Shown: piece after piece, positions 1 to 64,000 of the stretch
Numbering within the stretch: the first letter of the stretch is position 1
Layout: every line of letters begins with the position of its first letter
Assembly: GCF_020740795.1 (NCBI RefSeq)
Contig: NC_067295.1
Coordinates: 1,612,501 to 1,676,500, forward strand
Reading direction: 5' to 3'
Source: Apus apus
Taxonomy: Eukaryota > Chordata > Aves > Apodiformes > Apodidae
Length of the DNA stretch: 64,000 nucleotides
Translations under genes and position numbers: made by a program
Notes under the pieces: generated by a model
Database searches by the model: none
The model's input: the letters and a program-made list of their open reading frames with translations, nothing else
Told to the model about the DNA's origin: nothing

Positions 1-1320
1 CCCCCTGCCACACCTCGGGCCACATGTGCTACTTCATGTGGGAGGACGGCTCCCCAGACGCTCCTGCTCTCTTCTCAGGTATCCCAGCCTGCTGCTCTGC
101 ACCCCATGGGGACACGGGGCCTGTGGCCTGTCCCCAGTGTGCTTGGTGCTCACTGAGCCTATCCGGTGCCTGGGGGCTCCCACCACATGCCCCCTCCCCA
201 GGAGCAGGGACAGGGTCCGCTCTGTGCCCAGACCCCTTTCCCTGCAGGTGATACCCTGTTCGTGGGAGGCTGCGGGAAGTTCTTTGAGGGGACAGCGGAG
301 CAGATGTACACCAACCTCACCCAAATCCTGGGGGCTTTGCCCATGGAGACGGTGAGTGCCCGGCATCTCAGCCCCAGCCGGGGGAGGGACCCCAGGACTG
401 GGGAGGGGGGCTCGAGGCTGGCAGTGCTCAGGAGGCAGTGCCCATCCCTGGGACTGCAGTGAGACCAGGATGGGTCGGGCCTGACGGCAGGTGCTACCTT
501 GCAGAAGGTGTTCTGTGGCCACGAGTGCACCGTCCGAAACCTCAAGTTTGCCCTGAAAGTGGAACCGGAGAATGAAATAGTGAAGAACAAACTCGCCTGG
601 GCCAAAGTAAGTGGCTGTGCCCCTGCCGGGGCGGGGGGAGAGGGGTTGTTGGGTGCCAGCAGGGTTTTGGATATCTCTCTGGTTCCTCGGCAGCAGCGGG
701 ATGATGAGGACTTGCCCACGGTGCCCTCCACGCTGCGGGAGGAGTTCCTCTACAACCCCTTCCTGCGGGTCACGTAAGCAGCAGCCGTGCCTGGGGGTGC
801 ACAGGGCCCCGCTGTGGCCAGCCCCAAACTGAGCCATGGGGGGCAGGTCCCGGCTGACTCATCCTGTCCCCAAATTCTGCTCCTCTTTTCCCTCCATGCC
901 ACCCCTTCTCCCAGTGACTTTGCTTGTTGGTGGGAAATTCAAGCCTGAGGGAGGAGGGGTTGCCCAGACATGGGGTCCTGCACTGCCCAGAACAGGGGCA
1001 CTCACAGACAAGCCCCATGTGCCCCCAGTGGCTACCTGGGATGAGGACATGACTCTCCCATTGTCTGCACCAGCCGTGCTGGGGTCCCAGTAGGGGGAAG
1101 AGGTGAGTCCCCATCTCATCCCCTGCGATCACAGCAGAGCCGGTCTCCTTGCAGGGAGGAGCCCGTGCAGAAGTTCACGGGCAAGACGGACCCGGTGGAG
1201 GTGCTGAGGACCCTCCGCACTGAGAAGGATAACTTCAAGAAGCCCAAGGAGCGGCCCCATCCCCAGGCTGTGCTCGCGTTCGACTGGGGACTTTTCAGCC
1301 CCTTCCTCGAGAAGAAATGA
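1..1320 (+). CDS. HAGHL: HAGHL, hydroxyacylglutathione hydrolase-like (5' truncated by window)
   Basis: The last five coding exons are 1-78, 248-351, 505-606, 694-773 and 1155-1320, with stop TGA at 1318-1320. All junctions are GT-AG and the phases fit. About 175 C-terminal residues are present. The protein belongs to the metallo-beta-lactamase-fold glyoxalase II family, which hydrolyses S-D-lactoylglutathione. Metal-ligand motifs are visible: the first His of CHTSGH, the Asp of [15 protein letters not shown] and the His of FCGHECT. The C-terminal helical part ([20 protein letters not shown]) is typical of the family. Two positions that in glyoxalase II are tyrosines contacting glutathione read Phe (KFFEG) and Cys (GHECT), which suggests the -like paralog. 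The neighbour CIAO3 on the opposite strand fits HAGHL rather than HAGH, because human HAGHL abuts CIAO3/NARFL. Family assignment is very secure; the choice of HAGHL over HAGH rests mainly on synteny. Confidence 0.9.
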
Positions 1321-4300
1321 GGGGCTGTGCTGGGGCTCCCGAGGCGCAGCGGCCCCGTCACGGCTCCCCCGGGGCTGCATCTGTCCCGCTCCGAGTTACT
1401 CCCTTAAGACTTGGCAGCTGGGAAGTGGTTTCTGTCTCTCACCTGCTCATTTTGAGGCTCTGCTTTGTTCCCTCCAGCCCTGCTCGAGTCCTGTGGGAGA
1501 AGGGAGCCTGTGGGTGCCCTGAGATGGCTCAGCCAGCAGTGACCCCCGTGGTCAGGAGATGGTTTGGAGGAGAGGACACCCAATCTGGCAACGTTTGGGA
1601 GCTGCTGCTTGTCCTGCAGTCCTTTGTCTGCTGGAGCTATGGGGGGAGTATGGAAAAGGTGGGGACCCTGGTGCTGTGCCCCAGGGACCTGCCCAGCACC
1701 CACAGGGCTGTCCTGCCCTTCCAGGGGCTCAGCTGGAGCAGCTCCAGAGCCACCGACCTGCTGCCTGGCAGGGCTGGAGGCAAATCCCTCCTGTCCCTGC
1801 TCTCCTCCCGCTGTCCCGGGGCTTGTCCCAGGCAGGGAGCTGCCCAGCTCTGCAGGGGAACACCAGGAAGGGCTCTGATCAGTTCAGCCTCCAGCCCTGG
1901 GCTAACACAAACCCTCCTTGCAGAGGCGTTTGTTTAGGCTTTTCCACCCCCTTTTTCTCCCTTCTTTTTATGGTAGCCCTAGACAAACATTGCCTGGGGA
2001 GCTGTAACAGTCGCTGAATTAGGGGGGCCCCCAAACCACTCAAACCGTGCAGACCCCCCTTCAGGTGGAGCTCAGCCCTGGAGGAAAGTCTGCTCTGACC
2101 CACTGGCTTTGTAAAATACTTTGCAAGGTGTGACAGTTTTTTAAGCAGCAAACAGCAACGTGCTGCTGCAGGTCCCTTGCTGCTGCTTTTTTCTCCCCCA
2201 AGATACAAAAACTGGAAAGCATTTGGCTGAAACTTGTATTTCTGCTGCCTGTAGAACAAGAGCTGGGGAGGAGCTGGCTCTCCTCAGCCTCTGCAGCCTT
2301 CAGTTTGTGCCAAATCCAGACTGCATTTTTTTTTTTTTAAGTGAGAAACATGTACAGCTTTTATTTGCAGGTGCTGGGGAGGTGCATCCCAAACCATCAA
2401 AGTTTTATTTTTGTGGGAAGAAAACCCCAGGGCTCGATGGTATCCCTGGGAATAGCTGTGCCAATCCTTCTGGAAGGCCCAGGCTGGGGCAGGTGTTCCC
2501 TGTGGGACAGTGTCTAGGTCCCTCTTCACTTCAGTATGCAGAGTGTGTGTCACTGTCCTGGTGTCACTTTTACACCCAGCCTGTGTAGTTCAAGCCAAGC
2601 CAGAGGAGCAGGAGCTGCTCCTGAAATCCTTCACCATGTCCTGACATTTTAAAATGTTGCTTATAAGTTTTGTAGCTCCTAACACTGGAATTGAGTTGAC
2701 TTCAGGATCTTTCATGTGTGGACTGTGAACTGCCTCTCTTCCCTCTGAATCCTGGCTTGTGGCCACTTCTTCCCTTGCTAGAAACTAGACTAAGGTTTTT
2801 TTTCCTTTCATTAAATTAGAGTGTTAAGAGTTTACTCTTTGCCAGAGGAGGGGAAGAATTAACCCTGTTGCACAAACTGCCTGGGTACGATCGCCTCAGA
2901 GGTTCCCAGTTTGATGCAGTGGCAGTTGGTGAATGTTAACTGGGGGGGTTCCTCTAGAAGGGAGCAGAGATGTGTGTGTTTGGGGAGGGTTCCTGCTCAC
3001 ACAGACAGCAGCAGCCTGCAGCTCAAAGGCTGGAGGAGTTCAAGCTGTTCTTGGTACCAAGAACAGACACCCCAGGGTGTCTGCAGGACCTGAGGTCTCG
3101 GTACGTTCAGTCTTTAATGGCTTCAGCAGCACATATTGGTCTATGTCACCCCCCCCCCCCCCAAGCCTCAATTGTTTAATTTACTGCTAATTTAGCTTTA
3201 TTTATTTGTGCACTTCTGGCCTGCTGTGCATGTTCTCAACAGAACCAGGATGTTTCTTTTGCACTGATGGGACAGTCCGTGGTCTCAGCACAGCAGCGTG
3301 TTGGACCGACTGCTCCAGCAGGGGCTCCTGCTGGGGATGAACATCTTACAGGACAGTGGAACACCCTGGGCTCCATCTGTGCCCGGAAAAAGGCACTTGC
3401 TGAAACCACCACTGGCTTATGAAATTAATTGGTGGGGAGGGGGAACCTGCAGGAAATTCTTGCCTTATGAACACTGTGAATTCACTAATTGATCAGCAAC
3501 ACCCGAAAAATGTAAAGCTTTTAATTAAAAACATAAAAACCAAGTCTTTCACACTGATGGCTTGCTTTTAATAATGGTGGCTCTGGGAAGGACACAGGCA
3601 AGTCCTGCCAGAGGAGCTGTTACAGGAGGTGGGACAGCCTGAAGCTGGAGGCTGCAGTGCCTGGGGAGGATCTGTGGGGAGGGCCAGGCAGGGGTCAGTG
3701 GGGCCCGAGGGAGTATCCAGCTCCATCCGAGTTTACTCTGAGGAACTAAGCAAAGTGGCAGCTTTGTTTTCAGTTCTTGTCCACTTTTTACTCCCTGCAC
3801 TTCTTCCTCACATAGCAGAAACTGGAAAAAGGAGAATACTGAAGTGATTCAGTGACGATTCTCAAGTTGGTCTTCAGTTGCAGCACAGCACCCCAAGGAG
3901 AGTCCACGTCTGCCCGTGTCCCGTCCCCTCAGGGTCAGGCACAGCTGCAAACCTGCCAGCACTGCCTGCCCCTCCCCAGACACACTGCAGAGCCAGAAGT
4001 GACTCAGATGAAACAGACCAAACCGGAGTTATCCATTCAGTTGTTCTTCTGTGAATAGTTCTGCAAATCCCCGTGTGCAGGAGCACAGTGAGCACGGCAG
4101 GCACGTGTCCTCTCCAAGGCCAAAGCTGTTCCAGCTCCATCTGTCTTCTGGCATCAGGACATGCTGTGTTAAACCAGGGGTGTTTTCACTGCCCTCCTGG
4201 CTTCTTCTGGTAAACTCCTTGTTGTAATGATTACATCTCACAGCCACCTGCTGTTAACTTGTGAAAAGGAACACCTCAGAGATAGCAAGGACTTGGTCCT

Positions 4301-4906
4301 TCACTGGAAGGAAAGCTGGCAAGAAATTCTTACTGTAAAGAATTGTCTTCTCTGAATTGAAGGATTATTACCCATTAGTAACTGGCTGCTGAGGATGGGG
4401 TAGATGTGATAATTCTGTGACTCTCTACTGGGTATTTGGGGAGAGAAAAAGAGAGCTGTAATTGCCCACAGTTATAGACTGTTGTAATTAAAAGAAAAAA
4501 AAAAATAATCACTCTAACTTTTTCTTCTCCAGCCTTCATGAAAGTCCATTTCAGCAGGCAATAAACCAGCCCTACAGATGACGCTCCTCATGTGGCCCTG
4601 GCTGCCCCTCTGACAGAGCAGGGACACTCAGCTGCACCTCAAGGACAGCCTGTCAGGGCCAGGGAAATGGAAAAACAGAACCCAGGGTCCACAAGACTTA
4701 GTGCTGTGAAAATACAGCAAGGCCTGGATGAGGAACACTGTGATGTAGCATGAAGGGTCCTGCAGGTCACCTCCTCAGCACCTTCACCACCTGCTCTGGT
4801 AGGAACAGGGTTGCAAAGGGAGAGCAGTTTTAGTCCTCACAGCCTGTGCAGAGGCTTGGATGTATCACTGCTGCTTTTGATGTGTGTTTTAAGTCAGCAT
4901 TTAGTT
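1321..4906. other. Convergent intergenic stretch with the HAGHL 3' UTR
   Basis: No conserved coding exon was seen on either strand. The left part should contain the HAGHL 3' UTR. An ATTAAA variant poly(A) signal lies at 2810-2815, and I saw no AATAAA closer to the stop. A run of 14 C lies at 3149-3162 and a short T run near 2328. Open frames here are short and lack recognisable protein features. Confidence 0.5.
3149..3162. repeat. Poly-C run (14 C)
   Basis: A homopolymer of 14 C lies in the HAGHL-CIAO3 intergenic region. Its length is likely to vary or to be mis-called. Confidence 0.9.
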
Positions 4907-4912
4907 TTTATT
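4907..4912 (-). terminator. CIAO3 poly(A) signal (AATAAA on minus strand)
   Basis: The plus strand reads TTTATT, which is AATAAA for the minus-strand CIAO3 transcript. It lies 195 bases beyond the stop codon, giving a short 3' UTR. It is the first canonical hexamer downstream of that gene. Confidence 0.55.
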
Positions 4913-5106
4913 TACAGCACTTCAGTAACTATAAAGCTGCAGGAATTGACAGTGCCTGCCTGTAAGCACCTTCTCATCCCTAACCAGTCCCAAACTGCAG
5001 ACTCCCCACAATGGCACAGAGCTTGAGCTGCCTCTGGAGAGTCTGAACCACGACTGAGTTACAAAGGCACCGAGTACCTGTGTCAGGGCTTCCCAGCATC
5101 AAGTCT

Positions 5107-8100
5107 TCACCACTTGATGTTAAACCCAGTGCTTGTCTTCTCCACGGCGTGGTACTGGGTGTGCAGAGCCCCTGCAGCCCCCTCCGAGCCTGGGCCCCCC
5201 AGCCACTGCTGGTACAGCTCCCTGACAGCCTGGCTGTCCTCTGGAGCTGCAGGCTGCACAGACTCATACAGCCTCTCCACCTGCTGCAGCTGGTCCTTGC
5301 TGGCTTCACCCTCTGCTCTGATCTGCCCTCCTCCATTCAAACAGCCTGGGTGCAACAGTGAGAAAAAACACCGGGTTTAGAAAGTCCTTCAGCTTTAACA
5401 GGAAAAAAACCAACCCACTACAGCCAATTTGCTCTGCACCTGCAACCAGTTACAGCAAGGCAGGCACCAGTATAACTGTGGTTTACTCCCCAGTTATCTC
5501 ACCCCAGCAGCCCTGGAGGGGAGATGGCTGTGAGTGGGTTGCTGAGGCAAGCTGGGACCTGCCAGGAGACAGAAGCACAGAGCAGGGAGCTTTGGCTCTT
5601 ATCTTGTGCCTCCAGAACATCCAGGTGGGAAGAGCCGTGGAGTCTCAGCTGAAGGTAAGATAAACACCCTGGGATGTGTTCTGGGTTTGCTGTTGGGGCA
5701 CTGTGAGTTGAGCTGTGTGTGTGCTCATGTCCTGGTTCTGAGCAGCCCCCCTGGGGAAGGGAGCAGCTCTCCCCAGGGCCAAGAGCAGCAGCTCAGTGTC
5801 CTTCCAGGAGCCTCTGCTCCCTGTGAGCTTGTCCAAAGAGAACCAGGAAGGAGAAAAAGGAGGGCTTGCACAAAGTGGAAGAGAATAAAATAGGTAGAAA
5901 GAGACTTTCTTCACCAGCTGTAGCAAACATCCTTTAAAAGCATAATAGTAAATTCTGTGTAACTTTAAAGGAAGGATCTCTTCATGTGCCAAAGAGCTCA
6001 GAAAACCAGGAGGTCCTTTGTAGCAATGAGGTCCCTGAGCAGCCTCACCTGAGGGGCAGGCCATGACCTCCACGTAGTGATAGGGTGACTTCCCTCGCTT
6101 CAGCTTCTGCACCAGGTTCTGGATGTTCCGGAACCCGTAAGCCAAAGCAAACTGGAGCAGGACTACTCCATCCCTCTCCAGTGTCACCTCCTGGAAGTCC
6201 TTGTTTCTGAGGAACAAGAGCAGAGAAAATGTCTTACCCAAATTAACTTCTATTTTAAACTTCAAAGAGCCCTGTGCTAGAACAAACTCTGAAATGTTCA
6301 GGAGAGCTGTCCTAGTTCACTCAGACCAAACAGATGAAGGAACCAGTTCACAATCTTTTTCCAATCCTGTTTGAAGACCTGCCACTCAAACCCAGTTTGC
6401 TGGAGAACACCTGTGTTGAATAAATCCTTAAAAGCTCAGCAAATGGAGTCTAAACAAAAGCTTCATTGTGACAGAGCTTTCTGAGTTGGCTGAAGCCAAC
6501 TTGTACATTAGTGAGGCCACTGAGGAGACCTTCACATTGTAGTGGGTCATAAAAACAGGGAGCAAACCATCAGGGAAGGCTTCTAGACCCCTAAAGTTAG
6601 TGGAAATACCTGTTCCTGGTAAAACAATAATTTGATTAATATCAAGTGTTTCATACTGAGACTCTGGGGGGTTGTTCTGAGAATCCTAAACAGACATGTT
6701 GCTATTTAGGGACAGAATTAATTACAAATAATATCCTAAGTGGGAAGAAGCTCAGCTGAGTGGGCCCCTCTGCCCAAACTCAGTGACTTGCTTTCTGTCT
6801 TGCCAGTTAAAACAGGGCCCTCAAGTCCTGAGACAAGATTTTCTGTCCTGTGATAGCCAGATTAGTAACACATCTGCTGCACTGGTCTGGCTGCAGGTGA
6901 GGAAGCCCAGCTCCATGTGAGCTCTTTCTTCCAAATTACTCTTAAAAACTGTCTGCAACTTGATACTGGGAAAATCTATCAGGCCAGGACAGTGTGTGGG
7001 TGGTGCAGGGGCTGGAGGTCTCCAAGGGAAAGGCTGCCCTGAGCTCTGGCTGATTTATTGCTCAGCAGCTGTGGGAGTGAGAAGCCAATTCCCATGGCTT
7101 GAAGTAAAATGTTTAACATTGCAAAGACAGTTTCAGCCCATGAGGAAGATAACAGCAGGGATGGAATTGCAACAGAAATAGTGCTCTCTGTAGGACTTGA
7201 GACTTCTTACTTTAAAGGTTTGTACTGAATTGTATCCACGTGAATTCCAAAGAGCTCCTTGGCTGCATGCTTGTAGATGTGTTCCAGGTAGCCCCCAGAC
7301 CCACCTCCAGAGTGGCTGGTGAGCTGCTCTCCTGCAGCACTGCTAAACCTGAGAGGGGAAAAAAGCAGCAGTTTTAGGGGGATCTTGGGTAAAACACAAC
7401 AGCCAGCACTAATGCAAAGGTCCAGGGGACTCAAAAGCAACAGAGAAGCCACAAGTTCCTTGGAGCTCCTGGCTTTTCCCTTCCTCCTGGGAGCCAACTA
7501 TTTGTAGCTGCTGGGCCCATCAGATTTAAGCCTGTGCTGCTCAGTGTCCTCTGGGGCAAGCTCAGTGGCAACACTGGCATGTGTCACTACAAGGCCTGAT
7601 CTGTGCACTGCCAACTTTGTGAGTCAAAAATACATTTGGGAATGCTTGAATTTCCAGGGTGACAAGCTGATGTGCATGTTTTGTTGGTTTTCTGTTCAAC
7701 ACCTCTGCAAAAACATCCTGGATTCCACCTAGAGATGGGAGGAGGGGAATGAGGCAGTGATGATAGGGGTCTGTGCAACCCTGGAGAATCTTCATTTCTT
7801 GGAGAATACAACCTAGCCTAGGTCTTGGCTCTGTCAAGAGACAACCCATCAGTGCTGAAACTTCTCTGCAACATCATCAAAGGCAGAGTTGACTCTTGAA
7901 AGCACTAGTTCTGTGTCAGGATGCATATTCTGCAACCAGCTGCTTTAGTTGTGGCTGCTGGGCTGTGAGAAGACTTCTGGGAGGTACCAGAGCTGTGAGC
8001 ACAAGCACAGGGAGGTGAAATTGCTGATGCTGTGGTTTCACATCCTCAAAGTTCTGTCACCAAGGGGAACCCACTTACTGATGCAAAAATGTTTGCTCCA

Positions 8101-11100
8101 CACAAGTCTGTCCTCCATGGGAGCACAGTTCAAGTTCAAGGCACTTCTGGTGTTGAACACCTAGGTTAACATCAGTTTTGTAACTGTAGCTCTGCACAAG
8201 TCATTCTGCCTCACTGACATCCCAAAACACACCAGCTATCCAGAGGTCAAGAGAATGTTTCTTGAGAATAGCTCACCAGATGGAAGCCACAACAATGGCT
8301 TTTGTTATGAGGGAAGAACAAGATGAGGGATCTGCTCCTAAGCACCCCCCAGGCAGTGGCACTTGTGTTCCCCTCCTAACAGCTGCAGGGGGAAAACACT
8401 TGAATCCAGGCCAACTAGTCCCAAGTCAAACCAAAGATGTTGCCTCTTGCAGATAAAAATCTTGGCTTTGGAAGAGCTGCAGAAGGCAACACTTCAGCCC
8501 CCAATCACCCTCAGAAACTATTTTTAATTTGATCTTGTTTACAGGAACTGAGCTTCATTAACAACATGTTTCAGTGTGTCTGGCCTCACGTACTGCTGTT
8601 CTCTTCAGCTGAGGCTGCCAGGAAGCTCCAGAGCTGGCCTGGAGCTGAGGGTTGCACCAGCAATGGTCTGGGGATTTCTGGCACTTTATCTCATTCTTGC
8701 TGCCAAATATAATAACCTCTTAATGGGCTTTTCCACGTGCTGGAGGATGAAGCAGAACAACAGCCATTGGATTGCTGACAGGAATGCTCCAAGTTGTGAG
8801 GGATACGTGCTGTTTGTAACCAGCCCATTCACTGAGTGTTACAGCCAGCAAAAGGTTACAGAGGCACTTTATCACCCCCAGCAGGAGGCCTGGTGCTCAG
8901 AATGTCCTCCTAGCAAGTGGGCCAGAGATCTTTATCAACTAATTAGACATTTGGTTCTATGATATAACTGACACTTCCATAAAGTCATTTCCTAAGGGAA
9001 CCCAAACACTTTGGGATCTCTTTTTTTCTCTTCCATTCTCTGTTAAGAGGTGTAACAACAAAGCAGGTAGAACAGAAGGACTTGTTTGCATGGGCAACTT
9101 CTGAAGTTGTATTTCTGGGTTTCAGTCATGCAGACATTTATTATAGCTGAGGATACTTTTCTTTTTAGATGTGAAAGCCACCTGTGCATATGCTGTGCCA
9201 GGAAGAAAGATACTTAATCCTGGGAAAAGTGTGCATGAATACACCTGTGCTGGTAAATGTGTGATGTGACACCTCCACCTGCTGATCCCCTGCAGTGTAG
9301 CAGAAGGGAGGCTCTGGGCATGCACATCATTTAAAATCTTTTCTTTAAATTCAGGATCTGTTGCATGAAGGGGACTGGGCAGCAGCAGACTCTGCCTCAC
9401 ACTCCCCTTCTTTTCAGAAGCACAGGAGCGACCAGTGTTTGTAACAATTAGAACTAACCTAGGAAACAGGCTGCATGGAAGGACACTTCCCTTCACAGCT
9501 CTGCCAACATCCATGTGCTGATCAGAACTCTTGGGCAAAGGCTGCCAATGGCCTTGGCTGGACTAGAAAGACTTGCAGCCTATTTAGAAATAAACTAGAT
9601 TTCAAAATGAGTGTCACAGTTGACAACTGTGACCAGTAGGAAAAGGGGAAATGGATTACAGCTTGAAGAGGGGAGATTTAGACTAGACATTAGGAGGAAA
9701 CTCTTCACTGTGAGGGTGGTGAGACCCTGGCCCAGGCTGCCCAGGGAAGCTGTGGCTGCCCCATCCCTGGCAGTGTTGAAGGGCAGGTTGGATGGGGCTT
9801 GGAGCAGCCTGGGCTGCTGGGAGGTGTCCCTGCCCATGCAGGGGGGTTGGAACTGGATGATCTTGAAGGTCCCTTCCAACACAAACCATTTGATGATGAT
9901 AATCAGGTGCTAGAAGCTCGTATTTGAGGCATCCAAATTTCTCCTAAAAACTTAAGGAGCCTGAGCAGTACATTTTTGAACTACAAACTTAACCTTTCTT
10001 TTCAACTGGAGAAGGCTTTGGTTCAGTGTGGATCCACCACTGCCTGTCAACGTGGAGGAGTCTAGTGTGATGTTTCTGTAGGCACTTGGATCTCTGTGCA
10101 GTTCTCACTTCCCCAGATGTTATTTTTCAACTGAAGCAACTAAAGTCCCATCTGGTTTGCACATGTTTTAAGATCTCATTTTTTTACAAATAAAGACTCC
10201 TAGAGATTAGCTCAGTGACCCAAGTATTTCTTATTTGTGCTTTAATTCTGGAATCCTTACAGTAGCTCTGGTAACTAGGAACAGATCCAGGCACACTGAG
10301 CTCAGAGCAGAACAGCCTCTATTGTAGCAAACTCTTCTGTCACTGGTTTAGATTCTCTCATTTTTCAAAGTCTGCAGTTAGATCTTTGTGGGATCCCACC
10401 AGCCTCCCTGTGAGGGACTGAGGTAAATGACTGCCATGCAATTTGTACTTCTCTGCATGACTGTTTTGCCATTGTGCTCTTTCTGAGCTAATTCCAGCAA
10501 TCCTGCTGACTTACAGGGAGAGCTGCTAATCCCTGCACTACTGACATCCAGACCTAATAGTTACAGGTTCTCCACAAGTGGAGATTCAGCATATTCTGCA
10601 GATTAAGTATTTTAAGCACAATTGTACTGATTCCAAACCAGTGACAGAAGAAAACAAGTGAAATGCCAAGACATGCAGCCCTGAGGAGGAGAGGAAAGGC
10701 AAGTTCTGTGGAAGGGCCCTGTAAATACTGGATGAAGAAGAAAATAATGGAAGATGCAAATGGGATTTTGTTCTTACATGGAATCCAAAGGAGCGGGATC
10801 TACATCTGACAGGGATACTCCTTCTTGTTCCAACAGCTTTAGCACTTCTCCTAAAATAGAACCAGAGACATAAGAAGGTTCTTATTTTGGAGAGAAAGGA
10901 AAACAAACCCACAGACCAGAACAGAAAACTGCATCTGCAATTTTTACCATGATTGGCATGACTGAAGTGTGATTGTACAGCAACACCCACACTCCAGCCT
11001 CTACCAGAGACCAAGGGTAATCAAAAGGAGCAAACACCTTGCTGAGGCTGACAGTAATCAGCTGGACTAGCTCTGGCTCTGCTCACCTGTGGTGATCACA

Positions 11101-14100
11101 CAGTCCACCTCCCGGGTCTGGTATTCCTGGTTGAAAAAGTCTGGCCTTGAAGCCTCCAGCTTCTTGTCATAACAGGGCATGACTGTGACGTGGTAAATCT
11201 GGTCAGGTGAGAAGTGCTGGAGGGAAAACAAAGCTCTGCAGTTGGATTGGTCACCAGCAAACCTGGCCTGAGGGAGAGATCTCCTGGCTCAAAGTGAGAA
11301 TGATGGACCTAATGCCCCCATGCCTCTGGAAATGCTCTCCATAGTCACTGAACATTTATTTGTGTATATATAGGATCATAGGATGGTGAAGGTTGGAAGG
11401 GATCTTAGAGATTATCAGGATCCAACCTCCTTGCTATGAGCAGGGACACCTCCCACCAGCCCAGGCTGCACAAGCCTCATCCAACCTGCCCTTGAACACC
11501 TCCAGGGATGGGGCAGCCACAATCTCCCTGGGCAACCTATTCCAGCACCTTCCTGCCCTCATGGTGAAGAATTTCTTCCTGATGTCTGACCTAAATCTCC
11601 TCTCTTTCATTTTAAAACCATTATCCTTTGTCCTATCACTGTCCTCTCTGGTGAGAAGCCCCTTCCCAGCTTTTCTGGAGCCCCTTCAGGTACTGGAAGG
11701 TGCTCTAAGGTCTCCCTGGAGCCTTCTCTTCTCCAGGCTGAATATAAATACACACATACACCTTCATTTATACACTATTTCTGTCACAGAACCCAATTTC
11801 AGTCTGTAGCAAGTGTCAGCAGCTTGGTCTCTCACAGGTTTTTTCCCCCTCCTTTTGCTCATGCAGATGTCCAGACAAAGTTAGTGAAGTGAATTCTTAA
11901 TTCTGCAGTTAGAGTGCTTCCTCCACACCACTGAAACCAGTCCTGGCACAAGCAACTAAAAAATCATCTGGGAGACAAAAACCTCATGGCCATCTGAGAA
12001 ATAAGCACAGGCTGAGGAAACAAGTAATTGGCTCAAGGCCTTTGCTTTGGTGTCTTGTGCCAAATACTCTTAGGAGCAGCCAGTTTCTGTACCAAGTATG
12101 CAGATGTCAGCACTGACTTCATGCAAGTGTTAAACCCCTGCTCATTAGTGGACAATAAATCACACAACCAGAAGTGGTGCTTGAGCTTACTGCACAAATC
12201 TAGGCTGTTAGTAGAATTCTAGGCTTTAAAAAACAAACTTATGTTTGGAAAGATTCCAAAGGTTAAAGACTGAGACCAGAACTAAGTCAAACTGGAAAGG
12301 AACATTAAGTTGGGAACAAGCAAGTAGATTTCAGACCAGACAGGATCTGCACATATGCACCAACTGAAGCTGTCTTAGGATAATTTCAGTTACTAATCAG
12401 TGTTAAACAACATGAAAATACCACACACAGACAAGATGGGAGCACAAGGACACTGGAAAATGTTCTTCCAGCCTTCCCAAATAACATGCAGAGGTTTTAA
12501 GTAGTCCATGCAGAATGTGCTTAGTGTTACTGTCCTAATTGCTAATGTCTGGTTAGGTAAACCAGAAGTGAGCAAGATGCTGCCTTTGTTGGCTTCTGCC
12601 AGGTCATTTTTACCTTTGAAGGCTAAGGTGCAATAGGCAGCAAAACAAGAAAGTATCAGCTTGAAGTGTTCAATTCTAGCAGGTTGCCATGTAATATACT
12701 GCAGCCCCTCACCTGCTGCTCTGCAAAATAGCCCTTGACCAAGGAGCCCATGACCTGCTGGGGAGACTTGGTGGTGCTGATGTACGGGATGATGAAACCG
12801 CCGTGGGTCTTCTCTGCGTAGCAGATCCAACCTGGTAAGTGTCAGGAGCAAATTAAATTAAAAAGCCAGCAAGCATCCCTTCCCTCTGCTCACCCTCCCC
12901 CCAGGCTCAGTACCCTTTAATAACCATTTTCAGTCTCACTTCAGCACAGAAAGCAAAGGAAGTGTAACACAATTTAACACTGAGTTCTCTCTGTCCTGTG
13001 AAGGAGTAATCCTCTAAGGAGGTTTTATCCCTCTAGGGAGGTTGTATCCATTTCAACTTTCCTGACCAGCTTTCTGAATTTTTCTTCTGGTGTGCTACTA
13101 GTGTGCCATTAGATTATTTCCCTACCTAACCCCATACTGTACCTGGGCAGGCAGAAGCCAGCATTGGCAGAGCCTTTTTGTCCTCAGCTTGCTTCCGAAA
13201 GCGCTTTACGAACTCCCGCTGACTCTCCAACAGGCTGAAGTTCCTTGAGAAAGTTGTGTCAAAAACGTAGTGCACACCTGGGCAGGACAGCATCTGTGTT
13301 AACACCCACCAGAAAGATACAACAAACTACAACAAAAGCCTCCAGTCAAACTCGATTCAAAAACTATGTAACCCCTATTTCCAGGCAGCAGCCTCTGCAG
13401 CTGCGGGTGACCTGCCGGGCAGCGCAGCGCGGTGGGGAGCAGGGGAGGCAGGAGCTCTGGCTGCAAACCTAACATCTCACGCCCCTTCCTTCCCTCACTC
13501 CAAGTTTATTAGGTGACTGGAATTGCAGACAGTTTGCATTGTAGCTAATGCCAACCCTGAAACACGAGGAGGTTCAGCTACATCAGACTGGTGAGCTCCT
13601 AACGCCCAAGCCAGCCCCGCCAGGGGAGCAGGACACAGCACCACACTTGCCTAAGCTCTTGAAGAACATGGTCAACTTCTTTGCTGTTTCCAGAACACCC
13701 ATTTTATATCTTGCAGCCAGTGAAGCTCTGGATTGTGGTGAAACAGAAACCACCACCAATTTCTGTTCACTGGGAGAGGCAGCCTGTGAAAACAAACAAA
13801 CAAACCACTGTTCAGACAACAGGAACATGGCACGGGCAGAACTTCCAACACACGAGAACATCAGGAAATATCTCCCAATCAAACCCTGAAGTCAGTAACG
13901 TAAAAAGGTCCTTTCCAATCCTATGATTACTTTTTAAAACTCATGTAAAAACAAAACAGTGCACTGAGACTGTCCTCAGATCCTTCAGAAACTGGAAGAG
14001 GGGACAGGTTAGACATCAGGAAGAAATTCCTTCCTGTGAGGGTGGTGAGACCCTGGCCCAGGTTGCCCAGGGCAGCTGTGGCTGCCCCATCCCTGGCAGT

Positions 14101-17100
14101 GTTGAAGGGCAGGTTGGATGGGGCTTGGAGCAGCCTGGAATGGTGGGAGGTGTGCCTGCCCATGCAGGGGGGTTGGATCTAGATTACCTTTAAGGTCCCT
14201 TCCAACCCAAACCAGTCTATGATCTCTCAAGCTAATTTTCATGTCTGCTGTTTCCACACATGCTCCTGCAGATCCATCACCCCAACCTATGAAGATCTCC
14301 CAACTCTGCCTGGCCATGACCTGGCACCCACCTTGTTCAAAGCCAGCACTTTGCAGAGCTCTTCGTGGCTCTGCTGAGTGATCAAAACACTCTCAGCTGA
14401 TGTGATGCAGCCACTACAGGCTAAACAGTCGTTCAGGGTAATTTTTGCCTTCTCCAGCTTTTGTGCTCCTCCATCCTAGAAAGAAAGGGATCAGAGTCAG
14501 TTCTGATCACCCTGCAGAATTAGGCAGCAGTTTCCCAACCTTTCCTGTATTTAGTAACAAAGATGTTGCCCTTTTTATGCTCTTGGTTTATAAATTTTAA
14601 AAAGCATCTTTTCTTTTTAGTCAGCTGAGAAGCAGGACAAGGATCTTTGGAGGTTGCTGCTTTTCATGGGATTGTTTGGCAGACAGATGCAAACAGGGTG
14701 AGGGACTTCAGGAAAGCTTTGGGAAGACTGAGAATGTCACTTTCTTCACATACAGGACAGTTGCTCACACCACAATTATTTGTGCTCTCTGGTGGGCTGA
14801 TGCTGCTCCAAAACACTGACATGATACTTTCCCAGGATCAGTGTTATATATGGAATATCATGCTGGAGAAAGCATGCCAGCTTTGTCACCCATGTCAGAT
14901 GCTGCTCATGTTATTGGACAGTACTGGAGCTGCTTCTTCACAGGAACTTGAATTCTATTCTTAAACAGATTGTGTAACCAGACTAACAGCTTGTTAACAC
15001 TTTTAATTAATGCTGAGTGTTCTGCAATCCTTCTGTGTACAAAACTTCCATGGCCCCTGATGGGAGAACTGGGGAGCAGCAACTCAAAGGCAGCATGTGT
15101 CCCTGGATGGAAACACTGCTCATAATAGTTGACCTGGATGAGTCAGTTTCCCCATGGGACTCTGCTCCTAAACTTCACTTCTCACTGAAGCCAGAAAAGA
15201 CCAAGCAATTAAAAATGATGACATTAAAATGTTAAGAGACCAGACCTCTTTGGAAGTGCTGTATCCCCCTTTTTTAAGTCAAGAAGTCATGATCTGCTTA
15301 GAGTTAAGAGTGTTTGGTTAACTAGTGCCAACCTCTTCTCTGTGAACAGGACAAGAATTCTCCAAAACTCAGCACTAATTCTGTAAGCAAGAGGCTGCTT
15401 CACAAATCATTTAAAATATCATTTAAAACATCGGGAGCAAAATTTAGATTTGAACCCCTCTGTAAGTGAGCACCCCCCTGCCTGAGAGAAGGCAGCAGGA
15501 AAAGCCTTTGTCTCAAATCACCTGGAAATTGCCAGTATCTAAGCACTGATGGCAAAACAGACTTCTCAGCTCACCTGCTCTTGCACTGAAAATCATCACT
15601 CAGCAGGGTCAGTGCTTCCAGGGCACAAAAGACTGACAAAATATGGATCACTGCTTATAAAAATGGGCAATTAAAAAGCTGGACTTTGGAAAAAAGATTT
15701 GTGAAAGTGCTGGCAGCAGTGGCAACACCTGCCTCACATCTTGGTCCTCCCTCAGGCACCAAGTAGCTGCAGCCTGGTCAAGTGCTTCAGGACACACTCG
15801 TGTCCTCTGGATATTTTAGACAATAATGAAGAAAAACCACACGTACCTGGTTGATCTGGAAATAAGTCCCATCTGCTTCAATTCTGATCTTAGCTGCTGC
15901 TTTTCCAGGCTTTTTTTCCACTTTTACAGGTTTGATACATTCCTGAAAGAGAAGCCAAGCCCGAAAGTGAGGAGATGAACAACCAAGTGTGGAAGATTTA
16001 ACAGACACTGGGCAGACTGAAGCCAGACACGAGTTGCAGAGGGAATGCTGCTTGCTGTCCCTTCAGCTGGGCTGGATCTACTTCCAGAGTCTCTAACCAC
16101 CGAGGGAAAATGTCCAAGCAAAACCTGCTCACCCCTTTTTTACAGAAGGAACATTGTTCCAGCATCACACCAAACAATGTTGCTGTCCTCCCTGAAGGAC
16201 ACCGCTGTGTTTTACGGAGCCTTGGGAGGAAGGGAGGCTTGTCTGCACGCTCCTCCTCTCCCAAAACCTTGGGGATGATCCCACAGTCTTCCCTGCGAAC
16301 GCAGAGGGCGGGAGGCGTGGTCAGCACAGCCCGCACGGGGCCGGTGCCAGCCAAGCTTCATTTCATGTCCAGAGGGCTCCGACGACCTCAGCGGGACTGC
16401 TTCCAGCTTGCTGCATTGTCCTGTGCTGAGGTCTCAGGGCTGCTTTTTGCATTTGCTCCCATTATTTGTTGTTTAGGCACCTTGTGACTCCTTGTCCCGC
16501 TTGGTCAGCTCGGATTCTCTTCGCCTCTTACCCCCGTGCCCTGCCCAAGGCTGCAGCCCCGGTCACCCAGCCTCGCTGCGCCCTGCGAGCTTCAGACTCT
16601 GCAGGAGTCGCTGCGGTTCCCCAGCGATGCTCACTGACCAAAGCAACGATCTCTGCTCGAAACGGAGCAGCCGGTTGCACCGGTTACATGGAAGGCTTCA
16701 CCGGGAACCCCTGCAGAGGGAGCCGAGGGGCTTGCTGAGCCCCGTTCCTCTCAGCTCACTTCAGGGCGGCTTTTCTGCCGCTCCTGTGCACCAGGACAGC
16801 CAGGACGCCTGTCTTCTGCTTTTGCTGGTGCTTGAAGGCTCGAAGAAGTGACCATCTTGACTCGTCCTTGCTGCTCCATCCCACTTCCCTGCCCCCCCCC
16901 GCTGCAGGAGCATCTCTGCAGTGGAGAGGTGTGCGGGGAAACTCGTTTTTTCGTTGTTTTGGGGCGCGGGGAGGATCGAGACCAAGACGCGCGGGGCAGC
17001 CGGCAGGGCCTGCCTGCTGGGCCAAGCGCCGCTGCTTGTCAGCTCCTTCCAGGGGCTCGGCCCGACCGCTGCTGCTGCTGCCCCCTCTGGAGGAGACGTG

Positions 17101-17329
17101 ATCTCCGCGGGGTTCACCTTTTAGCACCTGATTTCACCCAAAGCGCGTCTGACAGCCCACCGGCCTCGGCCCCCGCGGCCCGCCCGGCCCAGCGCCCCTC
17201 AGCGCCCCCCCCCCCGTCCCCGGGCCGGGCAGGGCCGGGCCGGGCCGTCCCCGCGGCTCCCACCTGAGAGGGCCCGATGTGATCGTCCAGGTCGGTGAGC
17301 TGCAGGGCCCCGCTGAACCGGGACGCCAT
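5107..17329 (-). CDS. CIAO3: CIAO3 (NARFL/IOP1), cytosolic iron-sulfur assembly component 3
   Basis: Coding exons, 5' to 3' on the minus strand: 17264-17329, 15847-15942, 14332-14475, 13651-13783, 13143-13277, 12713-12831, 11087-11216, 10778-10850, 7211-7348, 6049-6206 and 5107-5345. They total 1431 nt, or 476 aa, the same length as I recall for human CIAO3. The protein is an iron-only-hydrogenase-like Fe-S protein that targets clusters to cytosolic and nuclear apoproteins together with CIAO1, CIAO2B and MMS19. Cluster cysteines are visible at C71, C74 and C77 (DCLACSGC) and at C190 (ACPG), C246 (MPCYD), C395 and C399 (ACPSGC). The start [16 protein letters not shown] has a perfect Kozak context (GCCGCCATGG) inside a CpG island. 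The protein ends in TSTGFNIKW; a terminal Trp is a known targeting feature for clients and components of the cytosolic Fe-S machinery. The intron after exon 4 is of GC-AG type. Two CR1 tails sit in introns. Confidence 0.97.
9661..9901 (+). mobile_element. CR1 LINE 3' fragment
   Basis: The sequence matches the 3' end of avian CR1: 'tgagggtggtgagaccctgg', 'ttgaagggcaggttggatgg' and the tail 'gaaggtcccttccaacac' with degenerate terminal repeats (catttgatga). It is in sense orientation, within the CIAO3 intron between exons 8 and 9, and so antisense to the gene. It is 5'-truncated, as CR1 usually is. Confidence 0.9.
11371..11742 (-). mobile_element. CR1 LINE 3' fragment (reverse orientation)
   Basis: This is the reverse complement of a CR1 tail. 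It begins with the terminal repeat 'tcataggatggtg' and continues through 'ggttggaagggatcttagag', 'gggacacctcccaccagcc' and 'ccttctcttctccaggctga'. It lies in the CIAO3 intron between exons 6 and 7 and is in the same orientation as the gene. It is longer than the other CIAO3 copies because it reaches further into the 3' UTR and ORF2-proximal part. Confidence 0.9.
13645..13651 (-). other. CIAO3: GC-AG splice donor of CIAO3 exon 4
   Basis: On the minus strand the exon-intron junction reads TTAG|GCAAGT. Exon 4 must end here with one base (G) of a split Gly codon, because exon 5 opens with GT GTG CAC (Gly-Val-His). No GT donor fits this phase nearby. AG|GCAAGT is the known consensus of GC-AG introns, which are processed by the major spliceosome. 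Confidence 0.85.
13991..14226 (+). mobile_element. CR1 LINE 3' fragment
   Basis: This is a CR1 tail closely similar to the copy at 9661. It contains 'gacatcaggaagaaattcct', 'gaccctggcccaggttgccc' and 'aaggtcccttccaaccc', and ends in 'agtctatgat'. It occupies nearly half of the 548-bp CIAO3 intron between exons 3 and 4, antisense to the gene. Confidence 0.92.
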
Positions 17330-17493
17330 GGCGGCCCCGCCGCAAAGCGCGGCAGCCGGCGGGGGGGGCGGGGCCCGCGCGCTGCCGTAAAAGGCCGCGG
17401 AGGCGCGGTTGTCAAGGGCGCTGCCGGAAAGCGCGGCGGGGCCGCTCCCGGCGCTGGGAGGCGGGAGGGGAGGGAGGGAGGGGCGGTCGGGAG

Positions 17494-17567
17494 CCCTGCC
17501 GGGAGCCCTGCCGGGAGCCCTGCCGGGACCCCTGCCGGGACCCCTGCCGGGAGCCCTGCCGGCCCGC
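17494..17567. repeat. 12-bp minisatellite (ccgggagccctg)n
   Basis: There are six near-perfect 12-bp units, ccgggagccctg or ccgggacccctg, in tandem upstream of CIAO3. In one frame they read as repeated LPGA/LPGP, which explains an artefactual open frame here. Confidence 0.9.
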
Positions 17568-17667
17568 CCGGGGCTGCCGAGCCCCGCGCTTGGTGCGGGG
17601 CGGGGTTTTTGGGGCTGGGTTCTGAGGAAACCCCGTTATTGACGCGCGGAGCGGCCGAGGCGGCGGT

Positions 17668-17955
17668 GCGGGAGCTGTGCCGGGCTGGGGGGGCTGTGCC
17701 GGGTGCGGGGGAGCTGTGCGGGGGCTGTGCGGGGTGCGGGGGCTGTGCCGGGCTGGGGGGGCTGTGCCGGGCTGGGGGAGCTGTGCGGGGGCTGTGCGGG
17801 GTGCGGGGGGGGCTGTCCCGGGCTGGGGGGGCTGTGCGGGGTGCGGGGGGGGCTGTGCGGGGTGCGGGGGGGGCTGTGCCGGGTGCGGGAGCTGTGCCGG
17901 GTGCGGGGGGGGGGCTGTGCGGGGTGCGGGGGCTGTGCGGGGCCGCAGGAGGAGG
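17668..17955. repeat. G-rich minisatellite, about 19-bp units
   Basis: Tandem units of the type gctgtgccgggctgggggg and gctgtgcggggtgcggggg run for roughly 290 bp. The plus strand is strongly G-skewed with many runs of 4-8 G, so G-quadruplex potential is high. Apparent open frames on both strands over this block are low-complexity artefacts. Confidence 0.88.
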
Positions 17956-18065
17956 GCCTGGCAGGGGAGCCCGGGGATGCTCCGCTCCCGGTGCCGCGGA
18001 GGCTCCGGGCACCGCGTTCCCAGCCCGCAGCCCGGGGGGTGCCGCTCCCCTCGGCGGTGACGAGC

Positions 18066-21000
18066 TCTGAAGAACGGAGGTGCCCTTGTTGATGGGAGTG
18101 CTTTGTAGCTTCCTCTGTGCTGCAGCACCCGAGCGCTCCAGGGCAGGACAGAGAGTTACAAAACCCTGCTCAGTGTCCGGGGGGGGGAACACAGTAAAAA
18201 AAATCTGAAACGTGTGGTTTTTTGTGTATGTTTTGTATATGTTTTTGCTCCTCCAGTCACAGGCACCCAGTAAGTTCTGAATCCACAGAGACAATGATCT
18301 GTTCAAGGGCTGGCTGGAGGTGCCCCTGAGTGCCCAGTTTCTAAAATCCCTCAGTTCCTCTGGTTTTTTTTTTTCTGAACTGGTCCCACCTGGGCTGTGT
18401 TCCAAGTTTTGTGAGTTCCTGGTCAATGTCAGATTTGTTAACTCTGGCTTTTTCTCAGACCATCTTCTCCAGACACCCAGAGACTCTTGCCAAGCAATGT
18501 TTTATTCTAGGGATGGAGAAAGGACTTTTCCTTGGCAAGTCCAAGGGCAACGTGTTGCTTGATGTGTCATGTGAGTACACACAGCTAGAGGGTAAACAAG
18601 CTCCATGGAAAGATTTACAGTACAGACTGGAGAATCACAGTATTAAGGAAGCTCAGCCAGCAAGAACTGCTCTCCCTTTTTAATTTTGTTTCTTCCCCCC
18701 CTCCCAATATCTGTTAAATCTTTCTGGAAACAGCTGTTGCAGACATTGCCCAGTTTCTGTGTCTAGGCTTGAGCCAGCTGTGGCAGTAACATCAGCCTAT
18801 CCCACTTGGTTCCACAGAGGCTGTTGCTCTGGCATGAAAACGGCCCTGGAGGCTGATTTTTCCTTTTGTTTACCTGACAACTCACCAGCAGATATTCACA
18901 GAGAAGGAGAGAACTTGCTGGATCCTACAGGAGGGTCAGGAGCTGAGACACAGGAATGGTGGCCAAGTGGTCCTCTGCCTAGAGGGATGTAGCCATGGGT
19001 GCACATTTCTGTCTGTGGGAAAGAGGTGCCATTGAAGATGTGGCTTTGTTCTGGACTGGAATGAAATCAGAAGTGCAAGAATGTATGACTGAAAAAAACA
19101 ACAACAAAAAAACCAACCAATGACAAATTGCTACTGTTTGTCTTGAATATTTTCCAGTAGAGTTTCCCCAAGAACAGGTACTAGTTTGTGAAATCTTCCA
19201 TGTGGTTCTTAGCACATTTCTCTGTCTTTCTCCTGCCTTTCCTGTCCTGGGAATTTGGAGCAGAGCCAGGCAAATTGCCTGCCTGGGGCTCCGTGTGCTG
19301 CTTTGAGTGTCGTGTTTACCCAGGTTCACTGATTGTCCTGCTTGGTACTTGTTTGAGGGGCAGGACAAGGCTGGACACCCTGAGCTGCAGGAAACCCCTT
19401 GCAGGTGCTTGGCAGAGCAAGGTGCTACCTGGGGGTGGGGAGAAGGTGTTAAGGAGAGTGTTTAGGGCTGGCAGACTTTGCCTGGTGGGGGCTTGGGGTG
19501 AGTGAGAGGTGGGTTGAGTTGTGCTAGAAATGGAGTTAGGCTTTCCAGTTCATGAGCTGGATCTCTGCCTTTCATCACCTGGGCTCTGCCTTTCCCCCCA
19601 CCTCTTTCCTGGGGGGTGTGTGATCTGTCAGCCACTACAGGTGGCCGTGAGCATGCACACCTGTAGAGACACAGTTTGTGTAAAGGAGAGGGCAGGTTAC
19701 CTGCTCTGCTGCATCACCAGGTGTCAGCCTTGCTGTAAGGAGAAGCCACTGAGAACACACTTGGTTTCTTAGCAAGTGGCTGCCTCCCACAGGAGACAGT
19801 TTTGGAAGCTGTGGAATACAGAGGCAGAGCTGCTTTGTACTTGAGAATCAGGAGTGCCTGCCAGTGCTGGCTGTGTTTTGCTGCTCCTCAGTGTGTAGCA
19901 GAGAAGGCCAAGTGCTCACCACAGAGCCGGGAGGGGCAGGAGCATTGCTGGGTGCCCACAGCACCTCAGCCTTTCTTGCTTGGCCCTCAGGAAGGTGAGT
20001 GTGTTCTTTGGAAGGAACTGCTCAGCCAAGGGACAGGGGAGTTGTGAGAGGGTGGCCCAGCAGCTGACACCAGTCACAGTGTTCCTGGAGCACTGGGTGC
20101 CAAACACACTGAATGCTGTGAGCACCACGGGAGAGGCAGAAGGGATGGCTGAGGGGACAGTGTCATGGTAGCCTGGCTCTTCCTGAGCAGCCTTTCAAGG
20201 CTGGGCTGGGCCTCCTGGAGCACACGTGGGGTCTGAGCCTTCTCCTGCTGAAAACTGGTCTTCCAGTGATGTATGTGACCTCGGAACTGGTCATGCTCCT
20301 TACTGCTGGTGTGTCACCAGTGTCTGCAACAGGCACAGCCTCAAGACCCTGCCCTGCTGGGTAGGTAAATGGGCAGGGTTAGGACATTGCTCAGCAGCAC
20401 TTCTGCTCTCTAGTGCAGCCAGTTGGTCACCAGCAGGAACAGAAGCCTTGCTGAGAGAGGGAAGTCAGGCATCAGAGGGATGACCTTTTTTTTAGCTTGG
20501 TTAGGCTTGTAATTCAGGACAAGGTTTGAGTGTTTGAAAGTAGGTGGTTTTTAACTTAGTGCAATGCAAACATTACAGAGATTACACAGGTGAGAAGGAG
20601 ATAGAGAGCCAGCAAAATCTCTGGCAAGGTGTAATGTGACAGTTGGGTTTTAATCCCAGCTTTATTTGATGCTATCTGGCTTTTTTATCCTGTCTTAATC
20701 ACCTCTGCTGCCTTTGTGTTAGTCTCTGTGACGCTTTGTTAGCAATGGGCAGAGAAAAGCTTTGGGAGTGTCCTGTGGCCAGAGCAGGGTTTCCTCTGCA
20801 GTTACTCCAACAGGGGATGAAATCAGGATTGGGTTTTTGTCCTGAGGTGGTGGATGCTTTGGCTTGTTTGGTGGCAGGCAGGTGTCTGAGACCCTTGGCT
20901 TTCCTCTCTCCTCCTTAGCAAAGGGCTGTTGGGAGGCAGGTGAGGATCAATGGTCCTTCCTGAGCTGTAAAACACAAACCTTCACTGTCCAGTTCTGGTT

Positions 21001-24000
21001 GACCCTGGTGGCATGTGTGGGTGGAGTAAGATCTTGAAACCAATAGTGTTTCTTTTCATGTGGTCCCTGCTTATAACTGAATCCTTAAGCAAACAGAGGT
21101 GAGACAAGCTGCTTACTGAACCAAATATTGCCTTGTTCATAAAAATCCAGCTGATGTTTAACAAGCAGGCATGTAACACCAGGCAGTCACAGAGCTGGAT
21201 GTGACCTGTGTGCTTACACATTCTTCTGCAGATCTGTGGTGAGATAAGAATCAGTCCTGTCAATTTGAAATTTGCGTTGCTAATAAATCTGCGTCTGCAA
21301 GTTCTGTTCAGTCACTTTTTGAACCAATGGCCCATTCTAGTATCTGCCCCTCCTTGAGACAGAGCTGGGCATTTCAGTGGCCTGTAAGCAGAGTCAGCTG
21401 CTTTTCTGCTATGGACTCTCCCTCTCTCGGACCCTGTGAATCCATGGGTTTGCAGAGGAGGGGGGATATGCAGCTGAAATGGGCCAAAATGTTCTGTGCT
21501 GCAAATGCTGTCATGCCAAACATCCCAGCTGCCTGTTGACACTAGTGCTCTGACCTCAGCAGTATATTCAAGAGGAAAACCTTATTTATGGGTGACCTGC
21601 AAGATGGGGCTTTAAAAAAAATGTATCTTCTGCCTTAACCCAGAACCTTTCAGGCTGCCAACCTGGAATGTGGCTCCAGGCAAAGTGGTTGTAAGACTGA
21701 CCCACTGTTAAGCCAGGAGATGTTCCCACGTGTACCTGGAGAGCCCTCCTGGCTTTCTCTCTGGTGATCCTGCAGGTGGATGACCAGGGTTTGGGTCCAG
21801 AGCAGCAGGAGTGAGGGCAGGACTGCTGTGCAGGAGAAGGAGTGAGCCACGGGGCCATGCCAGTTGGTTCTTTGCCACTGAAATCACAGCAGTTTTTTAG
21901 CAGTGTTTCCTTATTTGCATTTTTGGAGAGGTAAGAAGGGGAGCTTTGTTTTCCCACAGCCTTGTTTCATTGTTGGGGAGGCTTCCTTTGTGTGCCAAGT
22001 CCCAGTAAGCCTGAGATGTGTACAGGGAGGGTAAAAGAAAAGCTGATTGCAAGTACTGATTGTCTCATAACACCATCTTTGTTGACTTGGAGCTGTTTAT
22101 ATCACAGATTTTGCACCACTTCTGCCTCTATCCTCTTCTGTGAGCTCTAGACACAACCCCTTGCAGGGGGCTCAGGCAGCTCTCTCTAGCAGCCAGCCTG
22201 TCCATTCCTTGCCTCACCAAAGAGAAAAGGTTTGGTTTAGTCTTCAACTTGGCCCTCTTGTCTCCCTCTTTCTGGTTCTGTGTCCAGTCTCTTTTGGAGA
22301 TCCTCCTAAAAGCTGCTGTTGTGTTTACCCTCTTCTGACCTGTGCTCCAAAGGGGAGTCCAGGCAAAGGGATGGATTCTGCTGCTGTGTCATATTGTGCT
22401 CCTCCAGGACTTTTTTGATACAGGGAATTTTGGTGTGATTTTGTTCTGTAACCTCTTCTGTCAGTATCTAAGATTCATTCTTAGGTGTGCTCACGTAACG
22501 AAGGGCTTTCGTGTGGTGGACGTGGCTACAAAGAACACATTAAGTCTCTCTCTCAGAGCTGTATGTCTCCAGATCCTCTTTTTGCAGCTGGATCATGTTG
22601 TCCTAGCAGGACACTGGTAGATTTCTTCTTCATGAGGCTACTAATGATTCTTTAAGAAACAGGAAAATTATGTCAAGGTTTTTAAAGATGCCTTCTGACT
22701 TCCAGTAGCCTCCTTTGCCTTTCTGTTCAGTTGTGACACTTTGGTTTTCTCTGCTAGGTGGTGCGTGTTGGCCTTATATCATCTCCACCTTTGTATCATC
22801 ATTTAGCCTTTTAACTGCCCCTTTTGGTTTCTCTTCAGCAGCTGAAACAACAACCTCTGTTTTTCCTCTTCTTAAGCCTCTCCTTCCCATTCTGGGCCAT
22901 GTTTTTAGGGTTAGTGAGAAGGAGGGCACTGGTGAGGCTGGCTGGACCCAGTGAGTGGCATGGCCATGGAGGAGCTGGGCTGTGGCCTGACTGGCAGTAG
23001 CAGAAGCCTGAGCCCCAGGCTCAGGGAAGAAAATCTGTGGGAATGCTTCCTGGAGCTGCAGGGAGCCCTGCCTTTTGTGAGAAAGCACAAAGCTCCTTTT
23101 GTTCTGGCTGAAAACCCTGGGAAGCACAGTGGCTGTGGGCTGAGCTGGGCGTGTGGCGTGGGGTGCAGATGGGACAGGGAAGGATTTGTGGTTGTTGCCA
23201 CACCTGGATTAACAGGGCAGCAACACCTGGGCAGTCAATTATACAGCTTGGTGTTAATGAAGAACACTTGAGCCACACTGGATGCTACCCATGCACCATC
23301 AGGTCGGGTGAGAAGAGGATTTTTAAGGCACTGACTCATTTTCCCATGGGACCAAGCACATCTCAGGTCTGTCCCACTCATGCCCACCCACCACGGATTC
23401 CATTGCCCCCTCCTGCCCCAGCCCCTCGTGTGTCAGGGTTCCTGGTGCAGCACTGGGCTCCCCTTCCCACTGGCTGTCACTGGGAAATTCACTCCTTTGA
23501 GAGGAAAGGGAGGTGATGTGAAGGCATTGGATTTTTTTTCAGTTTAGGAAAAGGGAAGCTTGCAGAGAGGGAGGAATGTGAGAGAGGGGGAGGCAGAGAG
23601 AGGTCTCTGTGTAGGTGTGTTGAGCTGGAAGTGATTGTTATTGCAGCTGAGCTCCAAAACCCTCCTCGCAGGTCTGTGCAGGGACAGGCTGCCTGTACCT
23701 CTGGCAGCCTCAGAAAGATGATTGCACTGGGGTGCAAGGGATGGACTGGGTGGTCTCAGAGACCCCCCCCAGCTCTGTGCTTCTTGGGTGAGAGTAGATC
23801 TCCAGTTGCCTCCCCCTGTGAGCAAGTTTTATCAGTATTCCTGTTCCCTGCTCTGTGTTCCCATTTGCCTACAGCTGAGATGCCTGATGCTGCAGAATGA
23901 GAGAAGTTCCTCAAGGCTGGGGAGGGCAGTGATTGGGAAGGGGACGTGGGGCAGACGAGACCAGTGACAGGCTCTGCTTCTGGAGGGGTGGTAGCTGAGG

Positions 24001-25970
24001 GTGTGCTGGGCTGTGTCCCCTGGAGGGCTTGTCTGGCCAGGTGTGGGCTGTAAATATCTCATCCTCATTTAGTCACAGTTGCCACGTGGATGGCTGCAGG
24101 CTGCCAAGGGTATTCAGAATAAAGCTCCTAGACCACGTCCCTTCTGGTTAGTGTGAAGGTTGTTGCTGAATTATGGGCATAAAACCTGCTTTTCCAAAGT
24201 TGTCACTTCGTGTGAGACTGACATTCACCTCTCTGGCCATCCATCAGGGTGACCTTATCCTGCTCTGAAAACTGGACAGAGGGTTTTTCAGAGTGCTGAG
24301 CCTGCCCTAGTGATGTGGCTGTGTCCCTGGGCTGGGCCAGGCTGGCATCTGGGAAGTGCAGGAAAACCTGCATTATGTCCTCATCAGAATGTTTGCTTTG
24401 GTATGAAGTCTGCAAAAAGTGATGGTGGCTCACCTCCTGCTGTGCTCGAATCACCACCTTCGAGCTCCTCTGTCCTCTCCTCAGGTGTATGTTCTTTGAA
24501 CCAAAGACCTTCCTGTTGGTTCCACAGCCAGCCCTCCTGGATCTGTGCCCCTGGATCTGTGCTCGTGGCTGCTGAAGGAGGAGCACAAATGGCAGGTACT
24601 GGATGTTTCTGCTCAGCCCCCCTGTGAACAGACCCAAGAAAAATATCAGTTTGTTTACAGATGAAAGTTCCTCCTTGCCTTTGTGAACTCTGGCTTCTCT
24701 CCCCATAAGGGGGGTGCTCTGCACACCTCCAGGTATGCACGACTGCCTGGTGACACCAGCAGGAAATCCTGACACTCTGCATTGCCCCCTCCCCTGGTTT
24801 CCTCATCCATGGCTGAGGCTGTCTTGTTTTTTGCTGCTTTTCAGAGCTCTCCTGGTCCTGCATTTCACCTCCCAGTACCCCAGGGAAGGTCCTGATGTGC
24901 CATACAGTTTCTGTTGCTTTCTTGACTGACGCTTATTGGACCAGAGTTTGTCCAGGAACATGTCCAGGGCTCCCCAGGAGCACCTGCCTGTCTGACCCCC
25001 ATCCTGTCCAGCCTGCCTACAATGTTGAATTTCCAAAAGGTGCAAGACACTGAAATCTTTGGCATTTGAAACCTGAGTGAAGGATCTCCCATCCTTTTCA
25101 GAGAGACCTCATTTGGGGTTCCTGGAGAGGAGGCTTCTTGCTCTGAACTAGGAGTCTGTGAATGTGACTGTTCACAGAAGGATGCGTATCAAGTTTGCAT
25201 AGATTTGGGGAGCTCAGGGAGGTGTTGAGGAGAGACACTTTCATGTTTTTCTCCTCTGAGTCAGACAAACTACAGTTATCAATCACTGTTGCACTAGTTC
25301 CAAAATAGCTGATAAACATGTTAAGTGTGGGGGGAAAACTGGGAGTGGGGGGAAAACTGGGAGTGTGGAGAGATCCAGGGTCTGGGTGCATGGAGAAGCT
25401 GTGAGTCAGCCTTGGCTTCTCCTGGTGTTGCCACAAGCACATGAATTCTAGGTGGACATGATGGGGCAAGCCTCAGCCTGGGACACAGCAGGTTTATGGA
25501 AAAAACCTTTATTGAAAAGCATCAATCAAGTGACCAAAGACAGATTTTTTTTCAAATCTGTGGATACAAAATTACTCCACAGCATCCAGAGAAACTGAGA
25601 GAGTTACTGTGTGCAATTTGTTAGTGACAAATTTTCTCCACTGAAGCAAAATTTCTTACTGACAACCTTTCCTTTAGTCACCAGAGGAAAGTGGTCCTAG
25701 AGTAGCTCTGTCCTGGGGTCACAGCTTTATTGTTGGTGCCTCCTACAACTGGCAGACACCTCCTGCTCCCTGCTCTCCCTCCTGCTCTCCTGCTGCTCCC
25801 TCCATGCTCATTGTTCCCTACCGTATCCTAGGGATGACAAGCCTTAACAAATAGCACACGTTTATTTGCATTCTCAAGAACCTCTAGGTGTGTCCAGTGC
25901 TCCAAATTCATCCTGTAATTTCAGGTGTAGGTTGGAGAAGCCAGAGACACACCCTGGTTGGCTCAGTGAA
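18066..25970. other. Long region without a supportable gene
   Basis: I read both strands and found no exon with recognisable protein content between the CIAO3 island and the MSLN promoter region. Isolated AATAAA hexamers on the plus strand occur at 21282-21287 and 24118-24123; the second is followed by GT-rich sequence. They could end non-coding transcripts, but nothing else supports that. A degenerate CR1-like tail may lie at 23718-23770. Confidence 0.5.
23718..23770 (+). mobile_element. Possible degenerate CR1 tail
   Basis: The string 'gggatggactgggtggtctc' followed by 'agagaccccc' and 'agctctgtg' resembles the CR1 3' motif (ggttggactagatgatctcagaggtccc...). The match is short and diverged, so this is tentative. 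Confidence 0.35.
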
Positions 25971-25974
25971 AAGC

Positions 25975-26235
25975 AGCCCTCGACGTGGCCCCGCGCAGCG
26001 AGTGCCCGGTGCGCGGCGGTGAGCGCGGCTGCCTGTCCCAGGGGCTTGTGCAACCTCTCCTCCTCCTCTGCCAGAGGTGGGGAGCCTGGCTTCGGGGCAT
26101 TGATAGCAGTGAATCCAGCTTAACTAACTCGGAATCCCCTGCCTGCAACTCCCTGCCTTCCCAGGCATAGCAGACCCTCAATAGTTTTTCACGCGCGCCG
26201 GGTTCGGTGAAGAGCCCTGGCGTGTGTCGGCTTCC
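25975..26235 (+). promoter_or_regulatory. Small CpG cluster, candidate MSLN promoter or 5' exon
   Basis: A local CpG-rich patch (ccccgcgcagcgagtgcccg and neighbouring sequence) stands out from AT-richer flanks about 130-390 bp upstream of the MSLN start codon. It contains a donor-like GGCG|GTGAGC near 26018, so a non-coding first exon is possible. No TATA box was identified. Confidence 0.4.
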
Positions 26236-26360
26236 TTGCAAGGCTGCCACCTCCTCACTCTGCTGCCCTCAGTTTGTTAAGCATTATTGATATCTGATTT
26301 TTCTTGGCTGAAATAAGGTGGTTCCTTGCACGTGTGGGTGCTCTGAAGACCTCTGAAGTG

Positions 26361-29300
26361 ATGATGCCCTCACTCCCAGGGCTGGGATTCCTCCTTTTGC
26401 TTGGTGAGTATTACTGCGAGGGGAACGGGTACCCGGGATTGTCCTTCCCAGCAGCTGTAGTTGAGATAATTCTCAAAAGAGAGGGTTGTGCTGAAAGAGC
26501 ATTGAACATGACTTGGGTGGTTGCTCTAGATCCCGAGCCTTTGGTTATGCTTCTTTGTTACTGCATCTGTGAATCAAAATATATTAGTTTTTGTAAAAAA
26601 CAGGATGGAAAGACAAAACTGCGGCTCATTCTCCTCCTGTCGTTGCAGAACTGTCTGCTCACTGCTCCTTTTGCTGGAGTACCCAGCTGTCTCTGGGAAA
26701 GCACTTCATCAGATTCAGCTAAAATTATTTCTTGCCTCTATATTCCCCTACTTTCCCTTGGTCTGGTTTGGCTTTTGTTGGTTTTAAGAGATTCCAGAGC
26801 AAGATCTTTGTTTCTTTCAGCACTTTCTTGTTTCCTCCTCATCAGACTTGAGATCATATCTGCAGTGAGTGCTGATGACAATACAACATGAACTTGTAAT
26901 ATTGCAAACAAGCTGATGAGCTGGGGAACAGCTACAGAAAAGGACCATAAACTTATCTTCAGTAGGCTTAGTTATTGGAACTGTAGGAAGGAAAGCAAAT
27001 AAACAGATAACTTATTTTCTTTATTTCTTTAGTTAAGCAGTTGTTGCTGTTCAAAACTGTCCAATGTGTTATGGACACTGATGAAAATGTGGTTTCCCCA
27101 TTTTCTGTTAACAACCTGTGCACAGGGGATGTCTCTGTCCAGCAGAAGTTCACAGGGTGCTTGTAAAAGCTAATGACTCTTCATGCAATTGCATTTGAGT
27201 CAGGCAGGTCAGTAGTCTTGGTGCTGTGTTCTCACGTTGGTCACTGGCTCAGCCTGCAGCCGTGGGAAATGCATCTCCCCATCTTCTGCAAACGCCCTAG
27301 AAGGCTGGAGGTGGAGGAAAGGCAGAGTATCAGAAATGTGCTGAGCTTGTAGAGAATTTCCATCCAACAACTTGCATGCACTGCCCTTTTGGGGATGGAT
27401 CAAAGAGAGAAGAAAAGGCAAGTTAGTCCCTAAACAGTTTCTGAAAGGGAGGGGCAGGAGATCTGAGGGAAGTGGTGCCACTCTCAGCAGGAATGGCCTT
27501 GTTGGAAAGAAGCAGTGGGAGACAGGCAGTGTTTAGCAACCTCATGGCACACAAGTGCCTTCATGGAGGAGGATGGGCTGTGACCAGCACAGCCTATGTG
27601 GGTGAAGGAGACAGTGCCTTCCAGTGTGGAAAGCTTCACCACAGCCTGGCCTGCCTGAGCACTCCCAAGGCATGGGAGGGAAAGCAATGTTTGGGAAGTG
27701 TTGCTCCCAGGGTGCTGCACACCTAGCTTGGGTGGTTCATGACATCAGCTGAATCCGAGGCCTTTGTTGGGATGTTGTGAGATGAAGGATTTCTTGTCAT
27801 GCAGTGAGGATTTCAAACCCTTCCATGATTTTTGGGATAGTGAGTCAGGGTCCTCTCCGATCTTGCAGAGTGGGAAGCTGGGTGTTGCTGAACACTGCTC
27901 TTTGAGTCAGTGGGGCAATCTGCATGCTGAAGTTGAACGTGTAAGAACTTTCCAAAGGTGGGGGCAAAGGGCTTGGCTGAATGTTTCCAAGGTCCAGTGC
28001 TGAGGGGAGCAGGATGTGATTGTCAAGGGTGGAAACAGTCCAGCTTTGTCTGCAAGCAGGGAAGCTTGGCCTGGGGGCAGCCCCTGGCACTGAGCTCTTG
28101 GCTGGGATCTCGGTCACTCTTTCACAACCTTCTCTAGCAAAGCTGGTGTGTCAGAGCTAGAGGAAAGCACTGCCTGTGCTCAGCTACGGGTGTGTGTCCT
28201 TCGCCTGTTCCTTGGGGACAGTTTGCCATTAATCAAATGGCTAACAGGTTGTAGTAACCTCAGAAGCCTCTGCTGTTGCCTTGTCCCTCTTGCTGCCTCT
28301 CGTTCCATGTAGCATTTGTTCTGTCCTGTCAGAAGGTTTTTTCTGTACAAAGGGGATGCTGAGCTTGCCAGGCTCCTAATCTGAAGCACATAACACTGAT
28401 GCCAGTGAGAGCTGATTCCCTGTGTGTTGTTACTGGTTTCCTCAGGTTGCCTTTCACCACCTCTCCAGCTTTGTGGCGTTGGCAGGGGAGGTGTAAGTCA
28501 CTGTCAGGAACAATGTAAAAATTGGGAAACAAGGAATAGAGAAGTGGAGGGCTTGTGCAGACCTGCCAAAAGCCAGCAGTGACAGGAGGATTTATTTCAG
28601 TAAATCCCTGCCAGGCTCTGGGGCAGGACTGGTGTGAGGGCTGCCCTGCACTGGTGTTACCCGCAGGTTACCCCGTGCAGTTCTGCAGCATAAAGTGGTT
28701 CCAATCCAGCTGAGGCCTTGGCAGGAAGAATGTGTGAAATGCAGCACAGGTTTGGCTACGGTTCACATGCTGATGGGAGCACTGCTAGAAACAAGTAGAA
28801 GTTGATAAACTAAAAACAACACGGAAGTACAAGGTTGGGGAGCTTGGCCTCCCAGGCTGATCAGTCACTATGATGCAGAAGGGATACTGGGCAAGGCAGG
28901 CTTGGAGAGAAGGACTGTCCCCAGAGTGGTGTTTCTGCCCCTTTCTCTGCCTTCTCCTCTCTGGGGACAGAGGTGCATGCAATCCCTCATGTCACCTGGG
29001 ACATGTCATTGCTGCCCTCGGCCAGGTGGAGCTGGGGTGGATGGGGGTGCACCCTCCTGCCCCTGGCAGCTCTCACCAGGTCAGGGGGAAAACAGCAGCA
29101 AGGTCTGACAGAAACAATCCTGTGAAATCCTGTGTCAAGAATGAGGAACAAAATAGCGCAGTGAGATGAGGGATGTTCAGGGTCTGTCAAACCAGACAGG
29201 GGCTGGACTGTGGGAACGAGCTTTGTCCTGAATCTGCTGCTGAAATCATTCCACATTGTCTTCCAGGTTGGCAGGCGGCTGCTGCATCTTCTCCTGGGAC

Positions 29301-32300
29301 GTATCTGGTGAGGAGAACTGGCATGTTTAAAATCTGTGTCATCCATGTCTTTGCCTGCAAAGTGTGTGGGGGCTGGTGGCCAGTGTGGGCCCCTCCTGGG
29401 AGCGGTGAATTGGTGGGGATTCCTTGATACCAGCCAGATCCCTTGCATTGAGCATGGAGGTGGATGGAAAATGCCCTTCCCCTTCCTATCTCCCAGGCAG
29501 TGGGTGGGGTGGGAATGGCTTTTCCAGGGCTTTGCATGGCTTCAGTGCAAGCACATCAGCAGGCAGCTCAGAGCCTGCTCCACCAGAACAGTCCATCCCA
29601 CTGGCCCTTGTGCCTGGGCGGTGGGAGGACTCACATAGCTCTGAACTGTTTGAAGTCCAGAGCGAAGACTGTCAGGAATTTTGCAGGTGGCCAGAGGGGA
29701 GCTGTGGATCTGGGCACCTGTGAGTTTTCAGGCCAGATCTGAGTCCAAGTGGTGGCATCTAACACACCTGTGTGCACGCAGTGACCACAGGTAATGTGCT
29801 ACCACTGCCACCCTGTGCTAAGATCGTCTCTTCTCTCTCCCCATGCAGTGCTCCAGCTCCCCTGTCAATGGTGAGTCTCTTACCAAGTCATGTCCATCAG
29901 GAAGGTCAGACATGATTCTGTATATTCCTATCACATTTTATTTTTCTTTCTCTCTCTCCTGTGTTGTTTGTTTTTTTTTTGGGAATCAGAATCTGCTGTG
30001 TGTGCTTCAGTGCAAAGGTATGTGAACCATCAGCAAATTATCTTGGCAGTGTTTTCCCTGGGAGTGGTACTGGGGTTTTTTTGGGATGTCAGTTTGGGAT
30101 GTCTGAAAGGAGGTGGAACATCTTTCTCCCCACAAAGTCCCAGGGTTGCCTGCGGGCAGGGAGGGCTCTAATTGCAATGATTGGAGCAGTGAAGGGAAAA
30201 TGCCTTCCTGAGGTTCTGTGTCTGTGCAGGACACAGAAAGGCAGGGAAGTCCCTGGTGTGTCAGCCAACCTGACGGGGGAGGATTTACTGCTCCAAGAAC
30301 CTGGTGTTGGTGCTGAGCTTAGCTTGGCTGGTGGTGGGTGCCTAAGACTCCAACAGGTTTGCTTCAAGCCTTCATGGAACTTGATTTCTACCTGAGGGCC
30401 AACAATGTACAAGTGCCCTCTCTGTGCTCCCAAATGATGCCAGCAAATAATTCTCATCCTCTGTGTCAATTGTTTATTCCTCTGTGTTTGCTCTGTGGAT
30501 TTTCCTCCTTGGTACATCTGCCTGCCACTGCTCCTGCTCCTTGATGGGTGGGCTGGTCCCTTCACACCGGAGCAGCTAAGGGGTGTCCCTGCTGCTGGGG
30601 AACAGAGTGTCCATGAGCAAAACCCTGTGGCCAGGGGCATTCAGACACCTGACACTGGCTGCCTGATCCTGCCCAGTTCTGCCCCAGGTCCAGGGCAGTT
30701 GGCATGAAGGTGATGTCCTGTCTTTTTGTCCCCACCAGTGTCAGCCAAGAGGAGCTCCTCGAGGTAGCCCATGGCCAAGCCTCTCCCTGCAGCCTCACTT
30801 TTGGTCAATACGCCTGTGCGCAGGTAATGGCAGATCCCTTCTTCTCATATGTTTTGTTTTCCTTGACAAAAAGTGCCACTTCTGTCCTAAAAGCAGTCCC
30901 ACCATTGGCTGTGGGTGGCCAAAGCCTTCTGCAGGGTGGTCAGGCTTTCCCTCATGAAGCTGAGAGAAGGGATGGGATCAAACACACGGGGACCATCCAG
31001 AGCACTGAGCTGTGGCAGTGTCACCTTCCCAGGCAACACATGTTCTGTGGCATGAGGCTCAGGGTGGCTGCAGCCTTCCTGGGGCTGTCTGTGGAAGTGG
31101 GGGGTGCTGTCTTTTCCAAACCTCCCAACTGAGAAGGTGAGACAAAGGAGATTTCCAAAACAATTTGACTCCTCGGAGCTGGCATCAGAGCCTTGAAACA
31201 AACCTCTGCAGGAGAGCAATCCTGGTCCGTTGGGGTGAACCACCATAAAAAGTGGTAAAAGCAGAATTCAAAGTGTTTCACTGTGGAAAATGTACTCTGG
31301 AATATTTCAGGTTTACTTCCTTTCCTGCTGTTGCTGTGCTGCCAGTCATTGCAACTGAATTGACAACCATTTGTGTTTTCCCACAAATGTTTCTAACAAA
31401 AAGATGCCACTTCTCCAAATACTTGTTTGTTTCCTTTTTTTTTTTTTTCCACTGAAAACTCTTCCTGAAGTGACAAAGCTCCCTGTGGAAGTTTCTGCTT
31501 TGATCAAATGCCCTTTTTTTAAATTTAAATTATTTTTTGGTGGGCAACCATTTTAATGACGTTTTTTAAAGGCACCCTTTGCTTGGGGGAAGCACAGGTC
31601 AGGTTACAGGAGGATCCAGCATTTGGAACTGTGGAAGTTTAGATTAGTTTTAATCCCTGTAAGTTGGACTTTCTTCTGACTTCTGTCAACAGGGTTGTCA
31701 CCTCAGAGTGGTGACTGCTGGAGCTGGAGGAGCAGATCTGAAGGTGACCCACCTGTTAGTAACTCCCTATGGATTTCCTTCTTCTTTTTCAGAGTGCTTG
31801 GCTCCAGGACCTTCCAGATGATTTCCTTATATCCTTATATTATTGCATTGCCCCTCAACCTGCCAGTGCTATGGATCCAGAATATTCCCTTCTCTTCTTT
31901 TCCAAGTTTGATACTAAGAAGCTTCTAGCTGCTCTGACTGTGTTCAGCCAGCGGGTGGGTATCACATCTCCAGCTCTTTGCTCACCTGCAACAAATGCCA
32001 GTGGAAGGCTTTCACTAACATTTTTAGCAGTATCTTATTAGAAGAAGGACACCATTTCAATCAGCAGATCCCCACCAACACAGAAGGGTTCAGTGTTGTT
32101 AAAAATAGCTGGGCAGACAGGAACAACAGGCCTGAGTGAATGCAGGTTCGCTGCTCATTGCAGTGGCAGCCCAGACCTGGAGCTTGTGATTTGCTGTTTG
32201 AAGGGCACAAATATTGCTGGGCTGGAAGAGCTGCTGCCCAGAGAGGGGATTATTGCTGGGGCTGGGTCTGTTCATGATGTTCAGGTTCACATGAATTTAT

Positions 32301-35300
32301 GCTAATGTTTGTTTAGAAGTCCACACTCACTTGAGTTCATGTCTTTCTTCTCATCTCTTGCCTTCAGTTTTCTGATGTGCCTCTTTCTCTGGAGTGGAGC
32401 ATGATCTTCATGAATGGCCTGTGGGAGAAGATGTTGCGAGTTCCTGATATTGAGAGCCCACCTGTTTTGTCTCAGTGGGTCCATGGGGGGCTTCAGCCAT
32501 TCCTGGTCAACCCCAAGGTCCTTGCTTGCCTCCATGCCAAGAACGTCTCGTGTGAGACGTTCCGGAAGGTGTAAGTGCTGCACACAAACATTGCTTCAGT
32601 CCCATGTTGCTGAGGTAGGAAAGGGGCCCTTCCTCCAGCCTCCAAAACAAGGTGCTAAACCCTGTAAGCCCTCTGAACTGCTGGAGGCCCAGGAGGGGTT
32701 TCTGAGAAGCCCTCTCCAAGGGTCCATAACACACCTGCTGACCCTGTTCCCTGCTCCTCTGCCCCAGGCCGTGTGTGGGCACTGACCTGCTGGCACTCTG
32801 CTCCAGGGCAGGACCCAGGACTGGCAGTGCAGCCCCAGCTGCTGGTGGGGCTGGGGTGGGGGGCAGTCACTTTGATAGCCTTGAAAAGGGATGGGATTGA
32901 TAATGCCAGTCTTCAAGTAACAGCCCTTTTTGTGAGGATCCTGCCCTGCCAGGTTGGACTTCATCTGTGCATGAGATGTCTGCCTTTCTTGCCCATCTTC
33001 AGAGTGGCTGCCCTGAATGGCATATATTCTGACCTGCCAGAGGAGGACCAGAGGAAGCTTTACACTGGGATCAAGTACTATCTCACCCAGGATGGTAAAT
33101 TACTTGATTTTCTTTAAGAAACAACAGAATGCTTTAAGCCACTGGTGTCTGCTACAACAGTAGCTGTGACCTGTGACAGGACTGAGGCTCACAGGTACCT
33201 TCTTTTGGTGAGAATTTATATTGTCTCTTCATTGGAAATAGCCTGGGAATATGACAAGGGTAAGAGGTATCAGGAATAATTTCCCTGCCTGAAGGCTTCA
33301 TTAACCCAGGGTTTTATAAATCAGCACAGGCAGCCCTATGCTGACTTACACCCCATGCAAATGGCATTTACTGCTTTTGCTGTGAAGAGCAGAGCAGAGT
33401 TTGGTTCTGAGAGCTAAGAATTGAGTTCAGAAGTTAGCTCAGAAAGGGGAACCAGGTAAGACATTTCTCTGTCTCCAGGCAGTAGCTTGCATGCAAAAAA
33501 TGCCATGTCCTGCAGAAAGTTTGGGCAGGTTTGAAGGAGGAAGGGACTGGTGATGAAATATTTGGAGGGCTGAGCAAGGAGGAGGCACCTCTCCTGTCCC
33601 GTGTGCATTTGTAAAGTGGGTGCATAAACACATGGGCTTGAGCATAACGTGTGGTCAGAGAAACTTGGGGACTTCTCTGCTGGCTGAGTTCTCTGGCAGA
33701 CTGAAGCCTGTTTGGCGTTTGGGATTTTCCAGTCTCCACTGATTTCCTGGTACAGTGCAAGTCTCTAGTTTGAGGATGTCTCCCTGTTGTGCAGAATCAA
33801 AGCAGAAGTGCTACACTGGAGCTGCCCCAGGTCTGAAATCCACTGCTTGGTTTGAAAACTACCTTGGATCCTTTTTGGAACATGCTACTGTTGGAGACCT
33901 GCAGCTTTTTGGTGATGAACCAACAGTAAGTGCAGACCTTATTGTCTGAAGTGAGCTTTGTTCCTACTGTTCCAAGTAAGTGTCAGGATGGAATTATCCA
34001 TCTAAATATTTGTTGTGTGTGTGTTTTCCTGCATGTCAACACCCTCAGCTTCAGAAGTTTGCCAGGGATCCAGTGAATCTGCAGATGGTCAGCAACCTCT
34101 CCTTGCTGCAGGAGACAGCTGTGTACTACACCTCACTGCTGACCTCTGGACCTGGGTTTCCCTTATCAAGGTACAAGACCTGACCTGGTTTCCTGCCTGC
34201 CTGCTGATGTGCCATGGCACTGTGGCTGGGCAAGGGTTTGCTGAGTGGTGGTTCTGATGGCTGCTTCCATGAAACCTTGAGGCATTTTTCTGGTTCTCAA
34301 ATAGTTGCATTGCACTTGACCTTGGGAAGAGCCAGACCACAAGTTGCAAACTGTGGGAAATGACTGCCAGGCAGTGCCAGCCACCTGCTCATGGCCAACA
34401 CAACTAATGGCCAACAGGACAACTTGCATGGTTATGCTTGGCACAGCAGTGCTCTCTGTAAACAGGAGCTTCAGCATCCTTAGAGCTGAAATGAATCAGG
34501 GAAAGGTGGAAAAGATCATCCTTTGGGAAAAGAGGAAAGATCTGATGGAGCCACCATCCACCATGCTGGCAGCCTCTCCCCCTTGTCTCCCACCTGCAGG
34601 CTTCCAGACAGGTTTCTTTGCTACCTGAGCCCCTCTGCAGTGAGCAACCTGAGCAGAGATGATGCTTTGAGCTTGGCCCAGAGGATCAGTAAGAGCTGCC
34701 CACGGAACCTGACACGCAGAGGGACAACCAGGGAGACATCTCCCTTCTACCTGACAACAGATGAACTGCAGGTAATTGTCCAAGCCCAGGACTCAGTTGT
34801 TCATTTACCTGGACAGGATTTGTGAGGGTTGAGGACCAGCTCTTGTGCCTCCTGCTGTCTACACTCCTGCAGGCCATCTTGTGGTTTTGATTGTGGCATC
34901 TGGCTGGTGCTGCATGATCTGCAAGATCTCAGTGGGGAGAGGCAGTCCATCAGGAGGCTTCATCACACAAGTTTGAGGCAGAAGGTCCAGGGATTTAAGA
35001 CATCCTAAGGCCACGGGTTCCAATAGTCTCACCTCACTGATGCTCTGGCTTTCTTTTCTGCCCACGTGGGACCTTTCCAGGTTGCATCCTCTCTGGTGGG
35101 GAAGTTTGAGCACCTGAGTCCCGCGGTGCTGCGCGCCCTGGGGCAGGTGGTGGTGGGACTGTCCATACCTGACATCCAGAGCAGCATCAGTGACACAGAC
35201 CTTGAAGCGTCTCTTCCTGCCCTGGCTGAAGTTCACGGCTGGAATGCTGAGCAGTCCAGTGCTATTATCAACAAACTGCTGAGCTCTGGCTATCAGGTAC

Positions 35301-38300
35301 AGAGGATGAGGCCCAGAGATGCCCCCAGGTGCTGTTTGACCCCTCATGCACTCATTGCCTGCCTGCATCACCTTTCAGATCCGGGATGGACAGAGCCTGG
35401 CAGAGCTGGGGAGCTTGGTGGCTGGTCTGAACAGCAGCACGCTGAGAAGTCTGCCTTCAGGAGTCATCTTGGAAGCCATTCAGTTGCCTGAGTTTGTTCA
35501 GCAGGTGGTGACCCTGCCCCCTGCTCTGAAAATGACATTGGTGGAAAAGGTGAAGTTGCGGGGTTTGGTTTTGTTTTTCTCTTCAGGTGTCATCAGAGTC
35601 CCAGCTAAGAACACTGGTTCCCTGGGGCCAGGCTCTGACCCCAGCACACCCAGACAGCATTCCCTTGGGGGTGTTTGTCATTGCTAAGCAGAAGGCAGCA
35701 GGACAAACACCTCAAGTCCCTGTCACTGTGCCTGGGTAGATGTCCTTGGCTGCCAGCCGAGCCTCTTGGGGGCAAGAGCAGAAGGGGCAGTTGGTTTATG
35801 GGCTGATTCTAGAAACCACTCCCCACTGACTTGAAAAAAACACTCTCAGAGAAAGGATATTATCATGGTTTGGAGTGGGAGCATGTGAGAAGTGAAGGCA
35901 GCTTAGAAAGTCCCCTTTAGACTGCTCCTTCAGAAATGCACCGTTCCACCCTTCCCTGTGATGCTGTAGGATTTGGACACCTCTTTGCCTCTTTTCTTGC
36001 CATGACTTTATCCTCAGTGGCACGTGCAGCATCCGAGCCTGTTGTTCTTCAGCCTCCCTCTGGCAGGAAAGACTCTGCCCCGGGTCTGTCCTGGGGTGAT
36101 GGGGCTGCCAGGGCTCTGTGTTAGGGAAAGAACCTCTCCTTCACCAGAGGATTGTTCTGCAATGTGCCTGCAGCAAGTTGATAATGTTTTTTTGTGTTGG
36201 CAGAGAGGAAAGACTTGTCCCTCCTTTCTGGCTGGTTAAACATTTTTAGGGCACAAAGCCAGGAGGCAGAAAACTGGTAAGAGACCAAATTGTTCCCTTT
36301 CATCGGGACCCCAGGTATCAGCTCCAGGCAGCATTCCTGGTCTGATGATTGTGTCAAACAGAAAATATTTCATAGGGTTAGGTCTCCAAGAAGTGCCCAG
36401 GTGACCAGCAGGGGAATTTGCCTGGCTTCTTTCCAGTTGTTCTCCAGCAATTGTCTGTTTTAGCCACAGTGTTTGAATGACACGTCTGTGGGTTTTCTTG
36501 CAGATTTCCTCCAGTGTAAACCACCCTGGTGACCTGGTTAAACTTATCCCTGATGCCCTGGCCAGTTACATTCCAAAATCATTGCTTGTTTTTGGGGAAG
36601 AGAAGCCCAACATTCAGGATCTCAACAGGAAAATTTGGACCCGAGAGCAGGTAATACAGCAGCTTTTTGTGTCCTCCTCACCCTGCAGTGTCAGGCCTGG
36701 CCTGCACAAGAGCTGTGAGTCTGCTCTGCAAATCTGCCTGAAATGCAGGGGATGCTGCAGAAAAGCACAATGAACCCATGACACTCTGGCTTTGCTCCAC
36801 AGGCTGCTGTGTTTTTTGGTGATGTGATAAGGACAGAGCCTGACTTCAGCAGGTAGGGTTGTGTCCTCCCCTTCCATTCTCCATCTCTGTGTTTGCTTTC
36901 AGGGCAGTTTCCATGTTTCCCTTGCTACATGTGGCAGCCCCACCATACTCAATGCACAGCAGCAGATGGGAAATATCATGCACACCCAAACACAGCATTG
37001 AGACTTGCCAGAGTGTCAGCTGCAAAACATAACCCACAAGCCTCACTTTCTAAAGGCAGCTTTCTAAAATGATGCTGCTGGCTCAGACTGCACCTGGGAC
37101 CTTGCTTCTGACTGCCTCTGTGGAAGGTGCTTCTCACTGGAGAATGTCAGCCTTCCAAATGCAATTCCAAGGATTAAATTTAGCTGACCTAGATCTCTTG
37201 TCAGCTCTTGTATCTGAGGTGAAAAAGTATGAAAACCATGATACAAGTCTGGAAGAACAATGGAGTTGACATCAGTGTCCTGCTGATTTCACCACAGAAG
37301 CTTTTTCTATCAAAACCAACACAAGTTTCAAGGACTCCAAGCTGTGCTCAGTGATGAGGATCTGCACATCTCCATTCCACCTTCACCCTGTACTGAAAGC
37401 ACAGGCTGGTCTTGTAAATCAGGACACAGCAATGCCACTTGGGGTGGAGGTCCCTGCATTTCTACTGCCAGCACCAGGTTATGTTTATTTCACCAGTGAA
37501 GCTTCCTGAGCCCCCACATGGGTCAAAATCAGCAGTTTTAAGGGGATGGAGCTGTGAGAGGGTTAAGCTTAGAGAATGGGGGAGGTTTGTGTTGCTGTGT
37601 TGGTCATTAGACACGTGGGAGGTCAGCACTGGCTTTTCTCCTGAAGTCCTTGTCCTTCTGACTTGCCTTCTGTCCATGTCCAGGCTTTCCCAGTCAGTCC
37701 TCCAAGGCTTCACATGTGCAGCTGCTGATGAGGTGGGAGAAGAAAGATTTCAGGAGCTGGCCAAAGTGATGAAGAAGAAGAATGTCAAGCTGGGAGAAGA
37801 CCAGGTCAGTTTCTGTACTTCAAAATGCCCTGTTTGATCTTGTCATGAAGATAGAAACGAGGATTGCTCAGCAGGAGCAAAACCACTGGAACAAATGTCC
37901 TGGGTCTCCATCCCACAGTTCTGAATTTTTCCTAAAAGATAAGTCAAACCCCCATGGGCTGTGGGTGTCTCAGGAACCAAAACCTCCCATTTCTGTCTTT
38001 TTTTCTTCCTCTTATTTTGGAGCAGAGTGAAATCTTTAATATTAATTTAATTTTTTTCTGATGTTTGCATGCTGCTTTCTTTCTTTGATGTGTCCTTTCA
38101 GCTGAGCTGCTTAGTGAAGATGGTGACACTGCATGGGATTCCCAAGGATTTAGACAGCTATCCTAAAGACCTGCTGCTGTTTTTAAGGTAACTGTGCTAT
38201 GGTGTCCATGTCGTTGCCTTAGTACCTAGTGGGAAGAAGAGCCTTTGTTTCCATCCTAGCTGGCAGTGACTGGTTCATTCATGTTTGATGTGTATTTCAA

Positions 38301-41300
38301 ACTTGTTCAGGCCTCCTTACAGGGACAAGAAAATCAGATTGCAGAAAGCTTTCAAAAGAGATTTAAGGTTTTTTCAGGTTCAACCATCCATCATATTCAT
38401 ATAAACACTCTTTTTTAAGGTATCTGTTTAGATGTGAAACCAGTGTGTGGTTTTAGTACTTCCAGCCCTCTGGGAAGGTGCTTTTCCCTCACAACATCAA
38501 AGGAAACAGTAGAGTGGGTTTCTTTGTTCCAGTGGGAACATGTGGGCTGGGATCTTTGGGGGCAAGAGCTGCATGGAGCTCAGTCTGTGGATGTGGCAGG
38601 TTACAGTGGCCAGGGTGTCTGTCCAGCAGCCTTGAGCCTGCCCAGCTGTTTGGTGCCATTCCCTGGGACTCATGGAGTGTTTGTCTTTCTAGCCCTTCAG
38701 ACTATGCAGGCACAGGGAGCTGTGTGCAGTACTTTGCTAATGTTGGGAAAGCAAATCTTGATGTTCTGCAAAGAGACTCATCCCAGAGGAAACAGCTGCT
38801 CTTGGAGGCCTTGGCATGTTTGGTAGGTGATGAGGGGACAGCTCTGCACAAGGCTGGGGACAACTTGAGGTTGTCAGCAGGAGCAAGAATGCTCTTCTAC
38901 AGTGTCACCCAACACCTCTGTCTTGTATTACTCCAGAAGATTCCTGGCACACAAATAAATGAGGAAAATGCAGAGATTCTGGGACGTCTGGTTTGTGACC
39001 TGGGTGGTGAATACATTAGAAGTACTGGAGGGAGTTTGCTGAAGCATTTAAGCCAGTGTGGGTCTTTCCTGCCTGACCAAGAAGAGGCTATTAGGAGTGT
39101 CATCAGCAGTGGTAACACTACATTTGGGTATGATATTTTTTTTTCTTCTGGGCATCAGCAAAACAGTTTCCTTAAACAAAACCATTGTCCTGTTCAGACC
39201 TGAGTGAGCTCCAGCCAACCACCTTGACCAGGAACTTGAATAATTTGTTGCTTTTGCATTTCCCACTGGCCCTTTTACATTAATTTGCTTGAATTTATTT
39301 CAGCTGAAAAGTTTAGCTGGAATTCCTCTGAAAAAACACTCTGTCATGTCTATGTCTCACCTGCTCTAGTCATAAAAGCCTTTCCTTTCTTTCTCTTGTT
39401 TTTCCTTTACCAAACTTCTCTCAGACTGAGATGACCTAATGACCACCAGGTGGGCTCCAGCTCTTTGCCAGCCACTGACTTGCAGAAGAACATGGTGCTC
39501 CTCCATGCTTGATGAATTCCTGGCTGTGTCTAACTGGAGCATTGTCCAGGGAGGCAAAGTATTTTCCTTTGCTGTGTCAAATGCCCTGAGATCTTGGCAC
39601 TGAATGGGGTGACAGGAGGAGCAGATACTCCTTGGGGTTTGTGCTTAGGAAAAGAATGTATTTATTAAATGCTATTTTCCCATCCATGCCCTTATTCACA
39701 TTACTAACAATTGTTCTGGCTCTGCTGGAATCAGGTTTTGCATGACAGGAAGTGATGGAGAAGTTTTAGGATTTAAATCTTGTCTTCTCTGAACTTCAAA
39801 TGTTACAAGGCCGTAACCCTGGCACCTTCTACAGGGTCTGGGGTTTTGTTGTTGTTGTTGTTCTTCATCTTCCTCGAAAGCTGATCCCTGCTGATTTTTG
39901 TACACAGGCCTCCTGTCACCTGGTCAGCTTTTACCTTGGACGAGCTCAGTGGGTTGATTCCTGTGTTTGATCACAGCATCTTGCAGAAGGTCCCCAAGGT
40001 GGGTTGCTCATAATGGTGAGGGCTGTTTGGGAAGCACCCCAAGGTGCTGCAGTGTGGATGAAGCATGATGGGGGTTCAGCCCCTGTGTTTTCAGCAGTGT
40101 CTTCACTCAGAAGTGAGGTGCCAAAGAGCATGGCTGGTCTAGGAGCAGTGAGGGCTGCTTGAGCTGCAGCTCCATGTCTGGGTCACTGTCATCTTCTTCC
40201 TGGAACTGTTGGAAGAACACCAGAGATGGGAAGCAGTAGTACCTGTGCACAGTGCTGTGTGAGAAGGCAAAATAGCTTATGGGCCATGAGATACAATAGA
40301 GCTGAAGCTCTATTTGGAAATTTGCCTTTGGCTCAGCAAGGAAAGGTCTCCAGGCTTGTAGCAGCAGGTTCTGCTGCCCAGAGTATTTGAATGATGCCAT
40401 TTCTTGGCTGGGTGAGTAGCAGCTTGTTATGCTGGTGGTACACCCCAGATGGTAATGTTCACCTGATGAAAACATTTTCTTTGCAGGATGCTTTAACTGT
40501 TTGGCTGAAAAACTTTGCCCATGACTCACCTCTGAGCAGGGAGGAGTTGGCCACCATCGTTGAAGAGCTCCTGCCCACTCGGCACAAGCGTGCTGATGGT
40601 ATGGGAGCTCCCTCTGCCCCACCCTGGCAGCATCCCCCTGGGATCAGGGTTGACCCTAGTGCTTGAGGGCCCCCCTAAGTGTGTGTGAGTTGAGCTATGA
40701 AAGCCTGGGGGCAGGTGACCCAGGAGGAGGGTGGTGCCGGGCTCGTGTACCTGCCCAGCTCCAGCAAGGGAGCATCAGAGCTTGCAGCAAAAGGATTTAA
40801 CACTGAGCAGTTTGGTAATTGCCTCAACAGGTTGTCCAGCTGGCAAGGAGATAACAGAGACTGTTCTTGGTGATTCCTTGATGCCAGTGTACTACACACC
40901 TGAGGAGCTACAGGCTTGCCTGCAGAACGTCTCCCTGGACAATTACCTCTCTCAGATACTCACCTACTCCTTCAGTGTTCAGCAATTAGCTGTGCTGAAG
41001 AGGCATCTGGATCAGGTAAGGCCAAGCTGAAGAGTGAATAGTGAAGATCTATTGATGAGACTGCTCAGGGGCTTGTCCAGTTGAGCTAAAGTATCTCCAA
41101 AGACTGAGACTCTCTGGCTTCTCTTCCAATGCTTGACCACCCTTACTGTGAAAAGATCTTATATTTGATATCTAATCAGAATTTTCATTTCCTCCTGGCC
41201 CTCCTCCTTTCACTCTGTACCTCTGAGAGGAGTGCAGCTCCATCCTCCCTATGACCACCCTGGCTTTGGTTTCTTATTCCTTGCAAACCTTTTGGGCTTT

Positions 41301-44300
41301 TCCACGTTAATTTTGCAAAGAGCAGAAGTTGATGAGCACAGGCACAATAACCAGTGTTCCCAGCAGTAATGATGGTCTTTCCACAGACTTACCCTGATGG
41401 GTATCCTGACAGTCTGCTCCCCAAACTGGGCCCTCTCATTGACTTGTTGACCCCTGAGGACTTTTCTAAATTGAAGATAACTTCAGCTGACACCTTGGCT
41501 GCCCTGCTAGGAAATGAACTCTCGAATGACCAGGTGGGAATTTGGGTTGGCTTTCCTGCCCTTGTTTGCTTCCTGGTTTTAGGAGCTGCTGGGTTAGGAC
41601 TAGCTCAGGGGCTTCAGAGATGATTGGCCCATCCCTGAGGTCCAAACAAAGAGATTTGAAATGATTCAATTTTATTTTTATAATGATTGCATTTGTTGTT
41701 TGTTGGTTTTGTTTTTTTTTCCTTTGGGGAATGAAAAATTCTGGTTCAAGTTAACTTTGTGTTTCCAGGCTTCTGTAATAATCAAACTTTATGTTGACTT
41801 GGGAAATGCCTTGAATGCCACTGCCCTGAGGGCAATTGGGACCAGATACTTGTGCCTTCTAAATGCAACTGAGCTGAATAGGATTGACCCCAACAACCTG
41901 AAGTGAGTCCAATACTGTGGTGATGCTCTTGGCTTCTTGCAAAAGCACTTTCCCATCAGCAACTGCAGTTTCCTTTTCTGTCCGCTCAGGGCAAGTAGGT
42001 CTAGAAAGAAACTTAGTACCTGCTGTGTGTCCAGTTTTACAAGCCTGCAGCTCTCCATCCTGCCAGGAAGGGCTCAGGTTTGCAATCCAGCTCCCTCTGT
42101 GGCACCTCAGCTGACAACAGATGTGGTCTGCATGCATGCTTTGATCTAGAAGCAAGAGAGAGTTAATTCAATTCAATTTGAATTATTTTGAAAGACTGCT
42201 AAATGAAATCATTAAATAACTGTATCTTTGCAAGCACATAAACTCCTCATGCACCAGCAGAGCCATCATAACTGAGAAGATGTATCGTTTTGAGCAGGAG
42301 ACTGAGCTGGAATTTTTTTTTCCCCTCAGCTTCTCTCCAGACCTCTTCTGTGTATTAGGGGGAGGGGTTAACCTGTCCTGTGTAGAGAATCCCAGATAGA
42401 CTAGTCCAAAATTTGTTCATGCTGAAGGAAATAACAACTTCTCTCTCCTTCAATCTTCATTTTTCTGCAGACTGGCATCTCTGAATCCTTCAGCCTGTTC
42501 ACAGCTTACAAAAGACATCTTATATGCTAAAGCAAAACGTGCTTTCTCAGACCGGCTCAACTCATCTGCCTATTATCAGCTCATTCTGCCTTACTTGGGT
42601 ATGCAAAGGAACAGGCTGCTGTGGGGAAAGAGGGCTCAGCCAAAAGCTGCAGAGCTGTCAGACACCATCTAAGATGTGGGCGTTTTCAGAGGGAAGTTGT
42701 TACAAGTTTTAGAGAGTTTGGGTCTTTACCAACTTGTAGATGGAATAAATTATTCTTGAAAGATTCTCTACCTGACTTGATGTTGCCCAGATCAGCTGTG
42801 AGGCTGTCACAGGGAAAATCCACCTCATGACTTCTGGGATGGGTAAGATCTGCTAGATCCATGAGAAGTCAAGCTGCTATTGCTTAACTTTTGTCTCGCA
42901 GCCCTTCTCCATGGTGCCAGACATAGACTTTATTTTTTTCCTCTGTCAAGCCAATAATTGTTTCACAGCCTGATTAACTCTTCTTACCCCTCTGTCAGGC
43001 ATCTGGCACTGTCCCAGGTGGGTTTGCTGGCTGACATAATAACACCTCCCAGCAAAAATGAAGCAGCATCCATAGATTTTGCAGTTGGAACTCATTCAGT
43101 TAGAAGTCCCAACCTAATACATTTTGGAGACATCATTCTAGCTCCAGCTTATCCAGATACTCAGCATTGCTCACCTGGGGGCTCTCCATGCATGGATTAA
43201 CTTTCTCTCTTTGCTCCCAGGGGGTGCTCCTGTTGGGGATCTCAGAGCTCTAAGCAAGCACCACGTGAACATGAATGTTGATACTTTGGTGAAGTTAAGA
43301 AGAGACTCTCTGATGGTGAGCAGAATCTTGCAGTCCTTTGACTCCTTGCCTTCCTTTCATGCTGAGTAGTTGGTTTTGGTCACATTGGTGCAAGCCAGAA
43401 ATCACTCCATCAAATTCAGAATGGTGCTAGACCAGGGGGGAGCGGAGAATTGTCCTGAAACTCCTTCAAAATGCTAAGCCAGTCTTGCTGGGAGATTTCT
43501 TTAGAGTAGGCTCTCACAGCAGGAGTGGCAGGAGCAGGGGCCAAGTGTCCACTAGACAACAGTCCACAGCAACGTGACAAATCTTCTAACAATAACACCA
43601 TCAGTTTGGAAGAAAGCCCCGTGATTTGGGCAGGGACTTTGGGCTTGGGTGTAGCAGACTTGTCATCAGAGGACAACAGAAATAGGCTTGGTGGAACCAT
43701 TGTGTTCTCTCCTCTAATCTAAGGCAAGAGTTTCCCGTCTGAAACCACTCACCAGGAATTTGTCTTCCTGGTTCTTCACACTTTTGCTAACAGAAACCAC
43801 AGCAGTTCCTTGATCAGAGGGTATTGTTTCCATTCCTGCTTTTACATCTGTAATTCTTGCTCTTTGTTTTCTCTTAGAGCCTGACACCTTCTGAGGTTAA
43901 GGGCTTGCTGGGGATAAATCTTGGTGATCTGGTGAGCTGGCAGGACAAGTCTCCCATCTGGGAGTGGATCCACATGCAGAAACAATCAGAATTGGATAAG
44001 CTGGACATTGGGCTCACTGGGGGAATACCAGAAGGCTACATCAACATTGTCACACCCAAATTTGTGTGTATGTATCAAGCTAGGACCTCTGATTTATATT
44101 TTGGGGGGGTTACAGCAAGGAGAAAAACTGCCTTGTGAAAGCAATGCTGGCAAAGGGCTGAGGTCCTGCCTCAGCAGGGCTTGTGCCAAGGCCCTGGGGA
44201 GTCCTGCCTGCTGCTCTTGTGCCCAGAGTGCAGAAGCTGTTGACCTGGGCTGCTGCAGACCCCTTGCAGTGGCACTTGTCACTGCCCATCCACCCAGCCC

Positions 44301-44566
44301 ATGACAGCACACTGGGCAGTGCTCAGCTCCTCCCTGGTCACCACAGGTAGAAAGCCCTCAGGAGAAAGCCAAGGATCTCCCCTGGATGTGACATCAAGAG
44401 ATGTTCTCCTCCATGAGGCAATGGTTCAGTCGTTGATTTCTTTGCACTGATGCCCCCTTTTTTTCCTCTAGCACCATCCTCAGCCTCCCTGGGTCCTGTG
44501 GCCATGGAATTCCACCTCCTGCCTGCTCTGCTCCTCAGTTTCCTGATGATGTCTGTCTTGTCTTGA
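26361..44566 (+). CDS. MSLN: MSLN, mesothelin (long, N-terminally extended form)
   Basis: Twenty-eight coding exons: 26361-26403, 29267-29307, 29849-29870, 29990-30017, 30739-30823, 31793-31954, 32368-32570, 33003-33094, 33795-33925, 34049-34170, 34600-34771, 35081-35296, 35379-35549, 36504-36650, 36803-36852, 37684-37804, 38102-38187, 38693-38822, 38937-39127, 39908-39998, 40487-40598, 40831-41015, 41387-41533, 41769-41902, 42471-42598, 43221-43315, 43878-44067, 44472-44566. They sum to 3390 nt (1129 aa) with every phase matching. A signal peptide (GLGFLLLLGWQAAAA) opens the protein. The furin-type site RHKR (residues 800-803) directly precedes the mesothelin core, which begins CPAGKEI. The C-terminus is a GPI-type hydrophobic tail (LLPALLLSFLMM) with no basic stop. 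The core and the block around GFTCAAADEVGEER match the mesothelin family, which forms superhelical repeats at the cell surface. Residues 1 to about 545 have no counterpart in MSLNL; length and GPI signal also recall otoancorin. Synteny and the core favour MSLN. The first four small exons are the least certain. Confidence 0.88.
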
Positions 44567-44999
44567 AAATCTTCCCTCAGGAGAAAGCAAGATGAGGGGG
44601 ACCAGCCTGTGACCTGCTCTGATGTCTGTCAGGGACAGCCAGGGCTGGGGGGCCAGGGGGTGCTCAGTGCTGGCAGCCAGATGCTGCACAGCCCAGAGTT
44701 CACTTCTAGGTACTTTCCTCTTTCAAATCACTCAAAACAAATCAGTGTTCTGGCTGAAGGGAAGATTTCAGGCTCTCCAGAGCAGGATCTTTGCTTGCCT
44801 TTCGTACAGAGCAAGCCCAGGTAAGGCCCAGGCATGTTCCTGCAACACAAACTGTCAATATTTTACTGCACAACCCTGGTGGGCTTGAGGGTGAGCAAAT
44901 TGACTGTTCTGGGTGTTAATGATTGCATTTCTCCAAGAGCCTGATTTCTTGACACTGCCAAGACCCCTGAGCAGGAGTGAAGCTTTCCAGCTGCTTGTA

Positions 45000-45005
45000 A
45001 ATAAA
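45000..45005 (+). terminator. Candidate MSLN poly(A) signal
   Basis: AATAAA lies 434 bases after the MSLN stop codon, with T-rich sequence (ctcttgtcttctcttc) some 50 bases downstream. A second AATAAA at 45614-45619 is an alternative. Confidence 0.5.
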
Positions 45006-45590
45006 TCATGGAACTAAGTAAAAAAGTGCCAGAAGCAAATTGATGAGTTGCTCTTGTCTTCTCTTCATTCAGAGTAGTTCTGCAGGTGTTGGTCCAAATT
45101 CAATGGTCAGGAAGCTCAGACATCCCTGTTTTTTTGGTGTTGACTTACAGAGCTGAGCCTGTTCTCAGCTTCTTCATGGGGAGGATATAAAAACTTGGTG
45201 TATGATTCCTAATGCTTTTTATTTTATTTGTTTCCACTCACTGGGAATTTCTGTCCAAAAAAGCCTCAATATCACCTGTGTCCAGCATTAACAGGTTGAT
45301 CCCCAGCACAAATCTTGATTTGTTTCTTTGACCTTGACTCTCAACAACTGAGAAGCAGGAATCTCCCCAGCCTGCAGGGAAGGAAATTACTGAGTGGAAG
45401 GTCTGCAAGTTGGAGAGAGAAACACTCTCTTGTAGTAGAGCTGTTGGAGGAGGAGACATCTGATAATGAGGAGAGTCAGAGCAAAAGAAGTAGAAAATGT
45501 TTAGATTTAACCTAGCTAGATAAAACTGCACTATGAAGCATGAGGACACATCAAAGGACACATTTGAGTAGGAAAAAAGGAGTTGATTGT

Positions 45591-45596
45591 TTTATT
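45591..45596 (-). terminator. Candidate MSLNL poly(A) signal
   Basis: TTTATT on the plus strand is AATAAA for the minus-strand MSLNL transcript, 584 bases beyond its stop. MSLN and MSLNL converge here, so their 3' ends may overlap if MSLN uses the distal hexamer at 45614. Confidence 0.45.
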
Positions 45597-46179
45597 CTAT
45601 AGCTTTGTACAGTAATAAAGATAAATTATCTCCAATTGATCATCCCTCTAGCAAGGTTTGTGTACACATCTTGATCAAAAATCTCCTAAGTTCATGAAAC
45701 AAGTTAAATATGATTGTGTGGATCTCTGAGCTTCCAGACTGTGGTGCTGGGCCCTGTTCTGCTGCTTCTGCAGTGGCAAGTAACACAGATCCCTGAGTTG
45801 TCCCACTGGTCCAGCAGGTCCCAGTGGGACTGCTTAGAAGTAAAATAACTCCCAGTGCAAGTAGGGCTGGCAGGACTGACCCCTCTGCCAGCAGTGATGC
45901 CTGCTCAGAGCAGGCACTGGTGCTGGTAACTGTGTTACACAGAGCAACTAGGTAGTAAGTACCTGGTGGGTGCTTTGGGCTGGAAAAACACCTGTCCTCC
46001 TTTCACTGCCCAGCCTCAGGAGTAATAAGGAAATCCTGTGCTGGTATCAAGTGGGCAAACTCTCTTCCTTTGCTGGGTTTCTGCTTTCCAGCAGGGAATT
46101 GACCAGCACAGATGTTTTGCAGGATGGTGGAAATGAAAGGCAGGATCCCGTGGGTGAGGAGCTGGAGGTGGTGGCCATG

Positions 46180-49100
46180 TCAGAGGAGCCCCCAGAGAAG
46201 GGAGCTTCCCAAGGCTGCCACCAGGATGGGCACGAGGCAGGAGGAGGGTCTGGATCCTGATCCTAGGTGGAGAAGAGAAATGAGATAGCACTGGATTCTC
46301 CAAACACATGTGAGCTGTCAGGGCAGCAGAGCTGCTTTGGGACTCGGGTACCTGGAGGATCCACCTGTCAGGACAACCCCTAGATGTCACCTGGCCATGA
46401 ATAGCGAGCAGGACTGAGTCTGTCCTTGCTTTCCCCAGTGTAAAGCAGGAATCAATCTGTTTGAATCATCCAAGCCACGGGTGTAGCTCTGTCGGGTTAA
46501 ACAGCTCCTGGTCCTAGGGCTGCTGCAGCAGCGCCTGCTGGGGGACGCTGGGCAGGCCAGATCCCTGCCTTGTGACCAGCAGGCACTGCCTTAACAGAAT
46601 TGTTCCAGCTTCCTGCAGGGTGGTTGAGGGGTTCTGTGTGTGATGAGACATCTCGAGGTGCAGCTGCAGGGGGGCTGCAGGCAGTGTGCTGCAGACCCAG
46701 GGGCTGTAACACCCTGGAGAGACCCTTTGTCTAGCCAGGAGCTACTTGGGGTTTCTTGTGGACAACAGCACACCAGTACTGAGTCTGCCCAGGAACAAGG
46801 TGGATCAGCTGCTCCTTGGGGGTCAAGACTTCTGCCCCACCATCAGTTCCTAAGCCTTTCCGGACTCTGAGCATTTGTGTCTTACCAGCTTCAGGCACCA
46901 CGTGGATGTATCCATCAGGTGTTGGTCTCGGGGTCTCTGGCACGGCTGTGGGTGTCTTTTCAGTGGTCTCACTGCTGGTGGTGGTGGAAGAAGGGCTGGG
47001 AGGTGCTGGAGGGGCACTGGTCGTGCAAGGCAATGTTGTAGTCTCGGCCACTGAGGAGACAACACTCTTCTGGGTGGAGATGGTGGAGCTGGGAATCAAG
47101 GTGGGCTTGTGAGGAGAGAGGTTAATTTCTGTGGCTGTGGAGGTGGCGGGTGGAGAGGTGGAGTTAGGGGCAGGGGTGCTGGGAGGGTTGTGGGTGCTCA
47201 GGGTGATGGTGCTATGGGTGGCAGGAGTGGGGTGGGTGGTACCCCCAGGTGCTGGAGGGCTCATGGACACCAAGGGTGTGCTGGTGTTGTGGAAGGTAAC
47301 AGCTGGGTTAGTACCAACACTGGGGGTGGTGGTCCCATGAGCAGCGGGTGGGACGGAGCTGGGAGAGGTGGTGTTGGACTTGACAGCAGTGAGGAGGGTG
47401 GTGAGGAGGGTGGCACCAGGAGGGGTGGCCTTACTTGAGCTGGCAGACTGGTGTGTGGAGCATGGGATGACAGAGCCTGTAGTGAGAGCAGGTTGGATGG
47501 AGGTGGGAGCAGGTTGGGTGGCAGAGAAGGGAGCAGGTTGGGTGGTGGAGGTGGGAGCAGGTTGGGTGGCAGAGAAGGGAGCAGGTTGGGTGGTGGAGGT
47601 GGGAGCAGGTTGGGTGGCAGAGAAGGGAGCAGGTTGGGTGGCAGAGAAGGGAGCAGGTTGGGTGGCAGAGAAGGGAGCAGGTTGGGTGGAGGTGGGAGCA
47701 GGTTGGGTGGCAGAGAAGGGAGCAGGTTGGGTGGAGGTGGGAGCAGGTTGGGTGGTGGAGGTGGGAGCAGGTTGAGTGGAGGTGGGAGCAGGTTGGGTGG
47801 AGGTGGGAGCAGGTTGGGTGGTGGAGGTGGGAGCAGGCTGAGTGGCAGAGAAGGGAGCAGGCTGAGTGGAGGTGGGAGCAGGTTGGGTGGTGGAGGTGGG
47901 AGCAGGTTGGGTGGAGGTGGGAGCAGGTTGGGTGGAGGTGGGAGCAGGACCCCCAGCAGCACTGGGGGAAGCACTGGAAATGCTGTCTGGGGGGGTTGGG
48001 CTGAGCGTGCTTGGGGTGGGGGCCTCAGAGGGGCTGGTGCTTGAATTAGAGGTAGGGTGACTGCTCATGCCAACAGGGATGGGGGCAGTGGTGAGGGTGG
48101 TGGGCATGGGGACAAGGTCTGTGGTGCTGGCTGAGGCAGTGGGGTGAGGAGGGGTGTGAGTCCCTGTGGGGTTGGGCTCCACCATCCCCCCTTGCAGGCC
48201 AATTCCCAGGATACAGTCCAGCTCCTGCTGGGACTGTCTCTTCACCCAGTCCACCACCACCGTCTCGTTTTCAGCTGCCTTCAGGTAATGGAGGTTTTTC
48301 CCAAGCAAATTTTTCACATCCATGATGCTGAGTTTCTGCAACACAAACACATCATCTTTGCTCATCCTCAGCACCACCACCAAGTGCTTTTCTAATGGGA
48401 CTGCAGAGCAAGTCCTAACTTCCAAAAGAAAGTTTAAAAGGGTAAAGAAACAGGGCCTTGGTGATGTGATGGGGCTGTGGCCTCTCCCCACAGTCAGCCC
48501 TGCAGATTCCCAGGGAGGTACCTGCAGTTCCTTGGGATTTAGGTTAAGGAAGGTGCCCATGTCCATGTTTATGGCAGTGCCTCTCTTAGCCAAGCTTTTC
48601 AGGTCATCTGCTGGAGCTCCACCTTGAAGAAAGTATAGGGGACACCTAGACACGTGCAAACACTGCCAGCACTTTTGGAGGGGCTCTGGAGACTGCCAGG
48701 TGTGTCTCTAGGGTGGCTGAACCCCCCCGGCAGAAGAAGGGGTGTCCCACCTCCATTGCTGTGGGAAGGAAGGTGAAGGCTGAAGCACCTACCCAGGTAT
48801 GGCCAAATGTGGCAGTAATAGACACTGGTGGACTCAGCCTTGTCACCAAAGACCTCATGGGCTTTTCTGTAGAGCTGGTCCTTCTTCGTTTGAGAGCAGG
48901 AAGAAATGTTTAACTGCCCAGCAGTCCTGGGAAGAGAGAAGGTCACAGGTTAGTGCTGGGGGCACCACCCCAACCACAGGTAAAGCCCTTTTGTTGGTGG
49001 GAGGAGACAAGTGGACTGTCCCTGCCTGCAATGCTGGGGGCTCAGGAGTTGGGAGCAGGACAGGGATCCCATTTTGCTGCCTGCAAGTGGGCACAGCCAA

Positions 49101-52100
49101 AACAGAGGTGGGAGCCTGCATCCCACCATCCACTTCCCCTGTGGCCCCAAGGGCCTCATAGGATGGAAAACATCCCTAAAAAGTTTCTTACCTGATGGAT
49201 TCTAGAGGTATTTTATCGATCTGCTCCTCCTGCAGATTACACAGGTTTCTCCCCCCAATTGTCTGGAGCAAGGGCCCCGTCAAGGTGGAGCCCATCAAGG
49301 TGCCCCCCAGGGCCCTGTACCTTTTCAGCAGCTGGTTGACCTGGGAAACACAGTTCAGGTGGTTGCAGGCAGGGAAGGCAGATGCTCCCAGGAGAAATGC
49401 CTGTGCTGCAAGGCTGCCGTGCTGCCCTCGGGCAACACCTGAGCTGGGCTCTGGCACCCAGTGGTCCCAGTTTGGGGTCACCAGCGCCTGAACCCCTCTG
49501 CTGCCATGGGTTTACCTGGGCAGGGTTCCACTGGCCATCTGAGGGGTCAAGCAGGGCCAGGAGTGTGTCACTGGAGGTCACCATCCACTGGCTGATCTCC
49601 TTCGGCGTGTACAGGCGGGACAGTGTCCCGAGCTCCTTCAGCTGCTTCTCCGGGATCCCCGAGGGGTAAATCTGTAGGGCCAGGCCGGAGGGGTGGAGAA
49701 GAGGGTCAGGGGAGGGAAACGAAGGCAGAAGTGGGCACAAAGGACCTGCTCAGGTGCCTTCATCCCCATGGCTGGTGATGCCCATTCCCGCAGCTGGTCT
49801 CGCCCATCCCGGAGCGTGCCCGTGCCAGCAGGGGGGCTGTGCCAGGGCTCCTGCCCTGTGTCACCCCTCACCTGTGACAGCTTTCTTTTCAGGACCCTGA
49901 GGTACGTCGTGGGGAGGGGCTGCTCAGACAGCAGCTCCAGGTTTGCTTTTAAAACCTCATCGCTCAGGCACAGGTTGAACTCCTCGATGCTGTATGTGAG
50001 GACTAACAAGGTGGAGATGGTGCTGGCTGTGATGGGGCTGGATGAGCAGCCTGTGGGCAGGAAGGACATGTCAGGTGTTTCTTCCCTTCCCACCTTGGCC
50101 CTGATCCTGCCCCGTGGCCCCAGAAAAGCTCCAGTGGAGGCACATGGAATCAGGGACTGTGAATCATCCTCCCAGCCCCTGGCTCCCCAGCCTGTGAAGG
50201 AACCTTATTTGCTTTCATTCCTTAAAGTTACTCCTGAGGAGCCTGCTGATGTTTCTGCAGACCTTGTGGGCTTTGTGCTGTTCAAGGCAACAAGAAATGC
50301 TTGGGCAAGGTGAACCCACATGAGTATCCTCTGGTCTTGCAGCATCCTCCCCTGCTCAACTCCAGGAGTTTTCTCCTCTGCTCCAGCTCATTCCTGGCTG
50401 CTCCTGCCGTATTTCTGCTCCCAGGTAAGAGCAAACACCCCAACAGGCTGTAGGGGTGTTTCCCCCCAACTGCCCAGTGGCTTTATAGGAATCCCACAGT
50501 TTTCTGCCCAGTCCTGTCCATCTTTCTGGGGGCACACAAATGCCAATCATTCCAGGAACATTTTGCCCCCCAAGAGCTCTGAACTGCTCTAGGATGGCCA
50601 CGGTGAAGGGAGACACTCACCTTCTGTGGTCCTCTTCAGCCTGGGTCGAGACAAAGCCACTGCTGCTGGGAAGGCCCTGAGGAGGGTCAGGGACTTTTCC
50701 CACTGGGAATGTCCCTGGCTGCTGTAAGTGGCTGCGATTGTCCTGCCAAAAGCCTCCCGTGTTGCCTGTAGGGGGGCAGAGGGTGCTGGGTCCTGCAGCC
50801 TTAGGGGGCTGAAGGGCAGCTCCCCTCGAGCTCTCGAGGAGGGCACTTACCTTGGCCACCAAGCTCAGTGTGGTCTGGTTCAAAGCCAGCACGAGCGGCC
50901 CCAAACTTTGTAGAGTCTGTAAATCCCAGCTGGAAGGGTCCCTGTGGAGGTCAGGAGAAGGTTGGGTGTTGGTCCAGCTGGTGGGTCCACCACCCTGCCC
51001 ACGCACCGCCTGCCCCATAAGGGCAGGTGGAGGCTCCTTACCCATACACTGTGCCACCCCCAAGGAGCACAGCATTGAGGGCGTCCTGCTGGGCCCCTGT
51101 CAGCTCTGGGCAGAGCTTCAGGTTCTCCAGGACACTGGGGTCTGAGGCTGTGATGGTCTCAGGCTCCATGTCACACACCAGTGCCCCAAGGCTGCTGAGC
51201 TGCTCAGGATGCAAGTGGCTGCTCCTCACCCCCTGGGAGAGACAATCCAGCCCTCGTACAAGCACACGGTGAGGGGTGCAGGGGACCCTGGCCACCCCCC
51301 AGCTCTTCTCCCCCTCACCAGGCAGGTCAGTGCCCGTTGCAGCAGCTCCCGCCGCTGGACTGAGCCCTTGGGCAGCAGGTCCAGGTTCCCATGGGAAGCA
51401 CGGGTGTAAAAGGCTCCACAGGTCCCACTGTCCACCTCGGCCAAACTGTGGGGAGCAAGAGCCAGCATGGAGAGGAGGAACGGGGTGAAGGGCCCCTCAT
51501 CTCCACCAGAAGGTCTGTAATGTTGCTTTTGGGGATATATAGGGAGAGTCCTTTTAAGTGATCACTCCTTTCTGAGCAATGAGCTGCTGAGCTGCTCAGG
51601 GCTGGGGAGTCTCCTCTCACCAGGAGAGGACATCTTGGACATAGGATGGGAGCCACCCAACTCCATGCATCCCACGCCATGCCCAGCAAGGCCCTATCCT
51701 TGGAGAGAAGCGGGGTGAGGAGAGAACCAGGGGGTCTGCAGGGCTGGAAATGTCCCGTGTGGGTCTGAGGGTGCCCGCAGACACAGGTGATTTTTGTAAC
51801 ACTCTCCTCCTCAGAGAGCTCCACGTGCCCTGGGGTGTGCCAGGGCCCCTGGATGAAGTGATTCAGCCCCAAAACCACAGCCGTGTGCTGCCCTTGACTC
51901 AAAGAAGAGCAGCAGGTCGGGCGGGTACCTGCCGAAATCAGCCGTCAGGTTCCTGGCAGAGAGCAGGCGGGCCAGGCAGGAGAGCTGGGCAGAGAGAGGC
52001 AGGGCTTGCCAATGCCGAGGTGCCGAGAGCCCCTTTGCCACCTCCCCGCCGGGCTCTGCGGGGTGTGCAGCCCCTCCCCTGCCCACCTGGACACGGCTCA

Positions 52101-54170
52101 GCTCCGCTGGGTTGTTTTGCAGCCCCCGGGCCAAGGCCAGGCGGGCAGCGGCGGGCAGGGGGCGGGCCGGGAGGCACGGGAACCCCCGCAGGACCCCGGC
52201 CCAGAGGCTGCGGGGAGGAGACAGGGCTGCAGCTCATCGTCAGCTTTAGCTCCCCAGCACCCCGTGGAGGTCAAGCCTGCTCATTCCCTTGGGAACTTCC
52301 CCCTTCATCCCAACCACGACTGCGTGAGGTAAGCGGGAATACCACGGGGATGTCATGAAGCTGTCCCCTGATGCCAGCGGTGGGGACAAAGGGCATGTCC
52401 TGTCAGCCGGGAGGGTGCCCGTCCCCGTGGCCAGGGTGGTGGCAGAGGTGCCCACCATCCCCTGGGAGCTGGGTGAGGGAGGAGCCACTGGAGCCTGGAT
52501 TTCGGCTCGGGGGAGGCTCTGGTTACACCCGAGTCAGCCCCGCGAAAGGGAAGGAAGCGCTCGGTGTGTTTGTGCTGCGGCAGCCCCGGCAGCTGCGGCC
52601 CCAGCTCCAGAACCGGCTGCTCAAGACTCTAAATCCTCTCCGGCCCAAGTCACCTGTCACAGCGGCCGTGACACGGATGCGGAGAGAAACGCAACATCCA
52701 CCCACGCCTGCCCGGCCCCCCGGGCCCCCCCAGGGACCCCCCGCTTGTCTGGCACCCTTGTCCTGGGGGTGGCACTTACTCAGGGTGTTGCTCGGCGGCA
52801 GACAGGACAGCTCCGATGATCAGGGTGGCCTGAGGAGGAGGATGGGGGGACGCTCAGCCCCGCCAGGAGCACAGGGATTTAAACCCCCAGGGATGGAGCG
52901 GGGAACGGGATCCGAGCCGGCCGGTGCTCCCGGTGGCTGCTGGCGGCTGAGAGCTGCCGCAGCCCCGAGCCTGCCCTGGCTCACGGGCAGGGACAAAAGC
53001 CACCACAGCTACTCTCAGGAGTGGGGACCCTTCAACAGGGGGTCTGTCCCAGCTCCCCCACAGCTGGGGGGACCTGGGGTGCCCATCAGGTCTAGGGTCC
53101 CAGCCCTTGGCTTGCGAGCAGGGCAGGGACACTGCCCGACAGCGGGTGAGCGAGGGAGGGGACGGGAGGGGACAGGGTCTGCTGAGGGGAGCAGAGGACT
53201 GGGGACCCACAGCAGCTCTGCCGTGTTCCAGCAAAGCCCTGGTGTACTGGGAGGCACTGGAGCAGCCGGGGGGGACTCACCACTGCCACTTTCGCCAGGT
53301 CTGTGGAGAAACCTGCAAGGAAGCGGGAGGGGGTTGTGAAACATCCATGCTAGGGAATGTATGGAATGTCTGTGCTATGAACATCCATGCTATGAACATC
53401 CGTGCTATGGGGTGTCCGTGCTATGGGGTGTCCATGCTATGGGGTGTCCATGCTATGGAACGTCTGTGCTATCCATGACTGTATGTACAGGCAACTGGGG
53501 GCTGTTCTAAAGCAGGTTCATGTTTAAATTCTGGGAAGGGCCTTTTCTTAGTTTTAAAATTGAAATTAATTTATTTATCAATTTATTAAATGTAAATTAA
53601 TGTAAATTAATTGATTACTTTTTACTTTTTAATTCAACATGATTACATATTATTTAAATAACTATAATATAGCTCATAATATAATTAACTATTTAAAAGC
53701 TAAATATAATTATCATTGTGTTGATAAATATTTATTCTACAATATTATTTAATTAAATTATTTTAATATTTTAAATTTAATACCATTTTTCTTAATTGAA
53801 TAATATTTGGTAAATGCTGGTGACCACCCTGCATCCCCCTGTGCTGCCCTGCAGCCTCTGCCAGCCCTGACAACCCGGGGTGCCTCGGGATGGGTTTGCA
53901 GGACAAAAAAAGTGAGGAATCTGCCCCTGGAAAAGTGTTTTCATGCAGATTTCTAACACGGTGCTGGCAGCAGCTGGGCAAGCTCCCTGTGGATGCTGGT
54001 GGGAGCAGGAGGCAGTGCCCAGGCAGTGCCAAAGCCAAGAGGGTTGGGAATGAAAAGCAGGGTGGGCTGGAGCATCCCCAGTGCTGGGGGGTCCTGGGCA
54101 GGATCAGCTTGAGGGGGACAAGGGGTAACTCACGGAGGCAGAGAGAAGTGGCTGGGGCTGCCCACACCAT
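46180..54170 (-). CDS. MSLNL: MSLNL, mesothelin-like protein with mucin-like domain
   Basis: Sixteen coding exons on the minus strand: 54134-54170, 53281-53312, 52780-52829, 52087-52207, 51899-51984, 51319-51445, 51042-51232, 50851-50941, 50621-50765, 49872-50050, 49516-49671, 49192-49340, 48793-48926, 48522-48622, 46886-48335, 46180-46262. They total 3132 nt (1043 aa) with consistent phases. A signal peptide with a long n-region (core VAVATLIIGAVLSA, residues 21-34) is built from exons 1-3. The MPF-like part (LRGFPCLPARPL, PPDLLLFF, GTCGAFYTRA) ends at a furin-type site RPRLKR (285-290). The mesothelin core follows (GCSSSPIT, IYPSGIP, GGAPADDLKSL). Residues from about 584 to 1000 form a Thr/Pro/Ser-rich mucin-like insert. 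The last exon codes a GPI-type tail (LVPILVAALGSSLLWGLL). The exon 5 donor (GA|GTCAAG) is weak but its phase fits. The protein is probably a heavily O-glycosylated surface protein; its partner is unknown. Confidence 0.87.
47487..47948 (-). repeat. MSLNL: Coding VNTR in MSLNL (21/24-bp units)
   Basis: About 20 tandem units encode QPAPTST, QPAPTSTT or QPAPFSAT on the minus strand. Units are 21 or 24 bp, always multiples of three, and two sequence types alternate irregularly (seven are of the PFSAT type). The array lies inside exon 15, within the wider Thr/Pro/Ser-rich segment. Pro/Thr/Ser-rich tandem repeats are typical mucin O-glycosylation platforms. Confidence 0.95.
53346..53478. repeat. 15/16-bp minisatellite in MSLNL intron 1
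   Basis: Tandem units of the form gctatggggtgtccat or gctatgaacatccat occur about six to eight times, starting roughly 35 bp upstream of MSLNL exon 2 in transcript orientation. They are non-coding. Confidence 0.85.
53540..53815. repeat. AT-rich low-complexity island
   Basis: About 275 bp are almost entirely A and T (ttaaattattttaatatttt and similar), with repeated taaattaat-type words, inside an otherwise GC-rich gene. The tract lies in MSLNL intron 1. No coding potential was seen. Confidence 0.9.
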
Positions 54171-54954
54171 GGTGGCTGTTCCAGGGCTTCTTCCTCAGAG
54201 CCAGGGAGTGTGTCTCACCCCCGGGATGGTGCTGGCAGTTGGCTGGGCTGGGAATAGTCCTGGAGCTGATTCCTTTGTCCGATGCTGGGGCTGGAGCTGT
54301 GGAGCACTGCAGGCCAGCGTGCCCACCCGTCCTCTCTGAGTGCCCACACAAGCCCCTGCACCCAAGGGAGAGGGTTTTAAATCCTAAATAAGAGAAAACA
54401 GACCTTCATTCTCCATCTGTTATTAAAAGAAACTCCACCATAAACTGTTCTTTCTGACACCCAGAGCCCAGCTCCTGCCTGTGCCCTGCAGGGACAGAGT
54501 CCCCCTCCATCCCCTGGCTCTGCATGGACCACACCAACACAGGCTGGGAGAAATCCAGTGCAACCCAGTGGAGGAGCACCAGCAGGCATCACCCTCCCCT
54601 GTCCCCAACCCCAAACCCCTCAGCTAGAAACCCTGTCAGGAAATTAATCCCTGCTCCAGGAATGGGTTGCCCAGAGCAATTACCTTATTGCCCTGGAATT
54701 TTCCCGCTAAGTCTTGTTATGGTCCCTGAATCCCACTGGTGCCCTGGTTATGTTGCTCACCTTCCAGGAGGGATCTGGCTCTGGGATGAAGCTTCTGCTC
54801 CAGAGAAGGTGCTCACCCACCTGCTGTCCTGGGGATGGGCCGGGATGGGGCTGGGGACAACTCGGCACTTATCTGCTGCGGGGTGGGGATGTTGCTCTGA
54901 AACTGGGGTGTGACGGGGCAGTTTCTCAACAGTGTTTTGTAAAGCTGCTTTCTC

Positions 54955-55045
54955 TTCTGGGCTTGGTTTTGTTGTTGGGTGTGGGGTTTTTTTTTGGTGT
55001 GTGTTTGTTGGGTTTTGTGGGTTGTTTTTTTTTCTTTTGTAAAAC
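54955..55045. repeat. GT/T-rich low-complexity patch
   Basis: The plus strand is a mixture of T runs and tttggtgtgtg-type words with very little A or C. It is not a clean microsatellite. Confidence 0.6.
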
Positions 55046-56386
55046 GTCACTTTGAACTTCGGGGCAAATGGCTTGAATGGCCTGGTTTGGTGATTTCTGG
55101 GCTCCTGATGGAGGAACTTCCTCCTGATTAGTGAAAGACCTTTGAGCTATTCAGGGGGCTATTTGATAGGGCAACCAGGGTGCAGAACAACCAAGTCCTG
55201 GGTGATGGGCTCAGCACTCCTCTGGGACGTGCTCCCCATCCAAACTTGTCCTTTTGGCCTTGACCATGGACAATCCTGTTCCCTTTTTTTACAGCTTTCT
55301 CCACTTCTGAACCTGCTTGGAAATGCCACCCAGCACGTGCCATAAAGAAGGAGACCAGAAAGTAAGGAGGCAAAGCCTTTCTGAGGCTGGATGAGGAAAA
55401 CCTGGAGGAGCCTGACCCTGTGCAGCACCAGACATGTTACCTGAGACTTTATCCTGGGAAAAAAGGAAGGGTAAGAGCTGTTGGCAGTGGGTGGCTGGGC
55501 TGGCAGCCTGGCTGCGCCACCTGCTCAGCTGGGTTTGGGGACACCAGCCTTCACAAAGGGTCCTTGGACCTGCTGGCACAGTGATGAGCAGAGTGTGCCA
55601 TCCCCCAGTGCTCCCAGCCATGGTGTCCCCATCCCCACCCTCCACAGAGCAACCAGTCCTGCAGCACCAGGGCTTGCTCAACACCCGCAGGTGATTCTGG
55701 TTTCTATTTTGGAAGGATTTCCTGTAAAAATAGCTCTCATTAGAGTGGTAAAATTACAGAAAATTGTTTGCTATGAGGCTGCTGGTGGGGGACAGCCCCT
55801 GCTGCAGGCTGGATGGTCAGAGGTGGCTGGAGCACGAGGGCAGGAGCACATGGGGGCCCTTCGCAGGTCACTGTGTCTTGCTGTGTCCCCATGGAGCTTA
55901 AAACCAACCCTGAAACAACCCCAGGAGGAGCAGGCACAGGAAAATCCACCCCAAACCTGTACTTGCTGGGAAGCATCTGCCTAATCCCTTCCCCAGGCTG
56001 GCCAGATGGGCTGGAAATGCTCCCTCCTCTTAACCAGCTGCTTCTCCACCCTTGCCAGGGTTTTAACCCTAAAAACCTCACAGCCTGAAGACTGCAAATA
56101 ATTCCTTTGGGTCTTTGCTCACTTTTCCAGCTTTTCCAACCCAAGGAATGTGCAAGAGTTATATGGAAAACTTGCATGGCAGCAGCTTTCCCTGTGCACC
56201 TCCTAAACCCCAGGAGCTCTGGGGCTGCTTCCCCATTTCCCTGCCAGGAAGAGCTGCTATGTTTTGAAATTAGGAATTTTTCTTCTGCTTCTGCTCGTTG
56301 GTTGGGGTCAATCCCAGCTGCTGGGATTGGGCAGAGGGCAGGGTGGGCAGGGGAAGGGCCAGGACAGCGGCATCTGCCCCAGCCAC

Positions 56387-56636
56387 CTCGGGCATCCTTG
56401 GTCATCTGTGTCAGAGTTACTAAATCCAGGAAGGCTTTCAGGTAGGTGGTTTCGGCCAGGGAGGGGGATCTCAGCTGGGCGAGGACCCACAACAGGTTGG
56501 CCGGGTTGAAGCCCTGGGGCTGGTCCTGCTGGACTGGTCTGGGCTCATTCCTGGAAGCCCCCAGCACCGCACCGGCCACACTGTGGAAGACGCCAGCCCA
56601 GGCAGCACGGGGTGGATTGAGAGACCAGAGGGTGAA
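56387..56636 (-). other. Possible unassigned exon or exon relic
   Basis: On the minus strand an open frame of 328 codons (55740-56726) contains a stretch with protein-like composition: LWSLNPPRAAWAGVF, QGFNPANLLWVLAQL and TTYLKAFLDLV. It is bounded by CTGCAG|TTCACC and CGAG|GTGGCT (a weak donor). The 250-nt segment would enter in phase 0 and leave in phase 1, which happens to fit MSLNL exon 2. The helical, Leu-rich pattern resembles mesothelin-superfamily repeats, but I cannot show homology. It could be an alternative 5' exon of MSLNL, a relic of an N-terminal extension like that of MSLN, or chance in GC-rich sequence. Confidence 0.3.
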
Positions 56637-57578
56637 CTGCAGGGTACGCAGGGAATGGTTTATTACAGCAACGTGCAACGAGGAACAAGGGTTACAGCAA
56701 GCTGGGCAGGATGTCACGAGCCACACACCTGATCACGACCCCCCGTTCCCAACACACCGGTGGATTCGTGGACGGTGCAGAGAACGGCCCCGCGGCAGCG
56801 ACGAGGGAGCAGGGCTGGAAAGCGGAAAACGTCCCTCTGCAGGGCAAGGAAAGCAGATTTATCTCTGGTTGCTGCAATGTCAGGTAAAGGTGCAATGCAG
56901 GAGGTTGTTGGGTGGTGCGGGGGCTCCTCAGGGTGCCAGCCCCTGGCAGTGACAGTCCATCACTTCCCCCTGTGTGTGGGCACCACGTGTCCCCTCGCGT
57001 CACCCCTAGTGACCACCAGCCCTGCAGCTGAGGGAAGAATCATCCCTGTCACACAGTGGGGACAGTCCCTCCACAGGCTGTGGGAAGGGATGGCTATGTC
57101 CTGCCTCTGCTGCTGCAGATCTCACCCGTAACTCCTCTGGGCCTCCTGAGAATGTCACCTCGTTCTTCAACAAACAGGTTCCTGGTCTTAACTTACAGCT
57201 CTGAGACCTGCCTGTGGCTGCCCCTCCCCTTACCAGCTACTCCTGGGAGATGGGATGGGCAGGGATGAGGCCTGGGAGGAAGGAGACAGGTCTCCTGCTC
57301 CTCCAACCCCTCCGTGACAACATTTCAGGAGCCCACAGTCCCCAGTCAGTGCCTGCGGAGCCCTGCACCTTGTGCCTGTCCCCAACCCACAGTCACAGCA
57401 GCACTTGGTGCCAAGACACGGAACAAAGGTGACAGCCCCCTCATCTCCAGCCACATGCCACCACATGGTGAGCTGGCAGCTGCCAGCACCCAGGGACACA
57501 AGGGACAGGAAATGCAACACCCCGTGGGGTTTCAGTGACCCGCACAGTGCGCTCACACCAAGGAGAGGGCGGAGCTGC

Positions 57579-57584
57579 TTTATT
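57579..57584 (-). terminator. Candidate RPUSD1 poly(A) signal
   Basis: TTTATT on the plus strand is AATAAA on the minus strand, about 1.5 kb beyond the RPUSD1 stop. I saw no closer canonical hexamer, so 57.57-59.07 kb is probably the RPUSD1 3' UTR. Confidence 0.45.
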
Positions 57585-59068
57585 CCCCTTCGGGGCAGGA
57601 ATATTAGTTGCGTGAAACTGCTGTCAGGGGCACGTTAAACAGGACAGGAATGCAGGGTGACAATAACTCTGGGCACCTGCTGATTTGGCAGCTTGGTGCT
57701 GAAGGACCAGTGCTCTGGATGTGACGGGCTCCAGCCTTCCCTGTCCCTCCAGCCCATGCCTGCTGCCTTGCTCTTGCTCTCTTTGTTCTCCAAACATCCT
57801 CCTTGGGCTGGAAATGGTGGGAAGGAGAGAGCGAAGCGGCACGGGCAACTCCAGAGAAACTCTTCTTGCAGAGAGCCAAGCTCCTTCCTGCCCCTCGTAT
57901 CAGGCCTCGGCTGTTCTCTCAGCTCCAACCCTTTCCTTGGTTGCTCTTGCTGCTCCAGAGCCCTCCCAGACTGCCCACCCAAAGGACCTGCCCCCAGCAC
58001 TGGCACCCCACAGCAACCAGCCAGTGAGGAGCTACAGGACCAAGATATGATACTTATTGCTCCTCATTTGGGTAGAGCAGAAAGGAGCTTGTGCCTTCTG
58101 ACCTGTCTCAGCAAGGGTTACATCCCCAGCCAGGATAAAAGCGGGTGCTAGGAAAAGGCAATGCCAGTAGAAGGAATGATGAGATCTATTAAAAAAGCTT
58201 TGGGCTGCTGGCTCTCTGACCACACAAGCACTAAAAATATACGTGTCTCCGAGACCACCCGTACTTCAGAACCACTAAATGATGAGGTTTTTCTCTTAGA
58301 AATTCGAAAAAAAATAGTTTAAAATCCATGTGTATCGACTTGCTCACCTTCAACACTCCTTTAAAAAGACACACGTGGGTGGAAGCAGGAAGGAAAATGT
58401 GTGGGCAGGGATGGGCAGGCAGCTTGTCCTTGGAGGCAGGCCGGGATGGGCAGGCAGCAGGTTCTCAGTGGCAGGCAGGGCCTGCCTGGGCCCATCAAAC
58501 AGATGGGGCCACCCTGGGACCAGAGGGGGATTTGTTGGTGCCCCCCAGGCTGCCCCTCAGCCTCCTGATCTCCCACCTCCCACACAACATGTGTTCCAGC
58601 AGGCTGGAATGAAGGGAATTGGGGGCAGGGGCACAGAAGCTGCACCCGGCATGTTCTCCCCTCCCTTTGCTGGGCTGCATTTTAGCATCCTAAGATGCAG
58701 GGAGGGTTTGCAGATATATCCATCGTGCCCATGGCAAAGGCAGTGGCCCTGCTGCTCCGGCTGTGCTTGGGCCCCCAGGGCAGGGACATAAAGCATTGGG
58801 GTCACTCTAAGCTGGTATGTGACACACTGACTCTGCTGCTGAGGCTCAGAATCAGGAAAGGGGCATCCAGTGGCCAGAGGGATGATGTGTACGTTAAAAA
58901 CCAAACTCACCCTAATCACTGCTAAAATCTCTCTAATCCCAGCCCCAGAAGTGAGGGAAGCCACAGACTACGGGGAGTGCAGATGTGGAGTCAGCGCTGG
59001 GCTCTGCTGGGACCCACCGGGACAACAATGGGAGCCTTGGGCTGGAAATGCAGAGATGTGGTGGGAAC
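57585..59068 (-). other. Probable RPUSD1 3' UTR
   Basis: No coding exon was recognised on either strand. Position directly after the RPUSD1 stop and before the first AATAAA suggests 3' UTR. The UTR assignment is inference. Confidence 0.4.
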
Positions 59069-60905
59069 TCACTCCAAAGCCCACTCAGCCAACCACTGCT
59101 CACACCGGGATCGCTGCTCCTCCGTCTCCGGGCTCCTGGCTTTGCTCCGTGCCTCCTCTTCTTCTCTGCCACCAAGCACGGCTTCCTGGCTTTGCTCCTC
59201 TTCCACCTTCTGCACCACTTTGTCCTTCAGCTCCTGGATGACCTCATCCAGCTGGTGAGTGACGTGGTGGGGCACCCAGTTGCTGTCCATGGTGGTGATG
59301 AAGGGGTCGGGCGCACAGACCTCGATGAGCTCCTTGCCGGTGGGGATGCGCAGGTAGTAGGCGTGGAGCATCATCCTGTAGGGACTGCTGTCCTTCCTGT
59401 GGCTGTAGGTGAAGTCCCCCACGATGGGGTGGCCGATGGCACTGCAGTGAACCCGGAGCTGATGAGTCCGCCCTAGGGAGAGAGCGGGAGTGGAGGAATC
59501 ACACAGCATTGTCTGGGTTGGAAAAGACCTTTCTGATCGTGGAGCCCAGCCCAGCACAGCCAAATTCACCACTAACCCATGTCCCTCAGCACCACATCTA
59601 CAAGGCTTTTAAAGCCCTTCAGGGGTGGTGACTCCACCACTGCCCTGGGCAGCCTGTGCCAGGGCCTGACAACCCTCTTGGTGAATGAATTTTTCCTGTT
59701 ATTCAATCTAAACCTCCCCGGGCATAGCTTGAGGCTGTTTCCTCTTGTTCTTTCACTTGTTCCTTGGGAGAAGAGACCAACCACCCCTCAGCCTCCTTTT
59801 CTCCAGACTAAACAACCCCACTTCCCTCAGCCTCTCCATCAGCTCCGTCATGAGGTTATCCTTGAAACCCTCCCGGAGGGCAGGGTGCTGGGAGGTGACA
59901 ACGCACAAAATGGCTCAGCCCTTTCCAGGTTTCACTTTGCAGGATGTGCCCACACTGCCACCGAGGCCCAGGGCTGAAGGTGCAGGTTCCACCTCTGTCA
60001 CCTCTGCCTCAGCACCTTGTGCTGCTGGGGACAGGCACTGCTCTGTACCCATGGCCCCATGGACCATGTCAGAGCCACAGGGCTGCAGCCCCCAGCCCCC
60101 ACCTGTCAGCGGCTGCAGCAGCACTTTGGTTACGGGGTCTCCGCTGTAGGACCCGTGCTCAAGCACGACCAGCTCCGACTGGCAAGGTTTGGGATTGTCA
60201 CAGCCTGCAACGAGATCCAGAGCGGGGGGGGGTCAGCTCCTCACAGCACAGCCCGGGCGGTGGGGGCAGCGCAGAGGGTGTGGGACCGCTCACCCTGCGT
60301 CCCCTCGATGCACATCATGTGGGTCATGCCCTCGGTGGTGTTCTTCCCGATGGCGTAGCGGATTGTCAGGCGGCTCTGGCTGACGTGGCCCCTGACCTGC
60401 AGGACACAAGGCCCGTTGGCAAACCCGGGCTCAGCACGACGGGACAAGCAGCAAGTTAGCAAGCTCAGCAGACACATCCAGGAGCAGGAGCCGGCAGGGC
60501 GAGCTTACCAGGGCGAGATAGGCTTTGGTCACCAGCCGGTCCTTAAAACACTTGTAGGCGCTTCCTGCCGCGGCCTTGTTGAGCGCCACGCAGAGGGCCC
60601 CGCTGGTGGAGAAGTCCAGCTGGTGGCAGAACCTGGGGAGGGGACGGGAGGCAGAGGAGTAACCCTGGCACGTGGGAAGCATCCCTGGCCAACTCAGAGG
60701 CAGGGACTGGTCGCCAGCCCAACCTGAAGCCGTAGTAGGTGTCGGGGTCGGCCAGCTCGGGGAAGCGGTGCTTGAGCTGGCTCTGCAGGGTCAGGGTCTC
60801 GTACCACATCTTGCTGTCGATGCGGATGTCCCAGTGCTTGTTCACCACGATGAAGTCAGGGCTCTGGTACAGGATGGACAGGTTGTCGATGGTGCCCGGC
60901 TCCAT
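59069..60905 (-). CDS. RPUSD1: RPUSD1, RNA pseudouridylate synthase domain-containing 1
   Basis: Five coding exons on the minus strand: 60724-60905, 60509-60632, 60294-60396, 60103-60204 and 59069-59472. They total 915 nt, or 304 aa, close to the roughly 312 aa I recall for human RPUSD1. The protein has a RluA-family pseudouridine synthase fold. HQLDFSTSG carries the presumed catalytic Asp (D67), where bacterial enzymes have HRLD..TSG. The family motif [10 protein letters not shown] and the following IGHPIVGD are intact across the last splice junction. KAYLAL and the opening block [15 protein letters not shown] are also typical. The tail beyond the domain is Glu- and Lys-rich and probably helical. 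The start ATG sits 12 bases after a good acceptor (CCCCGCAG|GG at 60917-60918), so the first exon is non-coding. Its precise RNA target cannot be read from the sequence. Confidence 0.96.
59511..59850 (-). mobile_element. CR1 LINE 3' fragment (reverse orientation)
   Basis: This is the reverse complement of a CR1 tail: 'tctgggttggaaaagacctt', 'gtgccagggcctgacaaccc', 'ttcctcttgttctttcactt' and 'ctcagcctccttttctccag'. It lies in the last RPUSD1 intron, only about 40 bp upstream of the final exon, in the same orientation as the gene. It belongs to a different CR1 subtype from the copies in CIAO3. Confidence 0.88.
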
Positions 60906-61239
60906 GGCCAGCGCCCTGCGGGGAGCGTGAAGGGGAGTGGGGGCTGAGCCTCCGGCCTGTGCACCCCCGGGGTGGGCACAGCGCCCCTGGGAGCAAAGGG
61001 ACCCAGTGAGACTGGGCAGGGGGCAGGGCTGGGGAACACAGCAGGGCTGGAAATGTACCGGTGCGCGGGTCCCAGAGCGATCCCCGTGTCACGCCGCCTG
61101 TGTCACCCCCGTCACTCGGTGCAGGTCGCACACGGGTACTGGTGCTGTCACGGTGCGACAGCCAGAGCCGTCCCGGTGCCACCACGCCGTACGGCTCCTG
61201 CAGCCTCCCGGTGTCAGCCCGGCCACCTCTGCCGCCGTC

Positions 61240-61748
61240 CCGGTGTCACGCCTGGAGGCCCCGCAGCCGCACGGGGCCGGCCCGATCCAGCCCCGTCCCT
61301 GCTCCCACCGCTCCCAGCCCCGCGCCCCGCTCGCTGCCAGCCGGGGCCGGGCCGCCACCGCGGCGCCCCCGCCCGCTGGGGACACGCACGGCGGAGGGGA
61401 CACGGCGGTGGGGACCCGGGAAATGGCGCTGGGGACCCAGGACACGGCCGAGGGACATGCCCGGCGGAAAGGACGGCGCCGACCGGACCCCAACCCGCGT
61501 CCTGCCCGCGCCCCGACCTGCAGCGCCGTCCCCGGGCCGGGCGGAGCGCCCAGCGCCTACATCGCTGCGGCGGCGCCGCGCTGCGCGTCGCGTCCAATCA
61601 GCGCCGCCTCCGCTTCCGGCCGGCCGGGCGGCGTCCAATCAGCGCTGCCCCCGCCTCCAGCTCCCCGCGCTCTGTCCAATCAGCGGCGGCCCCGCTGAGC
61701 GCGGCGGGCGGAAGTGCGAGGCGGGAGGGCGCGGGGCCGGCGCGGCTC
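61240..61748. promoter_or_regulatory. Bidirectional CpG-island promoter of RPUSD1 and CHTF18
   Basis: A dense CpG island lies between the divergent RPUSD1 (-) and CHTF18 (+) genes. Three copies of GTCCAATCAGCG place CCAAT boxes at 61594-61598, 61635-61639 and 61676-61680. They share one orientation and are spaced exactly 41 bp apart. NF-Y is the usual CCAAT-binding factor. No TATA box is present. A donor-like CTGCAG|GTCGGG on the minus strand near 61517 could end the non-coding first exon of RPUSD1. Confidence 0.8.
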
Positions 61749-64000
61749 ATGGCGGGCCCCGAGGAGGGCGCCGAGGAGGGCTTCTACCAGCGGTTCGCGG
61801 ACGAGCTGGAGGTGCTGGCGGAGCTGGGAGGTGAGCGCTGCTGCGGCGTTGTGTCCCGGTACCGGAGGCGGCGGCGGTGGAGGGAGGGAGGAAGCGGGCG
61901 CGGAGCCGCCTGTGCCCGCCCGAACGCGGGTCCCCCCCGGTGACCGGTCCCATTGTGCGACGTCTCTTGCAGATGTCCCATCTCCACCCGCCGGCCCCAA
62001 AATCTCCCAGTTCCGGAGCAGGAGGCAGCTGCCGGAGGAACCCGAACCCCCCGCGGACCCCGTCGGGGGCAGCAGCCCGGGTGGCACCAACCCCAGGAAG
62101 AGGGATCGGGACCGGGATCGCATCCCACCCGCTTCCCCGGCACTGCCCGGAGCCCGCAGTAGGTTTCTCCCAAGCCGGGTCTGCGGCCCCAGGAGGCCCC
62201 CAAGCGCCGCTGGCCCCTTTCCCCCCTGCGCGGTGGAGGGTGCCGGGCACCGCCCTTTGGTCAGGGATGTTTCTCCTGTCCCGGTGTCTGTCACAGCCCC
62301 GAAGCCGAAGCGGCAGCGCCTGGAAGCTGTTAAGAAGCTCAACTTTGGTGCAGACGATGAGTGGGCTCCTGATGATTTCCAAGATGCTTGCCAAGAGGCA
62401 TCTTCTGCTCCTCAGACTGCCAGGTTGGCCACCTTGAACCCCAGTTTCAGCCGGGGTGAGGGAGAGAGCCTCTCACCTCTGCTAAAGGAACGTGGTGTTC
62501 TCCAGCTTGGGCCACCTGGAGCTGAGTGGCATGGTGCCCCTGCAGACCACACCACCCTCTGAGAAGAAGCGGGTCCTCAAGCGGCCACCCATCCTGGAGG
62601 ACTACGTCCATGTGACATCCACCGAGGGCACCAGGGTCTTCATGGTGGTGAAGGACGATCCTTCCAGGACAGGAGTGGAAGTAAGGAGGGATCTGAAGGC
62701 CTGGCTTTCCTCTTTGGCACCTCCAACCAGTTCAGGAGGGGATCTGTGATGGCTCATGAAGTGTTTGTGCTTTGGTGTCAACATGGGGCTGTGTCCTCTG
62801 CTCCTCACAGCTCCCTGACTCCCTGGGCTGGAATGCACGCAGGCCACTCCACTTGCTGGGGGTGCCTTTCTCCTACCTGAAGGAACAAGTGGATGAGGAG
62901 GTATCAGATACCACCCTGCCCATCTTCCCCTGCCACCCCTGGGCAGCCACAGCCTTGACTCCCGAATCCCCTCTCCCCCTGGCCATGGGTTAGCAGGCAA
63001 CCTCTCACCCCCCTCTCACCCTCTTTGTGCCCCAGCGTCGAAGGCACGTTCTGAAGGCATCAGAGCAGCTCACGGAGATAATAAGCAGGTGAGATGTTGG
63101 GGTGAACTCCCACTTCTGTCCCTGCCATGCTGCTGGACACAGCTCCCGAGATGCTCCGGTGGGGTCCAAGTTTTGGGACCTGCCAGCAGAGAAGCATCAG
63201 CATCTTCAGCTTGGGAATTCAGGGTGTGATTCCCAGGCTTGCCCCAACTCCCCGGCTGGTTTGGGGCAATTTATTTCTTTCTTGCAGTTGCCTGGAGAGC
63301 GAGACCAGCACCGAGGGCCCGGAGCCCAGCGGGGAGGTGGCACCAGCAGAGGAGGAGGAGCTGGGGCTGCATTGCCTCTGGGTGGACAAGTTCACCCCCC
63401 GGCGCTACATGGAGCTGCTCAGTGATGATGTGAGGTGCTAGGATCAGTGAGGGCTTGGGTTTTAGGTGGGCTTCACACTTTTATTTACTCTTTCTTAATG
63501 CTGGGGAGTCATGGTTTTACTTATGGAGCTTTCTGGCTGGGATTCTGGCACTGTTGAACCTGCCTGGGGACAGTGCTGCTGCCAAGAGCTTGGGACAGGG
63601 GGTTTTCAGCAGTAGGCTGTGGAGCTTCTGACAAAAACTGTGGAAGATGACAAGAACGATTGGGTGGCCATTAACCAGGACTTCTTGACTATTTTGATTA
63701 ATTTTGGGATATTAGAATAGCTGGAAGCCTGGGCAGCCTCTCCCTCCCATGGCGGGGGTGACGTGCTGCATACTCAAATTCTGTCTGGGCAGACACGCTC
63801 TGGGTTGCCCCCTGGGCTTGGTTCCTTCCTCTGCAGCTCACCCTCGTTCTTAAGCCCTGATGGAGGGACCTTACTTTGTCCTTGGCCAGATCCTTCTGAG
63901 TTTTGATGGGGTTTGTTTGCTTTCTTGCCTGACATGCAGTACACAAACCGCTGCCTTCTGAAGTGGCTGAAGCTCTGGGACACGGTGGTGTTTGGGAAGG
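61749..64000 (+). CDS. CHTF18: CHTF18, CTF18-RFC clamp loader large subunit (3' truncated by window)
   Basis: Exons: 61749-61830, 61973-62423, 62506-62680, 62811-62900, 63036-63088, 63288-63429 and 63940 to beyond 64000, giving about 351 N-terminal residues. CHTF18 replaces RFC1 in an alternative clamp loader that loads PCNA and supports sister-chromatid cohesion and leading-strand synthesis. The start MAGPEEGAEEGFYQRF leads into FADELEVLAELG. Next come a disordered Pro/Arg-rich region, a basic patch (PKRQRLEAVKKLNF), the family block RPPILEDYVHVTSTEG, and LWVDKFTPRRYMELLSDD followed by NRCLLKWLKLWD just before the AAA+ ATPase, which lies outside the window. The exon 2-3 junction is the least certain: the chosen donor AG|GTTGGC is weak, while a better-looking GTGAGG at 62455 gives a wrong phase and a 51-bp intron. 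Confidence 0.94.

Follow-up and report, generated by a model that had tools for sequence, protein, structure and literature searches.

The mesothelin superfamily has been proposed to consist of superhelical lectins that bind cell-surface glycoproteins (PMC2628672). Human mesothelin (MSLN) binds the mucin MUC16; it is ordered up to G585, and most of its major shedding sites lie within residues 582–598 (PMC10035497). In birds, MSLNL is listed in a seminal-foam proteome of quail (PMC12853081), among the genes differing between the HW and LW quail lines (PMC4587967), among the top regulated genes of Riemerella-infected ducks (PMC11123779), and in tables of chicken tracheal vesicles (PMC8780788). 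It is oesophagus-associated in chicken, and the authors of that comparison state that the other species lack a homologue of the gene (PMC12665336). A study of the ostrich eggshell found mesothelin and cites MSLNL expression in chicken eggshell membranes (PMC5039028), and a protein similar to mesothelin, which may be MSLN, was described from the zebra finch eggshell (PMC4666066). Several of these MSLNL records come from mucosal, secretory, or inflamed tissues; a mucin-like protein that sits at the surface or is shed would be at home there, although this is no test of such a role. The published passages on MSLNL or mesothelin in quail, duck, chicken, ostrich, and zebra finch do not mention the insert described here, and a mesothelin-family member with a mucin-like stalk was not found in the open literature among the matches listed. 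Database gene predictions may already contain the insert stretch.

The MSLNL gene and the neighboring MSLN

The MSLNL gene studied here lies in a window of 64 kb, that is, the whole stretch of DNA analyzed. Judged from the sequence of this one genome, its product is probably (about 0.8) a GPI-anchored, mesothelin-type superhelical protein, the solenoid of which stands on a mucin-like stalk of approximately 421 residues. The names MSLN and MSLNL follow the initial annotation and the arrangement of the human genes. The model of MSLNL comprises 13 exons on the minus strand (52207 to 46180), which could be chained in frame without a stop. All 12 introns start with GT and end with AG, and their phases are compatible; the donor at 51899 is weak (score −3.1; splice scores throughout stem from an approximate matrix). 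The features of the gene outside its long exon, which is number 12 in the chain, are as follows.

48522..52207, minus strand: eleven upstream exons, phases consistent and stop-free
52207–52087, 51984–51899, 51445–51319, 51232–51042, 50941–50851, 50765–50621, minus strand: upstream exons 1 to 6
50050–49872, 49671–49516, 49340–49192, 48926–48793, 48622–48522, minus strand: upstream exons 7 to 11
50631..50648, minus strand: RPRLKR, a furin-type site judged by eye from the sequence
46180..46262, minus strand: last coding exon, GSGSRPSSCLVPILVAALGSSLLWGLL followed by the stop, a GPI-type signal; strongest acceptor of the chain (12.1), phase matching
45591..45596, minus strand: AATAAA, likely polyadenylation signal, from the sequence

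The 543 residues up to the motif GLQGG match the Pfam Mesothelin family (PF06060) with an E-value of 3.9e-93 over profile positions 65–583 of 624. Human mesothelin PDB chains are matched by residues 271–543 of the same query (2.7e-41, 8fsl), the end of the match being given by construction, as the query was cut at GLQGG. RPRLKR stands between the MPF-like and the mesothelin-like halves and presumably corresponds to the furin-type site at which human MPF and mesothelin are cleaved apart. A convincing N-terminal exon with a signal peptide was not found in two scans, which was counted against the model: strict limits gave no candidate and looser ones 13 weak candidates. One of these weak candidates, at 53399, overlaps a short tandem array with a 16-nt unit (53360–53472) upstream of the modeled exons.

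On the plus strand, eight frames between 38,051 and 44,135 are colinear with the MSLNL protein (E 1.5e-10 to 0.25); the comparison, cut off at E 10, additionally gave weaker matches that are not colinear. By this colinearity, the frames are assigned to MSLN, which lies tail to tail with MSLNL. Two of its exons are needed for the comparison.

43878..44067, plus strand: MSLN counterpart of the long MSLNL exon, 190 nt, phase 0 in and 1 out, without the insert
44472..44566, plus strand: last coding exon of MSLN with a GPI-type tail, ending in MEFHLLPALLLSFLMMSVLS and the stop

Farther upstream on the same strand (34490–36770), open frames resemble mesothelin-type helical repeats by eye, and one of them aligns with MSLNL at 55% over 20 residues (E 1.0); Pfam gave no match for four frames of this region at E 0.05. 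The N-terminus of MSLN may be longer here than in human MSLN. Elsewhere in the window, the minus strand at 5648–6316 matches the C-terminal domain of the iron-only hydrogenase large subunit (1.6e-09), as would be expected of CIAO3/NARFL, a neighbor of MSLN in human.

Position and boundaries of the insert

The long exon of MSLNL is flanked by GTTGCAG on its 5′ side and by GTAAGA on its 3′ side. It was divided into the following parts.

46886..48335, minus strand: long exon, 1450 nt, phase 0 in and 1 out, AG acceptor, GTAAGA donor, open frame of 483 codons
48186..48335, minus strand: codons 1–50, last helices of the mesothelin solenoid, ending in GLQGG (Pfam Mesothelin, 2.3e-09)
46923..48185, minus strand: Thr/Pro/Ser-rich, mucin-like insert of 421 residues between GLQGG and TPDGY
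47946..48185, minus strand: non-repeated 5′ part of the insert, 80 codons (period-3 chi-square 43.9)
47484..47945, minus strand: tandem-repeat core of the insert, 154 codons, with the units PAPTSTQ, PAPTSTTQ, and PAPFSATQ (TRF arrays within 47481–47948)
46923..47483, minus strand: non-repeated 3′ part of the insert, 187 codons (period-3 chi-square 83.8)
46886..46922, minus strand: juxtamembrane segment TPDGYIHVVPEA, counterpart of human MSLN IPNGY...

The initial annotation had described a mucin-like insertion in this exon relative to the exon of MSLN, and its coordinates, strand, exon lengths (1450 and 190 nt), phases (0 in and 1 out in both genes), and homologous ends all agree with our results. 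The two exons align at 42.3% over 52 columns (blastp, E 2.6e-06). An insertion of exactly 1260 nt, or 420 codons, had also been stated: the difference between the exons is indeed 1260 nt, whereas the insert itself measures 421 residues (1263 nt), with 50 residues up to GG in MSLNL versus 49 in MSLN and 12 versus 14 after the insert point. Since the phases are equal at both exon ends, any difference in length must be a multiple of three, and the exact number of codons is therefore no separate evidence. The splice sites had been regarded as untouched by the insertion, and they are intact at both ends of the long exon.

The borders of the insert were located by several comparisons. When the whole 483-residue exon was searched, the Pfam Mesothelin match covered residues 2–51 and stopped there. 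The proposed alignment of the tails, IPEGYINIV of MSLN with TPDGYIHVV of MSLNL, holds with a BLOSUM62 score of 33, against 11 for the runner-up position within the exon; in a search with the MSLN 9-mer, none of 2000 shuffles of insert plus tail reached 33. Human mesothelin aligns through PDGYIH once the insert is left out of the MSLNL query (1.2e-19), and across the insert point GLQGG-TPDGYIH of MSLNL stands opposite GLQGG-IPNGYLV of the human protein. Together with the order limit at G585 and the positions of the human shedding sites, the human alignment and the tail fit place the insert where the solenoid gives way to the shedding segment. A structure model of the long exon built from one sequence, which is weak evidence, contained helices at residues 4–18, 24–33, 36–49, and 306–319 and was otherwise unstructured (mean pLDDT 41.4); within the insert, this model gave block means of 33–46 and 306–319 as the sole helix.

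Composition, repeats, and coding character

In the insert (n = 421), Thr (97 residues, 23.0%), Pro (91, 21.6%), and Ser (69, 16.4%) prevail, followed by Ala (51); Pro, Thr, and Ser together account for 257 of the 421 residues, which qualifies it as a long Pro/Thr/Ser-rich (PTS) region of the mucin kind. There are two Cys, 15 charged residues, and five N-X-S/T sequons. Mucin PTS domains are commonly defined by at least 40% S+T and at least 5% P per 100 residues. The S+T content of the insert is 39.4% overall and ranges from 33 to 46 in windows of 100 residues, 134 of 322 such windows passing both limits; this was weighed against the stalk. Neither a VWD nor a SEA domain was detected by Pfam in the long exon or in the 543 residues before the insert; the exon gave the Mesothelin match alone, and the preceding residues gave Mesothelin and a sub-threshold match to NdhM (E 0.22). 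As VWD and SEA are absent from these scanned parts, the protein is called mucin-like rather than classed among the mucins.

When divided at each PAP motif, the core of the insert falls into 18 units, all of them 21 or 24 nt long, and an end piece of 30 nt. Units of one type are nearly identical, which points to recent expansion or homogenization and to possible length polymorphism. Between the 18 full units, compared within length classes and leaving aside the 18 nt that open the array and the 30 nt that close it, pS was 0.126 and pN 0.078; this is no clear signal of purifying selection and was counted against the stalk. No trace of the 24-nt unit was found in the flanks of 80 and 187 codons, where the observed value was reached by 43 of 60 and 33 of 60 codon shuffles, respectively. 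Much of the domain thus seems to predate the near-identical core, which lends some weight to the view that the stalk was already present in ancestral MSLNL, or in the common ancestor of MSLN and MSLNL, and was lost in MSLN rather than grown here. The insert is, however, absent at the equivalent point from the MSLN sequences compared, namely MSLN of this window and the human MSLN PDB chains, a weak argument as it comes from MSLN sequences only. We regard an ancestral stalk as possible, though clearly the less probable course.

A different explanation treats the insert as a minisatellite-bearing piece of the exon, for the most part removed by splicing or left untranslated, the open frame of which would be a by-product of the C-rich composition. 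For the repeat core this explanation of the frame is accepted: the core remained open in all 4000 composition resamples and consequently says little on coding, and long open stretches are present at the core in all three minus frames. For the flanks a pure composition effect was rejected, because the joined non-repeated flanks were open in only 43 of 4000 resamples, none of which reached the observed S+T content, and because their bases are unevenly distributed over the codon positions to a degree (chi-square values given above) that none of 2000 resamples attained for either flank. Four non-coding controls from the MSLNL gene yielded chi-square values of 13.6, 6.5, 3.7, and 7.1, with 34, 356, 681, and 308 of 1000 resamples as high, respectively. 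In all six frames of the 64 kb, 127,102 windows of 150 codons were inspected, of which 3825 had no stop codon; 239 of the stop-free windows were PTS-like, with a minimum of 37% S+T and of 15% P, limits chosen after the composition of the insert was known. All 239 lie in one frame at 46863–48224. With windows of 80 codons, 282 were stop-free and PTS-like by the same limits, again all in the frame and place of the insert.

Removal of the insert by splicing is conceivable on paper. The acceptor of the long exon is the weakest of the 13-exon chain (5.5 versus 5.9–12.1), which was likewise counted against the stalk, and 11 of the 44 internal donor–acceptor pairs listed (both sites scoring at least 3 and at least 70 nt apart) are in frame. 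One weak in-frame cryptic intron (48245–47070, 1176 nt; donor 3.8, acceptor 7.4) could take out most of the insert along with the last 20 residues of the fold. Against such splicing, the only internal donors scoring at least 4 among GT sites, the donor type scored, are 47435 (8.3) and 46973 (4.5), both downstream of the repeats. The former (GCTCAA|GTAAGG, minus strand) is in phase with the last exon, and its use could give rise to an isoform that lacks the PDGY segment together with the 3′ part of the stalk. Taken with the flank results, this makes an untranslated or largely excised minisatellite improbable, and we favor a translated insert that is presumably densely O-glycosylated.

Membrane anchor, proposed function, and related systems

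The exon starting at 46262 ends in SCLVPILVAALGSSLLWGLL and the stop, which by eye and by hydropathy is a GPI-type tail. The GPI anchor put forward for MSLNL in the initial annotation gains support from this predicted tail and from the phase-compatible acceptor scoring 12.1. Phase-compatible acceptors for the last exon were compared down to a score of 2. Among them, a last exon at 45929–45640 would end the protein with a membrane-spanning stretch and a tail of approximately 60 residues. It has the highest 17-residue hydrophobicity among the listed alternatives (2.30 versus 2.02), but its acceptor reaches just 5.0, the stop at the exon of 46262 follows directly on the hydrophobic tail as in GPI signals, and with that exon in use 45929–45640 falls in the 3′ UTR. 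This ending was dropped in favor of the GPI-type tail, and a membrane-spanning rather than GPI-anchored MSLNL appears very unlikely. As an observation in its own right, the likely 3′ UTR of MSLNL contains at 45929–45640 (minus strand) a hydrophobic open frame that is phase-compatible with the long exon, either an alternative membrane-spanning ending or a product of chance.

The order of mesothelin fold, PTS-rich stretch, PDGY segment, and GPI-type tail exon, proposed initially, is thus supported by Pfam, alignment, and the exon chain as a predicted architecture. The mechanism suggested here derives from the position and composition of the insert. Placed where the ordered domain passes into the flexible juxtamembrane segment, a stalk would allow reach and glycan coat to change, leaving fold and splice sites undisturbed. 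With approximately 0.25 nm per residue, as is usual for mucins, 421 residues would extend, very roughly, to a rod of 100 nm. Such a rod could act as a brush-like spacer that holds the glycoprotein-binding head out of a dense glycocalyx and could provide the cells with a mucin-like coat. Cleavage in the juxtamembrane segment would free the head with its stalk attached. It is a tentative and rather doubtful extension that birds, or some of them, turned a mesothelin-type glycoprotein binder into a sheddable, GPI-anchored mucin outside the VWD and SEA classes, with a fast-changing core, perhaps variable in length between individuals, and a role at mucosal and reproductive surfaces. In this reading, since human mesothelin binds MUC16, apparently via MUC16 glycans, the head of MSLNL might even bind glycans on the five N-glycosylation sequons of its own stalk, in cis or on neighboring molecules.

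If translated, the insert would be a mucin-like domain within a coding exon of a known cell-surface binding protein, for which neither fold nor anchor nor splicing need be disturbed, and it would add a kind of protein that domain-based mucin inventories miss. Neighboring paralogues with and without a stalk in the same exon offer a clean test case for the origin of mucin-like proteins.

Mesothelin, both human and that of the window, is among the closest known counterparts: it shares with MSLNL the Mesothelin domain, the PxGY juxtamembrane segment, the GPI-type tail, and a furin-type site, and in the window the phases of the counterpart exons are the same. In contrast to MSLNL, it has no PTS-rich insert between GLxGG and PxGY. 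CD55/DAF and GPIb-alpha resemble MSLNL in carrying a folded binding head off the membrane on an O-glycosylated Ser/Thr/Pro-rich stalk, which in GPIb-alpha is repeat-polymorphic; their heads are unrelated to mesothelin, and GPIb-alpha is membrane-spanning. To our knowledge, MUC7 contains no mesothelin domain. Like MSLNL, MUC7 has tandem PTS repeats inside one coding exon, but it is a salivary mucin with a repeat unit of 69 nt instead of 21 or 24 nt (PMC4997351). The chicken mucin inventory also searched a bird genome for PTS domains; its authors state that mucins without VWD and SEA domains could not be identified effectively, and the word mesothelin is absent from its main text (PMC1552070), so that a stalked MSLNL could have been missed there. 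PTS repeats within an exon and binding heads on mucin-like stalks are known already; what is plausibly new is a member of the mesothelin family with such a stalk.
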